NCBI GenBank assembly: GCA_910890315.1
Contig: CAJVGD010000042.1
Span: 682,001-746,000 of the forward strand
DNA length: 64,000 nucleotides
Direction: 5' to 3'
From: Serendipita indica DSM 11827
Taxonomy: Eukaryota > Basidiomycota > Agaricomycetes > Sebacinales > Serendipitaceae
Positions 1 to 64,000 of the stretch are shown piece after piece (within the stretch, counting starts at the first letter, position 1; every line of letters begins with the position of its first letter). Under the pieces are notes generated by a model. That model saw only the letters and a list, made by a program, of their open reading frames with translations, ran no database searches and was not told the origin of the DNA. The translations under genes were made by a program, and so were the position numbers.

Positions 1-1538
1 TGTATTCTTCGAGTGCTCGGGACAGCAAGGCAGAGTCGACGTCGGCCAGTCGTCGGGAGAGCGCTGGTATCGATATCAGGGAGTGGCGTAACCAGACAAA
101 TTTCCGAGTCCCGGCAGAGCTACTTGATCCCCGTCCTAGTCAAAAGGGCTCGAAGAACACTCTGGATGAGCAGGGTAAAGAGGCTTCGACTGAGAAGCTT
201 AATCCTAGTAGGGCGCCTATTGAGAATGGCTATAATGTGACGTCTAGTCGCCCAAAGCCTGCGCATTCTCAGTCCTATCATTTGCCTACGAGTCAGCGCG
301 ATTCGGACAGGGAATCCGAGCCTAGGAAGCGTACCAATTCGACTGGTAGGTCTATTTAGATTCATGAGCCCTTGCTGACAATACATTAGCCGGCTCTGAT
401 CAAAAGTCGAGCTCTCAGCGGGATGAACCCAGGCGCCGGACTAACTCTACGCGTTCGGGTGCGCCCTCCAGTAAGTACTGTGATAATTCCGAGTCATCTT
501 GCTAATAATACAGGTTCTTCCGGTGCAAACGGCCCTGCGAAAAGCGACGCCTCGTCTTCCAAGCCGTCGATCCTAGAGGACAAGCCCATGAACGAGGAGA
601 AGAAGAGGGCGGAGCCTGTACAGGAGAGCGGAGGCAAGCAGGTCATATCCGGCTTTGGTCAAACTTGGGAAGTTATCGAGGCCGTCATGATTCAGCCAAG
701 TAGGAACGGCTCTCGACGACAACACAGCAGAGATATGAGTGGGGACAGTGTCAGCACGATTAGCCCTACGTCACCTCGACCGCTTTCCAATGGCATGTCC
801 AGCCCACCACGCACATCATCGAGGCCCGGTTACAACGCGGCTGGCGAGCCCATTGGCTTAAAGTCCAAGTCGCCCAGTATCTCTTCAACGGCTCCTTCTC
901 TCCCTCCGAAGCGAATGCCGTCGGTTCCTGTGAAGAACACTGCAAGATCGTCGCAACCTGTACGAGGACCGGAGAAGGAGCGATCAAAGACTATGGATGT
1001 CCAACCGTCTCAAAGTCGTTCAAAATCTCGCCCACGTGAGATGACTCCTTCTCCTCCCCTCAACCTCAACAAGCCTCAACCACCTCGACCGCCCCCGACA
1101 CCTGCCCAGCAACCAGCAATGCTCCCCAACGGTACCTACTCGAGCCCATCGTCTGGACGTCGCGACAGCCTACAGAAAGTGAGGCCGACGTCCGAGGTGG
1201 TCAATACCCCAGAACTCAGCGCTCAAGAGGCTTGGGAACATGATCGCATGACTGGACGTGGTCAGAGTGTCTATTCTCCAGACGGCATTGTCGCTCCCCC
1301 TACTTCATCATATAGGACGAGTGCAAACAGCTCGCTTTTACAAAGCGTAGCCTCTTCATCGGGAGGTGTGGGTGCAGGATCCGCCCACACATCGTTCGTC
1401 GTTCAACCGCCATTCCAGCCCCGGTCGGCTCCGCCAACGCAAACATATTATCCCAACCACTATCCGATCCCGAACCCCCTCCCCGCGCCGCCAGCTACTA
1501 TCCTACCCCCCAAATCCGCCGCACGCAATCGTATTTAG
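1..1538 (+). CDS. C-terminal part of a disordered Ser/Pro-rich protein (5' end outside window)
   Basis: The reading frame is already open at the window edge, so the start lies upstream. Three exons join cleanly in one frame: 1-345, 390-470 and 514-1538, with introns GTAGGT..TTAG and GTAAGT..ACAG of 44 and 43 nt. The product is almost wholly low complexity, rich in Ser, Pro, Arg and Thr, with runs such as PQPPRPPPTP. A short, less disordered stretch (VISGFGQTWEVIEAVM) is the only segment that might fold. No domain, catalytic motif, membrane segment or coiled coil is visible. Proline-rich stretches of this type often bind SH3 or WW domains in fungal polarity and signalling proteins, but that is only an analogy. 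The upstream domain that would name this protein is outside the window. Confidence 0.7.
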
Positions 1539-1973
1539 ATCACGAGTTTTACCTCAAGCCAATTGGACGACTGTAGAACACGACACTCATAAACTTTGAT
1601 GCCGCAAACCGTCATATTTATCCTAAATCAATCCGTATTCTCCGTCTACTTTCTCATCCCAATATATCCCGCTGCCACTACCATCCCCATCTCATCGCAT
1701 CATGTTCTTTGTTCGAACTCGTCGTTTCTCAGCGGCATCTCACTCGTTGTTGCTCTACAGTACCCCCCTGCGTCTCATTCGCCGGCCTAATCCCCTGCGC
1801 ACTTAATGGCAGCTCGTTCATTCCCATCTCATGCGGTCTCAAATGCATGTCAAAAGGCGTTGCGAAAGCGCAACAACAATGGACTTTTACTAGATTCCTC
1901 GTTCCGGCACATGTATGCAGGTCTCCTACGAAATTTGATTCGGAGATTTGGCAAAGCTTCTACCAAAATGTGC
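1539..1973. other. Convergent intergenic region
   Basis: This is the space between the 3' ends of the disordered-protein gene and the Rrb1 gene. It presumably holds both 3' UTRs. Short open frames here have no recognisable protein character. No RNA gene or repeat was seen. Confidence 0.5.
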
Positions 1974-3785
1974 TCATATCGAGATTGTTTTGAAAATGTT
2001 GAATCCATCGAGCGCAGTGCTGATGACAGCGCCTGGTATTTGCGGATGCCAGTGAACCTCTTTGATGTCCTTTTGACCTTGATGCACAAACAGGAGCTGT
2101 GGTGGTACGTCTCGGAGAGACGCATCTCCTGATTTTGTCTTTGAACTTGCGCTCGTGCCCATCTCGTCTTCATCCACTTCGACTGACAGATCCCAGATGG
2201 TCACCTGTTCATCTGAGCCCGATGCAACAAATGCAGATTCGTCCGTCGGATGCCATTCCACTGACGTGATGGGTGCCTTGTGCCAGTTAAAGGTGGCGAC
2301 AGGGGATGGCCGCTGGTTTGGTCTAGATGTGTGATGAGCGATTGTTGTGGATCCTGAGCAAACGGGCATACTTGTTCCAACCTCTCAAGTCCCAGACCTT
2401 GATGGCTCCTTCGTCTCCACCGCTCACCATAAGATAGCCACTCGCCTCTTTGGCACGATTCCAACTAATTACATTCACGTCACTGTCATGGGCACCTTCC
2501 ACGCCCATGACACTCTTCCTTCCTTTGACCCGGACGTCCCATATCCGAATTGACCTATCGGCGGAACAGCTCGCAAACACGGTGGGCTCAGAGGGACTCC
2601 ATTGAAGGTCCTCCACGGACGAAGTATGCGATGTAAACGGAGTCGGTGAGGTGTTGAATCCACTGACAGTCGTCGTGGTAAGGTATATCTTACTGGCAAT
2701 GTCTCCCGTCAATAAGCGGAGGCCGCTGACGGTGGTATTATTTGCGCCAAAAGAGGCCGCCCAATCCATTGCGAATCCTTCTGCACGACCATGAGCGGTA
2801 ATCGTGTACACAGGCTTCTTCGCCGAGTCGCTAATGGTCGAAGAGGTAGAGGCGAGTGCAGTCAGGAGGGGATTAACATTAAAGATGTGTACTTTCCCCG
2901 TTTCGGCCCACGTCGCGACGTGATACGGTTGATTAGAGGCGATAGGTGTCACCGAGGGAGCAGTAGGTTGTGCACGTACGCGGTTGACGCCGCCAGTGTG
3001 CGGGATAGACTTGTATTCCAGGACGGCGTCCTCGTCAAGCGCTGCTTCGTCGTCTGAGTCCTCATCATCGTCATCATCTGAGTCTCCTGTAGGCATGCCG
3101 TTCATACATGTTTACTGGCAATTTGGAACACGCACCATCGTCCTTTTGCGTCTTGTGCAGTGAGCTCATCTTCATGACCAGAACCTCGTTCTTATTGCTA
3201 CTTTCTGCTTGTGTACCGGTGACGACGAATGCGGTGGCTGGGTATTTTCTCCTTTCATCTCCCAGATCATCTCGGAGGACGTCGAAGGAGAGACAGGGCC
3301 AGGTGACATTCATACGATGGAGCATCTCGTATGCGCTTTGATCTGGTTCCAGCACTTCGTCTTTTGAAAGGGTATGTTTTCCTGGAATAAAGGCCTCGGT
3401 GCCCTCTTGCCTGTCTCTTGATGGCTCTGTGTCCTCAACGGCGGGATGGACGTCGACATCCATGGCTGTAAAATGTATATTTCGAATGGGTAGTGTATAT
3501 AATTTGAGTATAATATGCGAAAAGCGTCAGTCTATGGCCCGCCACTTATACTGACAAAGTGAAAAAGGACCACGGACCGTCTTCGTCGTCGCCGTTTTGA
3601 GCATCAGTAGTCTCTTGGGGAGCTGTTTCATCATCTACGTCGACTTCATCCTCCCATTCGTCTTCAAAGTCACCCATCTCTCCATCCTGAGCTCGATTCT
3701 TGTTCGTCGTTGCAGGTCCTCGTTTGGATGTTTCCCCTTGAGACTCCTCGACTTGACTTGCCGTTCTTTTCCGTGAGGCGGACAT
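1974..3785 (-). CDS. RRB1: Rrb1/GRWD1-like WD40 ribosome assembly protein
   Basis: This is a glutamate-rich WD-repeat protein of the Rrb1/GRWD1 family, which in yeast chaperones ribosomal protein Rpl3 during 60S assembly in the nucleus. The start [10 protein letters not shown] is followed by an acidic stretch ([14 protein letters not shown]). After the first intron comes the family N-terminal signature with [25 protein letters not shown] and [12 protein letters not shown] second acidic run ([14 protein letters not shown]) precedes the WD blades, seen as [39 protein letters not shown] and VTIWDLS. The protein ends [10 protein letters not shown]. Four exons are inferred; the third intron, GTATGC..CTAG near 2331-2377, joins GWNK to [14 protein letters not shown]. 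The first intron donor (near 3590) is weak and that join is uncertain. An upstream in-frame ATG at 3848 is possible, but the chosen start matches the family better. Confidence 0.88.
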
Positions 3786-4971
3786 GGGGACTAATGAGTC
3801 TAGGGACCAAGGGCTTAGAGGGCGCCTCGAGACTTGAACCGCAATCACGACGGGCGTCGTCTTGTCATTCCATTACAAACAACATTAATTGGCTCGGATC
3901 TCCAACTAAATTTGTCCAATGGTCGAGATGAACCCCCTTCGAGGGCTCCGTGAACAAGAGTGCTGCAGGGAAGTGATGGCACGCACGCGACACACAAGGA
4001 CGCATTTTATGTTTCAAAGTATCACCATTCAAGGGTTAGGAGCGGGCCTATTCCCGAGACTAGGGCACCTCCGTCAACCACTCTAACCAATCTCCTAATT
4101 GGGTCAGCTCCCCGCTTGGCGCTAATTCGGGTCTTGTACTAATGAACGCCCGATATTTTCGACAACGGACATGTCCGGCTAACATGGACGCAATCTATCA
4201 CGCGTGGCTTTGATGCCATCAACGCAGCAGTACAAGGAGATCCAGAAGAGAGCTATCTAAAGGAATGAAAGGTTGCGAACATTGTACTAGGTAGGCGTAC
4301 TGCACTAACGCCCACTAGAACTCGGTTTTGCATCTCCCGGACCGACGTACATCGGCGAGTTTGGATTGTAGTCAGAGGTTTGGATATAGGATCTAGGGAC
4401 AGTAAATGACGCCAAGGAACTTTGAGAACAAACTACTACTTCGACCGCTGCATTGTCTCCCTCGTTCCTAGTGGCTAGCCGATGCCATTCACACAAGGCA
4501 CTCCGGAACGGGTGTTTAATCGACTTTACCTGCCTAAAATCATCGACACGAGGCCTGACTTTGAGCTCGGGGAACAAGGACTGTTCGCGCAGCAGCTGTA
4601 GGACTGCAGAGGCGTATCATCATGTTGGCCTCCACGGTTGCAAAGCTGAGCCGCAGATGACTTGAAAATGTTGCCAATAGTACCGGTAGTCAACAGGCAA
4701 GTCAAGGTGAACAAGGATCCGACCGAAAATGGTAGCGACATAGCCACCGGCCGCGTTCTGGAGGGACAACGATTGCCTCGTCCTGGCCTTGTGTCGCAGG
4801 TTGTCACGTTCCTTGTTCGGATGGAATGCGCCGCCGTTCCGGTATAAAAGCCCAGCAAACTCTCCCTCACCATTCCTCACCTCACCTCCAGCCCGCCGCC
4901 GAATCCCCTCGCAAAGCAGTGCTTTACATCTCTCTGCCCCCTGTAACGCGCCATTTTTACCCTCAAAACCC
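3786..4971. other. Intergenic region upstream of the pheromone-like gene
   Basis: About 1.2 kb lie between the 5' end of the Rrb1 gene and the small pheromone-like gene. Open frames here (for example 4305-4577 minus) have no protein-like composition or recognisable motif. No receptor exons, tRNA or repeat were recognised. A TATA box at the right end is listed separately. Confidence 0.5.
4843..4849 (+). promoter_or_regulatory. TATA box of the pheromone-like gene
   Basis: A perfect TATAAAA lies 123 nt upstream of the ATG at 4972, in a region that then becomes C/T-rich. Strong TATA boxes are not obvious upstream of most genes in this window, which fits a small, highly inducible gene. The transcription start is not known. 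Confidence 0.55.
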
Positions 4972-5079
4972 ATGGAATTCTTCGTCAACTTCAGCTTCTT
5001 TGGCTTGCAGGCCACCCAAGAGCAAGAGGTTCCCGATGATGCTCAGAACGGCGGCTCTCAAACTTGTGTCGTTGCATAA
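4972..5079 (+). CDS. Small CaaX-box peptide, probable lipopeptide mating-pheromone precursor
   Basis: This intronless frame of 35 codons begins MEFFVNFSFFGLQ, continues through a polar, acidic middle (QEQEVPDDAQNGG) and ends SQTCVVA-stop. The final four residues form a CaaX box for farnesylation, AAX proteolysis and carboxymethylation. Basidiomycete pheromone precursors are 30-60 residues long, begin with a Phe-rich stretch of the type MDxFxxxF and end in CaaX; Ustilago Mfa1 also ends CVVA. The mature peptide would be the last 9-14 residues, after cleavage near the acidic residues. The start was chosen because the frame further upstream (from 4789) would add an Arg/Pro-rich leader unlike the family and would place the TATA box at 4843 inside the coding region. 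No STE3-type receptor is visible within the window. A chance ORF ending in CaaX remains possible. Confidence 0.72.
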   Translation: MEFFVNFSFFGLQATQEQEVPDDAQNGGSQTCVVA

Positions 5080-5885
5080 ATTGCACGAGCATCCCCTCAG
5101 ACCGATGATCTTCCGTGGAGGTGTGTCTTTATGGCAGGATTTTTTTCGTCAATGTCCTAACGAGGAATTGTCTTCAGTCTCACTCAATACGAAAAGCCCT
5201 CGTGCCTTCAAGACTCTCACGAACAATGCGAGATCCGGCCTATCCCGTTGACACATTCATGACTGGCCAGTGATCCTCGTCCCATGCTACGCCATCCTCC
5301 CCACCTCTTTTCGGTTCACCCACTCCTCTCAAACCCCGACCCGCTTAATCACACGCTCCTTTTTACCTCGTTCGCCGTCCCTTGTCACTTTGCCACCCCC
5401 GACACCGCACCCGCAACCCTTCGACATTGCTTTTGGAATGTGATCCATCTCATAGGAGAACATACAAGAGCCACGGACAGCCTGTCTCATCCCTCTCAAT
5501 ATGATCCTCTTTCCTCTTTTCTTTTGTTGCGCTCGGCCTACAATGCACCTTGCACACATGAAATTGCTCATGACTCTTTGGAATGCGTCTCAACTCTCCC
5601 TTGTGTCCTCTTCTCTCATCCTTTTTTCCCTGATCACGAGCCTGCTCACCTACACCACCGATCCCCTACCTCGTCCTTTGTCTCTCCTACCTCGGGCTCG
5701 TGATCTTGTTGTCGCCACCGTTTCCGTTCAACCCTCTGCCTCTCTGTTGCTCGTCCGTTAATAGACGTTCGCCCGATGGGCGGTTTACGTTTTTCGATAA
5801 AAAGCCAGTTTGAGACTTTTGAGTGTGAATTTCTGGTTCAGAGGCGATGAGTACAGTTGAATTATTACGACAATGATACGGTCGC
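5080..5885. other. Pyrimidine-rich intergenic stretch
   Basis: This is the space between the pheromone-like gene and the 3' end of the carbonic anhydrase gene. From about 5284 to 5760 the plus strand is strongly C/T-rich and stays open in one frame (5284-5703). The translation is dominated by Pro, Ser, His and Leu and looks like a compositional artefact. It may hold the 3' UTR of the small gene or a non-coding transcript. Nothing else was recognised. Confidence 0.4.
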
Positions 5886-6684
5886 TCAGACAACCTGTTT
5901 CACCTAGAGACGCCAAAGTTGAGCGACTTCCTAAACGGGCACGCGCGCGCGCCGCTGCTCACCTTTCCAGTCTCGACTTCATACACCCAGCCTGTAATGG
6001 TCGTCTCCTTGAGAACGAGTGGATGGTTCTTCAGATACGCCACGTCGTCTTTGACGCTCTGTTCGAGATTGGGAAATGGCAAAAAGTCGATGGACTCGGC
6101 TTCGTTGGCAGCGTGTGGGTAGGCAGTCTTGAGCTTCTCTTGGAGTTGTGGTGTGGTAAATGTGAGCATCCCGCAGTCAGTGTGGTGGAAGAGGGCAATT
6201 TCCCGTGTCCCGAGGAGTTGTTGGGAGATGATGATGCTTCGGAGGGCTTCTTTGCTGGAAAGATGATTAGATAAAGACAAAGAATCTGATTGTGCATACG
6301 CTACGCCTCCTATGAGAATGGTCAGTGCGAACTCCATTCACCAAGAGTTGTCACAAACCTGCATTCCGGATGACATGTGCGTCTCCCTCGTGGATTCCAA
6401 GATGTGCCGCGGGGCTAAAGGGACGCTAAGAACACTAGGATTATGAGAGGATACTACCTACTCAAGTCGAGCGTCCATGCACGTTACTGGGGAAGGTCAG
6501 CTACGAGAAAGTCATCTAGGTGAATCCTACCTATCGTAAGCTAAAATACGGTTAGTTTGTTCTTCATCTGCTCGAAATGTCTCACCTTTTTTCCAGGAGG
6601 AAGCGGGAGTGACCCCTTGTTTCCAAACTGGCTCACATATTGATCGTTGGAGGCCCCAAAGTTCTTGTAATTCTCGACGGACAT
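5886..6684 (-). CDS. Beta-class carbonic anhydrase
   Basis: This enzyme interconverts CO2 and bicarbonate with a zinc ion. The minus-strand exons read MSVENYKNFGASNDQYVSQF, then CMDARL with the zinc-binding Cys and catalytic Asp-Arg pair, then AHLGIHEGDAHVIRNAGG, then SIIISQQLLGTREIALFHHT followed by DCGM. The HHTDCGM block supplies the zinc-binding His and the second Cys, so the active site is complete. A last intron (GTGAGC..CTAG, about 5904-5968) removes a tail that would otherwise run to a later stop, and joins YEVETGK to a six-codon exon VKQVV-stop, the usual fungal ending. No signal peptide is seen, so it is probably cytosolic. Boundaries of the small 5' exons are approximate. Confidence 0.9.
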
Positions 6685-7275
6685 GAGTATAATGTATCAA
6701 GTGCCGCTGACGAGTGCCCGAGTTGAGCCCATTTTATGGACGAGGTCAAAGCAATTACGCCTTGGGCACGTGGGGGTCTTGGAAGGCATGGCGAACGATG
6801 GCGTCAAAGGATTGCTAGCCAATGGGTTGAAAGCTTGGTACACTATCTACGAGTTGATGACAAACTCGGCTTGTAGAGTGAGTTGATCATTGGCTCATTA
6901 ATTGGCAAAAGTGGAGGCCAACAGCCGAAAGACAGAGCAGATAGCACCGAAATCGGCGGAATAAAGGGTTCTGTGCACTTTATCACGTCGAGTGTCAAGA
7001 AGGGAGGCCGTCGAGGGGCCAACTCTCGAAAAGGAATAGTCCAGGAGCTCAGTTACCGCAGGCTCAGATGCCAACTTGTACCAGGTGGGTGGTAATTAAG
7101 ATGTATTTTGAACAGACAAATGCGACTATACTTGCTATGCGGATACGATGCAGAACAAAAAGGGGGAATAATCAACTATGCGGGGTGAGATAGATAACAC
7201 AACCGCCCAACGGGACGGAGATAAATCCGAATAAAAAAGCGGTAGAGACAGGAAAGCGCGCGCGCAGTAGAGTGT
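6685..7275. other. Intergenic region
   Basis: About 590 nt lie between the 5' end of the carbonic anhydrase gene and the 3' end of the GNAT gene. It should contain the carbonic anhydrase promoter. No TATA box, RNA gene or repeat stands out. Confidence 0.4.
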
Positions 7276-8355
7276 TCACCAGTGACCAACCTCGGCGCCT
7301 TCAAAGCCAATTTCTATCCAATCCTCGACGTCATCAATGACGGGTTCACCTTCTTCTCGCTTGCGCATGCTCTCTTCACTTCCGAGACCAGCAAAGCCGA
7401 CGCGGTCGTAGACGCGTTTGGCAGCAAGAGTGTGGCCGACGAAGAGGACGACCGAGTCCATGTTGCGCTCGTGGAGCATCTGTGTGGTGACGTGATGCAC
7501 GAGCGCCTCTGCGCAGCCGCGGCCGCGAAAGGCGGGGGTGGTATAGACTTTGGTCATACCGGCGACAGAAGACGAGAGACGGGTGACGGCGACGAGGGTG
7601 GTGATAATACCGTTGATGGTGTATACTGACACGAGCTGGTGGGTGATCATGTACGTCGCCTCTTGGAGCGCGCGTGCGGGAGTGAGAGTGAACGGGGGCT
7701 GCTCTCTGAATCAGTATACAAGAGGACAAGAAAGGGGGGGTTAATTTCTCACCGAATCCTCTGCAAACTCGGCACAAAGTCTCGCGACAGCCTGAGCGTC
7801 GTGCATTGTTGCCAATCGCATCTGGTGGCCGGCAGGTAGTGGACTCCGGCCCCTATTTGACAATGTTTGGCGTGTGCAGTAGCTCGAACTGGCGGAATAA
7901 TAAGGTTCCTGGACGCGCTTCATCCCAACAAGACGTTCCCAGTGGGCACAAAGGAGCTCTGTCGGCCTTTTCTGACCAAAGATGGAGAAGACGCGGGTAG
8001 GAGGGAGCAGGTTTGTCAGATGTTGCGCGAGGAGGTGCATGTGCGCGGAGAGGGTGGCGGTAGGGAGCTTGGAGGCGGCGTAAGGACGGAGATAGACAAG
8101 GAAGAGCGGGTATGTGCCCATGTGATGCTCTGTACAGGATAAGATAAATTCTAGCGCCGGCCTGGACGAAGAGGACGTGGACCAGGCTGTGAGCCAGAAT
8201 TGACCCGGCTTGATGTGGGAAGCGGGCAGCTTGGCGAGTTTGAGGGCGAGAGGAAGGATCACGTTGAGTTTACGCTGTTGATGTTCGACATGACCGCGCG
8301 TTGCGTCGAGAAAGGCGAGTGGCGAGTGGTGGACGCGGAGGACGAGGGAAGTCAT
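7276..8355 (-). CDS. GNAT-family N-acetyltransferase
   Basis: Two exons make a protein of about 340 residues. The N-terminal half, which starts MTSLVLRVHHSPLAFLDATR, is not recognisable by itself. The C-terminal half carries the GNAT fold: a beta-strand region (TYMITHQLVSVYTINGIITT), then SSSVAGMTKVYTTPAFRGRG, where V-Y-T-x-P-x-x-R-G-R-G-C-A forms the acetyl-CoA binding loop, and then SVVLFVGHTLAAKRVYDRVG with the usual R-x-Y-x-x-x-G-F motif 3. The intron lies near 7700-7750 and joins AEFAEDS to PPFTLTPARALQEATYM. The two-part layout resembles fungal GNAT proteins with an extra N-terminal pseudo-GNAT lobe. The substrate is unknown. The gene has no obvious functional link to its neighbours. 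Confidence 0.8.
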
Positions 8356-10633
8356 TTTTTCTTATCGATTAGATAAAGTAGAATAAAGAAAATAAAACAG
8401 GCCCGAGGCTTCAAAAGGCGGATGGGAGATGTGGCCGACAGAGGGGAGTGATAGGGAGAGGGAGCAGTCTCGACGGACTGGGTTATATAGGACGGATGTG
8501 GCAGGAGTAAGTGGCAGTCAAGTCTAGTAGATTTCTAGTCGCCCAGAGGCTGTTCAAATCACCCGCATGGGCGGAAAGGCTAACGATTGCCGTTATCCCG
8601 GTTATCCCTGCTCACGGAAAATTACTAACAATAAAAATAAAAATAAATCAACAGCGGCCTGGTTACGAAGCCGACTCGCCGTTTCATCACCTCCCGTAAA
8701 CCCTCTACAGGTCGCCAGAGGCCGTCGATGGCAAAAAAAAAACCAGGCTGTCGTAGAGGAAATCGCATGGACGAACAAACCCGAACAATGTCGACAAACT
8801 CGCACTCCGGGCAAGCGAAAGGCCGAAGGCCAGTGGCATTGTCGTTGACTGGGCCGGGTTTCGCTCGCTCCTCGGCGTCGCAAGACACGCCCTGCGGTGG
8901 CAAGCACTCTCCGCGGGTCTAGACCCCAATGACGACTAGACAAAACCGCGACCTGTCACACTTAATGCTGCACGAGATCTGCGTGATCACAGAACATGCA
9001 GGTCATTTGGAGCCAATAATCAATAAATCATCCCGCTGATGGAATATTCTTAAGGTACGTAAAGCCCCCGAATTGACGCAGAACAGCCATCTACGTCGAT
9101 CGAATCAAAAGGCAATGCCCAATTCACTCCACCCCTTTTAGTTGGACCCTGAGTCAGATTGCTCGATATCACGGCTTGGCTTTGGCTATTGTATGGCCTC
9201 TGGTTCAAGCATCATGACAGATCCAAGAGCATCATCGTCTGTCTGAATGTCTAGAATTTTTTAAGACTATCTGGGCTTCTAAAGCATGCTGGGTTCGAGC
9301 GCGCGCAATCTCAATGGAACCTCGCGTGGTAGTCAAGACAAGCGCCCAGCTGACAGACGCACAGACTAACTGCTATGCTCGACAATGAATCCCGTATCTT
9401 TTGATTGCCTTTGCATCCTACATCCGAGGCCACGTATCGGCGCTCTCCGTAATCAGAGTCGAATTGTTCCGCGTAAGCACATCCTTGACCTTGCTCTGGA
9501 TAATCAATCATGCACAATTATCAAAAGAATATGAAACCAGTTCGCACTTATCTTGATGTTCATAGACCTATGTCTCCTGTGAGGGCGTCCTCCCCCTATG
9601 AACCATTGACTTTGCACGGCACCAATGCCGGTTCTCATCGCCATAGACTCAAGGCTCACATTAATAGTATGATCACATCACAAATAGGTTTCCGCTGCTG
9701 CGGCATACACCGGCAATTAGCGCGTCTATCTCTTCTGACTCGTTGGTAGGCCAAGAGGCCCCACAATATCAGCATTCTGTGCACGCTACCGTAAGAGTAT
9801 ATGAAATGGGTGATTGCGCTAATGGATCTCGCGAGCTGCACCGCATTGCCCGACTCGCTCCCACTGTCGGACCATAGTGCAAATACCCTGCCCCTCCTTC
9901 GCCTCGCGTTATCGGAATCACAGCAATCACCGCTCTATGTCCCCCAGCTCACTTTCAACGAAAAGGCCCATAATTTAACTTCAACTCGCCCGACTCCGTT
10001 GATGACGGAGAAAGAGGGCGCCAAGGTGAAATCTCATGATTGCAAGTGCGACGTGTGCATCCACCCGTCTACTTGTCCAATTTTTCTTTGGTTCATACAA
10101 TTTCCGGGAAATCCATCTCGGTCGGCCAGTGTAAGCCGTCGGCGCGGGGAGAAGAACTAGATAAGGTAAGCGCCCCTTGTTCCTAGGAATCTCTTCCTCT
10201 ACACTGTACGCTGTACATATCAACCAGCTGATCCGAACAAATTGTTTTACTTGGTTACTAGTGCGATATTGCATTACGAGCTGGGAGAAGAGGAAACACG
10301 CGATCCGAAACACGGGGGACGATAAGACGAAACTGACAGCCAAATAACGCCTTGATTATCTACCCTTGTGGGTCCGCCATCGGGTGTAGATGGCGAGTTA
10401 TGCCGTACTTCTGTGCTAGGCTAAAAGCGGGTGTAGCATTCGTCTAGGAGTTAACCACGGACATTTCCGTTGACAACTAGGATGGTTTCATTCAACGAGG
10501 GTTCACACCAGAGACCTCGGAGAGCTGTATTACCAATTACCAATCTATCACGTCGAGGTTTAGCGTACACATGCCAAGTAACTGACAGCAGATAGAACAA
10601 TCCTTGTAATAACATATTTAACATAGTTCGACA
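8356..10633. other. 2.3-kb region without a recognisable gene
   Basis: Only short open frames occur here (for example 8602-8943 minus, 9801-10160 plus and 9981-10343 minus), and none has protein-like composition or a recognisable motif. No terminal repeats, transposase-like frames, tRNA or tandem repeats were noticed by eye. The left end should hold the promoter of the GNAT gene. Old degraded elements or a non-coding transcript cannot be excluded. Confidence 0.4.
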
Positions 10634-12507
10634 TTAGAATAGAGTGTCATAAAATGACCCGTAGTAAACCAGCTGGCGTTCATCTCCCCCGAAGTTCCTG
10701 AGCCTACGAACATGATCCCGTCTGCGAGCTCTTCCCCAGGAAAGAAATTCTTGCTTAGCATGCACTGCATCTTGCATTGTCATTGCAAGGTCGAAGCCGT
10801 TGAAGGCGAGCCAATCCCAACAGAGCCTACTCTCAACAAACGGGGCTGGAAACCCAGCTTCAAGCCAGTTCCGCGTATTGAGCATAAATTCGAGGTCGAA
10901 ATCGCATCTTTGTGCAAATCTCGCAAGTCCTTCAACCCGCCAGTGGGTACCCATCCTGTTAGCTAAACTTTCCGCTGCCGATATCATTCTAGGGATCGAA
11001 TGAAGTGCAATATTGCGCTCAATGAGCCCTAAAATAACGTGCTTGAAGTCATCGCCGATCCTACATAGTGCTTCAGTGAGTGCCCCTATATTGAACGAAT
11101 AGTCGCTGAGAGCGAGCAGTGCCTCCTCAAAGGTCCATTGCAGCCCGAGTTGTGCTGCATAAGACTGTGCGGTTACGGCACTCAATCGAACCTCGAGCAT
11201 CTTATACTTGTGGTACTCCCAGCTTTGTAGGTATAGAACTGGAGAAAAGCGCGTGTCTTTGTTGATGGGATTTCTGAACGCGCTTTGAGCATAAAGTGAC
11301 CGGTTTTCCGGTTCAATGCCTTGAATGTTGGCCAAGTCGTTGCGAATTGTGTCGACTCGATACTGGTTTGCAACTAGTGCATTGTGAAGATGGCGACGGA
11401 CATTATGTTCGAAAGAGGAGCTCCTAGATTGGTCAAGCCCTGTCAGATACAAAGCATCTGAAAGCCATTGAACGACATTGCCATATCTATAACCGTGACT
11501 CTGCAGGGCTTTGAGGAGAACGCTATATAGATCCCGCCCATGAGACAGGAGCATGGTTAACATTTCATCTGTCGCTTGGATATCTCCATCGTTTTGGACC
11601 AAAGTGACCAGTGCGTTGCGGTAGTCATCTTCAGATCCATAGGATTTCCAAGCGGTGATCATACGCTTAATGATGAATGCCTTTTGATTTGACTTTCGGT
11701 AGACTTCTCGGACTTGCTGCTGGGATAGCCCAAAGCTCATCAGCTCAGAGGTCAATGGATATACAATCGAGCCTATCGTGGAGTTTAGCTTGTTCCACAT
11801 AGAAAAAAGAGAAGGTACGTTTTGGCCAAAGAGACCTTACATAGTCTGGTTGTGAGCTCGACGTCGTTCCAAATCTGCAAGCCGTGTCTGCTATGAGTTT
11901 TGATATGATAGAATCTTTGTACTTGGAGAGTTCCTCTTTGTGCAGGCCACCACGCTCAAATCTATGTCAACCTCAGTAATAGTCGCCGGCTAGTTGGAAC
12001 GTACGGATCGAGTAGCCTGCAAAGTACTCGTAATGCATTGCTGCATCCAAAAATTTGGTACAAAAAACCATCTATTCCATCATACTTGGGACTCTTGTTA
12101 TTAGAGGACATAAGGAATCGCGTGTAAAGGGAGGGGCGCCAAGTAGTTGACCCTATGCTCCTCTTTGTCGCTTCAGCCAGTGTGTAGGAGAGTGTGACGC
12201 TTGTTATGAACAATGTTGAGTTAACATCCAGGACCATCGCTGGATCTCGTCTGGAGATATCTTTGTTTTGCATACAGTATTCCTGTAACGTGGATAAATC
12301 TTCTTCAATCATGATTGTTTCGCCAGACAGACAGCCGATGTAGCGCTCTAACGCCGAGTGACCAATCTCGAGACGGTTGAGCTGTTTACGAACGTCACGG
12401 GCTTGATCCACGAGCTCTTTGAAGGTGGCCGCGACGTAGAGACTTTCCAGTTTCTGAGATGCCATTCTTATAGCCGACCAGGATGGGTGCGGGTCCAAGT
12501 TGGGCAC
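10634..12507 (-). CDS. HeLo-like N-terminal domain protein with unknown helical C-terminus (paralogue A)
   Basis: Three exons are inferred: about 12507-11998, 11965-11830 and 11786-10634. The first encodes a helical N-terminal region whose pattern (KQL at about residue 40, IGCLSGETIMIEEDLSTLQE, then FITSVTLSYTLAEA) lines up with paralogue B at 18699, and through it with the fungal HeLo-like N-terminal domain of STAND proteins. No P-loop or NACHT domain follows. The C-terminal 380 residues are all helical and share with paralogue B the segments FGLSQQQVREVY, ITAWKSYGS and the motif RLCWDWLAFNGFDL near the end. The start may be the second Met (MASQKLESLY, 12465). The function is unknown. By family analogy it could be a membrane-active or signalling protein of fungal incompatibility or immunity. 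Confidence 0.68.
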
Positions 12508-12740
12508 TTGTCAGTCTCCACACGAGCCTACACTCCCTATTTGAAAGTGGCATACATGAAGGGATGTATTCTAATCATTTGGGTTCTTGGAACTTCTATG
12601 GTATCGCTCACTTGAACCTAACGTCAACCCGGATCATCAACGAGATCGGCTTGTGATAACACATAAATCTCCTTCAGCATTGTTAGAAGTCAAGTGGATT
12701 ATACTATGGTACACTGGACTATGGACGTTTGGAGGCGCTA

Positions 12741-13756
12741 CTAATTGGTCTGTCTAGCCATCTCAGGGAGACGGAATTCCAGGATGGCGGGTCCAGCAAC
12801 GGTACTATCGTCCGATACGACGGTACCATTGGTTGATATGACTGCATAGACAGTACCGACCAGCTTTTCCGGGACAGTAGCCGACTTGTTCGAATCAAGA
12901 GGCGCGAAGAGCGTGTCGAGTCCACTGAAAAAGGCGGCGTAGAGCATTTGATTAGACCCGGTCGAGGTCGAATTGAAGTCGAAAGTCACACTCTTCCCCG
13001 GAGAAGGCGTCGAGGTCACGCGAAGTGCAGGGAAGGCTTTGACGGGCAACGACGGATTCGACGACGGGCACGAAATGATAAAAGGCGCTAAATGAACAAA
13101 TTCAATAACCACGGGTATCTCAACGAGTTGATGGACGTACCGGCGAGGGAGTAGACGGCGTTGAGGTCGAGCGGAGTGTCAAATGCGCCGCTCCATGCTG
13201 AATCGTGCATTACAGCGCTCTTGACCCATGCCGTATGGCGTGTTTCGGTTGTGAGCACTGCAGCGGCAGCCGTCAAGTAATCCTTATTGGTGATATACTT
13301 TGCAGCACCCAAGTAGGCAGCAGTACCTACGCCTTCCAAAACACCAGCGAGGGCAGCAAAGGATTTGGGGTCTGTATAAGGGAAGGAGTAGTTGCAGGCT
13401 TGGGTAGCACTGGATCCAAGTGCGGTGGAGAGAAATTGGACATGTGAGGCTTCATGGTCAGCAATTTGTTGGAAACGATCGCGGACCCATGACGGGAACC
13501 CATCATTTTGGAACGCAGAAACATCAAACTTGGACAAGGCGCCACTATCTGCAATACATCTGATCAGCCATGACTTTAGGAGAGGCAAGGTGGACATACA
13601 AAATGCGTTCTCGAGATGTTCGAGGGTAAGTGCATATTGGAGGATGTCCGTATCGCTCGGATCATCAGCGCGTTTATTCACGACATGCTCGACAGGGGCA
13701 GCAGCAGCAATGGTCGAGGCAAGAAGGACGATAGGGAGAATCATAGACGGCAGCAT
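12741..13756 (-). CDS. Secreted ferritin-like domain protein (Rds1-like)
   Basis: A clear signal peptide (MLPSMILPIVLLASTIAAAA) is followed by a short propeptide ending in KR and a ferritin-like four-helix domain. The helices carry ALTLEHLENAFY, DHEASHVQFLSTALG and VLTTETRHTAWVKSAV, which supply the Glu and His pattern typical of the family. A first intron (GTATGT..GCAG near 13549-13600) joins NAFY to SGALSKFD; without it a spurious CMSTLPLL segment would be read. A second intron near 13090-13140 joins AVYSLAG to APFIISCPSSNP, and the protein ends in a beta-rich tail. Homologues of S. pombe Rds1 respond to nutrient and stress changes, but their biochemical role is unsettled and metal storage is not shown. 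Confidence 0.85.
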
Positions 13757-14308
13757 CGTTCAAAATCCTCACCACTCCAAACTTTCGGTGTTTTATAGGT
13801 TTTGGCCACGCCTAAAGATTTGCCTCTGCATGGAACGATGGGTGGCTCCCCGGCGGGCTTGTCGGTCGAGCCGTGGACGGCAGTACGATGGCCACCGTCG
13901 ATCGACACCACCATTTTGAAATATGACGCCTGATATCCTTTGATTTTCGGTCATTGCGGAAAGTGTGACCTCGATGGCACATCTCTGTGAGTACTCCCCA
14001 ACTCCCGGCTATTTTCAGGAGGAAATCTAGCGCATGGCCTATAAGCACTGCATATTTCATATGCAACGCTCTGTTTCAACCCCAGGATCTGGATCCTGCG
14101 TTTCTTGCCGTAACCGTTTCCCTGAACCTGACGGGTCGGGATGCTTGAGCGGCTTAGATGAGGGCTCTTTTAGTTTGCAATCTGACCTACAATCCATTCC
14201 CTTTGTTGCTTTGTTACTCATCACCGATACTGACGGTCACCTTCGTAAGAATAGAATAGCTCGATAGTCATACACTCCACAATCCACAAAATATACACGA
14301 TGGAACGA
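13757..14308. other. Intergenic region
   Basis: About 550 nt lie between the 5' end of the ferritin-like gene and the 3' end of the DUF726 gene. No gene, repeat or strong promoter element was recognised apart from the expected promoter space. Confidence 0.4.
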
Positions 14309-17300
14309 CTATGTCTCCCACGGGTTGATTGTATACGCTGGTCTCTGTTTTGAATTTGGACTCATGATTGGCTTTGGAGCCCACGAGTCTGCAACCACGT
14401 CCTTTGTTTCCGTGCCCGATGACCCCAGTGAGACTGAGCCATCTACACCACCAAACGAGAGCGTCGACGAGGCGAACGGGTTTGGGGTTGACGCAGGATA
14501 ACCGAAGCCACCTCCACCTCCAAATCCTGTGCTCGCAAACGGCTTGTAGGCCATTGGATCTGCTTTGTACATGGAAGCGTACATGTCATCCGTTCCCCGA
14601 ACAGCGCCAAATGGTGTCGCCGGAATCGATTCTGTGCCCACTTTGCTCAGAGTGATTCCGGTCGTCATCGCAGGCGTCCATACGTCTCCATCCACACTCC
14701 CAAATGAGAGCGTTGTCGCATCCGCGCTGACATATTGGGAAAAACCAGGCGATAAAGAGGTCCCAGATGGTGAGCTGAACGGGTCGCTGTTCGGCGTTGC
14801 ATATTCTCCGTACGGCGAGTCATTCATCTTCGGCGTGGACTGTGTAAACGACGGAGAGATCGAAATCTTCTCGACCTTGTTTGCCAGGGCATTGTTGTCG
14901 AGGTGAAGGTTCGTCTCTGACTTGCTGGATGACGGTAACTGATATGGTGTAGCAGCCGTCGGCGTTGTAGGCGATGGGGGTAACACCTTGCTTCTAGATA
15001 CTTCCTTTGATGCGCTCGGTGGGATGGGAGGAGCCGATTCCGTCCTCTCGGGCGCAGGGCGTGGTGTACTATCCACACCAGGTGCAGGCGGTGGATTCGG
15101 GAGCGGTAACTCGGTCTTTTGCTGTCGTGCTTCTTCCGCCTCCGCCTCTGCACGAGCTTGAGCAGCAGCCGCGGCCAAAGCCTTGAGGTCGAAGCCAGCC
15201 TTCGCCGCTGGTAACTTCTCGTCCTCTGCCTTCTCCGCCTTCTCCGCCGACGGTAAGTTGACGGTCTTTCCATTCGCCGCTGTCGGCATACGTTCTGGTA
15301 AGTCGTCATCCTCGTCCTTCTCCTGAATCGTTTCCGAAGAGACGCGTGCATCCTTGGGTGTCGAAGTAGAGTTTGGCGTGCTCGACTTTCCACTAAAAAG
15401 GCTAAACCGCTTCTTATCCTTGTTCGCCGCTGCGATTGCCTCTTGTCGGATTACCTCCCGCTCCGCTGTCATCATCTCCTCGGGTTCGTCAAAGAAATCG
15501 GCCGAGACTGCAAATCCAAGTTGATCCAAAATAAGCGGCATATACACTCGATAGCTCAGGTGTCCCGCAATCTTGTCCGTCAGATCCACATTCTCCAATC
15601 CTGGCACATGGTCGACCGGGCGCATACCTGCGACTGTGTTGATACCGCCAGTGGTCGCTCGGAAAAGGTATCCAAGGATCCAATCGTTGCGCGCGAATCC
15701 GTTGACAAACCGGCCAGCAACAACGCTGCGTGCGTCCATCCACGAGCGCACTGGAGCCGTCACTGTTGCGCCAAGGAGAAAGACGTCCTGGACGATACCG
15801 TACGCTTTGTGTTTAGCGAGCTCGAGCAGGCAGTAGAAGATCATTCTCGCGCCGAGGGAGAATCCGATGAGTGTTATCGGACGAACTCCAAGCGAACGAC
15901 TCATTAGGATATCTGCGAGCACAGCACCAGCTGCCTTGGCACGGTCGAGCGCATTGGACCATGGGTTGTCGATGAGGTAGCCGAGCTTGGTCAACACTAC
16001 TCGCAATTAGCTTGAGTCATGTAGGATTAAGATAAGAACGCACGTAGAGGAAAGGAAATTGCGCTCATTATACTTGTGAGGACGGTGAATTGGAGGACGG
16101 TCGTCGACACTTGCGAAAGCACCTCTGTGGAGAGAATCTTCAATGCATTTCCCGTCTCCTCCATCATCTCAGGCTCCCATCTCATGCTGAAGACATCCCC
16201 GACCATTGGGTCGAGAACACTGAATGGTAATCGGACATCGTCATTGATGTTGTTCATATACCTTCAATCGTAAGGCCAAGAGAGCATCGTGAATGACGTG
16301 AACTCACCCTGGTATTGTGAGAATGCAGTTGACACGTCTGTTATTGTGCAGCGGAAGAAGCTCCATCGTTCGCACAAAGCGTGTACGGCGAGTCATACCT
16401 TTAGCGGCAATACCAGAACCCGTCAGTGCTCCGGTTGCAGTGATGGCAATCGCGCCTCCAGTACTCGTAAGCACAGCAGTACTACCTGCTGCTCCCATCG
16501 CAGTCAAGGTGGCACCAAACGCCGCTCCGATGACTGGTGCAAGCACGCCCGCAGAGAGACCAATGACAAGCCCACCGCCAAGTGTAGCAAGGCCGACCAT
16601 CATGTATCGCCTCCTCTTTGATGCTTGCACTCTTGATTCGATAATCTCTTGGCTCTCGAGGGACTCGGCACCTTCCTCAATCTCCAACGCATCCGTGACT
16701 CGTTTTTCAAACTTGATGACTTCTGACCACCCGAGTCCGAGTTTGGATGCGACTGTTTCGAGTAAAACTCGAGATCGAGCGTCGTAGACGCTATCGGCAA
16801 TGAGGATGAGAAATAGATCACATAGGACGGTCCATCGAATATCAAGCGTGACGTCCTTGTCGAGATTTGACAGGTGTGTGCTGACACCGGGAACGTTAAC
16901 TGGGGTCGAAGGCTCCAAGACATTGGCCGTCGTTTGGAGTCGCACATTTGAGCGATCGCGTTTATGTCCCGGTTGGAACGTTGTTGTGGAGCTTGCGGCA
17001 GTCGGCGTTGTTGTGCCGTCTTCGTCCTGTGACGAGTCGACGTCGAGGGTCTGTGCACCCAAACGCTCTGCCTCTGCATCCTCCGCTTCACGTTCTTCTT
17101 GTACACGGCGTGCTTCTACAGGATCGTACTCGGGATTTGCAACGGTGTGGGTTGTCATGAGAGGTGGCACTAGGTCCATTGCTGTCAGACCATGTTCGCC
17201 GAGGGTCTCGATCATCTTCTGTTCTCTTGGGATGTCAGTAGGACGTCTTTATAGATTATCCGCACCCACCAGGCAAAGCGATTTCCATATGAAAGTAGAG

Positions 17301-18059
17301 ACGACCCATAATCTTCAGACTCCAGAGTTCTAGCCCTTTGATGGCACCAGCAAGCTCTTTTCGTCCCACTCTCTTCAGACCAGTGATCATTTCACGCATG
17401 GTCAAGTAGCAGACGCCGACATAGGCAATCCGCTGCGCTTCGGTGAGAAGATTCTTAGTCGCTTGCATCTGGCTGAGCGGTGTCATGGCCTTATCCTCGT
17501 CAAAAAGGAATTTGGTTCGAAGGTGGATCTCTTCGGTGTCGTCGTCGTCATCTACCCGTAGTCGGGTGTAGTCCATTTCCGCAGCCTGCGTCAATCGTTT
17601 CTTCCGCCATTCGTTTCCGGCATAATCCACATCGTCAAATTCTCCCGTAGCATTCGCACCTCCAGAATTCTTCTCGTCCTGGCCTGAGCCCTTGGCAGTG
17701 TTGGTATTCCCAAAGCTTGTGCCCAGCAGCACGCTCCCACCATATGAGCTGGTATTCTGCTGAGCGCGTGGCACATAGTGATATCTCTTCCGATCCTCCT
17801 CGTCAAGTCCATCCGCCGGGTCATCCGCCTTGACGACTTCCATCTCTTGCCAAAAGTCATCGTCATCCTCGTCGGCATCTGCCCACTTGTCATCGTTGCT
17901 CCATTTATTCGACGAGGAAGAGTTGTCTCCGTGTTTGGTTATGGAAGAAGAGGACGAGGAGACGCTGTGGAGGGTGGATTGCGAGATGGAAAAGCGGGCA
18001 TCAGCTGTCCTGGACGTAGAAGAGACTTTACTGCTGATACTGTTTCTCGGGGTGCTCAT
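14309..18059 (-). CDS. DUF726 alpha/beta-hydrolase membrane protein (TMCO4/Mil1-like)
   Basis: Four exons (about 17256-18059, 16304-17215, 16027-16257 and 14309-15995) build a protein of over 1,100 residues. The N-terminus is disordered and acidic (DEDDDDFWQEMEVVKAD). A central region has consecutive hydrophobic glycine-rich stretches (LATLGGGLVIGLSAGVLAPV and AAGSTAVLTSTGGAIAITAT) that are probably membrane segments. The hydrolase part follows, with the nucleophile elbow GFSLGARM (G-x-S-x-G) and DVFLLGATVTAP. The C-terminal third is Ser/Pro-rich and disordered. This order matches DUF726 proteins such as human TMCO4 and yeast Mil1 (YFL034W), which interacts with the clathrin adaptor AP-1. The substrate is unknown. 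The long tail exceeds the core family length. Confidence 0.87.
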
Positions 18060-18698
18060 TCCTATCCGTTAAGGCCTATTTCTCCTCCTTTCAGCTGGTA
18101 CTGTCAGTATCCAAAGGTAACGGTGGATAATAGGTTCGTGTCTCAATCTTCACAGAGTTCTAGCACCGTGGCTAGGTGATGAGACAGGCGACGGAGATGG
18201 TAATAGTCCAAGTGAGAACGCCGTTGACTCGCCACCGCGACGGGACGAGACCGGTCGAGAGTAGCTTGATGATTATAGTCACCAATAAAGTATAGTTATA
18301 GTTCATTTGGGCAAATCAATATATCATTCATTTTTGGACTCAACCTCGGCTGCGACTCATGATCAATCACAGAGAAAGAGTCATCTTACCAGGATTTGTG
18401 CACTTGGAACAGCATGCAACAGCGTATAAGATGGTGGCATAGTGCCTCAGCCTTGCCGGTTTCTCTTAGCCATGTTCACTCCGCTGCAAACGGATAACAA
18501 TCAGGTTTCAAGAGGCGGGGAGATGGGACATGATCCGATAGATCTACCCTACCACACATACGGTTATCTACGGCCTCTGGTGGGCGCCATCACCAATCGA
18601 AGCATAGCTTCGCCTATCTAGCATGGCGGATATAAACCGGTGAGCACAATCCCAGCAACTCACATAAGCCTCTGTTCGCTCACGGACTCCTAGTCGCA
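18060..18698. other. Divergent promoter region with a TATA box
   Basis: About 640 nt separate the start of the DUF726 gene (minus) from the HeLo-like paralogue B (plus). A TATAAA at 18631-18636 lies 63-68 nt before the ATG at 18699 and is probably the core promoter of paralogue B. Nothing else was recognised. Confidence 0.45.
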
Positions 18699-20678
18699 AT
18701 GGCGGATCCTCTCAGCATTGCAACAACCATCGCTGGAATCATCCGGGAGTCTATCAAGGTCGGCAAGCAGCTCTATGACCTTCTAGGTCGCTATAAGAGG
18801 TCGAACCTCACCCTCCTCTGTCTCTGCACCGAGGTCTTTATCATCGAGAAGGCGCTCGTCAAGCTGCAGGCATATGGTACGGAGAATCCCCGAGCTTTTG
18901 GGTTCAACGACAAAGATGCATCAAAGGACATTGATTGCGCGCTCTTTGCTACGAGTATCACTCTCTCCGAGCTATCAAGGCAGCTCGAGAAACTCGGAGG
19001 GAGAATAGAGGCCGAGTCACGCCCTCGCGCGACAACGCTGGAGAAGCTCAAACTGCTTTGGAGAGAGGAAGATATGAAGCAGATTCTTGATCATCTCCGC
19101 GGCCAGCATAGCGCGCTTCAATTTCTCTTGACCGCGATTACCATGTGTGTAAAGCTTTTGCCGCCGCTTCAGTGTTTCTGACCACCTGCAGGGAGTCTAT
19201 CGACGAAATTAAGCAGATGCTAGCCAATAACCGACCCGTCATAGAACACATGGAGGAAGAAGCGTCGATACATAGTCAGAGACTCGGGTGTCTTAAAGCT
19301 CTTTCACGTCCACAGTATAGTGCGACAATTGTTGGGAGCGATTCAGTCAAATCAATCCCAGAAGACAGCATCGCCGACCCACTCGGTGCGTTATGTTCAC
19401 AGAAGACGGGTATCGACTGAGACATCGGCAGAAATTTCTTGCGCAACCGATGAGAAGCCTGCCTATCCCTTGATCCCCGAACTCATTGGAAGCGGTCTGA
19501 GTTACCAGCAAGTGATCGACATATACGAACGGAGCGGCCTCGATCCGTTGACAGTCAAAGCGAAACTAGAGGCGTGGAAGACCTATGGGTCCAATACAGA
19601 CTTTCGCATCGCTCTCACGGCGCTTATACGCAATAACTGCAACGTGGCTGTCACTGATGACGGTCTCATGTTCCTATACGTACTGGACCGCCAGCTATAC
19701 CCGCGTACGCTTCTAATGCTGAAGAAGTATGCATACAACTTTACCATCACTCAACAACGACTCGAAATCCTAATGCGTCTGTCGGAGATGACGATCGCAC
19801 TACACTCCCCAACAATAGATCCATTAACAAGTAGCTCGCCAAACTCCTCTAGTATGTCACGAAGTATAGCGACAGACAATTTGCGTCGCTTCCTTGGATC
19901 GTTAGAGGCCAACATGTATAATTTTGCAGAGACCTATCAACAAATCAACGGTCTCATCAACCTTCGTCGACTCTCAGACCTCATTAAAAACCACAATCAA
20001 TGGCTTTTTGATGATCCTCAAAGTCATAACTACGCCGCACTTGACACTATGTGGCTCGTCCAGTTCTGGGAGCACTACGCATACGACGCCGTCATCACCG
20101 AAGATACGCTCTGTCAGGTGATGAATTGGTTCATCACACATCAAGGAGTCCCTTGCCACATTCATGTTGTTCTCCTCCTCCTACGTCGTTGCTTCTTCCG
20201 CAAAGAAGTACTCCTCAGATCATTGGATCGACTTAGGGGTGCAAATGACGCTCCTACGTATCTTACACTGACGCTAGAGATTCTCGCGCACTCTACCGAT
20301 CAACTTCCAGTGGACCATCTCGTCTCTGAGGTGAACCGCTTGTTCAAGAAGTTCTGGACGGAGCCGCGCTTCTACTATCCACCGCTGATGGCCAATAAAT
20401 ACAACTACAACGTTCCTGAAATGGTCAGGGTCGAGAAGGCGGTCGAGTCTGCCTTTCCCTCTGCCTTTGTTGAGACGGGTCTTTGTTGGGATTGGCTCAT
20501 GTTCAACGGGTTCGATCTCAAGGAAACTCAGAAAGATGCCACGATGATCCCAGATACCTTTTCATCGCTGAGTGCGGAGCAGAAGAAGGAATGTATTCGA
20601 CAAATGCATGCACGGCGGAGTGTTTCCATCAAGTATTCACCAGACTCTCACCTCTTTCACCAAGATAGGCTGAATTAA
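18699..20678 (+). CDS. HeLo-like N-terminal domain protein with unknown helical C-terminus (paralogue B)
   Basis: Exons 18699-19144, 19192-19385 and 19432-20678 join in frame to 628 residues. The N-terminus MADPLSIATTIAGIIRESIK, followed by VGKQLYDLL and later EVFIIEKALVKLQAY, matches the fungal HeLo-like/STAND N-terminal domain (PF17111 type). Such domains usually precede NACHT or ankyrin regions; here no P-loop is present. From about residue 230 the protein is helical, starting with PELIGSGLSYQQVIDIYERS, LEAWKTYGS and RIALTALIRNN, a spacing that recalls death-domain-like bundles (inference only). It ends with GLCWDWLMFNGFDLKETQKD, shared with paralogue A. The neighbours downstream are the UBA/coiled-coil tandem. 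A role in fungal self/non-self or stress signalling is a guess from the N-terminal domain. Confidence 0.75.
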
Positions 20679-20962
20679 CCTATGATTGTGAGTTACACAA
20701 TCTACCGGCTCAGTATGGCGACTTACCAAGGGACTAGGTTGCTTGCGAATGCATAAACGGAGAGTATAACATGCAATTTCACGAATAAGCATCGCCATGT
20801 ACGATAAAGGAAATTTATCCGAACAGATTGAACAACTACTTCTGCCCCCTCCACATCCGTGCTGCCCCTCAACGAGACGCTATTCTCAACTGATATCAGC
20901 TATTTCAAGTTATTTACAAAGAGGAACCTCAAAACTCTTTGATCCGTCCAGTGTTGCTAATT

Positions 20963-23446
20963 ATGGATCCCCGAGAAATGCTGCTCTCGATGGGCTTCGC
21001 TCCTGATCGTGTGGATAGTGAATGGTGTGCTCCTCCTTGACTAGACGGGCTTTAACCTTTGCTATAGGGGCATTAAAAGAGACTCCATAAGATGCCGGCT
21101 TGCAGGCGACGCTCGACCGGCTCATCCAGCACGAAGGCAAAGAGGCTCCCACAGCCAAATCACTTGAAGCTACCAGCAATAAATCGGAAAATATTGACGG
21201 TGATATTCATAGCTACGGTCCAACGGCCTATTCAGCGTCTGCAAACTTGGTAGAACCCAGATTGCAGCCGCAAGCACCTGGATCCACAACCCCCGCTGGA
21301 CTGGCCGAGTCCTTGAATGCTCTTCGACTCCACCAACGTACACTAGACCCTCACTCGCTCTCCATCGAGAACGAGTCTGTAGGTCGGTATGCGCAATTCT
21401 TGGCTGGGAAAGAAGCAAGATTATATCAGCCCATAGTAATCAAGAAACGGCTGGGTTGCTCCTTACTTCTATCTCCAAGTTCTTCAAGGAAGAGCAGACG
21501 AGATGGGAACAGGCTTTGCTACCCTCCAAAGCAGCCTCTTAGAGTGCAGACACCTACCACGAGCCTAACAACCTCAGTGTCGGCAGTTCTTCGAATCAAA
21601 TTCAGCCGCAAGGCGTCAACGAGCGCAGTCATGCCACCAACATGGATAAGACGGAGATGATCCAGAAATCGGCCGTATACGACGCCATCGCTACCTATAA
21701 TTCGACACGTCATATCCTTCCACCTCTTGAGTCGGTCAAGAGACTGCTCGAAGACATGGTCACAAAGTTTACGGAATAAGAGTCGGTGGAGGATGCCCGT
21801 AAGCGTGCAGGAGACGTTTGCGCTCAGATGGAGAAGGTGTCAGACCTCCGTTGGCAAACCACGGTCCCAGGTTCTTCGACCCTCAACTTTCCCTCCTATA
21901 ACATAGACGATATGAACGCACAAGTTATCAATATGGCGGCTAGAGGAGACTATCAAGGTGCTGCACGCTTCGCTTATGATTTCTCGCGAAGAGAAGCAGC
22001 TATGGAAGAGCATCAAATGAGAACTTCTGCGGACGAATATCGACGCAGTTACCTTGATCCTGCGACTGTAGTGGTGAACAAGGCTATCTTGGAATCCCGA
22101 CCGATCTATGCAGAGATACAAGCGTATCTCGAGATTCAAGATAAACAGCTGGATGTAGTGAAGACGATTAGGGCATTGGAGCAGGTCTCATCTAACATTG
22201 AATGTGGGGTGAAGCTGCTGGAGCAACTAGACGACGAGAAGAGCGCACAAGAGTTCGGGCGACGTATCAAGGAAGCCACGAACCGTCAGCAATTCATTGA
22301 AGTGTCACAGGTATGAACGAGCTACACTATAAGCTAATAACTCAAAGTTTTATATAGCTTGAGGATCAGAAAAATGGTCGCGGCTACCAAGTCAATGCGG
22401 TGCGCACCTCTCGAAAGGTTGCACGACGGGCCCCTTTCTTCAACCTTGCGATTTCTCGGATCAACAAAGCTCTCTCTGAAATTGACAAGGATCAATCGGC
22501 TCTCAAAGAGCAATTGAAGGAGCTGTTCAGAACCATTCCCGAGACCATCTCGCTAGACCAGGAGGAAGCTCGTGCCCGGGCGGGTGATACCTCGCCCTCA
22601 AAGATTCCACTCCCAAGCAAGGAACTCTTCAATCAAATATCTGATCTACAGTCATCCGTGGTCTCCATCAACGCTACATCTCTCGATCTACGCTCCCTCA
22701 TGAAGGATCTGCAGCGTCAGCAACTCGAGGAGAGAGCGGAAGATCAAGTGGCCCAGCTCACACTGAGGAAAATACGAGCAGGACGGTTCCTCGGTGTGTA
22801 TGCTGGACCTGTCCGGGAGCTGCAGGACCGAGCAAGCAATGAAATTGCGGAGCTGGAAAGAGCGTTCGATGGGTTCTATCAAAGTGACTTGATGGAAATG
22901 GGCGCAATAATAGGACCAGTAAATGCGTTCATCTCGAGATATAAATCTCGGGAGGCACTCGTTATGCGGAGAATAGGGACTACTGCGGATCCTGCACCAA
23001 GCCCTGCACCATCGAGCTCTCTCGCCGCTCGTAGCACTGGTGCTGCGAATCCAACGATAGAAGGCCTACAGCACCTCTCCCAGCAGCAATATAAAACCGA
23101 ACCAAAGTCATTGGGCGACACCACCTAGCCCTCGTGCGTGCACGTCCTTGTTTCTGATTTCTAATCTATACGCTCCATAGCTTATGCCCAGTATCAACTT
23201 CAGCAAAACCAAAGTCACTGGGCGACTCCGCCTAGTCCCTGTGCGTGCGCAAGTTCCTTGCTTCACTCACTTGTTTCAATAGCCTATGCTCCGTATCAGC
23301 ATCAGCAGCAGTACGCACCGAATCAAAGTCACTGGGCGACTGCACCTAGTCCTCGTGCGTACACGTCTTTCTGGCTTCTGACTACTCACCCACTTGATTC
23401 AGTAGCTTATCCCCAGTACCAACCTTCAACCAACCACTTCTGGTGA
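20963..23446 (+). pseudogene. Decayed copy of the UBA plus coiled-coil gene
   Basis: This region is colinear with the intact gene at 23815-25966, including its promoter, intron positions and coding order. It opens with MDPREMLLSMGFAPDRV, the UBA-like start, and later keeps long near-identical segments such as TIRALEQVSSNIECG and PETISLDQEEARARAGDTSP. Several differences break it: a TAA replaces a Pro codon just after the first intron (about 21091), a single-base frameshift lies near 21410, and an in-frame TAA lies at about 21778. A further one-base insertion near 23095 disturbs the C-terminal repeat. Long frames survive at 21786-22316 and 22400-23128. Decay is probably recent because similarity to the intact copy is high. 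Sequencing error could explain one break, but hardly all of them. Confidence 0.75.
23070..23446 (+). repeat. Tandem exon-intron repeat, about 106-114 nt per unit
   Basis: At the 3' end of the decayed UBA/coiled-coil gene a unit recurs about three times, at roughly 23103, 23209 and 23323 (measured at the shared CAAAGTCAYTGGGCGAC). Each unit contains a small coding block (QYxxQQNQSHWATPPSP type) followed by an intron-like GTGCGT..ATAG segment leading into AYxPYQ or AYPQYQ. The intact neighbour keeps only one partial unit (QQQYTPNQSY-stop). The array therefore copied exon and intron together. Confidence 0.7.
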
Positions 23447-23814
23447 TCGGAAGATATTCTCTGGTGAAGCCTTGCTAGCTCCCAAGCATGGCAAACGTAT
23501 CGCTTTCATTCATCGAACTAGACTTGAAATATACTATTTTTACATAGACAGCGATATCTACGGATAGATCATCATGATGAAATGGTTCTACCGAATCCAA
23601 CGAACGGAGAATATAACATGCGACATCAAGACTAGGTGTCACCGTGTGCGATAATATAAATGTACCAAACGGATCCAGCAACCACTTTTCCCTCCTCCAC
23701 TTCCGTGCCGTGACGCCCTACTATTTTCAGCATCAACCGTTTCATTGTTTAAAAAGAGGGGCCCCAAAACTCTCTGATCCGTCTAGTGCCGTTTATTATC
23801 TGGTGCTGTTGACT
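23447..23814. other. Duplicated promoter region of the intact UBA/coiled-coil gene
   Basis: Part of this stretch (about 23600-23814) resembles about 20752-20962, upstream of the decayed copy. Shared pieces include CGGAGA(A/G)TATAACATGC and AAACTC(T)TTGATCCGTC-like blocks, so the tandem duplication included the promoter. No other gene was seen. Confidence 0.55.
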
Positions 23815-25966
23815 ATGGAAGCCCGAGAATCGCTGCTCTCGATGGGCTTTGCTCCTGATCGAGTTGACTGTGCGTAATATATTTCGTCATTGAACTGATT
23901 TCACCGTGATTCGTTCTAGGGGCATTGAGAGAGACGCCACCAGATGCCGACCTACAGGCGAGGGTGGACCATCTCATCCAGCACGAAGGCGAACACGTCC
24001 CAACATCCAAATCACTTGGCGCTGCCGGCAGTAAATCAGAAAAAGTCGCCGGTGATCTATATATCTATAGTCCACCAGCTTATGCGCCGCCTTCAAGCTT
24101 GGCTATTGAACATAAAATCCAGTCGGAACCATCTGGATCTATAACTCCTGCCCAACTGGCCGAGTCCTTGAATGGACTTCGAATTCAAAGACGGACGCCA
24201 GATCCTCTGTCGCTCTCTATCGAGAATGAATCTGTAGCTCGATATGCAGAGTTCTTGTCTGCGGAAAGAGGCAGGATTATAGCGGCTCATAGTAATCAAG
24301 AAATAGCTGAGGATCTCCTCGTTTCTATTTCCAATTTCTTTAATGAAGAGCGGAAAAGGTGGCAACAAGTCTTACACCCCTCCAAACCGACTCCCCAAAG
24401 CGTGAACGCTGATAATAATGCGGGCACTTCATCCAACGGAAATCAGTCACAAGCTTCCAACGAAAATAGACTTTCTACCAATGCAACTGAGGCGGAGATG
24501 GCCCAGAAGTCGGCTGTATATGACGCTATCGCTACCTATGATTCCACACGTCCTCTCCTCCCGCCTCTTGAGTCAGTCAAGAGATTACTCAACGGCATCG
24601 TTACAAAATTTACTGAACGAGAGTCGGTGGAGAATGCCCGCAAGCGTGCGGGGGAAATTTGCACTCAGATGGAGAAGCAGGTGTCGGACCTCCGTTGGCA
24701 AACCACGGTCACAGGTTCTTCGATGTCCAATGAATCTTCTCTTCCTAGTTCGGACGACATGATGTCACAACTGCTCGCTATGCAATCTACAGGAGACTAT
24801 CGAGGCGCTGCGCGCTTCGCTCAGGACTATTCGCGCAGAGAGGCAGCCATGAAGGAACAGCAAATGAGGACTGCAGCAGAAGAATATCGACGCAGCTATC
24901 TTGACCCTGCAACTGCAGCGGTGAACAAGGCCATATCGGAATCCCAGCCCATATACGCTGAGATACAAACTCACCTCGAGAATAACGACAAGCATTTGGA
25001 TGTGGTGAAAACGATCAGGGCATTAGAGCAGGTCTCATCTAACATTGAATGTGGGATGAAGCTGCTGGAGCAACTAGACGACGAGAAGAGCGCACAGGAG
25101 ATCGAACGACGTGTCAAGGAGGCCATGAATCGTCAGCAATTTCGCGAAGCGTCACAGGTATGAGCGAGGGACACTGTAAGCTCGTCGCTGAAACCTTGAT
25201 ACAGCTTGAAACGCAGAAGGTCAGCCGTGTCTACGAAGTTAATGCGGTACGGACATCTCAAAGGGTTGCACGGCGAGCCCATTTCTTCAACCTTGCGATT
25301 TCCCGAATCAACAAAGCACTCTCCGACATAGACAACGACCAATCAGTTCTCAAAGCGCAACTCAAGGAGCTATTAGGGACTATTCCCGAGACTATCTCGC
25401 TAGACCAAGAAGAAGCTCGTGCCCGGGCGGGTGATACCTCGCCATCAAAGATTCCACTCCCAAGCAAGGAACTCTTCAATCAAATATCCGATGCACAGTC
25501 GTCTTTGATCTCGATCAACGCTACAGCTTTTGATCTACGTACCCTTTTGAAAGAAATCCAGCGTCAGCAGGTCGAGGAGAGAGCGGAAAGCGACATGGCA
25601 CAATTCACACTGAGGGAAACGCGGGCAGGTCGATGGACCAATTTGTATGGTGGACCTGGCAAGCAGTTGCGAGACCGAGCAAACAATGAACTTGCAGAGT
25701 TGGAGAGAGCTTTCGACGGGTTCCGTCGAACTGATTTGACGGAACTAGACGCGATTACGGGGCCAGTAAATACTTTCCTCTCTAGGTATAAAGCTCGGGA
25801 AGCACTTGTCATGCAGAGGCTGGCTATGGGAGGTCCCCCGAGTGCTTCACCGACTCCTACATCATCGAGCTATTTCGCCTCCGGTGGTACGGGCGGTGTC
25901 AACCCGACGATACAGGCTTTTCAACGTCTCTTCCAACAGCAATATACGCCGAATCAGAGTTACTGA
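23815..25966 (+). CDS. UBA-like domain plus coiled-coil protein (intact tandem copy)
   Basis: Exons 23815-23869, 23920-25157 and 25205-25966 join in frame to 684 residues; the introns are 50 and 47 nt. Residues 1-25 (MEARESLLSMGFAPDRVDW then ALRETP) have the Met-Gly-Phe loop of a ubiquitin-associated (UBA) domain. The next 200 residues are partly disordered. From about residue 200 most of the protein is predicted coiled coil or helical bundle, for example MEKQVSDLRWQTT, DYSRREAAMKEQQMRTAAEE, VVKTIRALEQVSSNIECGMK and ARARAGDTSPSKIPLPSKEL. The tail is Gln/Ser/Thr-rich and ends NQSY. No enzyme motif, signal peptide or membrane segment is present. The overall family is not recognised; binding of ubiquitin or ubiquitin-like chains is inferred from the UBA motif. 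Confidence 0.82.
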
Positions 25967-26160
25967 GACTCCACGAGTCCTCGTGCGTACACATCCTTCT
26001 TGCTTCTGACCACTAACCACATCCCCCAATAGACCACCCATCAACTTTTCACCTCGATAAATGCATGCTATCTCGTCTATCCTTATGTCAAATCTCTCAT
26101 ATGACCTGCTATTTGAGGTGGGAGCAGAAGAGATTACATTACTCGCACTTGGACGCTACC

Positions 26161-28175
26161 ATGATACCTCGATGGCGGCTCTTTTGTCGTGGCATGAGTA
26201 CGCGAGCAATGTCTCGTGCTTTAGGCGAACCAAAGCAGACAGATCCCGCTTTGGTAGACACGTTTGGGCGCCAGCATAGTTATTTACGAATTTCAATCAC
26301 GGAACGTTGTAATCTTCGATGCACGTATTGTATGCCCGCGGCTGGGATAGAACTTAGCCCTGCATCACATATTCTCAAAACCTCGGAGGTACTTCGTCTA
26401 GCCTCGCTTTTTGTACGCGCAGGCGTGAAGAAAATTCGCCTGACCGGTGGCGAGCCTTCTGTGCGCAAGGATTTGCCAGACATTGTACGAGGCTTGAATA
26501 ACATGAAGAAAGATGGACTAGAGGCGATTGCAATGACAAGCAATGGCGTTGCATTGGGGAGAAAGCTGGAAGACTTGGTCAAGAACGGCCTGACTCATCT
26601 CAACCTGAGGTATGTGAACCTCCTTGGATTTTGAGAGACTGAAGGGGGCCAGTTTGGACACACTAGACCCGTTCAAATTCCAAATACTTACACGACGGCC
26701 GCACTCGATGCATGCCGCTGTCCTATCTACCCTCGACAAAGCGCTCACTTACTTCACCTCACCGACAGCTAATTCATCTCCATCTTTATCTCAAGTCAAG
26801 CTCAACGCTGTCCTTATTCGTGGCCTCAACGACGACGAACTCTTCTCATTTGTCGAGCTCACGCGGTCTTCATCACTCTGCGTTCGATTCATTGAATTCA
26901 TGCCCTTTCAAGGAAACGAATGGGACAAGCACAAGATGGTACCTTCTCGTGAACTGATTCATCGGTTGACGGAACGCCATCCGGGGTTCGCCTCTGTTGT
27001 TGACGAGGGAGGAGATGCAACGGCCAAGCTTTGGCGAGTCCCTGGATACCAGGGAACTGTTGGGTTCATCAGCAGCATGTCCGACCATTTTTGTGCAACT
27101 TGTACCCGCCTGAGGATCACGGCAGATGGGCAGATCAAAGTGGGTTCAGTTACTTTGATTTGATGAAAACATATAACACTCCTATGTATTGACAGGTATG
27201 CCTTTTCGACCCGCATGAAGTTTCCCTCCGTGACATGCTCCGCGAGGGAGCATCGGACGAGGAACTGCTACAAGTCATTCACAAAGCAGTACTCGGTAAG
27301 AAAGCCAAGCATGCTGGGATGAACACGCTCGCCCGTCTTTCAAAAGACGAGGATGGTCTAAAGAATAGAGCAATGATCAAGATCGGGTTGAGTAACTCTT
27401 CTTTCACTCTGAAATCCGCACAACTAATGGATGTATAGGGGGTAGACAGCCACGGAAAAAGACGAGAGCATACAACCACCCCTTCACTTATATACACGCA
27501 ATGACCTGCTCACAAGTCCGATATACTTCAACAACCGCCGTTCATGAGAGTCAGCTCACACATCTCGACGAGATGGGGTCACCACGTATGGTGGACGTCT
27601 CGTCAAAGGATGTGACCAAGCGCAGTGCTACAGCCATTGGCACAATCTATATCAACCAACATGCCTACTCGCTCATTACTGGGCTGGAACCAACTAGTTT
27701 ACAAGCCATATCGACTGCTAAAGATGGTGACAAGCTAACGAACGAAAAGTTGGTGAAGCTCGACAAGCAGCAGCCCGATGAATCGAGGCTGCATGCGATG
27801 GATAAGGCATGGAGAAAGGCTGGCGGTGATGGGAGGAATGTCCTAACCATCGCACAGCTCGCTGGGATTATGGGTGCAAAGTCTACCTCGAACCTGATCC
27901 CTCTGTGTCATCCTCTCCAGTTGTCCCATGTTCACCTCTCACTCGTACCCACCAAAGAGACTTTAGGTGAGGAGAACACAAAGTACGCGATTCGATGCGA
28001 GGCTACTGTGACATGCGAGGGCAAGACGGGTGTAGAAATGGAGGCACTCACGAGTGTTTCTATATCGCTGCTAACGATATGGGATATGCTCAAGGCCGTA
28101 GCGGGACAGGAGATGGCTATTACCGACATCACGCTCGTTCAAAAGGTCGGTGGAAAGTCGGATTTCACCAGATAA
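26161..28175 (+). CDS. MoaA-MoaC (MOCS1/CNX2-CNX3) molybdopterin precursor synthesis protein, two splice forms
   Basis: Exons 26161-26609, 26653-27139, 27196-27386 or 27391, and 27439-28175. The MoaA part is a radical-SAM GTP 3',8-cyclase: TERCNLRCTYCMP holds the CxxxCxxC cluster, RLTGGEPSVRKDLPD binds SAM, and FCATCTRLRITADGQIKVC holds the C-terminal cluster cysteines. The MoaC part makes cyclic pyranopterin monophosphate and carries SPRMVDVSSKDVTKRSATA, KSTSNLIPLCHPLQLSHV and TGVEMEALTSVSISLLTIWD. Donor B at 27392 gives an in-frame fusion of 622 residues. Donor A at 27387 gives a 377-residue MoaA ending IKIGG-stop, leaving MoaC as a downstream frame from ATG 27501. The N-terminus MIPRWRLFCRGMSTRAMSR is Arg-rich without acids, as in a mitochondrial presequence. 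An upstream ATG at 26065 is less likely. Confidence 0.93.
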
Positions 28176-28195
28176 GAATAAATTCATGTCACTAG

Positions 28196-29792
28196 TCAAT
28201 CCCACTCGCTACGGGGGTGCGTTGTGTCGAGAAAACGAGAATGCTCTACGTCGACCAAGTAATGCAGAATCTGAGTCAGTGTAAATCCTTGAAGTTTATT
28301 CGTCGTTTGAGTTCCCTCAGCAGGTTCCAATGAGTAGTCAGTTGGAAATAGGAGCGGTTCTCCAGCCATGAACCACGAATGTACCCTCGCTTTCGAAGCG
28401 GATAGTCGTTTGGAAGGAGGGTAGGCTAAGAGGGCCTCGATGAGATTCAAGGGATTCGGGTCGGCTGGTGGGAGGTGTGGCATCAATTTGGCAATGTCTT
28501 GTCGGGGGGCTTGAATAAACTGAATTCCAGCGCCCTCTTGATGTCCAGGGAAGTCCTATAAAGCAAATAGATGTGTGATATTCTCAGACTGAATATGGAC
28601 GCACCGGCCAGGTCTCCTTTGTTGGCGTGCCAAGGACTTTGAAGATGCTCCATAATAAAGCAATTTCACCTCTGCTCGCGTCAAATATAGGGTCTCTTCT
28701 CCATGTTGCATGAGGAGGCACGCCATCTGGCTTGCGAGGAAAGATATACGGCTCAACCTTGAGGATTGGGATGTCTTCTGAGGTCTCACTAGAACTTGTG
28801 GCATTGTCTTCTTCTTCCTCTTGCTCGTCCGTCTGAAGCCTTAATGGGGTGAACAGAGTCGAAAGAGTGATCCCAAGACTCCACAAGTCGGTGGCACATG
28901 CATTATAATGCTTGGGTGTGTACATCAGCTCTGGTGCTCGATAGTGCCTATTAAGGTCAGTGGTCTGTCAAAGATGTGATATAAGCCTACCCAGTGGCAA
29001 TCTGAGCGCACATATCATCAAGGCTCTCTTTCGACTGCTCCACTTCAACGCTTTCCTCGCCAACGATGGAGAAAGGGCTGATAGATGGATCCCATGCAAC
29101 ACCAAAGTCGACCAATTTCAGAATTCCAGTGGTTGTGAGGAGAATGTTTCCAGGGTTGATGTCCCGATGTGCCACTTGGAGGCTATGTATATATTCTGTA
29201 CCAGAAATAAGCTGATATGCTAGCGAGCGCACGACACTGCTGTGCAGCAGCTCCGGAAGTATCGCTGGGAATGGGTTAGGCGTCGATATGTGCAATCCGT
29301 CAGGGAGACTGTGAGATGAGAAGTACGGGTGATCCAAGAGAGTATCGAGAGGGAGCTCGATCATCGCCAGGTGAAGCTCATAGAGCTCCTTTTCGCTGTC
29401 ATAAAAGGCCGAGCGAAGATAGACAATCTGCAAGGATTTAGAGAATTAATTGAAGATTATAATGCCCGTACGTTCGGATGAGATAGTTTCGACAGGATCG
29501 CAGCTTCGTTTCGGATGTTGTGAGGCTTTCTGTACGATATGACATGTGCCGGGACGACCTTGACGGCAAGTACTTCCCCGGGGTCATTAGTGTACACAGC
29601 TCTGTATATACGTGACCCAAAGGGGCGATCTACGATGAGATATTGGACCTAGAGATGTCAGAGTATAACTGCTTGGGGGCGTGGATGCTCACTGCGTCTG
29701 CATACACAGCTGGTTCATAACGAATCTGATCATGTGTCAGTTTTGAATATTTACCAAATTATATGACAGACAATTGCCTGTAGTGTGGACAT
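28196..29792 (-). CDS. CMGC-type protein kinase, Csk1/Cak1-like
   Basis: Several minus-strand exons assemble a kinase of about 450 residues. In order: FGSRIYRAVY (degenerate glycine loop), LAVKVV (ATP-anchoring Lys), NEAAILSKLSHPN (helix C with Glu), VAHRDINPGNILL (catalytic loop; Asn replaces the usual Lys after Asp-Ile), LVDFGVAWD (DFG), TGHYRAPELMY (substrate loop) and TDLWSLGITLSTLF (helix F). All catalytic residues except the HRDxK lysine are present. An acidic insert (EQEEEEDNATSSSETSED) follows helix F. The Asn at the HRDxK position and the GHYRAPEL loop recall CDK-activating kinases of the yeast Cak1/S. pombe Csk1 type, which phosphorylate the CDK T-loop. The first exon (MSTLQAI) and its intron are tentative. 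Confidence 0.75.
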
Positions 29793-29862
29793 TGCGCATT
29801 CCCAGTGTGGCTTTGTTTGTCCCCACACGTGACCTCCCCCATCTCCTAGCCATCTGGCAGCA

Positions 29863-32627
29863 ATGGCCGCGACACCTTTTCTTTCACGCGTCGTTCAGTT
29901 TGACGATGTCAGTATGTCCCTGATGGAGTCTCCAGCGGCACCCACGTCCATCGACTATCTCAACGGCCAACTGGTCGCCCATGGATTCACCCATGGACGC
30001 GGTCTCAACCTCGCAGACCTCCGTGGACAAGATCAGCAAATGGTTTTGAAATGTCTCTCGAACATGCTTGGACAGCGTTTGGTGAGTTTCATCATCTTGC
30101 ATACCTGTCAGCCCCCTAGACGCCCCATCGACGCGTTTTCTCTCGATTAAATGGTAATAATGTGCTTATTGCATCATCTTCTACCACTTACAGGACGATA
30201 TGCGACGTGCAGAGCAACTGAGCGGCAAATACAAAACATTGTCCTACGACCATGAACGCTTGCTCGAGCAGCATCGCGCCGCAAAAGAAGCAGCTGCACA
30301 AGCAGAACGAGAGATGGAGACGGGAAAAGCTAAAGTCGAGTCGGCGCAAAAGAGACTAGAGGCAGAGGAAGCAGCGCATAAAAAGTCAAAGGACGACTTT
30401 CAAAGGCTCAAGATGGCCATGCAGTATCTACGGACCACGACTGCCAACGATGTCAAAAGAAAGGAAAAGGAAATTGAGAAGATGACCGAACGTTGGTCGA
30501 GAATCGCCAACGAGCAGGTGAAACTTGGAGCAATTGGGTCCGGGATGGTGTGTGCGAATCTGCTACCAGAACAAGTGGCTTCCGAGGTATTATTCACTCA
30601 TGAATCCGCTGTGTTTATCTTACAAATCCACAGAAGAAGACGGACATATGGGAGGCAGCCCTCGCCGAATCTGAGGCTGCACGGCTTCGTCTGCTCAAGG
30701 AGAATGATGCACTCCGAGACGTCATCGTCGCCTGTGCAAATGCACTCGTGTCACTTCATCATTCGACGCTCGAGGCTATCAACAAGGTTGAATTGGAGGA
30801 ACCAGAACTGATTCTGTCCGACGTCTTATTCCTTTCCGACCCTGGTTCAACACAAGCGGAGACTGCGCAGAACAAGCTCCGCGAACTCTTTGCCAACCTT
30901 CGAGAGGTATTATCACAAGTGAGCTCCATTGGGAAGAGCCGCCGGCAAAGCCTCAAGCAGCGTGAAGAGGATGCGCATCAGATCATGGCCCTTCAGCAGG
31001 CTAATGTTGCTCTTCAAGCTCAACTCGGTACGCTCTAGGAAACTACCCGATCAGAATTAACCACTTTCACAGAGGAAGCGCAAGCCGCTATGCGTGCCCA
31101 GGGTCAAGAGTTATTGGAACAATTCGTCACAGATGCCCGTTTCGCTGCTGGTCAACGCTATGCGGCAGACATCTCTACGTACGTGTACAAGCGGTCCATT
31201 TAATCATGCTCACGTATGTTAGTGATCTCATTGGAACCCCGGACAAGGCTGCGGTTCTTTCAGAACTAGAGAGTCAACGTCAAAGGCTAGAAGACGAACG
31301 TGAGAAACATACGGAAGCGGCTCTTGCGCTCGGACGAGAAAAGGCGGCACTAGAGGCGGAACGGCTACAGTTTCTCGAGGAGAAGAGGGCTTTCATGGTT
31401 CAATCCATTCTCGACGACCTTCCTCCTACTCCAGATGCCTCTGGTAAGGCCCAGCCTGAGCCGGTGAAATCGGTAGAGGAACCGAAGCCTGCTGTTGTCC
31501 CGCAATCATCACTCTCCCAACCCCATGTCCCTTCGACGCAATCAATAGTCACGCAAGATATCAAGATAGCGTCGGTCGTGCCTGCCCTTCAACAGCCTCC
31601 AGCTCTAGACATGGAAAGAGTGGCCGTTGGGACATCCACCACTCCTACGACTGAAGAAGAGCTCTCGCCAACATCACCAACGGAACAACGCTCAAACACG
31701 AAGCCAACAATTCGCGCTCCTGCAGTCCCCCCTCGCTTCCGTATGCAAAAGACACCAAAGCGGCGCATTCATCCACAAGCACGTTCAGCACACAAGTATT
31801 CACCCGCTGTGCCTTCGCCGCTCTCACGGATGATTCAAGCGACAGAGTCTCCACCGAGCTCCCCGGAGTCGAAAGCCCAACGGGCAGCATCAAGACCCCC
31901 TGTGATCGCAGAGGAGGATGAAAGTGATCAGGGTCATGAGGATATCAAGGTGTTCGAGGAGATTAAAGCAGTGGCCGAAGAAATTGAGGTTGTTGCTGTT
32001 GACAAGCCGGTGGAGCCTAGGGCGGGCTCATTATCACCTTTGTCGCGCATCATGAACATGGGCCTCTCACCTGCCATTGCTCCAACATTGGCCATCTCCT
32101 CGTTCCCAGGGCTCTTAGGCACAGGCTCTCTTACACAGAATCTTGCAAAGTCTCGACAACCTATCAAGGGCTTTGGTGACATGCCTGGTGGATTTCAGCT
32201 AGGCACCGCTATCGACCCTCAATCATCGACCAGCAATTCAGCCCCGGTGGTACCAAAAAAGGCGAAGGCAACGACGATCACCAAACAGCGGCTGCCACCG
32301 CCGCCCAAGAAGGTATTCGGGGAGAATCATCCACGAACATCTAAAGAGAGTACATCGTCCAGTGGAAGTGCTCCCAGTACGAGCGATGGGCGAAGCAGTG
32401 CCGCATCAAACAAGAAGAGCACCACAAGCGCTGTCCCGAGAGTAAGGGGCAAAGCAACGGCGCCGCCCACCGACAAGGAAAATGTCAAAAAGCCCGCACC
32501 GACCAAGCCAGTCGTCACGAGGAAGCCCGTGTCTGTTGTGACTAGGCCTGCCGCTCCCAAGGCTGCGCCTGCTATCAAGAAAGGGACAGCACCGGCTAGA
32601 TCTGCTCCTACGAGATTGAAGACATGA
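29863..32627 (+). CDS. ADIP-domain coiled-coil protein, SSX2IP/Msd1-like
   Basis: Five or so exons: 29863-about 30080, about 30194-30583, about 30633-31026, about 31073-31180 and about 31220-32627. The N-terminus holds SIDYLNGQLVAHGFTHGRGL followed by a helix ending NMLGQRL, the signature of afadin/alpha-actinin-binding (ADIP) proteins. Long coiled coils follow (EQLSGKYKTLSYDHERLLEQ; EAAAQAEREMETGKAKVESA; AEAERLQFLEEKR-like). The last 350 residues are disordered, basic and Ser/Pro/Lys-rich. Human SSX2IP and S. pombe Msd1 in this family anchor microtubule minus ends at the spindle pole body or centrosome, and a similar role is likely here. The divergent kinase gene starts only about 70 bp away, so the two probably share a promoter. 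Intron edges are approximate. Confidence 0.78.
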
Positions 32628-32773
32628 TTCAGGTTCCAGCGTCATTGTTCTCTCTTATTTGATTTGCCATAATTCTCGTATTCGTACCGTGTATATGTAC
32701 CATTAGCCCTCATGATGCATACGACTTTCGCAATCCACTAATAATAGTATTGATCTCCGGATTTATGGTACAA

Positions 32774-33593
32774 TCAATCCGAGGCGACATCGTCCGAGTG
32801 CACATCGTCGTCGTCATCTAAAGGCCATTAGTAATTATGACGGGTATGTCGTTTACACGTACCATCTGCCACATCGTCAAGTTGCGCCGCCTGAGCTTCA
32901 GCTTCTCTGATAAATCCACGGCAATCGTTGTCTGCGGCCGGAATCAAGTCATAGGCGCGCTGGCCATGCTTGTCCTTTATCCTAGATGAAAATATGAGGT
33001 CAGCAACTACAACCAAAGCTGTACTTGCGATGTATCTGCGCCAGCTTCTAGCAAGCTCCGGACCATGTAGTGGCGTGTGTCTAGATCCGAGTTCTTGCAA
33101 GCCAAATGAAGTGGAGTCTGCTTCATAATCCTATTTTGCAAGTCTACGTCGCATCCCTCGACCGTGAGCAGCTCGTCCAGAGCGTCGACCGAGCCGTATT
33201 GCGCGCTGCAGGGTGACATGAGGTTCAGTGGCACCAAGCTGGCAGAAAAGATATTTACGCGTAATGAAGCGCTAATTGATATCCAAACAATCTAAGGGTC
33301 AGAGAGGGTTGAGGAAATGCCAAAAATGCGTGCCTGTATTGCCGAGACTGGAGACGATCAGCTACGATTGAGGGCCGGCGTACGAGATGTGAGAGGATGC
33401 TTACCCATCTTGAAAGTTTATATCGTAATCTCCTTCCTCAAAGACCTCGTTGAGCATGTCAACATCATCTGCCTTGGCGGCGGCAAGAAGACGTTCGTCT
33501 GGACAGTACACGCGCCAAACGCAGCGGTTGAGTGTACATAATAAACTGTCTGAAATGCTACTGACTGCAGCTTGCGCCTTGTTCAGAGGCCAT
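32774..33593 (-). CDS. Small ankyrin-repeat protein
   Basis: The start MASEQGASC is chosen because an intron (GTCAGT..CCAG, about 33497-33562) then joins it to NERLLAAAKADDVDMLNEVF, a typical beginning for small fungal ankyrin proteins. The repeats continue with a Tyr-Asp-Ile-Asn-Phe-Gln-Asp loop, YGSVDALDELLTVEGCDVDL, TPLHLACKNSDLDTRHYMVR and LLEAGADT, about three and a half ankyrin units. A last short intron joins DDVAD to an acidic end (DDDDDVHSDDVASD). Total length is about 200 residues. The family resembles the uncharacterised yeast YGL242C and S. pombe SPBP16F5.05c. It is a protein-interaction module with no known partner. The gene starts 65 bp from the divergent SMC4 start. Confidence 0.78.
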
Positions 33594-33657
33594 GAAATTG
33601 TCACGATGAGTGGCGAAAGGTCAAGGTTGAAGACTGGACTCCTACCACGACAGGTCG

Positions 33658-36600
33658 ATGCCGCCACGACGTGCTGCGACCCGCACGGCAGCCATAAAGG
33701 CAGAAGATGTCGATGAAGAACCTCCTACGCGCTCAAAACGCGTCGCACGCAGCGTCAGTGTGAGCGTTGCGGAGAGCGATCACGACGGTGCCAATACTGC
33801 AAGCGACGTATCCGACGATTCAGATCCTAAACCAAAGAAAAAGCCCGCAAAAAAAGCTGCAAAAGCTCCTGCGAAACGCGCTGCTCCGAAAGCGACGACG
33901 ACGACTTCAACAAAAGCCCGCAAGGCGGCAAAGGCCCTGGCGGACGAGGACGACGATGAAGAAGAGGAGAAACAGGAAGATGTCTTTGCGACACCCAAAC
34001 CTGTCGTCAAATCGCGCGCAAAGGCACCGGTAAAGAAGTCCAAAGTGGCGAAACCAGCGGCATCGCAGCAGTCGTCTCGGGCACCCAGTGTCATCGAATC
34101 GGAATTGGATGAACCCTAGATACAACACCACTTCCACGAACACCGAGACCAACGGCCAAGCGACCCGATCCAGTCGCACTAGACGAGGAAGAGAACATTG
34201 TCCTCGAAAGTCCGACTAGAAGACCACTGGTTATTCCCTCTCCCGTGAAACTAGAAGTTGTGGAAGACAAGGGACCGAGACCTCGTTTAGTTATTCATAA
34301 GATTGTACTGGTCAACTTCAAATCGTACGCAGGCCGGCAAGAGATTGGGCCCTTTCACAAGGTATTGACATTAAATGATCCGTAGCTGACCATTCTAACT
34401 TCAATCAGTCTTTCTCCGCTATCGTTGGCCCGAACGGTTCCGGCAAGTCAAACACCATCGACGCGTTACTCTTTGTATTTGGATACCGAGCGTCCAAAAT
34501 GAGACAGGGAAAGCTTAGCGAACTCATCCACAACTCGGCCAATTACCCAGACTTGGATGAATGTCGCGTCGAGGTTCATTTCCGCGAGATCATCGACTTG
34601 GTTTGTTGAAAGTCTGCTTACTAGACATAGCTGACAATTTTGAAGCCAGGTCCCGATGCATTTGAAGTTGTACCAAAGTCGAGCCTCGTCGTTGCCCGCA
34701 GTGCTTTCAAGAACAACTCGTCACGATATACGATTAACAATAGGGCCAGTAATTTCAATGAAGTCACGACTCTTCTCAAAGCGAGAGGCATCGATCTGGA
34801 CCATAAACGCTTCCTTATTCTCCAGGTTCGTTGCGGCTACAGTGAATTGATTGCATACTGACCCGTCAAAGGGAGAAGTTGAGTCTATCGCCCAGATGAA
34901 GCCCAAAGCTCAAACCGAACATGACGAGGGATTGCTCGAGTATCTCGAGGATATCATCGGGACATCCGTGTATAAGCAACCTATCGAAGACGCATTTGCC
35001 GAGTTAGACAAACTAGGAGAGGAGCGCTCGGAGAAGTTGAACCGCCTGAGGCTCGTGGAGAGAGAGAAGCAATCTCTTGAAGTGAGTTTGGGTTGCTTGT
35101 CGTCAATCTGGCTAAGCCATCGTAGGCGGACAAGAAAGAGGCAGACGACTTTTTACGCAACTCCAATGAATATGCGCGCGTTCAATCCCGTCTCTTTCAG
35201 TGGCATATGTATCAGACGCAGCTCAAGATAGATCAATGTGCTCACAAAATGGTTTGTGCACACCGATCATGAATATAATTTGCCGATACTCGATAGGACG
35301 AGCTTCAAGCCGAGTTGGTGGCACAAACCGAGGCCAACAAGGAGCATATACAGCAGTCGGAAGAGCTACAAGAGCACTATAACAACCAGGAGAAGAAGCT
35401 CAAGGTAAGAAAGATTATCAAAAGAGTAAGGCTGTTACTAAAGAGCGTGCAGATTGCGAAGAAGAGGCCGAGACTGCCACCGCACACTTGTCCTCCCAGA
35501 CAAAACGCGAAGTGGAACTAACGGAAAGGAAAAAGGTGGCAGATGCTAAGATTAAGAAGTGCACAAAGTCGATTGCTGAAGTATGCGTACTTGGTTCGGT
35601 GACACGACACTAACGCTCTACAGGACAAAGCGTCAAAATCCGAAGCTGACCACAGCATTCGCCACAACTCGGAGATCTTGGAACGCAGCCAAGCCGAGGT
35701 AGACAAGCTCGAAGAGAGCCTTGCTCAAGAAGAGAAGAAGCTCGAGGATATCGTGGACAGTTTGAAGGGTAAGTATTACTATCACATAATAGGTCAACGC
35801 TCATCCGCACGAAGACAAAACACAGGTCTTTACTAAGCAGATAGAAGCAAAGCAGAGAGAGCTCCAACCCTGGAGTGCAAAGTTGAGGCACAAGGAGGGC
35901 GAGATCAAGATCGCTCAGAACGAGCAAGACAGTCTCAAACGAAAAGTCGAGGCCGTCAAAACAGCGGGAACAGAGGCAAAAGCTGCATTAGAGGCTTTAC
36001 GCACAGAGAAGGCGAGCAAAGAAAACGACAAGAATCAGGTGCAACAGGAAAAAGCAGAGGCTCAACGGGAGTTGGCCGACAAGCAGCGGTCATTTGAGGT
36101 ACGCTCATTACAGTCGAGTGATCAGTTCTCACAGAAACCCAGACTCTGCGTGGCGAACTTGTCAATCTTCGCGGCAAGGCTTCCGCTTCACAACAAAAAG
36201 TTGAAGAGGCAAGAGCTTCACAAGCGCAAAATCGCTCAGCGAATGCGGTCCTTGATAGCCTGACCAAGCTTTCTCAAACGGGCCGAGTTCAAGGCTTCCA
36301 TGTAAGGACTTTGGCAGGTTTTACGTCAGAAAGCTAATCTTTCCACAGGGTCGTTTGGGAAGCCTCGGTACTATACCAGACGAGTACGATGTGGCTATTT
36401 CGACGGCATGTGGCATTCTCAACAATTTGGTTGTCGATACGGTCGAGCAGGCCCAAACATGCATTGAATATCTGCGCAGTCAAAACATTGGGCGTGCTTC
36501 TTTCATCGCTCTCAACAAGCTTCCGAAGCAGACATACGAACGCATTGAAACGCCGGAAGGCGTCCCGCGGCTTTTCGACCTGATCAAGCCCAAGGATCCC

Positions 36601-38896
36601 AAATACCTTCCAGCTTTCTGGAAGGGTGTGAGCAACACGCTCGTTGCAAAGGATTTGCAACAAGCCAACCGCATCGCATACGGCGCAAAACGATGGCGCG
36701 TAGTAACCTTGGCCGGCCAGCTGATTGATACATCTGGTACCATGTCTGGCGGTGGCAACAAGCCGATGAAAGGTCTCATGAGCTCGAAGCTAGCTTCGGA
36801 TTCCGTCCAGCCAGAAGTTCTCAAGAGGTTCGAAAAGGAGAGCGAACAGGACGCCTTGGCTGTTGCAAACGCTATATCTGCCTTGGCGCGTTTAGAATCT
36901 GAGATCGACGACTTGAAAGGGAAAGGACCGGCCCTCGACCTTGCTTTACAAAAGCTGAACATGGATCTTGGTGTATCCGTGCAACGTATCCAAGAAGCAG
37001 AGAAGCGCTTGCGAGAACTCGAGTATGTATATATATTCGCGTCGTCTGTTTGCTAAAGCTCTTTGCAGGAAGCAGAGTAAACCGGATCAAGCAGATATCC
37101 AGCGCATTGCGGTGCTCGAGAAGGAGATTGAACGCTCTCAGAGGGAACTAGAGCAACTCACTCGCGACTCAGCTGCAATTGAACAAGCCATACAAGAGCT
37201 TCAGGAAAAGATCTTGGACGTTGGTGGTGTTCGCCTTCGCGCACAGAAATCCAAAGTCGATGGCATAAGGCAAATGCTCGATCTTGAAAACGACAAGATC
37301 ACCAAGGCTGAAGTACATCTCGCTAAAGCGAGAAAGGATGCCGAAAAGTATGCAAAGTCTCTCGCAGCAAACGAAGAGGCCTTGGAGGCGAGTGCAGAAG
37401 TCCTGGAGCAACTGCAGAATGAGCTTTCGGTCGTCAAGTCTGACGTTGCTGGCGTTCAAAAGACTGTAGACGCTGCCAATAGCAGATTCGAGTTAGCGAA
37501 GGACGAGCTTGATGCGATTAAAGCCGAATTGGAAGAAAAGTTGGAGCTTACGAGAGAGTTCAGAAAGAAGGAGGTCAGAATCTGTGCTTGCGTTCTTCAA
37601 TATTGCTCATCCCCAATAGAACGAGATCAAGACGGCGTTGAAGGACGCCGAAAAGGAGCTCAAGGAGAACCAACAACGACACTCGACGTACAAAGAACGA
37701 CATGATAAGCTCGAGCTTCAGGAGATTGAGTGAGTATGAACGTGGTGGTAAGCCCGCATGTCTGAGTTTCATCAGCGAGGACGAGGAAGACGAAGCTGCG
37801 GCAGCGGCCGAAGCTGAGAAAAAGAAACAAGACGCGATGGATGAGGATGAGGACGAAAACAAGATGGAAGTTGATCCTCCCACCAAGACGGATCCCTATC
37901 AGTTTTACTGGTATACGCCAGAGGAGTTAGAATCCTTTAGCCAACGTCAACTTGTGGCTGATGTCGCACTTTATGAGGGTAAGAATGCCTAAATGAAGCT
38001 TCTAGGTTGACATTGTCTAGAACGCGTCCGAACTGCAAAGCCCAACATGGATGTCCTCAAGCAGTACCGCAAACGAGAGCAGGAGTTTTTGGCGCGGGCG
38101 CAAGATTTGGATGCCGTCACAGCTAAGCGGGATGCTTGCAAGAAGCATTATGATGACTTGCGGAAGAAGCGACTTGAGGAGTTTATGTCTGGATTCAATC
38201 AAATCTCTTCCAAGCTCAAGGAGATGTATCAAGTTTGTCTTCTTGCCTTCAGCACCGCATCTTCGTGTAACTGACGCTGAGTAGATGATCACACTGGGTG
38301 GAAATGCTGAGCTCGAATTGGTGGATAGTATGGATCCGTTCTCCGAAGGGATCATCTTCAGCGTCATGCCGCCCAAGAAGAGCTGGAAGAATATCTCGAA
38401 TCTTTCCGGTGGCGAAAAGGTTGGTTGGTCGCGTAAACCTCGGCATGTTTGACCTTTCTCCAGACGTTAAGCTCATTGGCTTTGGTCTTCGCGTTGCACG
38501 TCTTCAAGGTAGCCTCCAAGCCTCTATGAACAGGACTGTGCTAAAGCTTCTGGGTTTCTAGCCAACTCCGCTGTACTTTATGGACGAGATTGATGCCGCC
38601 CTCGACTTCCGAAACGTCTCGATTGTGGCAAACTATATCAAAGATCGAACGAAGAACGCACAATTTATCATCATCTCCCTGCGGTGCGTGCCGTTCGCAC
38701 TCTTTCAAAGGGCTTTTCTGACTTGTGGATCTAGTAACAACATGTTCGAGCTTAGCCATCGACTTATTGGCATCTACAAGACTTCAAACGCTACACGGAG
38801 TGAGTGTCTTATTTTATACCGAACACAGGCTGAATTAGCTCAGGTATCACAATTGACAATCACGATCTCAACCGGGCCCCTTCTGTATCTACCTAG
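33658..38896 (+). CDS. SMC4: Condensin subunit SMC4
   Basis: This is the ATPase subunit of condensin, which compacts mitotic chromosomes with SMC2. The N-terminus is basic and acidic low complexity (KKKPAKKAAKAPAKRAAPK). The head follows: RLVIHKIVLVNFKSYAGRQE, then IVGPNGSGKSNTIDALLFVF (Walker A), then ANYPDLDECRVEVHF. Long coiled coils flank a hinge with GSLGTIPDEYDVAISTACG and IALNKLPKQTYERI; the TMSGGGNKPMKG segment follows. The C-terminal head has NISNLSGGEK (ABC signature), TLSSLALVFALHVFK, PTPLYFMDEIDAALDFRNVS (Walker B) and SHRLIGIYK. It ends DNHDLNRAPSVST. At least fifteen short introns interrupt the gene, many inferred only roughly. The frame changes near 34080-34150; a short intron there is needed to pass a TAG at 34117. 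Confidence 0.93.
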
Positions 38897-38949
38897 TCAC
38901 CCATTCAATGTAATTCGGTACACAAATCTATCAAATTGTATCCCATTCC

Positions 38950-40579
38950 TCACTCCGAGAGCACCGTCTCGTTGAGAACCTGTTCAATCGACGAGACGAG
39001 TTTGTCAACGACTTCGTCAATCTCTGCGTCGGTCATATTGTACGCCGGTGCAAGAATGAGATGATCACCCTTGGCACCATCAATACCACCGCTCATGCCA
39101 ATAATCACCAAGCCATTCTTCATTGCCTGTGCCTGAACGCGGCCACCCAGCCTCTCTTTGCCACGTCCGATGAACCACTTGTCGTAAACGCTTTGGTCGG
39201 GAACCTGGAGCTCTATAGCCCAGAAGCATCCGCCGCCGCGGATATCAAACACATAGTCCTTGCAGATTGCATTGGGGGAAAGAACAAGTCGGTCGCGAAG
39301 ACGTCGTTCGAGGTAAATTCCAACTTGATGCGCACGCTCCAGGAGATTTTGTTCCTCTATGACGTCCTGAACCGCAAGGGATGCAGCCACTGCGAGCGGG
39401 TGTGCTTGGTACGTGTGCCCGTGCTGCAAATAATTACTTCCACTCCTCAGACCCTCAGCAACACGGTGATTTAAGAACACGGCACCAATAGAGCCGTATC
39501 CGCCTCCGAGACCCTTTGCGACCGCTTGGATGTCTGGTGGGATGCCGTCCGTGTACGAGTTGGGAGATTGCCAGGCATGGTACGTCGAGCCCATGCGACC
39601 CATCCCGCACATGACCTCGTCGTAGATGAGGAGGATGCCGTGCTTTTTACAGAGCTGTGAGATGCCGTGGAAATAAGCCCTTGGGTGCGTAGGTCACTCC
39701 TTGTGTGGCGCCGACGACGGGTTCTGCAACGACTAGTGAACAATTTGTTAGGCGTACAGCACAGATGCGATGCGATGAAACGACTCACATGCGATGACAT
39801 TTTGCGGACCGAGTTCTTCCATCTTGTCCTCAACCTCCTTGACCAAGCGTGCGGCATATTCTTCCTCACTCTCACCTTCTGATGCATAACGCTTATAGTA
39901 TGCAGGGCTGACATGATGAAACGCATCGTGGTTTAAGAGGACTTCATACGGTGCACGACGAGCGGGATGGTAAGACAGCTGTAATGCGCCGAGTGTGTTG
40001 CCGTGATAGGATTGTCGTCGTGAGATGAAGAACTTGCGTTGTGGTTGAGGAGGGGATTGATCGACATAGTATTGGCGGGCGAGCTTGATTACAGCTTCCA
40101 TGGCTTCGGAGCCACCGGAAACAAAGAAGCATTGCGCGAATGCACCGCCAGATGATGCGATGAGTCTGTCTGCCAGACGCAGTGAAGGCTCGTTGAGGAG
40201 TTGGACGTTGTATACATCTAGAACGGCGAATGAATGTCAATAAAGCGGCATCTTAGAGTGATTTTGACGTACAGGAAAGCTTCTGAAGCTGCTGTTGAAT
40301 CGCATCGGTGACTTTTTGGTTACCCATGCCGATACAGGTCACGGCTGCACCACCAACACCGTCAATGAGCGTTTCCCCATTCTCTAGACTGATGTATACG
40401 CCCTGAGCGCTCACGGCAATCGGCGGCGTCCACGGGACACGATGGAGCATGGTCGCAAAGTCATTACTTGTATTTGCAAGCTCTTTGACATTGCTATGAT
40501 CCTCTTCAGTTGTATTGGCCGTTCCCTTTGAGGGCGCAACAGCAGTGGGCTGGGTCGAGTCAAGGGAGATGGGCGACAT
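38950..40579 (-). CDS. Class-III (PLP-dependent) aminotransferase
   Basis: Three main exons: about 40579-40273, about 40220-39735 and about 39700-38950. The order matches class-III transaminases: WTPPIAVSAQGVYISLENGE and TLIDGVGGAAVTCIGMGNQK; then FVSGGSEAMEAVIKLARQYY (PLP phosphate loop), RRQSYHGNTLGALQLS, EPVVGATQGV, LLIYDEVMCGMGRMG (the Asp that pairs with the PLP ring nitrogen), AVAKGLGGGYGSIGAVF (Lys Schiff base) and QHGHTYQAHPLAVAASLAVQ. The C-terminus is NETVLSE. The start MSPISLDSTQ leaves 196 bp to the divergent glycerate kinase start; a longer start at 40615 (MVRVIQRLLNPT) would add a possible mitochondrial leader. The amino donor cannot be read from the sequence. It lies between glycerate kinase and SMC4. 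Confidence 0.88.
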
Positions 40580-40775
40580 GGTCGGGTTCAGAAGCCGTTG
40601 AATGACCCGGACCATATGGAAAGGCCAGCCGTTCTCAATAATTATGTAACCAATCTGACCATAACCCTCGTCAACCGCGGCAATTCGCAAGTAATAATAG
40701 CCGCCTATCCTCTGCCACCCCGCCTCAGCTGGCTCGCCAGCCTTTTCAATCTCGACCACGACCCCATCCTGGACA

Positions 40776-41784
40776 ATGGCGACAGTATCCGAGATCGCAT
40801 TGGCACATATTCTGAAACATATCCCAAGTTCTAGACCGTCAGTCACAAATTCTTCACCTCTCTTTGTCGCAATCCAAGGTCCTCAGGGCATTGGCAAAAC
40901 GACACTCTGTACGGCGCTCGTCAACCGCCTTCAAAGCGCCCCCCATGATCTTCGTGTCGTCAGTTTCTCGATAGATGACTTGTACTATGGACACGAGGAG
41001 ATGCGGAAGATAGAGCAACGTAATAAAGGTAACGGGATGCTAGCCGGAAGAGGATTACCTGGCACACACGATATCGCTTTGGGCGCACAGATACTACAGG
41101 GTTTAAAGAATATTAACCACCAAGATCAGGAGAACATTCAAGTTCAAATTCCTGTATACGACAAGTCACGCTTTGCAGGTCTCGGCGATAGAAGACCTGT
41201 GAGCGAATGGAGCACTATCAGTGGAGGTGTAGATATCGTGATCCTTGAGGGATGGTGTATGGGGTTTTACCCACTCCCGCTCGAGGACCTCCGTGGCCTC
41301 TGGAATCGCAGAGATCAAATCGGGTTTCCCCCATCTGTAGTTCTAGAGGGTGGATTCGACGATATCAAAACAATAAACGATAATTTGACACAGTATGTCG
41401 ACAAGTGGTATCCTTACTTTCAATGCTTTGTCCAGGTGAGCCTTCGACCCATTGAGGGGCTGCGCTTATGCTGGTAGATTGCACCATTGGAAGATCAATG
41501 CAGTGTGATATACAAATGGAGACTGCAACAAGAGCAGACTACAAAGGCGCTCCACGGGCAAGGTATGACGGATGAAGAGGTCGCGCGGTGAGTTTATGTT
41601 CAGACAGTTAAGTTTGCTAAACCCTGTCAGTTTCATCGACAGGTACATTCCGGGCTACATTTTCTTTGGCCAAGGTCCACGACGAGGATCTGGGTCTGCA
41701 CAAGGGGTTCCTCCATGGACCGGCAGTGGTTGTCGAATTCTGGTGAACGAGGATAGAGTACCGTACCGTACAGAGCAGTTCTAG
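40776..41784 (+). CDS. D-glycerate 3-kinase (GLYK/Tda10-like)
   Basis: This P-loop kinase is of the fungal/plant glycerate kinase family, which phosphorylates D-glycerate to 3-phosphoglycerate; yeast YGR205W (Tda10) is a relative. The motifs are FVAIQGPQGIGKTTLCTALV (Walker A), VVSFSIDDLYYGHEEMRKIE (catalytic Asp pair), GNGMLAGRGLPGTHDIALGA, QIPVYDKSRFAGLGDR, and VDIVILEGWCMGFYPL (Walker B and following Glu). After two introns (near 41436-41477 and 41588-41630) come YKWRLQQEQTTKALHGQGMT and FIDRYIPGYIFFGQGP, ending ILVNEDRVPYRTEQF. The length of about 310 residues is normal. Head-to-head placement with an aminotransferase suggests shared regulation, possibly in serine/glyoxylate-derived carbon recovery (inference). 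Confidence 0.9.
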
Positions 41785-41940
41785 CGATTTTGTACGCCTT
41801 GAAATTCACTGAGCGTCTTAGTGTAATGGGTGGCACTTCATTCGCTGCGGCTCGGGCATGTCCCGATGACTAGCCATAGGAGTGATTACCGATCCCCAGC
41901 TCCCTTCCGACTCTTCCAAGCGCTCTTGCTCCTTACCACA

Positions 41941-43392
41941 ATGTCGTCTCTTTCCTCGATGCTAGCGACATATCGCATTTCATCTCACACCGGCTTCGCA
42001 CCCGACACACCATGTCCATCTAAATTCAATTCTTCTCGTTTTGACCCGTGGTTAGCCATCGCTGCACGACTTCCGGACCTCATCAAGACAAACGCCATCC
42101 GCAAGGCACTCGAAGAGTTGCCTGTGCTCTCACCAGACGGCTCATCTCCCGAAAATAAAGATAATGGAGATGGATTGGGTGACTATGACGAGTATAGACT
42201 CGCATACGTCCTCCTTTCTTTCTTTGCCCAAGCGTATATATGGGGAAACACCTCCAACAACGATCAACCTTCGAACACACTCCCACCATCTATTTCAGTT
42301 CCTCTTACGCAGGTTGCATACGACTTGGGCGTTATACCGTCATTTGTGTATGCTGCCGGATCGCTGTGGCTCGTCACGGATGACCCTACAGGTCCCAATG
42401 GGAAGAGATGCGTCGTATCCTTTACGGGAACCAGGGACGAGGAACACTTTAACCTCACGACTTATGCCGTCGAGCAAGCCGGTGGACGTGCGCTGCATAA
42501 TGCTCTATTGGCTTCCAAAGAAGTCGGTGCACATACGCCTCACGCTCAGCACCTTCATAACGTGAATGGAGCGAATGGGTCGAGCAATAAAGCTAGCGCG
42601 GGTGAGCAAGCCAAGGACGCAGGAAAGATTGTCGAAGCGTTGCGAGAGGTCGCCGACGCTCTCAAGCAGTGCAAGGTCATCTTGAATTCGATGAGACAGG
42701 GATGTGATCCAGATGTGTTTTATAATCAGCTCCGTCCGTACCTCGTCGGGAGCCTGGTCAGTCCAACGTATTATCTCCCAGTGACGCCAAGTTGACGTAT
42801 ATCTATAGTCTGTAGAGAGAGGTGTGAGATATCTCGGCACGGGTGGGGCAGAAGGGGAGGGAATCGTTCGCCGGTTCCCTGGAGCGAGCGCCGCGCAGTC
42901 ACCGTTGTTCCAATCGCTTGACGTTTTACTTGGTGTGAAGCATTCGTCTGGCGGGCGAGAAGCCTTTGTCAAGGAAATGCAAAAGGCCATGCCAGGTACG
43001 TACATCTCTTTTCACTCCAGAACCGCCTTTTGCACTACATCGTATATGGTGCGATAACGGAGACTCACGTCGACTTGGTAGACGACCATGTCCGGTTCAT
43101 ACACGACCTATCAAATTTACCATCCATTTCCGCATTCGTATCAACTCAACCAGAAGATTCAGAGGTGAGGGCGGTGTATAATGAAGCCATCAAAGCGTTG
43201 GGCGAGTTCCGAAGCGAGCATGTGAGGATTGTGACGTCGTATGTCCTCCAGCCATCCAAAAAGGCCGCAAAATCCGATCCAAGCAGCCAAGAAGACGCGC
43301 CCAAACAAGGTAGTGGTGGCAGCGCCGATCTGATGGGACTCTTGAAGGGAATGCGAGATGATACGGGACAATCAGTGTTGAAGGCTGACTAG
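41941..43392 (+). CDS. Indoleamine 2,3-dioxygenase
   Basis: This haem enzyme opens the indole ring of tryptophan to N-formylkynurenine, the first step of the kynurenine route to NAD (yeast Bna2). The start MSSLSSMLATYRISSHTGFA is chosen because the family begins near here; the frame extends upstream to 41830. Exon 1 carries YRLAYVLLSFFAQAYIWGN, LPPSISVPLTQVAYDLGVIP, VSFTGTRDEEHF and LRPYLVGS. Exon 2 has RGVRYLGTGGAEGEG and SPLFQSLDVLLGVKH, and ends KAMP. An intron to 43081 joins it to DDHVRFIHDLSNLP. Exon 3 holds FRSEHVRIVTSYVLQP, whose His is the expected proximal haem ligand, and GSGGSADLMGLLKGMRDDTG, the family C-terminal signature. All key elements are present, so the enzyme should be active. 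Confidence 0.92.
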
Positions 43393-43444
43393 ACAAACAT
43401 ATGTTGGATCCGTAGTGCGAATTAAATAAAGAAGTACGGGGTCA

Positions 43445-44016
43445 TCAGTCTAGCAGCTCAGAAAGATCAATCTCCTTCATCTTCCGATGCTCCCGCTCGT
43501 CTTTTACAATCCTAAGAGAGTATTAGGTCGGATAGCTTGCAGAATCAAATAAATACCTCGAGTCCACACGTAGATCCTCTGCCTCTAGGCCGACCACCTG
43601 CTGCGGCGTCTTTGCATCGATGACCTATTGAACATCGATCATCAATACGATCAATGAAACCCAGCCCGTAGTAGGAATGTACGCACGTAGTGATTATCGC
43701 AATTTGGACAATACTCGTCGCTCTCTTCATACTTTGTCATGTCCTTTCGAAACGCCTTTTTGCATTTTTTGCAGATAAAGTGCATCTCCATCGTCTTGGT
43801 CAACTTGTGGTCCGATACTTCTGCGTGACATTCCGGGCAATCGAACCATTTCCTGCAGCACGGGGCGCGGATGGAGACTTGAGCGTTGAGAATGTGCTTG
43901 CTTGAAAGCGTTAAACCATCTTATAAGTTCTAAGTGGTGGTACAGTACGAACCACATGAGAAATTGAAGAATAAAGTATCACGAGAGTGTCCAAGTTTGG
44001 TGCGCCGTACACTCAT
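43445..44016 (-). CDS. CHY-type zinc finger protein
   Basis: Reading the minus strand with three short introns gives about 135 residues. The start MSVRRTKLGHSRDTLFFNFS is joined by a GTTCGT..ATAAG intron to DGLTLSSKHILNAQVSIRAP, then CCRKWFDCPECHAEVSDHKL, FICKKCKKAFRKDMTKYEES and DEYCPNCDNHY. Pairs of Cys/His at CC, CPEC-H, CKKC and CPNC form the CHY zinc-binding pattern (PF05495). The last exons give VIDAKTPQQVVGLEAEDLRV and end KMKEIDLSELLD. Small fungal CHY proteins are conserved but poorly characterised. The best-studied relative, Hot13, acts on small Tim proteins in mitochondria, but this protein lacks the full Hot13 layout. The first exon is the least certain. Confidence 0.8.
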
Positions 44017-44117
44017 GTGGGGTGAACTAGTTATTACGCACGGTATAAATAGAGATACAATACTTTCACCCTTTAGTATATACACAAAGACTATACATCC
44101 ATTCCCCAAGAGAAATA

Positions 44118-44936
44118 TTACGAAGACAAGTCTGGCCGTTTCATCGCCTGAAGTTGTTTCTCCTTCTCTTCTGCTATTGACAATGTCTTGCTCAATTCTT
44201 CCTCTCGAGATTGAAGGTGGGTTTCCATTCCAATAATTAGGAGACGCATCTGTCGGTCATAGGGTCAATGCATATGTTTGGCATACGAACCTAAACTTGA
44301 ACGTACTTGTTCTAGGTATTCAGCTGTGACTGTAGGCGGTGGCGCGATCGAGACTGGTGCAGGGGAGGGACGTTCCGGCGCATCGAGAGAGGTTCGTCCA
44401 GGCGCCAGGTCGAGTGTTGTCTATCAGAGGTCAAAATCTGTACACTGTGTAGAATAGTTATACGCATACCTGCCAGTTCTCTCCCGCGAGCCTCGCCAGT
44501 TCGTCTTCGAGTATCTTGATTCTTCGATTGGCTCTAACCGGTCGTCAGGCAAATATCGGAGAGGTAAGGTTAGAATGTACGCACCGCTCAGTCTCCATCA
44601 TTGCTCGCTCGTTCTCCCTGTTCGCGCCTGCGAGTAATAGCTCGACATTTCGTGCTGTCTCCCTCGCCTTTTTTAGCTCTTCAGGACTCGGTCTCTGCGC
44701 TAAAAGTGATTGTAGCGATAAAACCTGGTCCTTCAACTAGACAACGTCAGTCCCAGATTGTCACAGCGGCCGTAACATACGCGGATGTTTTCCCTCTCTG
44801 AAGCATCTAGATCACGCATCAAGGATTCTATATCCGAGGATTCCCCTCGTATCGCGGTTCCCATCTCGTCAACCCCGGCATTCGACGAGGAGTGGAGGCG
44901 ATTGTGACGGACAGTCGTTGCGCGTCTCGTTGTCAT
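44118..44936 (-). CDS. Small coiled-coil protein of unknown function
   Basis: Five short exons give about 200 residues. The start MTTRRATTVRHNRLHSSSNA is basic. It is followed by SSDIESLMRDLDASERENIR, then LKDQVLSLQSLLAQRPSPEE and LLLAGANRENERAMMETER, then RRIKILEDELARLAGENWQ, a Pro-rich linker (APERPSPAPVSIAPPP) and a last helix ETHLQSREEELSKTLSIAEE, ending AMKRPDLSS. Heptad spacing in three blocks indicates a parallel coiled coil. No domain name can be given. The frame continuity across four GT..AG introns and the absence of stops in the joined product support a real gene. It lies between the CHY protein and Syo1. Confidence 0.6.
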
Positions 44937-45104
44937 CGAAACAACTCTATCCTACTACCAATATTTCCAAATGCTAGCCAGATGATCAACTGAGTGTAGC
45001 GACCAACAAGGTGTTTGTGTTTGGTTCGGTTCAAAAACTTTGAGCCACTCACGTCGGCCACTCGTCAATTTAAAGCAGTAGGAAGAGAGGAGAAAATAAA
45101 AGCA

Positions 45105-47576
45105 ATGGGGAAGTCGCAGAAAAAACGCGCGATGAGGCGGCACAATCCCGTGCGAGTTCCAGATTCGCATCTGCAGCACGGACTCGCCACTGCTGCAGCC
45201 TCGACTTCGGAAAGCAAGCGCGAAGCAGTCGTTCCTGTGATTGAAAAGGTCTGTCTAACTTGTTTACATTTCATATTGTGTGTACTGATGCGTCCCAGTT
45301 GGCGAGTCAGGATGTCCAGGAAAGAATCTGGGCATGTGCTGCAGTGTCAAACTTGATCCAGAACGATTCATCAACGCGGAGGCTGTTGCAAGGAAAGAAT
45401 GTCGTTGGAGCGCTCATCGCACGTCTCAGCGACAATGTCGAAGAAGTCGTCGTCGAGGCAGCTGGTGCTCTCCGGTAGGTGCATATCCTACCTATATTGA
45501 AAGTCTAACCGACGTTAGAAACCTGTGCATCGATGGTGGATACGAAATCTGTGCCGAAATGTTCAACAAGGGCATCCTGGCACCTCTCAAGGAATTTGTT
45601 CCTAAAATCTCATCAGTACTCGGTCAGATTTTCACAGATCCAAAGTCGGTCACAGAAGCAACTAGGTTTGTATACGAATTTGCGGAGAATGTCATTACGC
45701 TCTTCTGGTGTTTGTCGTACGTGCTCTTCTGCTCATTCCGTCCACACTTACTGACTCCATGGCAGAGAGACTTCTAGCAAGGCACTAAATGCAGTCAATC
45801 AACTAAATCTTGTTCCGTTTCTCATGGCTTTTTTGGACCCACAGTCGAGGGACAAGCTTCCCATCACGACACTCACTGCGGCAGGTTTGTCCTTGTTCGC
45901 TCTATGAACATCTTCTGATATTCTCTAGCGCAGTGCTTGTATGTCCTTACCGAGGAGAATCCCCCAGCGGCGGATGAGATCCGCGCGGTCTCTGCATACA
46001 TTACCTGCCTAATTGATATCGCGCGAGGAGACGTCAAGCTCTCATCAAAACCAAACTCAAAAGTTGGCGAGTCGCTACAATCTAGCTCGGAGGTCCGAGT
46101 GGTGGCGTTTAAGACGCTTGTATGCGGTAGGACCTCCCACATATCTATTCCACCTCTCTGATAATCAAGCAGGTATTCTGCGCAACATACAGCCCCTGCC
46201 TATTCTCGTACCTGCTGCTTCAATTGACATTGACCGGACAATTATCCTCCCATTCCTTCTCCCATTGCTTACTCTGGATCCAGCCAATTCGGTAGAGACA
46301 GTTCAATCTCTCCTTTCCACCCAAGAAAAGGAGGTTTTAGAGAAGCAGCAAGTGGTCCTCAAGAATGGTGCAAAAACCGATCACAAGACCAAAGCGGAGG
46401 TAGAACTCGAAAGGATCGAGTCGGAGCTACGTGCGGTGAAGCTCGCTCTGGAGTTGATTACAGGAATCTGTGCAGAACTCCCAGACCCAGAAGAGGGCGA
46501 CGAAGATGAGGAGATTGAGGAGGAAGATGATGAGGGTGAGTCTGTCCCAATGCAACTCTCAATATCGGCTGAAAATGAATCAAGAAGAGTGGGAGAGCGA
46601 TCGAGAAGATGATATTACTATGGAACACGAGCTTGTCGCGGACGGAGAGCCGACGCAAAATGGTGTTCAAAGTCGTGAGGCTCGGTCTATCGACCTTGTG
46701 GCCTCTATCGTCCCCCCCTGCATCAAGTTTATTCAACCCACACCACTCTCTTATCCACCAAGCTTTCAACCTTCTCCTCATCCACCCACGACATCTGCAC
46801 TCATCGGCGTGCATATTGCCGCCTTGGAATGTCTCAACAATATCTCCCTCTCTATAGCAGAACTGGGACTACCACCCTCGTCTCCATCTGCCTCTGCAAT
46901 CTCTCAACAGATGTCCGTGGTGTGGGACGCTGTATGGAGTCTACTTGCGTCCATCGGTGTTCCTGAGACAGGAGGGATCGCTACTGCGTCACAGCAGAGG
47001 ATGCAGATTTGGAACATTTCTCTTGGCGTGCTTTGGGCTGTTGCTCGCATTCGCAGAGGGGATCCTCACCTCATTCCTCAAGAAGAGAGGGTACGCGTGC
47101 TCATGCAAATGGCAGACACCACACAGGAAGAAGATATCAAGGTCATGTGTCTCGGCATCTTGGAGTGCCTAGCCATGAATCCAGATCCGGCTCATATTGT
47201 AGCCAACAAGGTGCGAGGGTTGTTATCCTAAGAATGGCCTTTTGACGCCGATGAATAGGTTATCTCAGAGTATATACTCTCATATCTTCCCAACTCTGGC
47301 ATCTCTGGCACGTCTCGTCCTATGCAGCCTGAAGTGATCATCCAAGCGGCCTCGTCTATGATTGACATTTTCTCGGACGAAGACTCGCCATGGGATGTCA
47401 ACTTTCGACAAGGAAAATGGGAGGTTGCACTGCGGAAATCAGTCGACGGCGTTCGGAAGGCGATACGGTCGATTGACCGGCGAAAGGAGGGCAGGCTGGA
47501 ATTGCGCAGACGAGGTGACGAAGTACTTGAAAACTTGACGGCGTTTATCAAATACCGAAAAGGGCTGAAGCTTTAG
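45105..47576 (+). CDS. SYO1: Syo1/HEATR3-like transportin adaptor for Rpl5 and Rpl11
   Basis: The start MGKSQKKRAMRRHNPVRVPD has the basic, Asn-Pro-Val-Arg opening of Syo1/HEATR3. This protein binds Rpl5 and Rpl11 and imports them with Kap104 for 5S RNP assembly. Armadillo/HEAT repeats follow: LASQDVQERIWACAAVSNLI, IARLSDNVEEVVVEAAGALR, NLCIDGGYEICAEMFNKG and ALECLNNISLSIAELGLPP. An acidic insert (EGDEDEEIEEEDDEG) sits in the middle, where the family keeps its acidic Rpl11-binding loop. The C-terminal exon reads MIDIFSDEDSPWDVNFRQGK and ends FIKYRKGLKL. Introns are inferred near 45250, 45476, 45665, 45890, 46127, 46535 and 47211. An upstream in-frame ATG at 45015 was rejected because its leader is unlike the family. 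Confidence 0.88.
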
Positions 47577-47650
47577 CTCGCATTCCTCATAGTATCTGTG
47601 CGCTCGTATCTTGGAACCCGACTACAAGTCTACTTTCAGTTTTGCGCGGC

Positions 47651-49105
47651 ATGGCCAACGTAAACAACCTCGCAGACAAGCTATCTGAGCTTAAAATTAA
47701 ATCTGATGCGCCGTTGACGGCTGGAACATCGCGGGTGCCGTCCAAGATTCAAAGCGTTTCTGCATCCTCTTCGCGAGTGCCTCCAAGTAGTGTTCCGAAA
47801 GGATTAGGCACCAAGACATCCTCTTCAACGCTCAAGGACGCGTCGAAATCGGCCGGAACCAGCGGTGCCACAAGCACAACACGCCCAGAAGCGACGAAAA
47901 CAGATTCGGCGTCAAGTGCTCCTCGCGCGCCACAGGTGAACGTTGCAGACATTGGAGCGTATGATGGCGGATTTGAGAACGAGTTGCAGAGTGGGAGAGG
48001 TTCAGAGGTTCATGGCGAGGCGGCAGAAGATCTTGCGCTGGATTCGTCGACTTCGCGGTGCGCTTTTCAGATATGAATTTGTGGGGCTTGGTAAGCTGAT
48101 ATATGTCTCGGGACTTCTAGAACCGCACTATACCCTACGCGTGAGTGGCGACTCTCGTCTTTTGAGATGGGACGTCCGCTTGGGAAAGGCAAGTTTGGAC
48201 GTGTATACATGGTCAGAACAAAGACAGAGCCGCGATATATTGTCGCCCTCAAGTGCCTGTACAAAAGCGAAATTGTCGAGAGCGGTGTGGAGAAACAAGT
48301 ACGTCGGGAGATTGAAATCCAGCAAAATCTTCGGTACGCATGAGCCACCCTATCCCTTGTGATACACTTAGGACCTGCAGGCATCCGAATATCCTACGCA
48401 TGTACGGATATTTCCATGACTCGAAGCGGATCTTCATCATGCTAGAGTTTGCAGCCAAGGGAGAACTTTACAAGCAACTAGTCAAGAAGGGACGGTTTAG
48501 CGAACGAAGATCTAGTAGAGTGAGTTTCATGAAGACTTGCGCCTCACATCTCTTACATTACATATTTCTAGTACGTCGCTCAGATGGCAGACGCCCTCCA
48601 ATATCTACATTCCAAACACGTCATTCATAGGGACATCAAACCAGAAAACTTGCTCATAGGGATCTCTGGCGAACTCAAGATTGGTGACTTTGGTTGGTCG
48701 GTCCACGCGCCATCGAACCGTCGAACGACTCTATGCGGCACGTTGGATTATCTTCCACCAGAAATGGTCGAACATAAGCCACACACTGCAGCGGTCGACC
48801 TGTGGGCACTCGGGGTGCTCTGCTACGAGTTCTTAAGCGGCTGTCCACCATTTGAAGAACTGAGTGGAGCACGGGCAACACATAGGAGAATTGCTCGTGT
48901 GGAATATACGATTCCGGATCATGTTTCTCCAGAAGCAGCGGATCTCATTGAAAAGGTAGGTTTGATGGAATGTCTAAGGATGAATGCTGAGAATTCATAG
49001 CTCCTTCAATACACTCCTACCGCTCGTTTGTCTCTTGACAAAGTACTCAGGCACCCCTGGATTGTCAAGTATGAAGAGCGGAGTAAGGGGTCATCGGGCG
49101 TATAA
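47651..49105 (+). CDS. Aurora kinase
   Basis: A disordered N-terminus ([20 protein letters not shown], then Ser/Thr/Ala-rich) precedes the kinase. An intron near 48058-48119 joins the N-terminal exon to [20 protein letters not shown], the Aurora lead-in. The kinase motifs are [11 protein letters not shown] (glycine loop), [11 protein letters not shown] (Lys), [39 protein letters not shown] (HRDIKPEN), [12 protein letters not shown] (DFGWS, typical of Aurora), [19 protein letters not shown] (activation loop with the Aurora Thr) and HPWIVKY. All catalytic residues are present. Basidiomycetes usually have one Aurora, the equivalent of Ipl1/Ark1, acting with INCENP and survivin at kinetochores. 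ATG 47642 lies three codons upstream in the same frame and could be used instead. Confidence 0.93.
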
Positions 49106-49317
49106 ACCCAGGTGGTCAGAAGAGTCTTCTACTGTGTAGATCTGGGGCGTTGCAATATAAGTATACGACGATCTAGCAACGAAGTGCACTCATCCATAAG
49201 GCCTTTGAATTTGAAAGCGTCCTCGTAAATCAGCTGTATTATAGCAGTGCAATTAATCTGCCAATACTGAGTTTCGAAGTTGTCGGCGGCAGCTAACACA
49301 CGGCTTGTCCTCCACCA

Positions 49318-51390
49318 TGGTCGCGGTTGCACAAATGGCGCCTGTAAAGCCTAATGGGAAGCAGATCAAGTCCAAGAACCAGTATAAACGGGAAAAGGCC
49401 AAGCTCAAAAAGTCTCTTACGAATGGAGCAAACGAACAGGCAAGATATTTGTACGTTCATGTCAGAGAGCGCTATGCTGACCAAATGGGGTAGACTACCA
49501 ATGGAATTAAGGTCGAGGAATCAGAAGATGAAAAAATGGCCGCGGACACGGACGTCGAGTACGTCTACGAGTCGTTGGAAGTCAAGGATGAAGGGCTAGA
49601 CGAGTTTTCATCCGTATTCGCGCGGTTCAAACCTCCTACGGAAGCTATTTCGGTTCGTCAAGTCACATAAAGAGCATAAAATGTGCTAAAGTGGGCTTCA
49701 TAGGCTGGTGATGATGCTGGGCCGTCAAAAGGCGAGGTAATCTACTCGGACGACGACATGCCATCCGACGCAGGGAGCGACGGGGAGAAGAAGCCACTTT
49801 CAAAGAAGAAGGCGCGAAAGGCGAACCGACTTACCGTTGCGGAGCTGAAGCAACTCGTCGCGCGTCCGGAAGTTGTCGATTGGTACGACCCTTCTGCCGC
49901 CGATCCAAGGCTATTAATAGCGCTCAAGTCGTATCGAAATACTGTCCCCATCCCTCAGCATTGGAGTCAGAAGCGCGACTATCTGCAAGGAAAGCGAGGG
50001 ATAGAAAAGCCGCCGTTCCAGCTCCCTGCCTATATCGCTGACACGGGTATCGCAACGCTCAGAGAGGCGGTAAAAGAGAAGGAAGCAAATATGTCGCTAA
50101 AGGCCAAGACGCGCGAACGGGTTCAGCCAAAGATGGGCAAGGTGGATATTGACTATCAAAAGCTTCACGACGCGTTCTTCAAGCACATGACAAAGCCGGT
50201 CACGAGTGGGTTCGGAGAGATGTGAGCTGTTTACCAAAGCCATCCATTCTCTCTGACTCTTATCCAGGTACTATGAAGGGAAAGAGTTTGAGACATCGCT
50301 CAAAGAAAAGAGACCTGGTGATCTATCGCCAGAACTCATAGAAGCCCTTTCCATTCCCCCTCTTGCGCCACCTCCCTGGCTCATTAGTATGCAACGCTTT
50401 GGACCGCCACCCAGTTATCCAACCCTCCGAATCCCAGGTTTAAATGCACCGCTACCGCAAGGGTATGTCCGTAGGGCTATAAGAGGAACAGAGTTGACTT
50501 CCCTTTAGCGCACAATGGGGCTTCCATCCTGGTGGATGGGGCAAACCGCCTATGGACGAGTACAATCGACCGCTGTACGGAGACGTCTTTGGTGTACTTC
50601 CCAAAGCTTCGGATTTCCAAGAGGTGAGATATCTACTGATATCTTACACGCGCTCTGACCTGGTGTAGGCGGGTGAACCTATTGAGCGTGAAGCGTGGGG
50701 TGAACTGGAGCCGGAAGAAGGCGAGTCTTTTCTAATGTGCCTTCATATAGCTAATACTCTCTTTAGAGGAGAGCAGCGAGGAAGAAGAGGAGGAAGAGGA
50801 ACAAGAAGAAGAGGAAGAGACTATGGCTCCTGCAGACGGGTTGCAGACGCCTTCTGGCCTCGAGACACCATCAGGAATGACAAGTGTTGTTTCAACTGTC
50901 GCCGGTGGTCTCGAAACTCCCGACTTTTTGGACCTTCGCAAGAGCAGTGGTGTTCGACAGGTCTCGGAGGATACTGGGCCCAAATCCCTCTACCAAGTCG
51001 TGCCGGAAAGACAGACAGCCATTCGTGGGCTCATGGGCAGCGAAAGAGGGTACGATGTCTCTGGTCTGGGTGGAGCAAATGTTCCAGTCCTAGGTCAGGA
51101 GCAACGTGGGTCAAAGGTGAGGTCTAGTGCGGCGCCCTAGATCATGATTACTCAAATTTCTTCAGCGCAAAGGTGGGGTGGATGTCTCTATCGACGCTTC
51201 GGAACTTGAAGGAATGTCCGAGGAGCAAAAGAGGCGGTACTTTGAGGCGGCATCCCAGGCGTCCTCGGGTGCGGGTGTTCATGTCCCTGGCGCCAAAGAA
51301 GACTTTTCTGACATGGTCGCTGAAAATACGAAAAAGCGACAAAAGCAAGAGGCCAAGCGGCGGGACAAGGAGAAGGACTTCAAGTTCTAG
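49318..51390 (+). CDS. U2 snRNP SF3b subunit 2 (SAP145/Cus1)
   Basis: This splicing factor helps the U2 snRNP hold the branch site. It begins MVAVAQMAPVKPNGKQIKSK with the basic N-terminal helix, followed by acidic linkers. The core DUF382 region reads KKKARKANRLTVAELKQLVA, RPEVVDWYDPSAADPRLLIA and LKSYRNTVPIPQHWSQKRDY. The PSP-type proline-rich domain reads RPGDLSPELIEALSIPPLAP and PPWLISMQRFGPPPSYPTLR, then AQWGFHPGGWGKPPMDEYNR. An acidic stretch of mostly Glu follows near 50770, and the C-terminus (VDVSIDASELEGMSEEQKRR; KRRDKEKDFKF) is conserved. About seven introns interrupt it. Length and order match the family, and no part appears to be missing. Confidence 0.93.
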
Positions 51391-51536
51391 TGGTGATAGA
51401 TGTTAATCTTAGTTGCACTGTATTGTTCCCTGCCTGTTAGTTTGCTGTGTGAGCGAGCACGCCGGCCATTCGCACAAGCGCCGACAAACTCTTTGCGTGC
51501 TTTAGACCTGGCCATTTGCTGGCTGAATCCACCAAC

Positions 51537-54500
51537 ATGTCGCTACCACTGCTGTCAGTCGTCTGCTGGACATATTATAGCTGCTTGTGTACTCATTCGT
51601 CGCGCTTTTGCTCTCTAGGACCTTGCGACCGCCTCCAAACGTCGACTTCGTTACAGGTCAGCAGCCCCGAGAGCAGCACTGGCGGGTAGGCATTATTAAC
51701 ACTTTTGTGTGTCTACAGGATTTCCAGGGCTTGCTCCAGGTCTCCCTCATAGACCACATGCAGCTGTGACTGGCGTAAGTCCCATCTTCCTTGAGCGCAA
51801 TAGCGATTGGCCGCTAAATTATCCCCAAAACGACGGTTTTATTGCGAAAATAGACTCTCGAAGTGCGTTCACCTCAGCCTCTCAAGGTCAAATGGGTCCG
51901 CATAGAACTCAGGAAGATAGAGAGCGTCCCCGGTCAAGCTCCCTTTGTAGACACCGTCGGAAACAAGCCGACGACACTCTGGGAGCCCCAGGGGTCTGAG
52001 TTTGGCAATCTGCAGTCTGTAAGTCAGCAGCCTGCTATCTTCCGTGGTCGAGCACTGCCCGAGACAACTCGCTTCGTTAGCGTCTCTCGGGCTCTGCTTT
52101 TTCTGCATGCAGTAATCATGGCTGGTCACATTGAGCTAATTATATTCGCCAGGCGGACTTCCCATTCGCTATCCGGATTCCAGAATCTACACCCCCAACC
52201 GTAATCGTCGACAACCACCGAGCGAGAGTAGAATACGAAATCATGGCTACTTTGTGTAGCAAGGGCAAGAAGTAGGTCTACATCTCTTCTAAATGTTCGG
52301 CGGCTCACAAACGACCCCAGAGGTCTACTCCGGAGAGAAAGCTCGCCAGTCTCAATGACATCCCACAAGATTCCCATTTACAAGCATGAATTACACCCCC
52401 TCTGGCCCGTCTATTCTCAGCCAGACGAACGGCAGATCACCAAGGATGGCATGACCCTCAGCGTCTCGCGGAAGAGAATGTGTCTTGGCTCTGGAGGCGA
52501 CACAATCCCGATTCATGCCACGCTATTTACAGACTTCCCTATCTCCCTCCGCTCTTTCGAGCTCGTTCTGCGGCAAACCATTAGGTATCCTAATAGCGGA
52601 GGCAACACGGTCGGAAAGAAGGGCCCTGCTGCGCCTCCGCCGTCTTATCTCGGAGCAAAAGATTCCATACTCTGTTCGAATTCAACCAGGAATGCACCAG
52701 ACTTGCGAACTTACCTGCATGCTGCCGCCAAACTATAGTGAAATGTCGGTGACGACAGCACGACTTGTCGAGAACGAGTACGACGTTCAAGTCAGTGCAA
52801 ACTTGGATCCAGAGGGTTTCATTGTTGTTTCCCTCCCTCTTATTGTTTCCCCCTTCCCGATTCCTTACTCTATGGATATGATGCAGTAAGTTGCATGTTC
52901 GTCTGTATCACATTTGCTCATCGCTTCCAGGCGTATGGGACCGCCTCCTATGGCTTTGGATCTCCCCTCCCGAGCGCACCTCCATAGACAGGCAGAGTCC
53001 ATTTCGCGGCCAGCTAGTGCAGCTGGAAGTATGATGACAGGGCAAATCAGACCCGAAGCAGGACCATCGATGAACGGCCACCCGCTTGTTAGGCAGCAGA
53101 AGCCTTACCACATCACCGAACGAGTTGGCGGACTCTCTGCGCGTGACGAGTCTCTCCTTGGTGGCCCCGAGTCTCCGATGGATCAATCAATCACACATGC
53201 CGCTGCTATTGTCGGAAATGGAATACAAACCAACACTAGCCGGAGTGCAATGACCAACACATACCCGATGGAACTTAGAAATTCGACGTATAACGACTTT
53301 GGGCAACCAGCGCCGATGCCGATACAGCCAACGAACCCGCCACCCGCAGAGGTTCCTACAAGCCCACCAGGAAACGCATTACCCCCCCGATTTGCCGTGG
53401 TGAATGCGGATCATCGGGATGAACTTGATTCACCTCGTTCCTCTGCACTGCACGAGCCATATCTTTCAGCGGCTGAAGAAAAGCGACGTATTGCTCAACA
53501 AATGAGGGATGCAGACGCATATGCAAATGTGCCACCTCCCGGGGCGCCTCCCAGCAATCCTCCAGCACCTGTAGCGACGAGTCCTTCACAGACAACGCCG
53601 ACAACTCAGACGCCTGTGGAGCCCAAGAAGAAGTGGCTTTCTGCCGAAGAAGAGAAGGAAAAGCTGTATCAAAAGGCCAAAAACGCCGCGGAGCTTACGC
53701 AAAGGAGAGCTGCGAATTCACAGGGTTCGTCGTCAGCACCCAAGTCAACGAGTCCGAAAGCAGCTCAAGTAAGAGTATCCTATTTATCATCCTGACATTG
53801 GACTGACCATGACACAGTTCACGGAAAGCCAGACATCCCTCTCGCAAGCGGGTGGTTCTCAACAATCGCAGCCAACGACCTCGTCATCTGCCCCTGCACC
53901 GGCATCGTCGCCTACGCCTTCACAAAAGCCAAAGGACAAGAAATGGCTGACGGCCGAAGAGGAGAAGACAAGACTGTATGAAAAGGCGCAAGCGAAGGCT
54001 CTCAAGACGCAGGCTCGCGCGGCAGCTGCGAATAGTCTTAGTCGATCAGACTCTGCGGCTTCCAATAATGGACCCAACGGTATTCCTCGTAGCAGTGCCT
54101 CGCCTGCACCTTCCAAAGGGGCCGAAATGTACAAGGCGGCAATGAGTAGCATCAAATCATCGTCCGTAACACCCCCCGCAATATCACCGGTCGCACAGCA
54201 CCAGACACCACCGCCGAGAGAGCAGCTTGCTCCGTCCCTCTCGCCCGCTCCTGCTCCTGTGCCCGCTCCTGCCCCGGTTGTGGTCCCCAGGACGATTACT
54301 CCACCACCACCTCCGCCTCCGGCATCTAGTAATCAATGGATGTCGGCTGAAGACGAAAAGGCTCGCTTGCGATATCTCGCGGCTAAAAGTGCCGTTGAGC
54401 GTCACGTTGCAATGCAAGACGAGGAATATGGTGCAGGATCATCCACTCAGGATCAAGGTGGATCTTATGGGAATGCTGCTTATGCTTCCTATGGTGGTCC

Positions 54501-55575
54501 TCCTTCGTCTCAGCCGCCATGGAGTGCGCCTCCTCCGATGAGCAACGGATACTCTGTCAGTGATACGCCAAAGATCCCAAACGCCCAAGAGATTACTCCA
54601 CTCAGCACGGGTGTTCCTCCAGAAGATCCTCCTGCCTTTGAACCATCCTTTGGGTATACATATGGGAACACGGTGTCGGAAAAGGAGAAGCTGAAGCTGA
54701 TGGAAGCAGAAAAAGCACGCCAGGTTAATGAACCGCCAGTCCCAGATTATGGCAATGCACCTCCCCCAGACTTTGATTTCAATGCTGCCGCTGGGTCGTC
54801 GTCCGCTCCGTCTTACGGTTCTTCTGCACCTATTCTGACAGCAGCGGAAGAAAAGGCTCGTTTGCGCGAACAATTTGCTGCGCAAGACAATGCCGGGCCC
54901 ACACCTTCTCCATCCATTTACAATCGTCCCCCTCCAGAGCTTCCGCTCTCTGCAGACGGATCGAGGACTTTAACCGCTGCAGAGGAAAAGGCACGCCTGA
55001 GAGCCTTGCAAGCAGCGGAAAGACCTGTCAGTAGCGTTGCGCCCCCGCCACCACCGCGCTTCAAGTCGCCTCCGCCCTCTGCAACGTCAGATTTTAGCCG
55101 CAGTAACACGTTCTCCTCGCACGTCTCAACATCTGGTGGATCGTCGCCGCATGATGATTCGATGAGACGTGATCCATCGATCACGCAGGGGAAACAACGC
55201 GCTCTTACGCCGAGCAACGCTTCGGTGATGACCGCGTCGCCTATAATCTCGCCTACTCCCCCACCACCGCCTCCTTTGGCTCCTCGTCCACCACGCGATT
55301 ATATTGAGAAGACGCGAGAGGAGGATGCAAAGATTCGTCGAATGACACAAGAGACGATCAACATGTCTGCATATGGTTCGCGGGAAAGCACACTTGCGCC
55401 ATGGCAGATTCCGCAGGGTACCGGAGGCAATGCTGGTGGCGACTTTGCCTTGGGCCTTCGGCCATTCTCTCCATTTGATCTATCGCTGGACCCGTCTGGT
55501 GCTTCTCAGAACGGCCACGGTCAAACGCTGTCCCCGACCGCCACTGGCTCGATGCGCACAAGCTACTATCGTTAG
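51537..55575 (+). CDS. Arrestin-domain protein with long repeat-bearing Pro-rich tail
   Basis: The start was resolved by splicing: MSLPLL joins TLRPPPNVDFVTG, then FPGLAPGLPHRPHAAVTG, then TLEVRSPQPLKVKWVRIELR, a clear arrestin N-terminal sheet. Further exons give FPFAIRIPESTPPTVIVDNH, RARVEYEIMATL and the arrestin C-part with EQKIPYSVRIQPGMHQTCEL, LPPNYSEMSVTTARLVENEY and FIVVSLPLIVSPFPIPYSMD. From about 52900 the protein becomes a Ser/Pro/Ala-rich tail of roughly 850 residues with six or more copies of a motif of the type (L/M)(S/T)AxEEKxRL and a final IEKTREEDAKIRRMTQETIN helix. Fungal alpha-arrestins recruit Rsp5-type ubiquitin ligases to plasma-membrane cargo. No canonical PPxY was noticed in the portions read. 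The intron around 52565-52655 is uncertain. Confidence 0.8.
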
Positions 55576-55852
55576 TAGATTCAAAACTCTAGAACATTCA
55601 TTTCCGGGATAGTCTTCCTATCATTTGATATGTACCGACGGCCGCTGTTTATAACCCCCCATATTCCCTCGTTTCTGCTGCTCTATATGCTCGCCCAACT
55701 AGCGTATCTATATTTCCCCATCGGTCGTTGTGTGTATAAGCGCTCTTGAATTGAAACTAGGATTCGACAATTAGATTTCTATCGCTACAACATAGCAAAG
55801 AGAGTCCAAGAAGCATTTCTTCATGAGAGTGGTTGTGGAATAAGTTATATGA

Positions 55853-58320
55853 TCATTTCCTCCGCTTTGTCGACCGAGTACCCCCCGAAGATGCTTGCCG
55901 CTGAGGAGGAGCGACAGGGGCCGAATTGTCCTCGAGCTTGCGCTTCTTGTTCCGCTGTCGACCACCATTCCCTCCAGCATCAGTCACCATCGACGTCGTA
56001 TCCGCAGAGTTTGCAAGGTCGAATTGGGACGAGCCCTCTATTCCAGGTTCAACAGAGATATCACGCCTCGTCGAGACGGGACTCTCGCTCATCCCGCCTG
56101 TCGTAACCGAACTCGCTCTTCCAATCGAATCAAAGACATTGTTCGTCGTCGTAGTCGGGTCAATGTGATGCTGTCCAGCCGCACCATTGGCGTCAAGTCC
56201 CGAGGGATTGTCGAAAAAGAGTGGGTGAAATGTCGAGTCACCTGCGAGAGAGGTGTAGTCTGCCGGTGGGGTATTTCCAGCCGCCTTTTCGCCAATGTGC
56301 TTCAAGAGCGCATCGAGGTCAAAGTCAAGTGGGTCCATTGGATACATCGGCTCCGGTGCCTGTCCAGAAGGTCCGTTCCCATGAGATGACATTCCATTTG
56401 TCGTCGTCGTCGTCGTCGTCGTCGCTGCTCCGCTGAGCGGTATCCCTGGCTGTGTGTTTGAGATTGCATGTGCTGGGTCGGCGCCGACTTGGAGTGATGC
56501 GGCGGAGAGCGGATCGAGGCCCATGCCTTGGATGAGCGAGTCGATACCTTGTTGCATCGCCTCAACACTCGTGGATAGCTGGTCCAATTTGTCTGTACGC
56601 TGGGAGACTTGCTCGACAGAGACTGACGGAGGTGGCTCGCTTGCCACGTTGGCGAGTGGCAAAAAGGAATTGAAGAGCTGGTTATTGTCCGTATACGGTA
56701 GGCCGAGGGCGTTGATGGCCGCTTGTCCGTTTGAAAGCATTGCCGGATTGTAGGTGCCCGCATTCGTCCAGTTGGGTGTCGCGCCTGTTGGGTTGTACGA
56801 CGCAGTAGGGTTTGAGAGGCCACTCATATCTGCACTGTTTGCAAACATGTTGCCAAATGCTAATGGATTGATGTTCATGCCCGCTGGGGGGACAGTGGCC
56901 AACGCACCATTATGGGTTTGTGGATTCACGATGGGATACGTTACGCCGGGAATTGGAATTTGGTTTTGCTGGAGCCATTGGAGCATTTTCCAAGTGTCAG
57001 CAGGAGGGATATACGTGTTGGGTGTTGTGCCTGATGAATCAGGAAAGGGATATTGAGAAGGACTAACAGCGGAGAACCCTAAGAGGAATGAGCACGATTT
57101 GATGCAAAAGGAACACGGTACCGTTTTGTGTTTGAACTTTGGGTGTATCGATCCCAGACTTTGGTGTTTCTACGGTCGGGCCTTGTCCACCTTTGTATTG
57201 TCAGGAGTGTAGTTAACGAGAAAAGTCAACACTCACTTATCGATTGTTCATCTTCAACCTCTTCCATCCGAATACTGCTTTTGGGCGTTGACACGAGGTC
57301 GTCATTCTCCTCGTCCGCGTGCTTTCCATCTGTAATCAACAGCCTCCCCCTCGGAACAGTGGGTATAGGCGTGCCAGCATCTGAACCATTCATGCTGTTC
57401 GACCTTATTGGGGTCGAAGAGGTTCCCTGGAAGAGCGAGGCCAAAAATTTGAGAATGCGATTGATTGTGTCTTGGTGTTTACGGTGGCGTTCGCGGGCCT
57501 CCATGGCTTCCTGCCAGAGAGCCTGGTTGGACGACTGTAGCTCTTTGAGATTGTCCGAGATAAGGGTCTGGTGTCTCTTGATGGTGGCGAGACCGTTGAT
57601 GATTTGGTTCATGTCAATATTCTTGGGCGACCCACGGGTAATCTCTGCACCGGTATTGGACTGAATGTTGGCGTTGAAATTATTGGAAAGGAGTTCCAGG
57701 TCGCCATCGTTGTCCGGCTGCTTGATAGACTGAAGCGCCAGGTTACTGGGATTGGCGTTGCCGGCGTTGACGACAGACTTTCCCTTGCGAGTGATGAACG
57801 GTAGGAGATCTGGTCTGCCGCGACGAAAGTTGTCGTTGCGATAGTGCCATGCCTGGGCTTGTTTGTCCGTCTTGAGCGCACCTTGCCGGACGTGCGGCAC
57901 CTTGTGGAAGCCATACCTGGAGAGGGGGCATGTGAGAGGGTGAATTTGTAGCTATTTCTGTCGACATTACATGTTCAATTGACGAACGAAGGAGGCGCTT
58001 GCGTCGGTTTTGTAGTAGGTACCAAGGAGTTCTTTTGCAAACTGGTCTGGATTGAAGACTAGAGGGAGTGTTAGAAGGATCATTTGGAGAGTAGAATGAG
58101 CACGGTGTACCATAGAAAGACGTGCCGTCGTCTGACCATTTGATGAAACGGTCGGTGGACGGATCGTCGACCATTCTGGAGACGCGCACGGGCGGTGAAT
58201 CAGCTTTCAAACGATCAATGAATGATGGGTATAGACGTGTACATACGCGAGAAGTTTGTTCAAGAATTGTGGAATCTGCGCGGCTCGTGCAGAGGCTGCA
58301 TCATTGGTGATGGAGGACAT
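55853..58320 (-). CDS. Heat shock factor-type transcription factor
   Basis: The N-terminal exons spell an HSF DNA-binding domain. MSSITNDAASARAAQIPQFL joins NKLLAMVDDPSTDRFIKWSD, DGTSFYG, the VFNPDQFAKELLGTYYKTDA helix, SASFVRQLNMYGFHKVPHVR (recognition helix and following strand) and AWHYRNDNFRRGRPDLLPFI. A coiled-coil trimerisation region follows (MNQIINGLATIKRHQTLISD; LKELQSSNQALWQEAMEARE; RERHRKHQDTINRILKFLAS). The C-terminal 400 residues are Asn/Ser/Thr/Gly-rich with an acidic-hydrophobic patch (PMDPLDFDLDALLKHIGEK), a likely activation segment, and end in a basic TKRRK. This layout fits the main HSF1 of basidiomycetes. The start follows from the splice GTATGT..CCAG that joins LLA to MVDDP. 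Confidence 0.92.
56401..56424. repeat. Trinucleotide microsatellite (TCG)8 inside the HSF gene
   Basis: Eight perfect TCG units lie in the last HSF exon, with one more partial unit before them. On the coding strand they give a run of Thr in the disordered region before NGMSSHGNG. Length variation would change the Thr count without shifting the frame. Confidence 0.85.
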
Positions 58321-59039
58321 TAGGAGCGTATAACAATGGTGTAGAGTGAAATTTGTAAGGAAAAGAGGTGACCAAATTGTAAGCTGGCGAGATGGCAGCC
58401 TCAAAGGTGGCTAATAGATGGCATACCACTCGCCGCCTCTGCAGATTACTGGTTGCGTGGCAGGCATTTGTATAGCATACGGAGCGCCAGATACTCAATA
58501 CAGTCGTGTCGGAATCCGGGTCGTGTGTGGATGGAATGTGCTAGAACTTGCTACACTTGGCAATAGCGCTGACATGAGTCCTGATCTAGTTCATACATTC
58601 TGATTCGTGGATGATAACAGCTATAACCATGCAAATGACAGCGTGACCCGAGGGGTGCTCATCCAGCGGCTATAAAATGGGCAGCGCCGTGTCTCCTACG
58701 GTACCATTTGTCTCCAGTAATGTACACCATGGAATATACACCAAATATACAGCACATATCCTATCTACCATTCTCCTATTGGCTCCCCTTCTAATGGTTT
58801 GTTTACATCAACTCTTGGTCACCTCCCTTTCCCGAGTGTCGAGTCGTCGAGGTTCGTTGGGCCCGAATCAGTTTATACATACTCCTATTATCCCTTTTTG
58901 TTTATTTTCGTCGTGTCGTCTCCCCTTTTTTCGCCCGCTTTTGCTCCTGTGGCGTCTGTCGCTCACGCCGATCTGCTCTAGTCGCAGGAGGCAGTCGTCT
59001 GCAAACCTATTTCCCGGAGTCTAGTAGAAGAGAAGAAAA
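58321..59039. other. Divergent promoter region between HSF and Gis2
   Basis: About 720 nt separate the two divergent starts. The right half is strongly C/T-rich. A TATA box at 58671 is listed separately. No gene or repeat was recognised. Confidence 0.5.
58671..58677 (+). promoter_or_regulatory. TATA box, probably of the Gis2/CNBP gene
   Basis: A perfect TATAAAA lies 369 nt before the ATG at 59040, followed by a long pyrimidine-rich stretch. If used, the Gis2 transcript would have a 5' UTR of about 330 nt. A pyrimidine-rich leader is common in highly expressed fungal genes. Confidence 0.45.
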
Positions 59040-60276
59040 ATGTCTGGAGCTCGTGGATGTTTCAACTGTGGCGGCTGTGCGTTGGATTTCTCGTCTTGCT
59101 TTTCTTCCTCCTTGCGCGCCTCGTCGTTCACCGTCCATCCACGCTCCCCACCTCGCTTTCCTCCCTCTCTTGTCCTTTTACAGCTGGCTGGGGATGGTGC
59201 TGACGCCGCTGATTGTCTTTTTCCACCCATTTTTCCCTTTGGACGGCTTGGGCCATCAATATGTCCCCTTCTACAAATCGAATCAAAATATACGACCTTT
59301 TCTCTTTCACTCTGAACCATAGTCGGCCATCAAGCCGCTTCGTGCCCAAAGGCCGGCACACCCACTTGGTGAGATTTCTTGAACAGACATGGCGGGGTGT
59401 CTGATTCTTCATGGTCGTGTGTAGCTACAACTGTAAGTTTGCTCCCCTCCGTTTCCAAGCATGTTTACCAACTGGCGCTCTAAGGTGGTCAAGAGGGTCA
59501 CATTGTAAGTCTGAGCATCTAGACAATTCTTGAGTATTACCTCTAAAGTTCTAAAAGTCCCGTGACTGCACTGGAGAGACCAAGGCCAAGTCGTGCTACA
59601 AGTGCGGTCAAGAAGGTCACATTGTAAGAAAAGTCCCCCTTCTCTTGCTTTGCGTCAGCCATATCTCATGTCCCATTCTCACACAGTCCCGTGACTGCCC
59701 CGAAGCTGCAAACAACAATAGCAGCAACGCAAATGGCGGAGGCTACTCGGGTGGACGTGATAACAGCAGCGCAGAGTGCTATCGCTGCGGTCAAGTTGGA
59801 CACATTGCACGCAACTGCCCCAGCTCTGGTGGAAATAGCTATGGAGGCGGAGGTCGTAGCGGTGGCGGTCGTGGAGGATACAATCGCGACCGTGGTGGAG
59901 GAGGGAGCTATGCCGCTTTTGGTGGAGGTAACCAGAAGACTTGGTGAGTCTCTCCTGCTTTTACAACTAATCTCCTGACATGCTATTAGCTACACCTGCG
60001 GTGGCGTAGGTCACATTTCCCGCGATTGCTCCCAAGGCGCCAAGTGCTACAATTGCTCCGGAACGGTACGTACATCATCATCATGCCCTTATCTAAATCT
60101 CACGGTTTGTAGGGTCACGTTTCCAAGGATTGCCCTCAACCCCAGCGCAAGGCCTGCTACACCTGCGGCTCCGAAGGTGCGCCACCTTCTCCTTGGCTTA
60201 CCGTACCCCTCACTCATCTTTTCTAGGTCACATCTCTCGTGATTGCCCAGGTGCAGGAGAAGCCACCGCCGAATAA
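59040..60276 (+). CDS. CCHC zinc-knuckle protein, Gis2/CNBP-like
   Basis: This single-stranded nucleic-acid binding protein has six CX2CX4HX4C knuckles: CFNC..GHISRDC, CYKCGQEGHISRDC, CYRCGQVGHIARNC, CYTCGGVGHISRDC, CYNCSGTGHVSKDC and CYTCGSEGHISRDC. A Gly/Arg/Tyr-rich RGG-like linker (GGGGRSGGGRGGYNRDRGGG) lies between knuckles three and four. It ends CPGAGEATAE. Relatives such as yeast Gis2 and human CNBP bind mRNA and act in translation and stress granules. The first intron is long (59068-59484, 417 nt), and exon 2 has only 20 nt. Splicing at the phase-1 donor inside the second Cys codon gives the exact CX2CX4H spacing, which supports this model. Later introns fall inside or beside knuckles at repeated positions. 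Confidence 0.9.
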
Positions 60277-60491
60277 AGGAGTCGTGCTCCCTTTCAAGTT
60301 TTTTACGCTCGCTTTTGGTTTTTCGAACCCAACTCATGCTCATCGATCATGAGTCCCTTTGGTTTCTTCTTTCGTGACAGTGCAGCGTGATTAGCTCTCG
60401 ACCTTTTCCCAATCTATGTTTTCTCGTTGTCGTCGGGGATGCAATTTCATACCGATTGTGCATCTCACTTACGGTGTCGATAAGATTTGAT

Positions 60492-62082
60492 TCAAGAGGA
60501 ATACCTCGGGGTACATCGTGTAGCTGTCGACGTGTCTGTAGGCGTGGCCACCTCCACACGCGTCATGGAGAAAAGGATTGTCGGTTCTGTGCCTTCAGGC
60601 AAGTCGGGTTCTTCTGTAAAGGAAGAAATGGGCGTTGGGATGGTTCCTTCTGGTAGAGGTGCCTCTATTGCTATGTCCGACGTTGGCGTTGGCGTCGGTG
60701 TGGCGGTAGCGTCTGGCGTCCATTTAGCGGTCGGGGTAGAACTAAACGTCATCCAGGATGAATATGGAGTGATTGGTATTGAAGAAGAAACGTCCCAACG
60801 TGTGAGTGATGTAATCTGGACTGGTGCTGTTCCTTCAGGTAAAGGCGGTTCGGTGAACACATCAGAGGTACGCGACGTCTCCGTGGAGATGCTTCTCGTC
60901 CATGACACCATCGTGGTCCTACTCGGCATCGATGTACGCGTGAGTGTCGAAAAGTTGGACGGCGTCCATGAACCCTCACACGTCCACGACGCGTCTCGCT
61001 CCTGATATCCGCCAAAGTACTCGTATGGTTCCATATCAACACACTGCGCCACGGAGAGCAAATTTATATCTGCATTCGCAAGCACGTTGACCGTTCCATT
61101 GCGCAGTGCTTGGATCCCCGCATCGGATGTTTCATGCGAAAGCGTCAGGCCCGTATAGTCTGGGCGATCAATGGCAAATGTCTTGTAAAAGTTGTAGCTA
61201 TCTTGTGCTGTGCCACCGACCGAGTCGAGCGAGTCGTCAGACCACATGACAATGTACTTGTGATGCTTTTTGCGAATGTATGTAATGACATGCTCGCTCA
61301 AGTCTCCAAAAGGTGGTCTCCTTACGTTAGGGAGGCCAAACAGTAACAATGGCTGGGAAGCTTACCGAATGAAACGGGGCTTGACTCCAAGGATACGAAT
61401 AAACGCCTCGTCAAGCCGCTGGATCTCCATATCAATCTGAGCGTCGGTAAGAGTTGGAAGAGAAGCGTGTCTACATCGTTGTCAAGTCGAAGAAAGGTCA
61501 GAGGGGGCCAACGTACGACCACTGGAAGAAGTTAGAGATCACGACGCATTCTGGGTAGAACTCACTGTATGAGAGCCAATTTGATGTCCGGATTCAAACT
61601 AGGCACGATGAGAATCACAGTCATTGATTGGGTATGTATTTACCGTTGCGCGGAGTCGTCGCACATTATCCTCGTCGTAGATGCAAGAATAGTTGTCTCC
61701 GTTCATAACTGCATATACGATGAGAAAGCTTCTGAGTTATTTGATCCAACATACAGAACGTTGTCGTGCCATTCACCGCGTTGAAGCTATCGAGTATTTC
61801 TTGGTGATAGACTGGCAAGTTGATTAGTATGAACAGCGGTTATATCAGTCCAAAAACCCACTCCATGGACCCTAAATCATATAAGTGACGAGAGAGAGGC
61901 CAGCGAGCAGCACTTACATCGTCCCTAATTACCAGGTTAGAGAGCAACCGGGCGATAAAAAGAACGTACCAGGTATACCCAAATCCATGTTTACATAGCG
62001 TATAAACATCTTGCGCAGCCTGAGAGCCTTGGATTGTGAAGAAAAGGAGGGTGAGAAGGGTGAGCATCAGGAGACGGGGCAA
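60492..62082 (-). CDS. Secreted polysaccharide (chitin) deacetylase, NodB/CE4 family
   Basis: The start MPRLLMLTLLTLLFFTIQGS is a signal peptide. The NodB motifs are complete after splicing: motif 1 TWDDGPWIYHQEILDSFNAV (metal and base Asp pair), motif 2 ESGHQIGSHTWSHASLPTLT (metal-binding His pair), motif 3 FIRPPFGDLSEHV, motif 4 YIVMWSDDSLD and motif 5 LTLSHET. Motif 1 is spread over four exons, two of them only 7 nt (61918-61924) and 10 nt (61862-61871). After the catalytic domain comes a Ser/Thr/Pro-rich tail with three LPEGT blocks, probably O-glycosylated. No C-terminal hydrophobic GPI signal is seen. The enzyme should remove acetyl groups from chitin or chitin oligomers in the wall. 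The substrate is not certain. Confidence 0.87.
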
Positions 62083-62744
62083 AGGGAAAACTGTCTAGAT
62101 GATTGGCTGGTGAAGAGAGTTATAAACATTTGACGCCCGTGTCCACAAGCTGTCAGTCCGGTCACGGTTGTTGGCCTTGTCAACAGCATGCCCGCCCCGA
62201 GATTTGCCAATGTGACAGGATTCTTCTCTTCTCAAGAAGCTAGCCCACGAGGACATCCATCGAGCGAGACGCAGTCGTTCGTATCAAGAATTTCGATAGG
62301 AACCTCATTATGAGGCCATTTCGTCGCTCCCAGAACTCTTGTCTATCTGGTTTCCTTGCAAACATATCGGGAGTCAGACACATCTGCGCGCATTGGCACA
62401 GAATTAGATCTTCATTATGGATTAGCATCGGATCATATGTTGTCTATCTTGGGACCGTGTCAAAGGCGAAATCTGGAGTAATAAGCGGTCATTTGCTTTC
62501 CAATGTTCCTCCTTGTTTATTCACAGCGTCGGCGTTTCGCTTAATTGTGGCTGCTCTTTCACATTGCTGCTCAAGGCTGCTTCTCGACGCCATTCCACAT
62601 GTGAGCCGGGTTTTATCGTATCGAGCCTTCCTCCCTCCCTGGAATCTTTGCAGTCTCTTGCTATTGATAGGGCCTGACAAATGGCGTGGAGGTTGTGGTT
62701 GGGAACAACAAGCGCGCGCGCACTAGTTGCTCCTGACCACGTCG
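62083..62744. other. Divergent intergenic region
   Basis: About 660 nt separate the deacetylase and Ykt6 starts. An alternating GC run (GCGCGCGCGC) occurs near 62712-62721. No gene, TATA box or RNA was recognised. Confidence 0.4.
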
Positions 62745-63510
62745 ATGAAGATTTTCCAACTTTCAGTTCTGCAAGTCACCGATGGGAATGCAACCAAACT
62801 CTCATCCGCAGATGATTTGAGTTCCTTTTCGTTTTACCAGCGTGGCTCGGTCGGCGAGTTCATGACCTTTATGGCAAAGACGGTGGCCGAGCGCACCGCG
62901 GCAGGGCAGCGACAGAGCGTCCAAGAGAATTCTTATACCGCTCATGTATACAACTCTGGACAAGATAACATCACAGGTGAGTCTGCTTCACTCCGGCTTG
63001 CAAGGGCGCTGCTGATCCTCTTTGCCTGATTGCCACGCATAAAGCTGTGGTTATTACGGATCAGGAGTATCCCGTCCGACCCGCCTTCTCTCTCCTTCAG
63101 AAGCTGATTGACGACTTTGTGACGTCTGTGCCGAAGGCGTCGTGGTCCACCCCGTCCTCGATTGATTTCCCTGCGGCAAAAACATACCTTGCCAAATACC
63201 AGGATCCCAAGAATGCAGATCAAATTATGCGAGTGCAGGCTGAGTTGGACGAAACCAAGGTCATCCTGGTGAGCCTCTCAGTAATTCTCTGGAAATGTGG
63301 CAAGATACCTAACATTTCTTCCATAGCACAAGACTATCGAAGGTGTTCTTCAAAGAGGAGAAAACCTCGACAACCTCGTCGAGCGCTCGAACGCGCTGAG
63401 CTCCCAAAGCAAGATGTTCTACAAGACTGCCAAGAGTGTAAGCTTTCCTGCTTCTTTCAAACAGAATACTTACTTTGTTCCAGCAAAACTCTTGCTGCAC
63501 CGTCTTGTAG
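62745..63510 (+). CDS. YKT6: R-SNARE Ykt6
   Basis: This lipid-anchored SNARE acts in ER-Golgi, vacuolar and autophagosomal fusion. It starts [20 protein letters not shown] with the longin fold ([40 protein letters not shown]), then [20 protein letters not shown]. The SNARE helix reads [20 protein letters not shown] and [20 protein letters not shown], with the central Arg (zero layer) in LQRGENLD. The last intron (GTAAGC..CCAG) joins TAKS to QNSCCTVL-stop. The tandem Cys gives one for palmitoylation and one for prenylation; the final Leu favours geranylgeranylation, although Ykt6 proteins often end in Met. Length is about 200 residues, as expected. Confidence 0.93.
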
Positions 63511-63616
63511 GCGCAGGACTGCTTCTAATTGCCACGGACTTATGATTATTACGAGATACGTGTCAGACGAGGACAGAATATTATGGTTTGGTTATGGATT
63601 ACATCAACGTCCCCTT

Positions 63617-64000
63617 TCAGTCGACCTTCTCTTTCTGATCGCCTGCAACATTTTGCTCCTCCTGCGTATCCGAGTATGCCCATATCTCTGCCCATTCACC
63701 ATAAATCAGCCCTGTGGCCAAGAAAGAGAGAATGCAAGCAGGACTAGTATATGGTTGAGCATGCGGTATACCTTGAAACAGTATGCTTGCTCACCTGAGA
63801 TAAAGCAACGCGGGTTGTGCAGAGTGAAAGGTATGCATAACCACGACAGTGGTAGCAAGCCCGACGATATAGGAAATGAGCGTTGCAATGAAGAATGGCT
63901 TCGCGAAGCGTTGTCCAAGATCTTTTACCGCAGATCTATGCAAGTCATAGCGAAGAGCAAAGGCGATGAACATTCCAGGGACAACGATATCTCCCAAGCT
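63617..64000 (-). CDS. Signal peptide peptidase, C-terminal part (runs off right edge)
   Basis: The minus strand enters from the window edge with SLGDIVVPGMFIAFALRYDL, the GxGD-type motif of intramembrane aspartyl proteases, where Asp is the second catalytic residue. A hydrophobic segment follows (FFIATLISYIVGLATTVVVM), then HTFHSAQPALLYLS, in which the Q/P-A-L-L-Y-L is the conserved PAL motif of signal peptide peptidases and presenilins. An intron (GTGAGC..CTAG, about 63746-63796) leads to PACILSFLATGLIYGEWAEI, and the protein ends DQKEKVD. It cleaves leftover signal peptides in the ER membrane. The first catalytic Asp (YD motif) and the N-terminus are outside the window. Confidence 0.88.

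Follow-up and report, generated by a model that had tools for sequence, protein, structure and literature searches.

The closest described system to the locus reported here is the nit-7 gene of Neurospora crassa, for which it was reported that the unspliced transcript gives NIT-7A with a Gly-Gly end and the spliced transcript gives NIT-7AB, a fusion whose A part is inactive (PMC7232280). According to the same account, growth required both NIT-7A and NIT-7AB, and NIT-7AB was cut after import, while NIT-7B, when expressed on its own, was not mitochondrial and gave no complementation, the MoaC activity being supplied by the fusion (PMC7232280). Unspliced nit-7 was described as going up under nitrate-inducing conditions (PMC7232280). 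Alternative nit-7 donors 9 nt apart were also described, the removed stretches being 1460-1696 and 1469-1696 and the further variant being not essential (PMC7232280); by our own arithmetic the two stretches are 237 and 228 nt long, both multiples of three, and the non-essential one is the shorter. Close alternative donors can therefore lack function. In human, the bicistronic mRNA was reported to yield only MOCS1A as functional protein, MOCS1B being cut from MOCS1AB (PMC9607355), and in cattle splice types I and II of MOCS1 were reported at the MoaA/MoaC boundary (PMC3034695). An earlier note on this DNA had named only human MOCS1 as precedent. That parallel holds, but from what PMC7232280 describes the nearest precedent is fungal, namely nit-7.

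The MoaA-MoaC gene studied here lies on the + strand at 26161-28175 of the window, the whole 64,000-nt stretch of Serendipita indica DNA that was analysed. MoaA becomes continuous once introns 26610-26652 and 27140-27195 are removed, giving exons at 26161-26609, 26653-27139, 27196-27386 or -27391, and 27439-28175. Upstream ATG codons at 26065 and 26101 are likewise open, so longer MoaA starts are possible. The features are as follows; "GG form" denotes the product with a free C-terminal Gly-Gly.

26161..26609, + strand: MoaA exon 1, with ATG 26161 in context GCTACCATGAT, an Arg-rich N-terminus and the CNLRCTYC radical-SAM motif
26610..26652, + strand: intron 1, GTATGT...CAG, 43 nt; its splicing restores NLSLDTLDP
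26653..27139, + strand: MoaA exon 2, carrying the first two Cys of CX2CX13C
27140..27195, + strand: intron 2, GTGGGT...CAG, 56 nt
27196..27391, + strand: MoaA exon 3, whose last base is 27386 in the GG form and 27391 in the fusion
27387..27438, + strand: GG-form intron, 52 nt, donor GTTGAG, at or near the bottom of the inferred introns
27392..27438, + strand: fusion-form intron, 47 nt, donor GTAACT, mediocre to weak
27387..27445, + strand: alternative intron, 59 nt, the GG-form donor with a later, weak acceptor; 618-aa fusion
27423..27428, + strand: likely branch site ACTAAT; its A (27427) precedes the end of the acceptor AG by 11 nt
27437..27438, + strand: shared acceptor AG (TATAG/G), strong for the genome
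27439..27545, + strand: linker (R)GRQPRKKTRAYNHPFTYIHAMTCSQVRYTSTTAVH, in the MoaC frame in the fusion only; basic, with no Asp or Glu
27439..28175, + strand: MoaC exon, with LCHPL, GVEMEAL, DMLKA and VGGKS motifs and an ATG at 27501
27440..27445, + strand: in the GG form, the second Gly codon (GGG) followed by the stop TAG

The earlier note had claimed that two donors 5 nt apart code for two different products with the acceptor at 27438, and when the junction was translated both reading outcomes were reproduced, the coordinates and the lengths of 377 and 622 residues proving exact to the base. Splicing from donor 27387 (CGG/GTTGAG) to acceptor 27438 gives a protein of 377 aa from ATG 26161 that ends NRAMIKIGG-stop. 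Splicing from donor 27392 (TGA/GTAACT) to the same acceptor gives ...MIKIGLRGRQPRKK... and continues through to the MoaC stop as a fusion of 622 aa, which, as had been stated, is in frame and loses the Gly-Gly. A third route, missed by the earlier note, joins donor 27387 to acceptor 27445 and yields a second in-frame fusion, of 618 aa with its start unchanged at ATG 26161. When the intron is kept the frame runs through KIGLSNSSFTLKSAQLMDV-stop, ending SAQLMDV-stop without GG. A free C-terminal Gly-Gly is found in the GG form only, being missing from both fusion forms and from the retained form, and retention of the intron was on this account ruled out as a source of the GG end. In the GG mRNA the joining of 27385-27386 to 27439-27445 produces GGG GGG TAG, and a +1 shift from this stop enters the MoaC frame. 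Read-through of the TAG was ruled out as a source of the fusion, the frame beyond it not being that of MoaC. The first ATG past the GG stop, at 27501, lies 55 nt downstream in the MoaC frame.

The identity of the two halves as MoaA and MoaC is borne out by profile matches and intact motifs. Pfam families matched by the fusion are Radical_SAM, Mob_synth_C and MoaC. Against TIGR02666 the GG form scores 348.4 bits (cut-off 284.05) and covers positions 1-336 of 336, and the fusion scores 343.4 bits and ends at 335. Both MoaA cluster motifs, CX3CX2C and CX2CX13C, are intact, the latter being found also in 65/66 bacterial frames. The MoaC half scores 141.2 bits against PF01967 (cut-off 27) and 166.3 against NF006870 (cut-off 162); against TIGR00581 it reaches 140.9, slightly below the cut-off of 141.5. 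It carries LCHPL, GVEMEAL, DMLKA and VGGKS, which we take to be the MoaC active-site motifs.

It is the GG end, and not the fusion frame alone, that is the telling part of this junction, because among the 496 GT-AG pairs with a donor in 27200-27420 and an intron length of 40-900 nt a single one ends in GG-stop and 150 reach the MoaC C-terminus. With the first GG fixed and the next exon randomized, Gly-stop followed at P of about 0.003 (20,000 trials). A set of 64 control introns gave 318 alternative isoforms; six of these end in GG-stop (in 3 introns), one of the six doing so within 3 residues of the junction, and from these counts the chance of a GG-stop at one junction is about 1-2%. That another GT lies within 10 nt of the donor is unremarkable by itself, 52 of the 64 control introns showing the same. 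The GG end at the junction is also the canonical one, as had been claimed for donor 27387; it reaches the last TIGR02666 position, and 65/66 closed bacterial MoaA frames end in GG, with Met sixth from the end, as here, in 63/66, although many of the loci come from Curtobacterium and are not independent. These frames were taken from 71 loci in a scan of genome contigs, all bacterial by title, of which 66 had a closed frame. Left out of the count were L067 and L073, where the motif was found in no frame, and L071, L072 and L074, which run off the contig. The single miss, L064, is a shorter frame that ends elsewhere. A scan of viral contigs with MoaC gave one pattern match and no confirmed relatives. 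The GG end is unlikely to be a product of chance, and its fit to the final position of the MoaA model adds weight.

In the assembly, profile searches turned up one locus for MoaA and one for MoaC. With one locus each, an active GG-ended MoaA would have to arise at this junction and MoaC would have to be coded by the 27439-28175 exon. Genes for MoaE and MoCF_biosynth were also found in the assembly by profile search. At G000:C5:1433222-1434855 two MoCF_biosynth matches (L077, L078) each read through one TGA inside the matched part, perhaps an intron. An exon-wise profile search of the assembly with five molybdenum-enzyme families (PF00174, PF02738, PF03404, PF20256 and PF03473) gave no match, which weakens the argument for an obligatory active MoaA. 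Should these enzymes really be lacking, it would be doubtful whether active MoaA is needed; they may be missed by the exon-wise search or fall in assembly gaps. PF00384 did match, in three pieces within about 1 kb, and the frame of the first piece best matches complex I 75-kDa subunits among solved relatives, so that a multi-exon gene can be visible to the exon-wise search.

The surroundings of the gene hold two further features. Upstream of MoaA there is a tandem duplication on the + strand (window 21058-22205 and 23910-25052) of five blocks, 75-79% identical and about 2.85 kb apart; the open frames 22358-23125 and 25049-25966 have near-identical stretches in common, and three frames of the duplicated region gave no match to Pfam. 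Near the MoaC end, frames on the opposite strand occupy window 28196-29445 (- strand), where 28987-29445 matches a protein kinase domain and the other frames read like possible further exons of a kinase gene.

The strength of the splice sites was scored against introns inferred by frame continuity, and not transcript-proven, in 264 kb of the fungus' own genome. The main scoring took introns up to 80 nt, excluded the MoaA-MoaC junction and was run at four settings (100, 100, 98 and 64 introns), in which a bump at 70-80 nt (17, 17, 24 and 5 introns) indicates that some false introns are left. Inferred donors scoring no better than 27387 numbered 0/100, 0/100, 4/98 and 0/64, and those scoring no better than 27392 numbered 22/100, 22/100, 41/98 and 0/64. 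For the acceptors the corresponding counts were 95/100, 95/100, 93/98 and 64/64 for 27438 and 10/100, 13/100, 12/98 and 5/64 for 27445. Donors with G at neither -1 nor +5, like 27392, are found in 5/64 inferred introns, and donors with G at -1 but not at +5, like 27387, in 3/64. Two earlier intron models had been discarded, one of 21 introns whose consensus was not sensible, and another of 418 candidates whose flat length spread pointed to false introns inside open frames; in the latter, donor 27387 was at the 18.9 percentile and donor 27392 at the 29.2 percentile.

Donor and acceptor scores were also summed, using sets obtained at three thresholds (155, 98 and 61 introns) with a length peak at 46-50 nt, a GTGAGT consensus and a remaining tail at 100-120 nt (59, 26 and 15 introns). 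The route 27392-27438 came first with 16.5-18.7 bits, followed by 27387-27438 with 10.4-13.9 and 27387-27445 with 5.0-8.9, in a training that took in the fusion junction and picked 27392-27438 each time. Since an open frame was demanded on both sides, this model was unable to pick the GG form. Intron 2 of the same gene sums to 11.4-12.2 bits, and the GG route is thus within range; as a caution, the acceptor of intron 1 stands only at the 1-7 percentile in these sets, though the frame requires intron 1. ACTAAT was chosen as branch site at two of the three thresholds, the third picking TCTGAA, whose A lies 26 nt upstream of the acceptor end. U1 was searched for in this genome and in 14 control genomes and not found, so that duplex energies were computed with the generally known U1 5' end; they were -6.0 kcal/mol for 27387, -2.7 for 27392, -6.4 for intron 1 and -4.4 for intron 2. 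A cruder count of U1 matches, which tolerates wobbles, was disregarded. The two rankings of the donors conflict, site scores favouring 27392 and duplex energy favouring 27387. The sites are fairly read as two weak donors followed by one strong acceptor, the fusion being the more likely default. Because donor 27387 ranks so low, an even two-way switch is not predicted from the sites alone, and the GG form may be made rarely or not at all.

The linker that the fusion places before MoaC contains 9 K/R and no D/E in 45 residues, which was equalled by 27 of 6,173 overlapping control windows. The best helical moment was 0.51 for the linker, 0.40 for the MoaA N-terminus and 0.29 for the first 40 residues of MoaC started at ATG 27501, which by this one simple measure has no obvious import signal. 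The basic N-terminus of MoaA and the acid-free basic linker are seen in the sequence and may bear on import and cleavage of the fusion. With a basic linker in the fusion, and a lone MoaC without a clear import signal, separate initiation at ATG 27501 is possible and is not needed. It had been argued that in the GG form MoaC would need its own start at this ATG. This does not follow, for MoaC need not be translated from the GG mRNA in the first place: as far as the two accounts go, separate NIT-7B failed in Neurospora and the fusion delivers MoaC (PMC7232280), and the human bicistronic mRNA gives only MOCS1A as functional protein (PMC9607355).

We consider it probable, on balance, that this is one MOCS1/nit-7-type gene in which competing donors 5 nt apart select free MoaA or a MoaA-MoaC fusion. 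MoaA and MoaC lie adjacent in one gene and can be joined in frame, and a GG-stop at the MoaA end through alternative processing is present as coding potential. At the last intron two weak donors would compete for one strong acceptor. Splicing at 27392, the predicted default, would give the fusion. Its MoaA half has no free Gly-Gly and is predicted to be inactive, and the whole protein would enter mitochondria and be cut within the basic linker, so that MoaC is freed. Splicing at 27387 would give free Gly-Gly MoaA, presumably the active GTP 3',8-cyclase, and the choice of donor would then set the MoaA:MoaC ratio. The need of MoaA for a free GG end is taken over by analogy from the reports on Neurospora and cattle. 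We further suggest, quite tentatively, a selected, demand-controlled MoaA:MoaC switch that arose independently of the Neurospora intron retention, with the fusion as default, a linker that hides a MoaC presequence, and nitrate or molybdenum demand favouring the very weak GG donor.

Other explanations of the junction have to be weighed against competing donors. It is conceivable, if unlikely, that donor 27392 alone is meaningfully used and that the GG-stop frame is an ancestral relic, a chance match or splicing noise. Donor 27387 falls below all inferred donors in three of the four sets, a chance GG-stop close to the intron's own junction did turn up in 1/64 control introns, and the exon-wise search found none of the five molybdenum-enzyme families in the assembly; against this, the GG-stop falls exactly at the end of the MoaA family, the pathway genes for MoaE and MoCF_biosynth are retained, and the MoaA half of the fusion was described as inactive in Neurospora (PMC7232280) and in cattle (PMC3034695). 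It was also considered that donor 27387 is always used and that the choice lies between two acceptors 7 nt apart, 27438 giving GG and 27445 giving a fusion. The in-frame 618-aa product agrees with this, but 27445 ranks low and 27438 high among the inferred acceptors, and 27387-27445 has the lowest summed score of the three routes (5.0-8.9 bits), which makes acceptor choice quite improbable. Ribosomal frameshifting by +1 at GGG GGG TAG of the GG mRNA would likewise lead into the MoaC frame and yield a fusion; plain splicing accounts for the same product, and we regard such frameshifting as highly improbable.

The opposite possibility is that only the GG form is spliced, MoaC then coming from a transcript of its own or from reinitiation at ATG 27501. 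The better U1 duplex energy of donor 27387 (-6.0 against -2.7 kcal/mol, with the generally known U1 end) speaks for it, as does the position of ATG 27501, which is only 55 nt from the stop with no other ATG in between. Reinitiation past a 377-codon frame is rarely efficient, however, which we counted against this possibility, and MoaC begun at ATG 27501 lacks an obvious presequence (helical moment 0.29). As for precedents, Agaricomycetes have been reported with polycistronic mRNAs whose genes are also independently transcribed, for the Aspergillus homologue a bicistronic transcript was discussed from which the domains are made separately (cited in PMC7232280), and a human patient with a MOCS1 frameshift was described as having trace MOCS1B through re-initiation (PMC9607355); yet NIT-7B alone was reported as neither mitochondrial nor complementing in Neurospora (PMC7232280). 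Splicing of the GG form alone thus seems improbable to us, and competing donors remain the reading that we prefer.

The kind of system is already known, and a frame-shifting donor pair 5 nt apart would be new if both donors are used. Searches of the open literature, one of them directed at basidiomycetes, gave no such case among the matches listed, and the string 'basidiomycet' is found neither in PMC7232280 nor in the papers listed by the basidiomycete search. As a switch the 5-nt donor pair is tiny and easy to test. Predictors that allow one model per gene would yield one form only, and active MoaA may therefore be missing from fungal annotations.

A two-product logic like that of MOCS1 is supported here, as is the double coding of the junction. 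From the description in PMC7232280, nit-7 resembles the present gene in being a single fungal gene that gives a GG-ended MoaA and a fusion whose A part is inactive, with the intervening intron as the place of the choice, and in having close alternative donors, 9 nt apart there and 5 nt apart here. The two differ in that the Neurospora GG is described as coded in the retained intron, the unspliced mRNA giving MoaA, whereas here the retained form ends SAQLMDV-stop without GG and the GG form needs a frame-changing donor 5 nt upstream. Like the present gene, vertebrate MOCS1 was reported to produce MOCS1A or an A-B fusion by alternative splicing at the boundary, with an inactive A in cattle (PMC9607355, PMC3034695); the human fusion was reported to carry an internal import signal, none having been detected in Neurospora. 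Drosophila Mocs1 was described as giving short (A) and full-length (A-B) proteins via alternative splicing (PMC5817353), a second paper being, in what it states, not certain that the same splicing occurs (PMC8790633). The nit-7 homologue cnxABC of Aspergillus nidulans also holds both domains in one gene but is discussed as a bicistronic transcript with separately translated domains (PMC7232280), and plant CNX2 and CNX3 are reported as the same two enzymes, in mitochondria, but unfused and coded by two separate genes (PMC5791162; two loci also in PMC7232280). The problem common to such systems would be that MoaA requires a free Gly-Gly end and that MoaC must ride on MoaA into mitochondria. If the competing-donor reading is true, then vertebrate alternative splicing, Neurospora intron retention and frame-shifting tandem donors are three routes to the same two products.
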